In this document: positions 1 through 6,231 of the stretch, in pieces
Numbering within the stretch: position 1 is the first letter of the stretch
Layout: each line of letters begins with the position of its first letter
Source of the DNA: Candidatus Desantisbacteria bacterium CG1_02_38_46
GTDB lineage: Bacteria; Desantisbacteria; UBA1551; UBA1559
DNA length: 6,231 nt
Assembly: GCA_001871015.1 (NCBI GenBank)
Contig: MNUO01000082.1
Span: forward strand, 1-6,231
Direction of reading: 5' to 3'
Position numbers and translations under genes: made by a program
Notes under the pieces: generated by a model
Told to the model about the DNA's origin: nothing
Databases searched by the model: none
The model's input: only the letters and a program-made list of their open reading frames with translations

Positions 1-84
1 TACGGCAGGTCAGGACTAAAGTCCTGAGTTACGGCAGGTCAGGACTAAAGTCCTGAGTTACGTAACTCAGACCTTCAGGTCTGA
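1..84. repeat. Cluster of three stem-loop repeats (REP/BIME-like)
   Basis: Positions 1-29 and 30-58 are identical 29-base direct repeats. Each contains a 7-bp stem with a TAAA loop (TCAGGAC-TAAA-GTCCTGA at 10-27 and 39-56). A third, diverged copy lies in the opposite orientation at about 61-84. Its reverse complement starts TCAGACC, ends GGTCTGAGTTACG, and matches the direct unit at 19 of 24 positions. Where units 2 and 3 meet tail to tail they form a perfect 18-bp palindrome (53-70). The mixed direct and inverted arrangement is typical of bacterial interspersed palindromic elements. No transposase is visible in the window. The array may extend past the left edge. Confidence 0.8.
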
Positions 85-90
85 TTTTTC
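67..90 (+). terminator. Possible rho-independent terminator upstream of gap
   Basis: TCAGACC-TTCA-GGTCTGA (67-84) forms a 7-bp stem with a four-base loop, or 8 bp with a two-base loop, and is followed directly by TTTTTC. This is the normal shape of an intrinsic terminator on the plus strand. The hairpin is also the inverted member of the repeat cluster, so the terminator role may be secondary. It would end a transcript entering from the left, or act as an attenuator for gap if the promoter lies further upstream. Confidence 0.5.
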
Positions 91-102
91 TTGAAGATAT
101 AA

Positions 103-1128
<1,026 letters not shown>

Positions 1129-1151
1129 GTGAAGCAATCTTATTGTCGACC

Positions 1152-1158
1152 GGGAGGT
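1152..1158 (+). promoter_or_regulatory. Ribosome binding site that fixes the pgk start
   Basis: GGGAGGT lies about 4 nt before ATG 1162. The reading frame is open further upstream to a GTG at 1129, directly after the gap stop. That GTG is preceded only by AT-rich sequence at the end of gap, and the 11 extra residues it would add are unlike any PGK N-terminus. The start at 1162 is therefore preferred. Confidence 0.8.
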
Positions 1159-1161
1159 TTT

Positions 1162-2343
1162 ATGGCTAAGTTAAGTGTAGAGAATTTAGATTTGGCAGGA
1201 AAAAAGGTATTAATGCGTGTGGATTTCAATGTGCCGATGGATAAACAGGGCAACATCACTGATGATACTCGTATTGTGGCGAGTCTGCAAACTATCAAAT
1301 ACTGTATAGAAAAAGGTGCAAAAGTAATTCTGATGTCCCATCTGGGCAGACCTGATGGAAAAATTGTGGATTCTATGAGTCTTAAACCTGTTGCGACGAG
1401 GCTGAGTGAACTTTTGGGGAAAAAAGTTTTAAAGACAAATGATTGCATTGGAGACGAAGTCGAAAAAACAACTTCTGCAATGAAGAATGGAGATGTTGTT
1501 CTGCTTGAAAATTTACGATTCCATCCCGAAGAAGAAAACAATGATGAAAAATTTTCAAAAAATCTTGCAAATTTGGGCGATGTCTATGTAAATGATGCTT
1601 TTGGTACGGCACACAGAGCACATGCTTCAACCGTGGGGGTAACAAGATATTTAAAAAGCGCGGCAGGATTTTTGCTCAAAAAAGAAATTGATGTATTGAG
1701 CAAGGTGCTTGAAAATCCAGATAAACCATTTGTTGCTATATTAGGAGGAGCCAAAGTTTCAACAAAAATAGGAGTAATTGAGAATCTTTTACCTAAAGTG
1801 TCCTTTCTTCTTATTGGTGGGGCGATGGCATATACTTTTCTTAAAGCAATAGGTGAAGAAACTGGTAATTCATTGGTTGAGAATGATAAAATTGGTCTGG
1901 CAAAGGATATATTCCTTGGCGATGCCGAAGGCAAGATTCACCTCCCTCTTGACCATATTGTTGCCAGAGAAGTTTCGATGGGAGCGCAAACCGAGATTAC
2001 TAAGGAGAGGAGTATCCCAAAGGGATTAATTGGTGTTGATATTGGGCCCAGAACACTTATAGAATATAAACAGATTATTTCGAAGGCAGGAATGGTTTTA
2101 TGGAATGGCCCGATGGGAGTTTTTGAAATTGATGCCTTTGCTACAGGGACTGTTGAAATAGCCAGGTTTTTAGCAGAGTCAAGTGCAAAAACAATTGTTG
2201 GAGGAGGAGATTCAATATCTGCGCTCGCAAAAGCAGGTGTAACAGATAAAATTTTCCATGTTTCTACCGGAGGTGGAGCAAGTCTGGAGTTCCTGGAGGG
2301 AATTACATTGCCAGGTATTGCCGCTCTAGGTGTCAGGTCTTGA
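1162..2343 (+). CDS. pgk: Phosphoglycerate kinase
   Basis: It catalyses the reversible transfer of phosphate from 1,3-bisphosphoglycerate to ADP, the first ATP-yielding step of lower glycolysis, in the cytosol. The 393 residues match the usual bacterial length. The N-terminal substrate domain shows RVDFNVP (19-25), catalytic Arg37 in DDTRI, SHLGRP (59-64), LLENLRF (114-120) and NDAFGTAHRAHAS (144-156). The C-terminal nucleotide domain shows GGAKVSTK (195-202), NGPMGVFE (315-322), GGGDS (347-351) and STGGGASLE (368-376). The start at 1162 follows a good GGAGGT and gives the normal MAKLSVENLD N-terminus. The last four codons (GVRS) and the stop fall inside the left arm of a long inverted repeat, so the extreme C-terminus after the usual LPGIAAL seems to come from that element. 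It is the second gene of the operon. Confidence 0.97.
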   Translation: MAKLSVENLDLAGKKVLMRVDFNVPMDKQGNITDDTRIVASLQTIKYCIEKGAKVILMSHLGRPDGKIVDSMSLKPVATRLSELLGKKVLKTNDCIGDEVEKTTSAMKNGDVVLLENLRFHPEEENNDEKFSKNLANLGDVYVNDAFGTAHRAHASTVGVTRYLKSAAGFLLKKEIDVLSKVLENPDKPFVAILGGAKVSTKIGVIENLLPKVSFLLIGGAMAYTFLKAIGEETGNSLVENDKIGLAKDIFLGDAEGKIHLPLDHIVAREVSMGAQTEITKERSIPKGLIGVDIGPRTLIEYKQIISKAGMVLWNGPMGVFEIDAFATGTVEIARFLAESSAKTIVGGGDSISALAKAGVTDKIFHVSTGGGASLEFLEGITLPGIAALGVRS

Positions 2344-2424
2344 CAAATGACAAATAGTAAGTGGAATATAAATATAATCTGTAAAGAGTGTTCGTCATTT
2401 GTCATTTGTCAAGACCTGACACCT
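2328..2424. repeat. Perfect 28-bp inverted repeat between pgk and tpiA
   Basis: The left arm 2328-2355 and right arm 2397-2424 are exact reverse complements over 28 bp, separated by a 41-base loop. The left arm starts AGGTGTCAGGTCTTGAC and contains the pgk stop codon (2341-2343). It also holds a tandem heptamer, TGACAAATGACAAA (2341-2354). The right arm ends 5 nt before the AGGAGGT that serves tpiA. There is no T tract after it, so it is not a standard terminator. As RNA it would form a very stable hairpin that could affect mRNA processing, 3' protection or the expression ratio of pgk to tpiA. It is best described as a palindromic interspersed element; its function is unknown. Confidence 0.9.
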
Positions 2425-2441
2425 TTAATAGGAGGTTGTAA

Positions 2442-3230
2442 ATGCGTAAACCAATTATTGCTGCAAACTGGAAGATGAATAAGGCCATATCTGAATCAGT
2501 AGATTTTGTGAAGGATTTAAAGGACCTCGCAATGGATATTTTTAATGTCGAAATTGTCATATGCCCTCCCTTTATTTCGTTAGCAACTGTTGCGGAAGTT
2601 TTAAAGGATACAAACCTGAAACTTGGGGCACAAAATATGTACTGGGAGAAAAGCGGTGCATTTACCGGCGAAATATCACCTGTTATGCTACGCGATATAG
2701 GGTGCCATTATGTAATAGTTGGACATTCTGAAAGGAGAGAATACTTTAAGGAAACAGATGAGGATGTCCATAGAAAGGTCAAGTCTGCGATTTCTTTCAA
2801 TTTAATTCCTATTATGTGTCTGGGAGAAAAACTACAGGAGAGGGAATCTGGAAATACGCTGGATGTAGTAGAAAGACAGGTAAAGAAAGGATTGGATGGA
2901 TTAACAAAAGAGGAGATTAAAAACCTGATTATTGCATATGAACCTGTGTGGGCTATTGGTACAGGAAAGACTGCGAGTCCATCCGATGCAAATGAGGTTC
3001 ACAAATTTATTCGTTCGATTCTAAAAAAACTTTATGATGAGGAAATTAGTAGCACAATCAGGATACAATATGGTGGAAGTGTTAATCCCGAGAATATAGA
3101 TGGTTTAATGAAGGAAGAGGAAGTTGACGGTGTTCTTGTCGGAGGAGCAAGTCTTAACATTAATTCTTTTATGAAAATAATTAAGGGGTCAGGTCGACCT
3201 GGCCCTATGAAAGGAGGGGATCAGGTGTGA
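2442..3230 (+). CDS. tpiA: Triosephosphate isomerase
   Basis: It interconverts dihydroxyacetone phosphate and glyceraldehyde 3-phosphate in the cytosol and so supplies the substrate of the gap product. The TIM-barrel signature residues are present: Asn9 and Lys11 in ANWKMN, the electrophile His95 in VGHSERR (93-99), CLGE (126-129), the catalytic base Glu167 in [12 protein letters not shown] (165-176, continuing into the flexible loop), YGGSV (210-214) and GVLVGGASL (230-238). AGGAGGT (2430-2436) lies 5 nt before the ATG. At 262 residues it is slightly long. After FMKIIK (243-248), where the family normally ends within a few residues, there is a [14 protein letters not shown] tail. This tail is encoded by a palindrome and by the ribosome binding site of the next gene. 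The stop overlaps the rpsU start by 4 nt (GTGA), so coupled translation is likely. Confidence 0.96.
3185..3206. repeat. Palindrome inside the 3' end of tpiA
   Basis: CAGGTCGACCTG (3190-3201) is a perfect 12-bp palindrome. It extends outward through a T-G wobble to GGG/CCC and one further G-T pair, giving 22 bases of near-perfect dyad symmetry. Its left half, GGGGTCAGGTC, resembles the arm of the pgk-tpiA inverted repeat (GGTGTCAGGTC). It encodes residues of the extra tpiA tail (GSGRPGP). Confidence 0.75.
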
Positions 3231-3463
3231 CAGATGTAAAAATAAGGAAAGGTGAATCAATTGATAGTGCTCTTCGCAGATTTAAAAGGGAGTGTGAACG
3301 TGAAGGCGTCCTTACAGAAATAAAGAAGAGGGAACATTATGAAAAACCAAGCGAGAAAAGAAAAAGATTATCTCAAGAGTCAGAAAAACGCATTCGCAGA
3401 ATGAAAATGAAAATGAGGATGTTTTCCAGATTTTCCCGTAGAGCAAGTGGGAGTAGCAGATGA
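3227..3463 (+). CDS. rpsU: 30S ribosomal protein S21
   Basis: S21 is a small basic protein of the 30S subunit that sits near the anti-Shine-Dalgarno region of 16S rRNA and helps initiation. The family core is clear: [15 protein letters not shown] (9-23), EREGVL (24-29), and [13 protein letters not shown] (35-47). At 78 residues it is a little longer than many S21 proteins; the very basic tail after residue 48 ([19 protein letters not shown]) is less conserved in kind. The start is GTG, overlapping the tpiA stop as GTGA, with AAGGAGGGGA (3211-3220) upstream. The frame has no ATG near the N-terminus, so GTG is the only sensible start. Its stop overlaps the yqeY start as ATGA. An rpsU-yqeY pair is common in bacteria; its attachment to glycolytic genes is less expected. 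Confidence 0.93.
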
Positions 3464-3915
3464 GCCTCTATGAAAAGTTGGAACAGGATATGAAAGAGGC
3501 TTTGAGAAACAGGGAAGAGATAAGGCTTTCCACAATTAGATTTTTGCGCAGTCAAATAAAAAATCGCCAGATACATAAAAAATCACCCCTGACAGATGAA
3601 GAGATAATTGAAACTGTTCAGAGGGAAATTAATCAGCGCAGAGAAATTTTTCCCGCTCTTGAACGAGCTTCTCGCCAGGATTTGATAAAACAAACAAATG
3701 AAGAGATTGTGATATTGGAGGGTTATCTGCCTGCCCAGTTATCCCAGGAAGAATTAAAGCAAATTATTGACGAGGTTATTAAAGAGGTTGGTGCAGCTGG
3801 TCCGCGGGACATGGGGAAAGTAATGGGGATATTGATGCCAAGGGTTAAAGGAAAGACAGATGGCAAAGTTGTAAGCGAATTAGTCAAGGTACGCCTCAAT
3901 GAATGTAATAATTGA
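3460..3915 (+). CDS. yqeY: GatB/YqeY domain-containing protein
   Basis: This is a cytosolic protein of 151 residues, the usual YqeY length. It resembles the C-terminal tRNA-binding helical domain of the GatB subunit of Asp/Glu-tRNA amidotransferase. YqeY proteins lack the catalytic kinase part, and their precise role is not settled. Visible family features are an N-terminal helical stretch ([19 protein letters not shown]), [10 protein letters not shown] (86-95), DMGKVMG (117-123) and [13 protein letters not shown] (131-143). GGGAG (3449-3453) is 6 nt before the ATG, which overlaps the rpsU stop (ATGA). The 3' end overlaps the next gene by 17 nt. Close linkage to rpsU suggests a translation-related role. 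Confidence 0.92.
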
Positions 3916-4813
3916 TACTGACCCCGGAATAGATGATGCTTTAGCCCTATTCTTTGCTCTTAACTCACCCGAACTCAATATAAAAGCGATAGTGGCTACT
4001 TATGGAAATGTTCGTATTCAACAAGCAGTTCGGAATGTTCTTAATATCCTTGAAGTTGTAGCACCTTCGGACATTCCTTTTGTAATTCAGGGAGCAGGAC
4101 ATCCAATTAGAAGACCACTTTTGAAAAAAGACTACAGGATTCATGGACTGAATGGACTGGGTAATTTAAACTTACCTCCGCCTTCTCTAAAGCCAGCAGA
4201 TGAAGAATTGAATGATATTTTTAAGAAATCGAGAGATATCTTTCTGATTTGCCTCGGCCCACTTACTACTCTTGCTAAATTGATTCTCGCCAATCCCGGA
4301 GTAATTAATAGTTTAAAAGAGATTATTTTAATGGGTGGAGCAGTGACTGTTCCAGGCAATGTCACTCAATTTGCTGAATTTAATATATACTCTGACCCTG
4401 AAGCAGCAAAAATTGTATTGCATTGCAAAATCCCCATCACAATGGTAGGGCTTGATGTAACTCATCAGACTCTTTTAACTGAGAATGAGCTAAAATTGCT
4501 GGATACCTCTGTTCCTCGGTTTAAGTTCATAGATAAAATTTGCAGGCATTACATAGGTTTTCACAAAAAATATCGCAGGATGAAGGGTTGTTTTCTGCAC
4601 GACCCGCTGGCCGTAGCAACTGCTATCGATAGAAATATTGTAAAGACAAAAAGATTATCTATAGATGTGCAGACCGAGGACAAAAATAGGTTGGGGCAGA
4701 CATACATCAAAAAAGATGGTAGACCAAATGCGGATGTATGTGTGGAACTTGATAATGACAGATTTATGAAATTATTGCGCCAGCGCATTTTTTTAAGGGG
4801 GTCAAGGGTTTAA
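3899..4813 (+). CDS. Inosine/uridine-preferring nucleoside hydrolase
   Basis: It hydrolyses the N-glycosidic bond of ribonucleosides to give a free base and ribose, for nucleoside salvage. The calcium-binding signature DTDPGIDDA is at residues 6-14, with Asp8, Asp12 and Asp13 as likely metal or nucleophile-activating residues. Other family motifs are GPLTT (120-124), MGGAVTVPGN (145-154), EFNIYSDPEAA (160-170, Glu160/Asn162 in the ribose site) and HDPLA (234-238), with His234 and the last metal-binding Asp235. At 304 residues the length is typical. Base preference (inosine, uridine or other) cannot be read from the sequence. The ATG lies inside the end of yqeY (17-nt overlap), with AAGGT 8 nt upstream, and appears to be the last gene of the operon. 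The terminal RGSRV is encoded by a GGGGTCA-type element like the one in the tpiA tail. Confidence 0.92.
   Translation: MNVIIDTDPGIDDALALFFALNSPELNIKAIVATYGNVRIQQAVRNVLNILEVVAPSDIPFVIQGAGHPIRRPLLKKDYRIHGLNGLGNLNLPPPSLKPADEELNDIFKKSRDIFLICLGPLTTLAKLILANPGVINSLKEIILMGGAVTVPGNVTQFAEFNIYSDPEAAKIVLHCKIPITMVGLDVTHQTLLTENELKLLDTSVPRFKFIDKICRHYIGFHKKYRRMKGCFLHDPLAVATAIDRNIVKTKRLSIDVQTEDKNRLGQTYIKKDGRPNADVCVELDNDRFMKLLRQRIFLRGSRV
4776..4794 (+). terminator. Weak terminator-like hairpin inside the hydrolase 3' end
   Basis: TGCGC-CA-GCGCA (4776-4787) is followed directly by seven T residues (4788-4794). The stem is only 4 bp if a four-base loop is required. It lies 17 nt upstream of the stop codon, so full use would remove the stop from the message. 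The T tract makes it worth noting, but the short stem keeps confidence low. No better terminator is seen after the gene. Confidence 0.25.
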
Positions 4814-4910
4814 TACTTTCTGTTTCTGATTTTCCACGACGGGAACGAAAGGAGTCCAGAAATTATTGGTTATGCCTCTATCTATCACATTGAGAGCCGT
4901 GTTCTTATAA

Positions 4911-5174
4911 TTTTCCACCAGCCAATTCCTTGAAAAGTTAGAGCATCAAGACTTTAAGGGGCGCAAGGAAAAGATTAAACTCAAGATTGCCGAATATGTC
5001 TATCCTCAATTAAAGAAAGAGCCTCGTTATGGCCTTAACATAAAAAAACTCCACGGTAAGTATAATGAAGTATGGAGATATCGCATTGGAGACTGGCGCT
5101 TTTTTTATTCCATTGACGAAAAAGAAAAAATAGTGTTTATGCTCACCGTTAGGAAAAGAGGAGAATTTTACTAG
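4911..5174 (+). pseudogene. RelE/ParE-type toxin lacking a start (likely 5'-broken)
   Basis: From the TTT after an in-frame TAA (4908-4910) to TAG 5172-5174 there are 87 codons with a clear RelE/ParE toxin pattern. FSTSQFLEKL forms the first strand end and helix. AEYVYPQLKKEP and GLNIKKLHGKYNEVWRYRIG (41-60) are followed by DWRFFYSIDEKEKIVFMLTV and a basic RKRGEFY end. This subgroup is normally about 90 residues, so only the first few are missing. There is no ATG, GTG or TTG at the beginning of the frame. The +2 frame just upstream reads RVLIIF up to the same point, so adding one T to the run at 4911-4914 would rejoin a plausible N-terminus. Even then no good start codon is visible. No antitoxin gene adjoins it. 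It is read as a decayed or frameshifted mRNA-interferase toxin, but a sequencing error or unusual start is possible. The 97 bases before it (4814-4910) hold no recognised gene. Confidence 0.7.
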
Positions 5175-5197
5175 CCCATTTTCCGCACACCTTCATT

Positions 5198-5235
5198 GAC
5201 CCCTGCGTTAGTTTTCAAAGAAAACTGCAGGGGTC
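5198..5235. repeat. Strong hairpin between RelE remnant and antitoxin
   Basis: GACCCCTGC (5198-5206) pairs with GCAGGGGTC (5227-5235). After a GTT bulge, AGTTTT (5210-5215) pairs with AAAACT (5221-5226) around a CAAAG loop. This gives 15 base pairs in all. An outer ACACC/GGTGT pair of pentamers (5187-5191, 5246-5250) flanks it. The nearest T run starts 26 nt later (5261), so this is not a regular terminator for the plus strand. The GGGGTC core again recalls the palindromes in the tpiA and pgk ends. Confidence 0.75.
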
Positions 5236-5268
5236 TGCGTCTCAGGGTGTAAAAGTTGGGTTTTTTCC

Positions 5269-5296
5269 TTGACAAAATTTTAAAATATAGTATAAT
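5269..5296 (+). promoter_or_regulatory. Consensus sigma-70 promoter of the RHH/PIN operon
   Basis: TTGACA (5269-5274) and TATAAT (5291-5296) are both perfect consensus hexamers, separated by 16 bp of AT-rich sequence. Transcription would start near 5303, leaving a short leader that includes the AAGGGGGTG ribosome binding site (5316-5324). Confidence 0.85.
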
Positions 5297-5297
5297 A

Positions 5298-5316
5298 ATA
5301 TTACAGATATATTACA
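5298..5316 (+). promoter_or_regulatory. Candidate antitoxin operator: two ATATTACA boxes
   Basis: ATATTACA occurs at 5298-5305 and again at 5309-5316, 11 bp apart start to start, about one helical turn. The pair sits right after the -10 box and over the predicted transcription start. Ribbon-helix-helix antitoxins commonly repress their own operon by binding tandem short sites spaced by a helical turn. The direct repeat is visible; the operator role is inferred. Confidence 0.4.
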
Positions 5317-5329
5317 AGGGGGTGATAAC

Positions 5330-5551
5330 ATGAGAAGTGCAATGTCAATAAGTTTACCGGAAAAATTGTTTAAAAAAGTCAAACAAGAAGGAAAAAAAGA
5401 AAACATTCCCTTAAGCGAGCTAGTCAGAAAAGCATTAAACGGATATTTTTTTATAACTGAATTTAGACAATTGCAACAGAGAGCACTAACTGAAATGGAG
5501 AAAAGGGGATTAAAATTAACCGACGAAGAAATATTCAGGAAGGTGTCTTGA
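5330..5551 (+). CDS. Ribbon-helix-helix (CopG/Arc-type) antitoxin
   Basis: This is a small DNA-binding protein of 73 residues. The N-terminal part MSISLPEKLFKKVKQ (5-19) gives the beta strand and first helix. LSELVRKALNGYF (29-41) gives the second helix of a ribbon-helix-helix fold. The charged C-terminal half (43-73) probably wraps around and blocks the partner toxin. It is expected to dimerise, bind the operon promoter and neutralise the PIN nuclease encoded next. The start at 5330 is chosen because AAGGGGGT ends 6 nt before it; Met5 (ATG 5342) has no ribosome binding site at proper distance. The stop overlaps the toxin start (TTGA). It has its own strong promoter and a likely autoregulatory operator upstream. 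The PIN-partner role rests on the gene order and the overlap. Confidence 0.85.
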   Translation: MRSAMSISLPEKLFKKVKQEGKKENIPLSELVRKALNGYFFITEFRQLQQRALTEMEKRGLKLTDEEIFRKVS

Positions 5552-5982
5552 AAATTTTATTTGACACAAATGTTTTAGTGGCAGGGTTTTTAAACAGGGG
5601 TACCTGCCGAGAAGTTATTTCAATTGCTTCAATTATTCATCAAGTTTACTATACAGATTTTATAATTACTGAACTACAAAATGTACTCAAGAATAAATTT
5701 AATATTCCTGAATTCCTGATAAAAGGATTTACCACACTCATTAAAAAGTATTTTAATATGGCAGAGACTGCCCCAGTAGTTCACCATGTCTGTCGTGATG
5801 GTTCTGACGACCAAATACTTGCTGATGCTCTATTTAACGAGATGGACCTGGTGGTAACTGGCGATACAGATATTTTAGAGTTAAAAACTTATCAAGGAAT
5901 TAAAATAATTTCTCCAAGGGAATTTTTCATACCTTCTCTTACAAAAGCCTACTTCGGCAAAAATTTTCTAATTTCACTTTAA
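5548..5982 (+). CDS. PIN-domain toxin (putative ribonuclease, COG1569-like)
   Basis: It is a predicted metal-dependent RNase toxin of 144 residues with a PIN fold. The acidic metal-site residues can be seen: Asp6 in FDTNVLVAG, Glu42 in ITELQNVL, Asp87/Asp88 in RDGSDDQILADAL, and Asp106/Asp108 in VTGDTDIL. IISPREFF (120-127) is the usual end of this subgroup; a further 17 residues follow. The start is TTG at 5548, which overlaps the antitoxin TGA as TTGA, with AGGAAGGTG (5537-5545) just upstream. No ATG exists before the essential FDTN motif, so TTG is well supported. The overlap and weaker start codon fit the usual scheme in which toxin synthesis depends on, and stays below, antitoxin synthesis. 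RNA target unknown. Confidence 0.9.
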   Translation: MKILFDTNVLVAGFLNRGTCREVISIASIIHQVYYTDFIITELQNVLKNKFNIPEFLIKGFTTLIKKYFNMAETAPVVHHVCRDGSDDQILADALFNEMDLVVTGDTDILELKTYQGIKIISPREFFIPSLTKAYFGKNFLISL

Positions 5983-5994
5983 AATTCATTTCAC

Positions 5995-6023
5995 TTGACA
6001 AATGTATGTTTTTTTGATATACT
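5995..6023 (+). promoter_or_regulatory. Sigma-70 promoter for the brnT gene, predicted leaderless
   Basis: TTGACA (5995-6000), a 17-bp spacer and TATACT (6018-6023) make a near-perfect promoter. The usual start point, about 7 nt after the -10 box, is 6030, which is the A of the brnT ATG. The sequence between the -10 box and the ATG (ATATTT) contains no ribosome binding site, which agrees with leaderless translation. Confidence 0.8.
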
Positions 6024-6029
6024 ATATTT

Positions 6030-6231
6030 ATGAAAATAGTATCTAAACTAATTTTCTTTGAGTGGGATAAAGGCAACATTGATAAAAACTTAATCAAACA
6101 TAATGTCACAAATAGAGAGATTGAAGAAGTTTTTGAAAACGATCCGAAATTTATTTTCAGAGATGAAAAACATTCCCAGGAAGAAGAAAGGTATGGCCTT
6201 TATGGCAAAACAAAAGCAGAGAGATTGCGCT
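6030..6231 (+). CDS. brnT: BrnT-family toxin, 3' end outside the window
   Basis: The first 67 codons are present and the frame is open to the edge. The pattern is that of BrnT, a RelE-like ribonuclease toxin normally of about 90-100 residues. It shows FFEWDKGN (9-16), NLIKHNV (20-26), the helix REIEEVFEN (29-37), then HSQEEERYGLYGKT (48-61). In the family these correspond to the FEWD start, the KHG turn, the helix ending in VF, and the xxxEERFxxxG core strand. The partner antitoxin BrnA normally follows downstream and would lie beyond the edge. The gene has its own promoter, no ribosome binding site and an apparently leaderless start. It is separated from the PIN gene by 47 nt that hold only this promoter. 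Confidence 0.85.
   Translation, partial: MKIVSKLIFFEWDKGNIDKNLIKHNVTNREIEEVFENDPKFIFRDEKHSQEEERYGLYGKTKAERLR

Follow-up and report, generated by a model that had tools for sequence, protein, structure and literature searches.

How toxin-first toxin-antitoxin (TA) operons regulate the ratio of toxin to antitoxin has been stated as not known (PMC5906591). The brnT toxin gene studied here, whose promoter runs almost into its start codon, raises the question of whether its message begins at the AUG itself and what such an arrangement would mean for that ratio. The window, i.e. the whole stretch of 6,231 nt that was analysed, is an entire contig of a 1.73-Mb genome in 133 contigs, and because of this the gene is incomplete, being cut off at base 6231 after 67 codons. 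These 67 residues alone score 39.2 bits against the Pfam profile BrnT_toxin (PF04365, formerly named DUF497), above the family cut-off of 34.5 (Table 1). The remainder of the gene was sought in the other contigs of the genome and no continuation was found; as the contig ends inside brnT, any brnA antitoxin gene of this copy would lie outside the assembly. A TGA at 6015-6017 closes the upstream frame, and no alternative ATG, GTG or TTG lies in frame ahead of the conserved FEWD motif, thus the ATG at 6030 is the only start of these types.

Table 1. Features of the brnT promoter region in the window
Feature	Position	Strand	Basis
-35 element TTGACA	5995..6000	+	Aligned relatives share a TTGA equally far from the palindrome
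Palindrome left arm GTATGT (consensus GTATAT)	6004..6009	+	One mismatch, N7 gap; consensus from relatives
Palindrome right arm ATATAC, overlapping the -10 box	6017..6022	+	Match to the consensus of relatives
-10 element TATACT, with TG before it at 6015-6016	6018..6023	+	Highest-scoring sigma-70 match within 100 nt upstream of brnT
Predicted transcription start, A of ATG	6030	+	7 nt past the end of the -10; 6-nt spacing commonest in relatives
brnT toxin gene	6030..6231	+	PF04365, E 8.8e-10; paralogues in the same genome

An earlier note on this DNA had placed a promoter TTGACA-17-TATACT in front of the gene, predicting that transcription begins at the A of the ATG without a ribosome binding site, and the sequence bears this layout out. 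The two elements, 17 nt apart, carry 11 of the 12 consensus bases in addition to the TG ahead of the -10, and only ATATTT separates TATACT from the ATG. Transcription usually starts 7 nt after the -10. As the -10 of brnT ends 6 nt before the ATG, transcription is predicted to start at 6030, on or beside the A of the ATG, giving a leaderless mRNA; here and in all relatives described below, starts were deduced by an E. coli-type promoter model applied across many phyla. In pairing with the anti-Shine-Dalgarno sequence, taken from -20 to -4, brnT scores +0.6 kcal/mol and the eight remaining genes of the window score -3.9 to -12.1 kcal/mol, so that the gene combines two marks of a leaderless message, an AUG start and no usable Shine-Dalgarno sequence (SD). 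The further claim that all other intact genes have a ribosome binding site holds as well, weakly in the case of the nucleoside hydrolase gene at 3899, which has the value of -3.9 kcal/mol.

What the earlier note missed is that the -10 box lies within a palindrome, GTATGT-N7-ATATAC (6004-6022), with one mismatch to the form GTATAT-N7-ATATAC. An operator-like palindrome overlapping the -35/-10 region is one mark of an autoregulated type II TA promoter. BrnA has a ribbon-helix-helix (RHH) domain and controls transcription of brnTA (PMC11980606). From this reported control and from its position, the palindrome is most likely the operator of the RHH antitoxin BrnA or of the BrnTA complex.

Both other brnT copies of the genome share the layout, with 6 and 11 nt between the -10 and the ATG. 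The first paralogue (L002), 78% identical and truncated, reads TTGACA-16-TATACT-6 nt-ATG and lacks an SD, while the second (L003), which is intact and followed by an antitoxin-like gene, reads TTGACA-16-TATAAT-11 nt-ATG, with a leader of about 5 nt. Repeats of the GGCAGGTCAGGACTAAAGTCCTGAGTTAC type are found at the start of the contig (window 1-90) and at 1700-1830 of L002, beside the truncated paralogue. As a genome-wide baseline, which consists of a single pattern search, the relaxed pattern TTGAYA-N16-18-TANNNT-N5-7-ATG has 25 matches in the 1.73-Mb genome and the reversed pattern 7; among the 20 matches that were read, only five begin a new frame of 60 codons or more, namely two brnT genes, an ABC-type ATPase gene and two related ATPase genes. 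Two related ATPase genes of about 390 codons in this genome (L320 and L321, with MRRTGKTSLIR and MRQVGKTTLMR) likewise show a near-consensus promoter, with its end 5-7 nt ahead of the ATG.

The comparison with brnT promoters of related genomes, which the earlier note had proposed, showed that the layout recurs. A subfamily profile yielded 80 brnT loci in genomes labelled Tectomicrobia, Hakubella, Acetothermia, Chloroflexi, Planctomycetota, Acidobacteria, Spirochaetes, Elusimicrobia, Bacteroidetes, several proteobacterial groups and others. The palindrome was counted in the 68 loci for which only a single ATG or GTG start is possible; these are related by descent and transfer, so the counts given here are not numbers of independent events. 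The palindrome is present in 65 of the 68, with the form GTATAT-N7-ATATAC (gap exactly 7) in 62, while shuffled upstream sequences contain it in 115/1360 cases with any gap of 4-11 allowed. Its right arm is the -10 box in the relatives as well and ends most often 6 nt before the ATG, although in a minority the palindrome lies 11-45 nt upstream of the start. Measured from the end of the -10 (TATACN), the distance to the start is 6 nt in 26/68 and 5-8 nt in 44/68 relatives. When the loci are aligned on the palindrome, TTGA at the -35 distance is conserved and little else, the bases between palindrome and ATG not being conserved. The start codon is ATG in 63/67 relatives. The base at -1 is a pyrimidine in 31/43, which is weak support since this is apparently common ahead of SD-led starts too. 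A Bacteroidota variant was considered in which the palindrome of three loci appeared to abut the ATG, with a TAnnTTTG box instead, this box lying 8 nt before the ATG in L159 and L160. It was dropped as evidence, because in a wider Bacteroidota set the palindrome mostly ends 6-9 nt before the ATG (16-17 nt in two) and the box is almost absent.

Promoter spacing and palindrome could be separated by looking beyond the subfamily. In 47/67 genes of the same BrnT subfamily the best sigma-70 promoter stops 4-9 nt short of the start codon, as it does in 27/48 other BrnT genes and in 24/35 HigB genes (11/16 and 13/19). The corresponding figures are 2/25 for PhdYefM antitoxins, 3/19 for HicA, 3/14 for gp49 and 5-8.5% for shuffles (single-start groups); the control groups comprise no more than 14 to 35 genes, with starts picked by rule rather than annotation and with loci clipped by contig ends excluded from the HicA, HigB, PhdYefM and gp49 counts. 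All BrnT genes together (74/115) differ from the pooled PhdYefM, HicA and gp49 genes (8/58) with a Fisher p of 1e-10. The palindrome with at most one mismatch is found in 52/67 genes of the subfamily versus 2/48 other BrnT genes. The palindrome is thus tied to the BrnT subfamily of the window, and the promoter spacing is common also to BrnT groups without it and to HigB. The higB genes (L214-L243, L348-L374) show the promoter-at-ATG geometry with differing upstream sequences, some with TTAACG-type repeats. It had been considered that every toxin-first family would have the leaderless layout, with more than 40% predicted beforehand for gp49. The 3/14 found for gp49 went against this prediction and HicA fails too, therefore the claim covers BrnT and HigB only.

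These comparisons bear on the most durable of the alternatives, which holds that autorepression is what was selected and that the promoter sits where it does as a by-product of an operator packed against the gene, the missing leader having no role of its own. The palindrome does contain the -10 and is the most conserved feature of the region, and the bases between it and the ATG are not conserved, which speaks for this alternative. Yet other BrnT subfamilies and HigB keep the same spacing with different upstream sequences. Moreover, PhdYefM antitoxin genes in the same genomes have an SD of -4 kcal/mol or stronger in 21/25 cases, against 5/67 for the BrnT subfamily, and their promoter lies mostly at least 16 nt upstream; packing is therefore not forced by autorepression as such. 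On balance, we find the by-product explanation rather unlikely.

The antitoxin gene of the relatives is organized differently from the toxin gene. A brnA-like frame was found in 58/80 loci, and the start chosen for it falls within the 3' end of brnT, at 4-50 nt from where the brnT stop codon ends. Within these same 58 loci an SD precedes brnA in 51 and brnT in 4 (Wilcoxon p 7e-11). Where several brnA starts were possible, the one with the best SD was taken, a choice that favours brnA, and the figures for single-candidate starts are therefore fairer (32/39 for brnA versus 3/39 for brnT). At the 3' end of brnT in L104-L183, the C-terminal codons (R-K-E-R..Y) overlap the SD of brnA, so that coding and ribosome-binding roles seem to be fused there.

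The geometry, the missing SD, the palindrome, their conservation and the SD of brnA in relatives can all be read from the DNA. Taking them together, we consider it likely that the region is the promoter-operator of a toxin-first brnTA operon, in which an autoregulated leaderless toxin cistron is followed by an SD-driven antitoxin cistron, with synthesis biased to the antitoxin. RNA polymerase would bind TTGACA/TATACT of brnT, and BrnA or BrnTA, judging from the place of the palindrome and the reported control of brnTA by BrnA, would occupy the palindrome and repress transcription. The message of brnT would begin at the AUG, and ribosomes would start on this 5'-terminal AUG without SD pairing, a mode of initiation known for leaderless messages (PMC3616915, PMC8630535). 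brnA would then be translated from its internal SD. One autorepressed message could in this way give low, separately tuned translation of the toxin and strong translation of the antitoxin, and the expression ratio would be expected to leave the antitoxin in excess.

The surroundings of the gene bear on another possible source of its message. Directly upstream, at 5269-5982 (+), a CopG-like antitoxin and a PIN_3 toxin form a module. Its promoter matches the consensus perfectly (TTGACA-16-TATAAT) and lies 33 nt from the ATG, and its SD is strong, an antitoxin-first contrast to the adjoining brnT. Just before this module, an 87-codon frame at 4911-5174 (+) matches ParE_toxin (PF05016, E 2.1e-6). 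Upstream of the domain, its open frame contains no ATG, GTG or TTG that could serve as a start, and the frame has the look of a decayed toxin gene. Farther away, an inverted repeat at 2336-2430 (GTCAGGTCTTGACAAATGACAAAT ... GTCATTTGTCAAGACCTGACACC) between pgk and tpiA has the appearance of a small mobile element. The stretch from the PIN gene to brnT (5982 to 6030) holds no predicted terminator, and thus read-through from the strong CopG-PIN promoter (5269-5296) could also yield a leadered message. It is nevertheless improbable that brnT is mainly read in this way and that its working message is leadered, since brnT has a near-consensus promoter of its own, the intergenic stretch offers no SD and the layout recurs in unrelated genomes. 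The earlier note had also connected the leaderless toxin with the neighbouring PIN toxin, through cleavage of leaders or of 16S rRNA ends. Nothing found in the analysis suggests such cleavage or a linkage of the two modules, and this connection was rejected as being without evidence.

A chance promoter match in AT-rich DNA before a decaying gene would suit a brnT frame cut by the contig end and a truncated paralogue (L002), but it is very improbable given the conservation of palindrome, spacing and SD lack across relatives and the paralogue L003, which is intact and precedes an antitoxin-like gene.

Perhaps the arrangement reaches further, a leaderless toxin combined with an SD-driven antitoxin being a general and selected way of setting the ratio in BrnT and HigB toxin-first operons, one that favours the toxin when SD-dependent initiation is impaired. 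We put this forward tentatively, as a possibility that may well fail. The layout itself predicts that drugs or stresses sparing leaderless messages shift the toxin-antitoxin balance. A conserved leaderless toxin together with a strong-SD antitoxin would offer a concrete and testable answer to the question of how toxin-first operons set their ratio (PMC5906591).

Leaderless TA genes have been met before. Kopfmann et al. (2016) described three DUF497/COG2929 toxins in Synechocystis 6803, among which sll1651 and sll1965 have a start-site distance of 0 and are called leader-less, while ssr0757 has 45 nt (PMC4963859). A third leaderless TA system of this organism is ssl7039, of RelE/gp49 type and paired with an HTH-Xre antitoxin. 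Here too the toxin comes first, and according to the authors all leaderless TA loci in Synechocystis have the reverse gene order (PMC4963859). Similar to brnT of the window, sll1651 and sll1965 encode BrnT-family toxins in toxin-first order (for our gene, brnA is seen in its relatives) with the start at the start codon, as predicted for our gene, and this mapping, along with the conservation in related brnT loci, supports the leaderless prediction well. That study concerned one species, with the start mapped, and no operator or comparative analysis was found in its text (PMC4963859); in our case the start is predicted rather than mapped, and the layout was followed across many phyla and linked with a palindrome. 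A leaderless BrnT in a single species is thus already known (PMC4963859). In the literature searched, BrnT and leaderless were named together in two reviews only, and no account of the layout's conservation across phyla or of its fusion with a palindrome was found. BrnT/BrnA of Brucella abortus (Heaton 2012, as cited in PMC11980606) is described there with the same toxin family, gene order and transcriptional control by an RHH antitoxin. Among the 37 TA pairs of M. tuberculosis that have a primary start site, 32 lack a leader (PMC3898074), and these are likewise TA operons starting at the start codon; however, leaderless genes make up a quarter of the total in that organism (PMC3898074), whereas the geometry is rare in the genome of the window. 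Finally, paaR2 of E. coli O157:H7 and lambda cI are autoregulated leaderless genes that start at the ATG, in a TA context (PMC8630535), with the difference that the leaderless gene there is the regulator, while in the brnT locus it is predicted to be the toxin.
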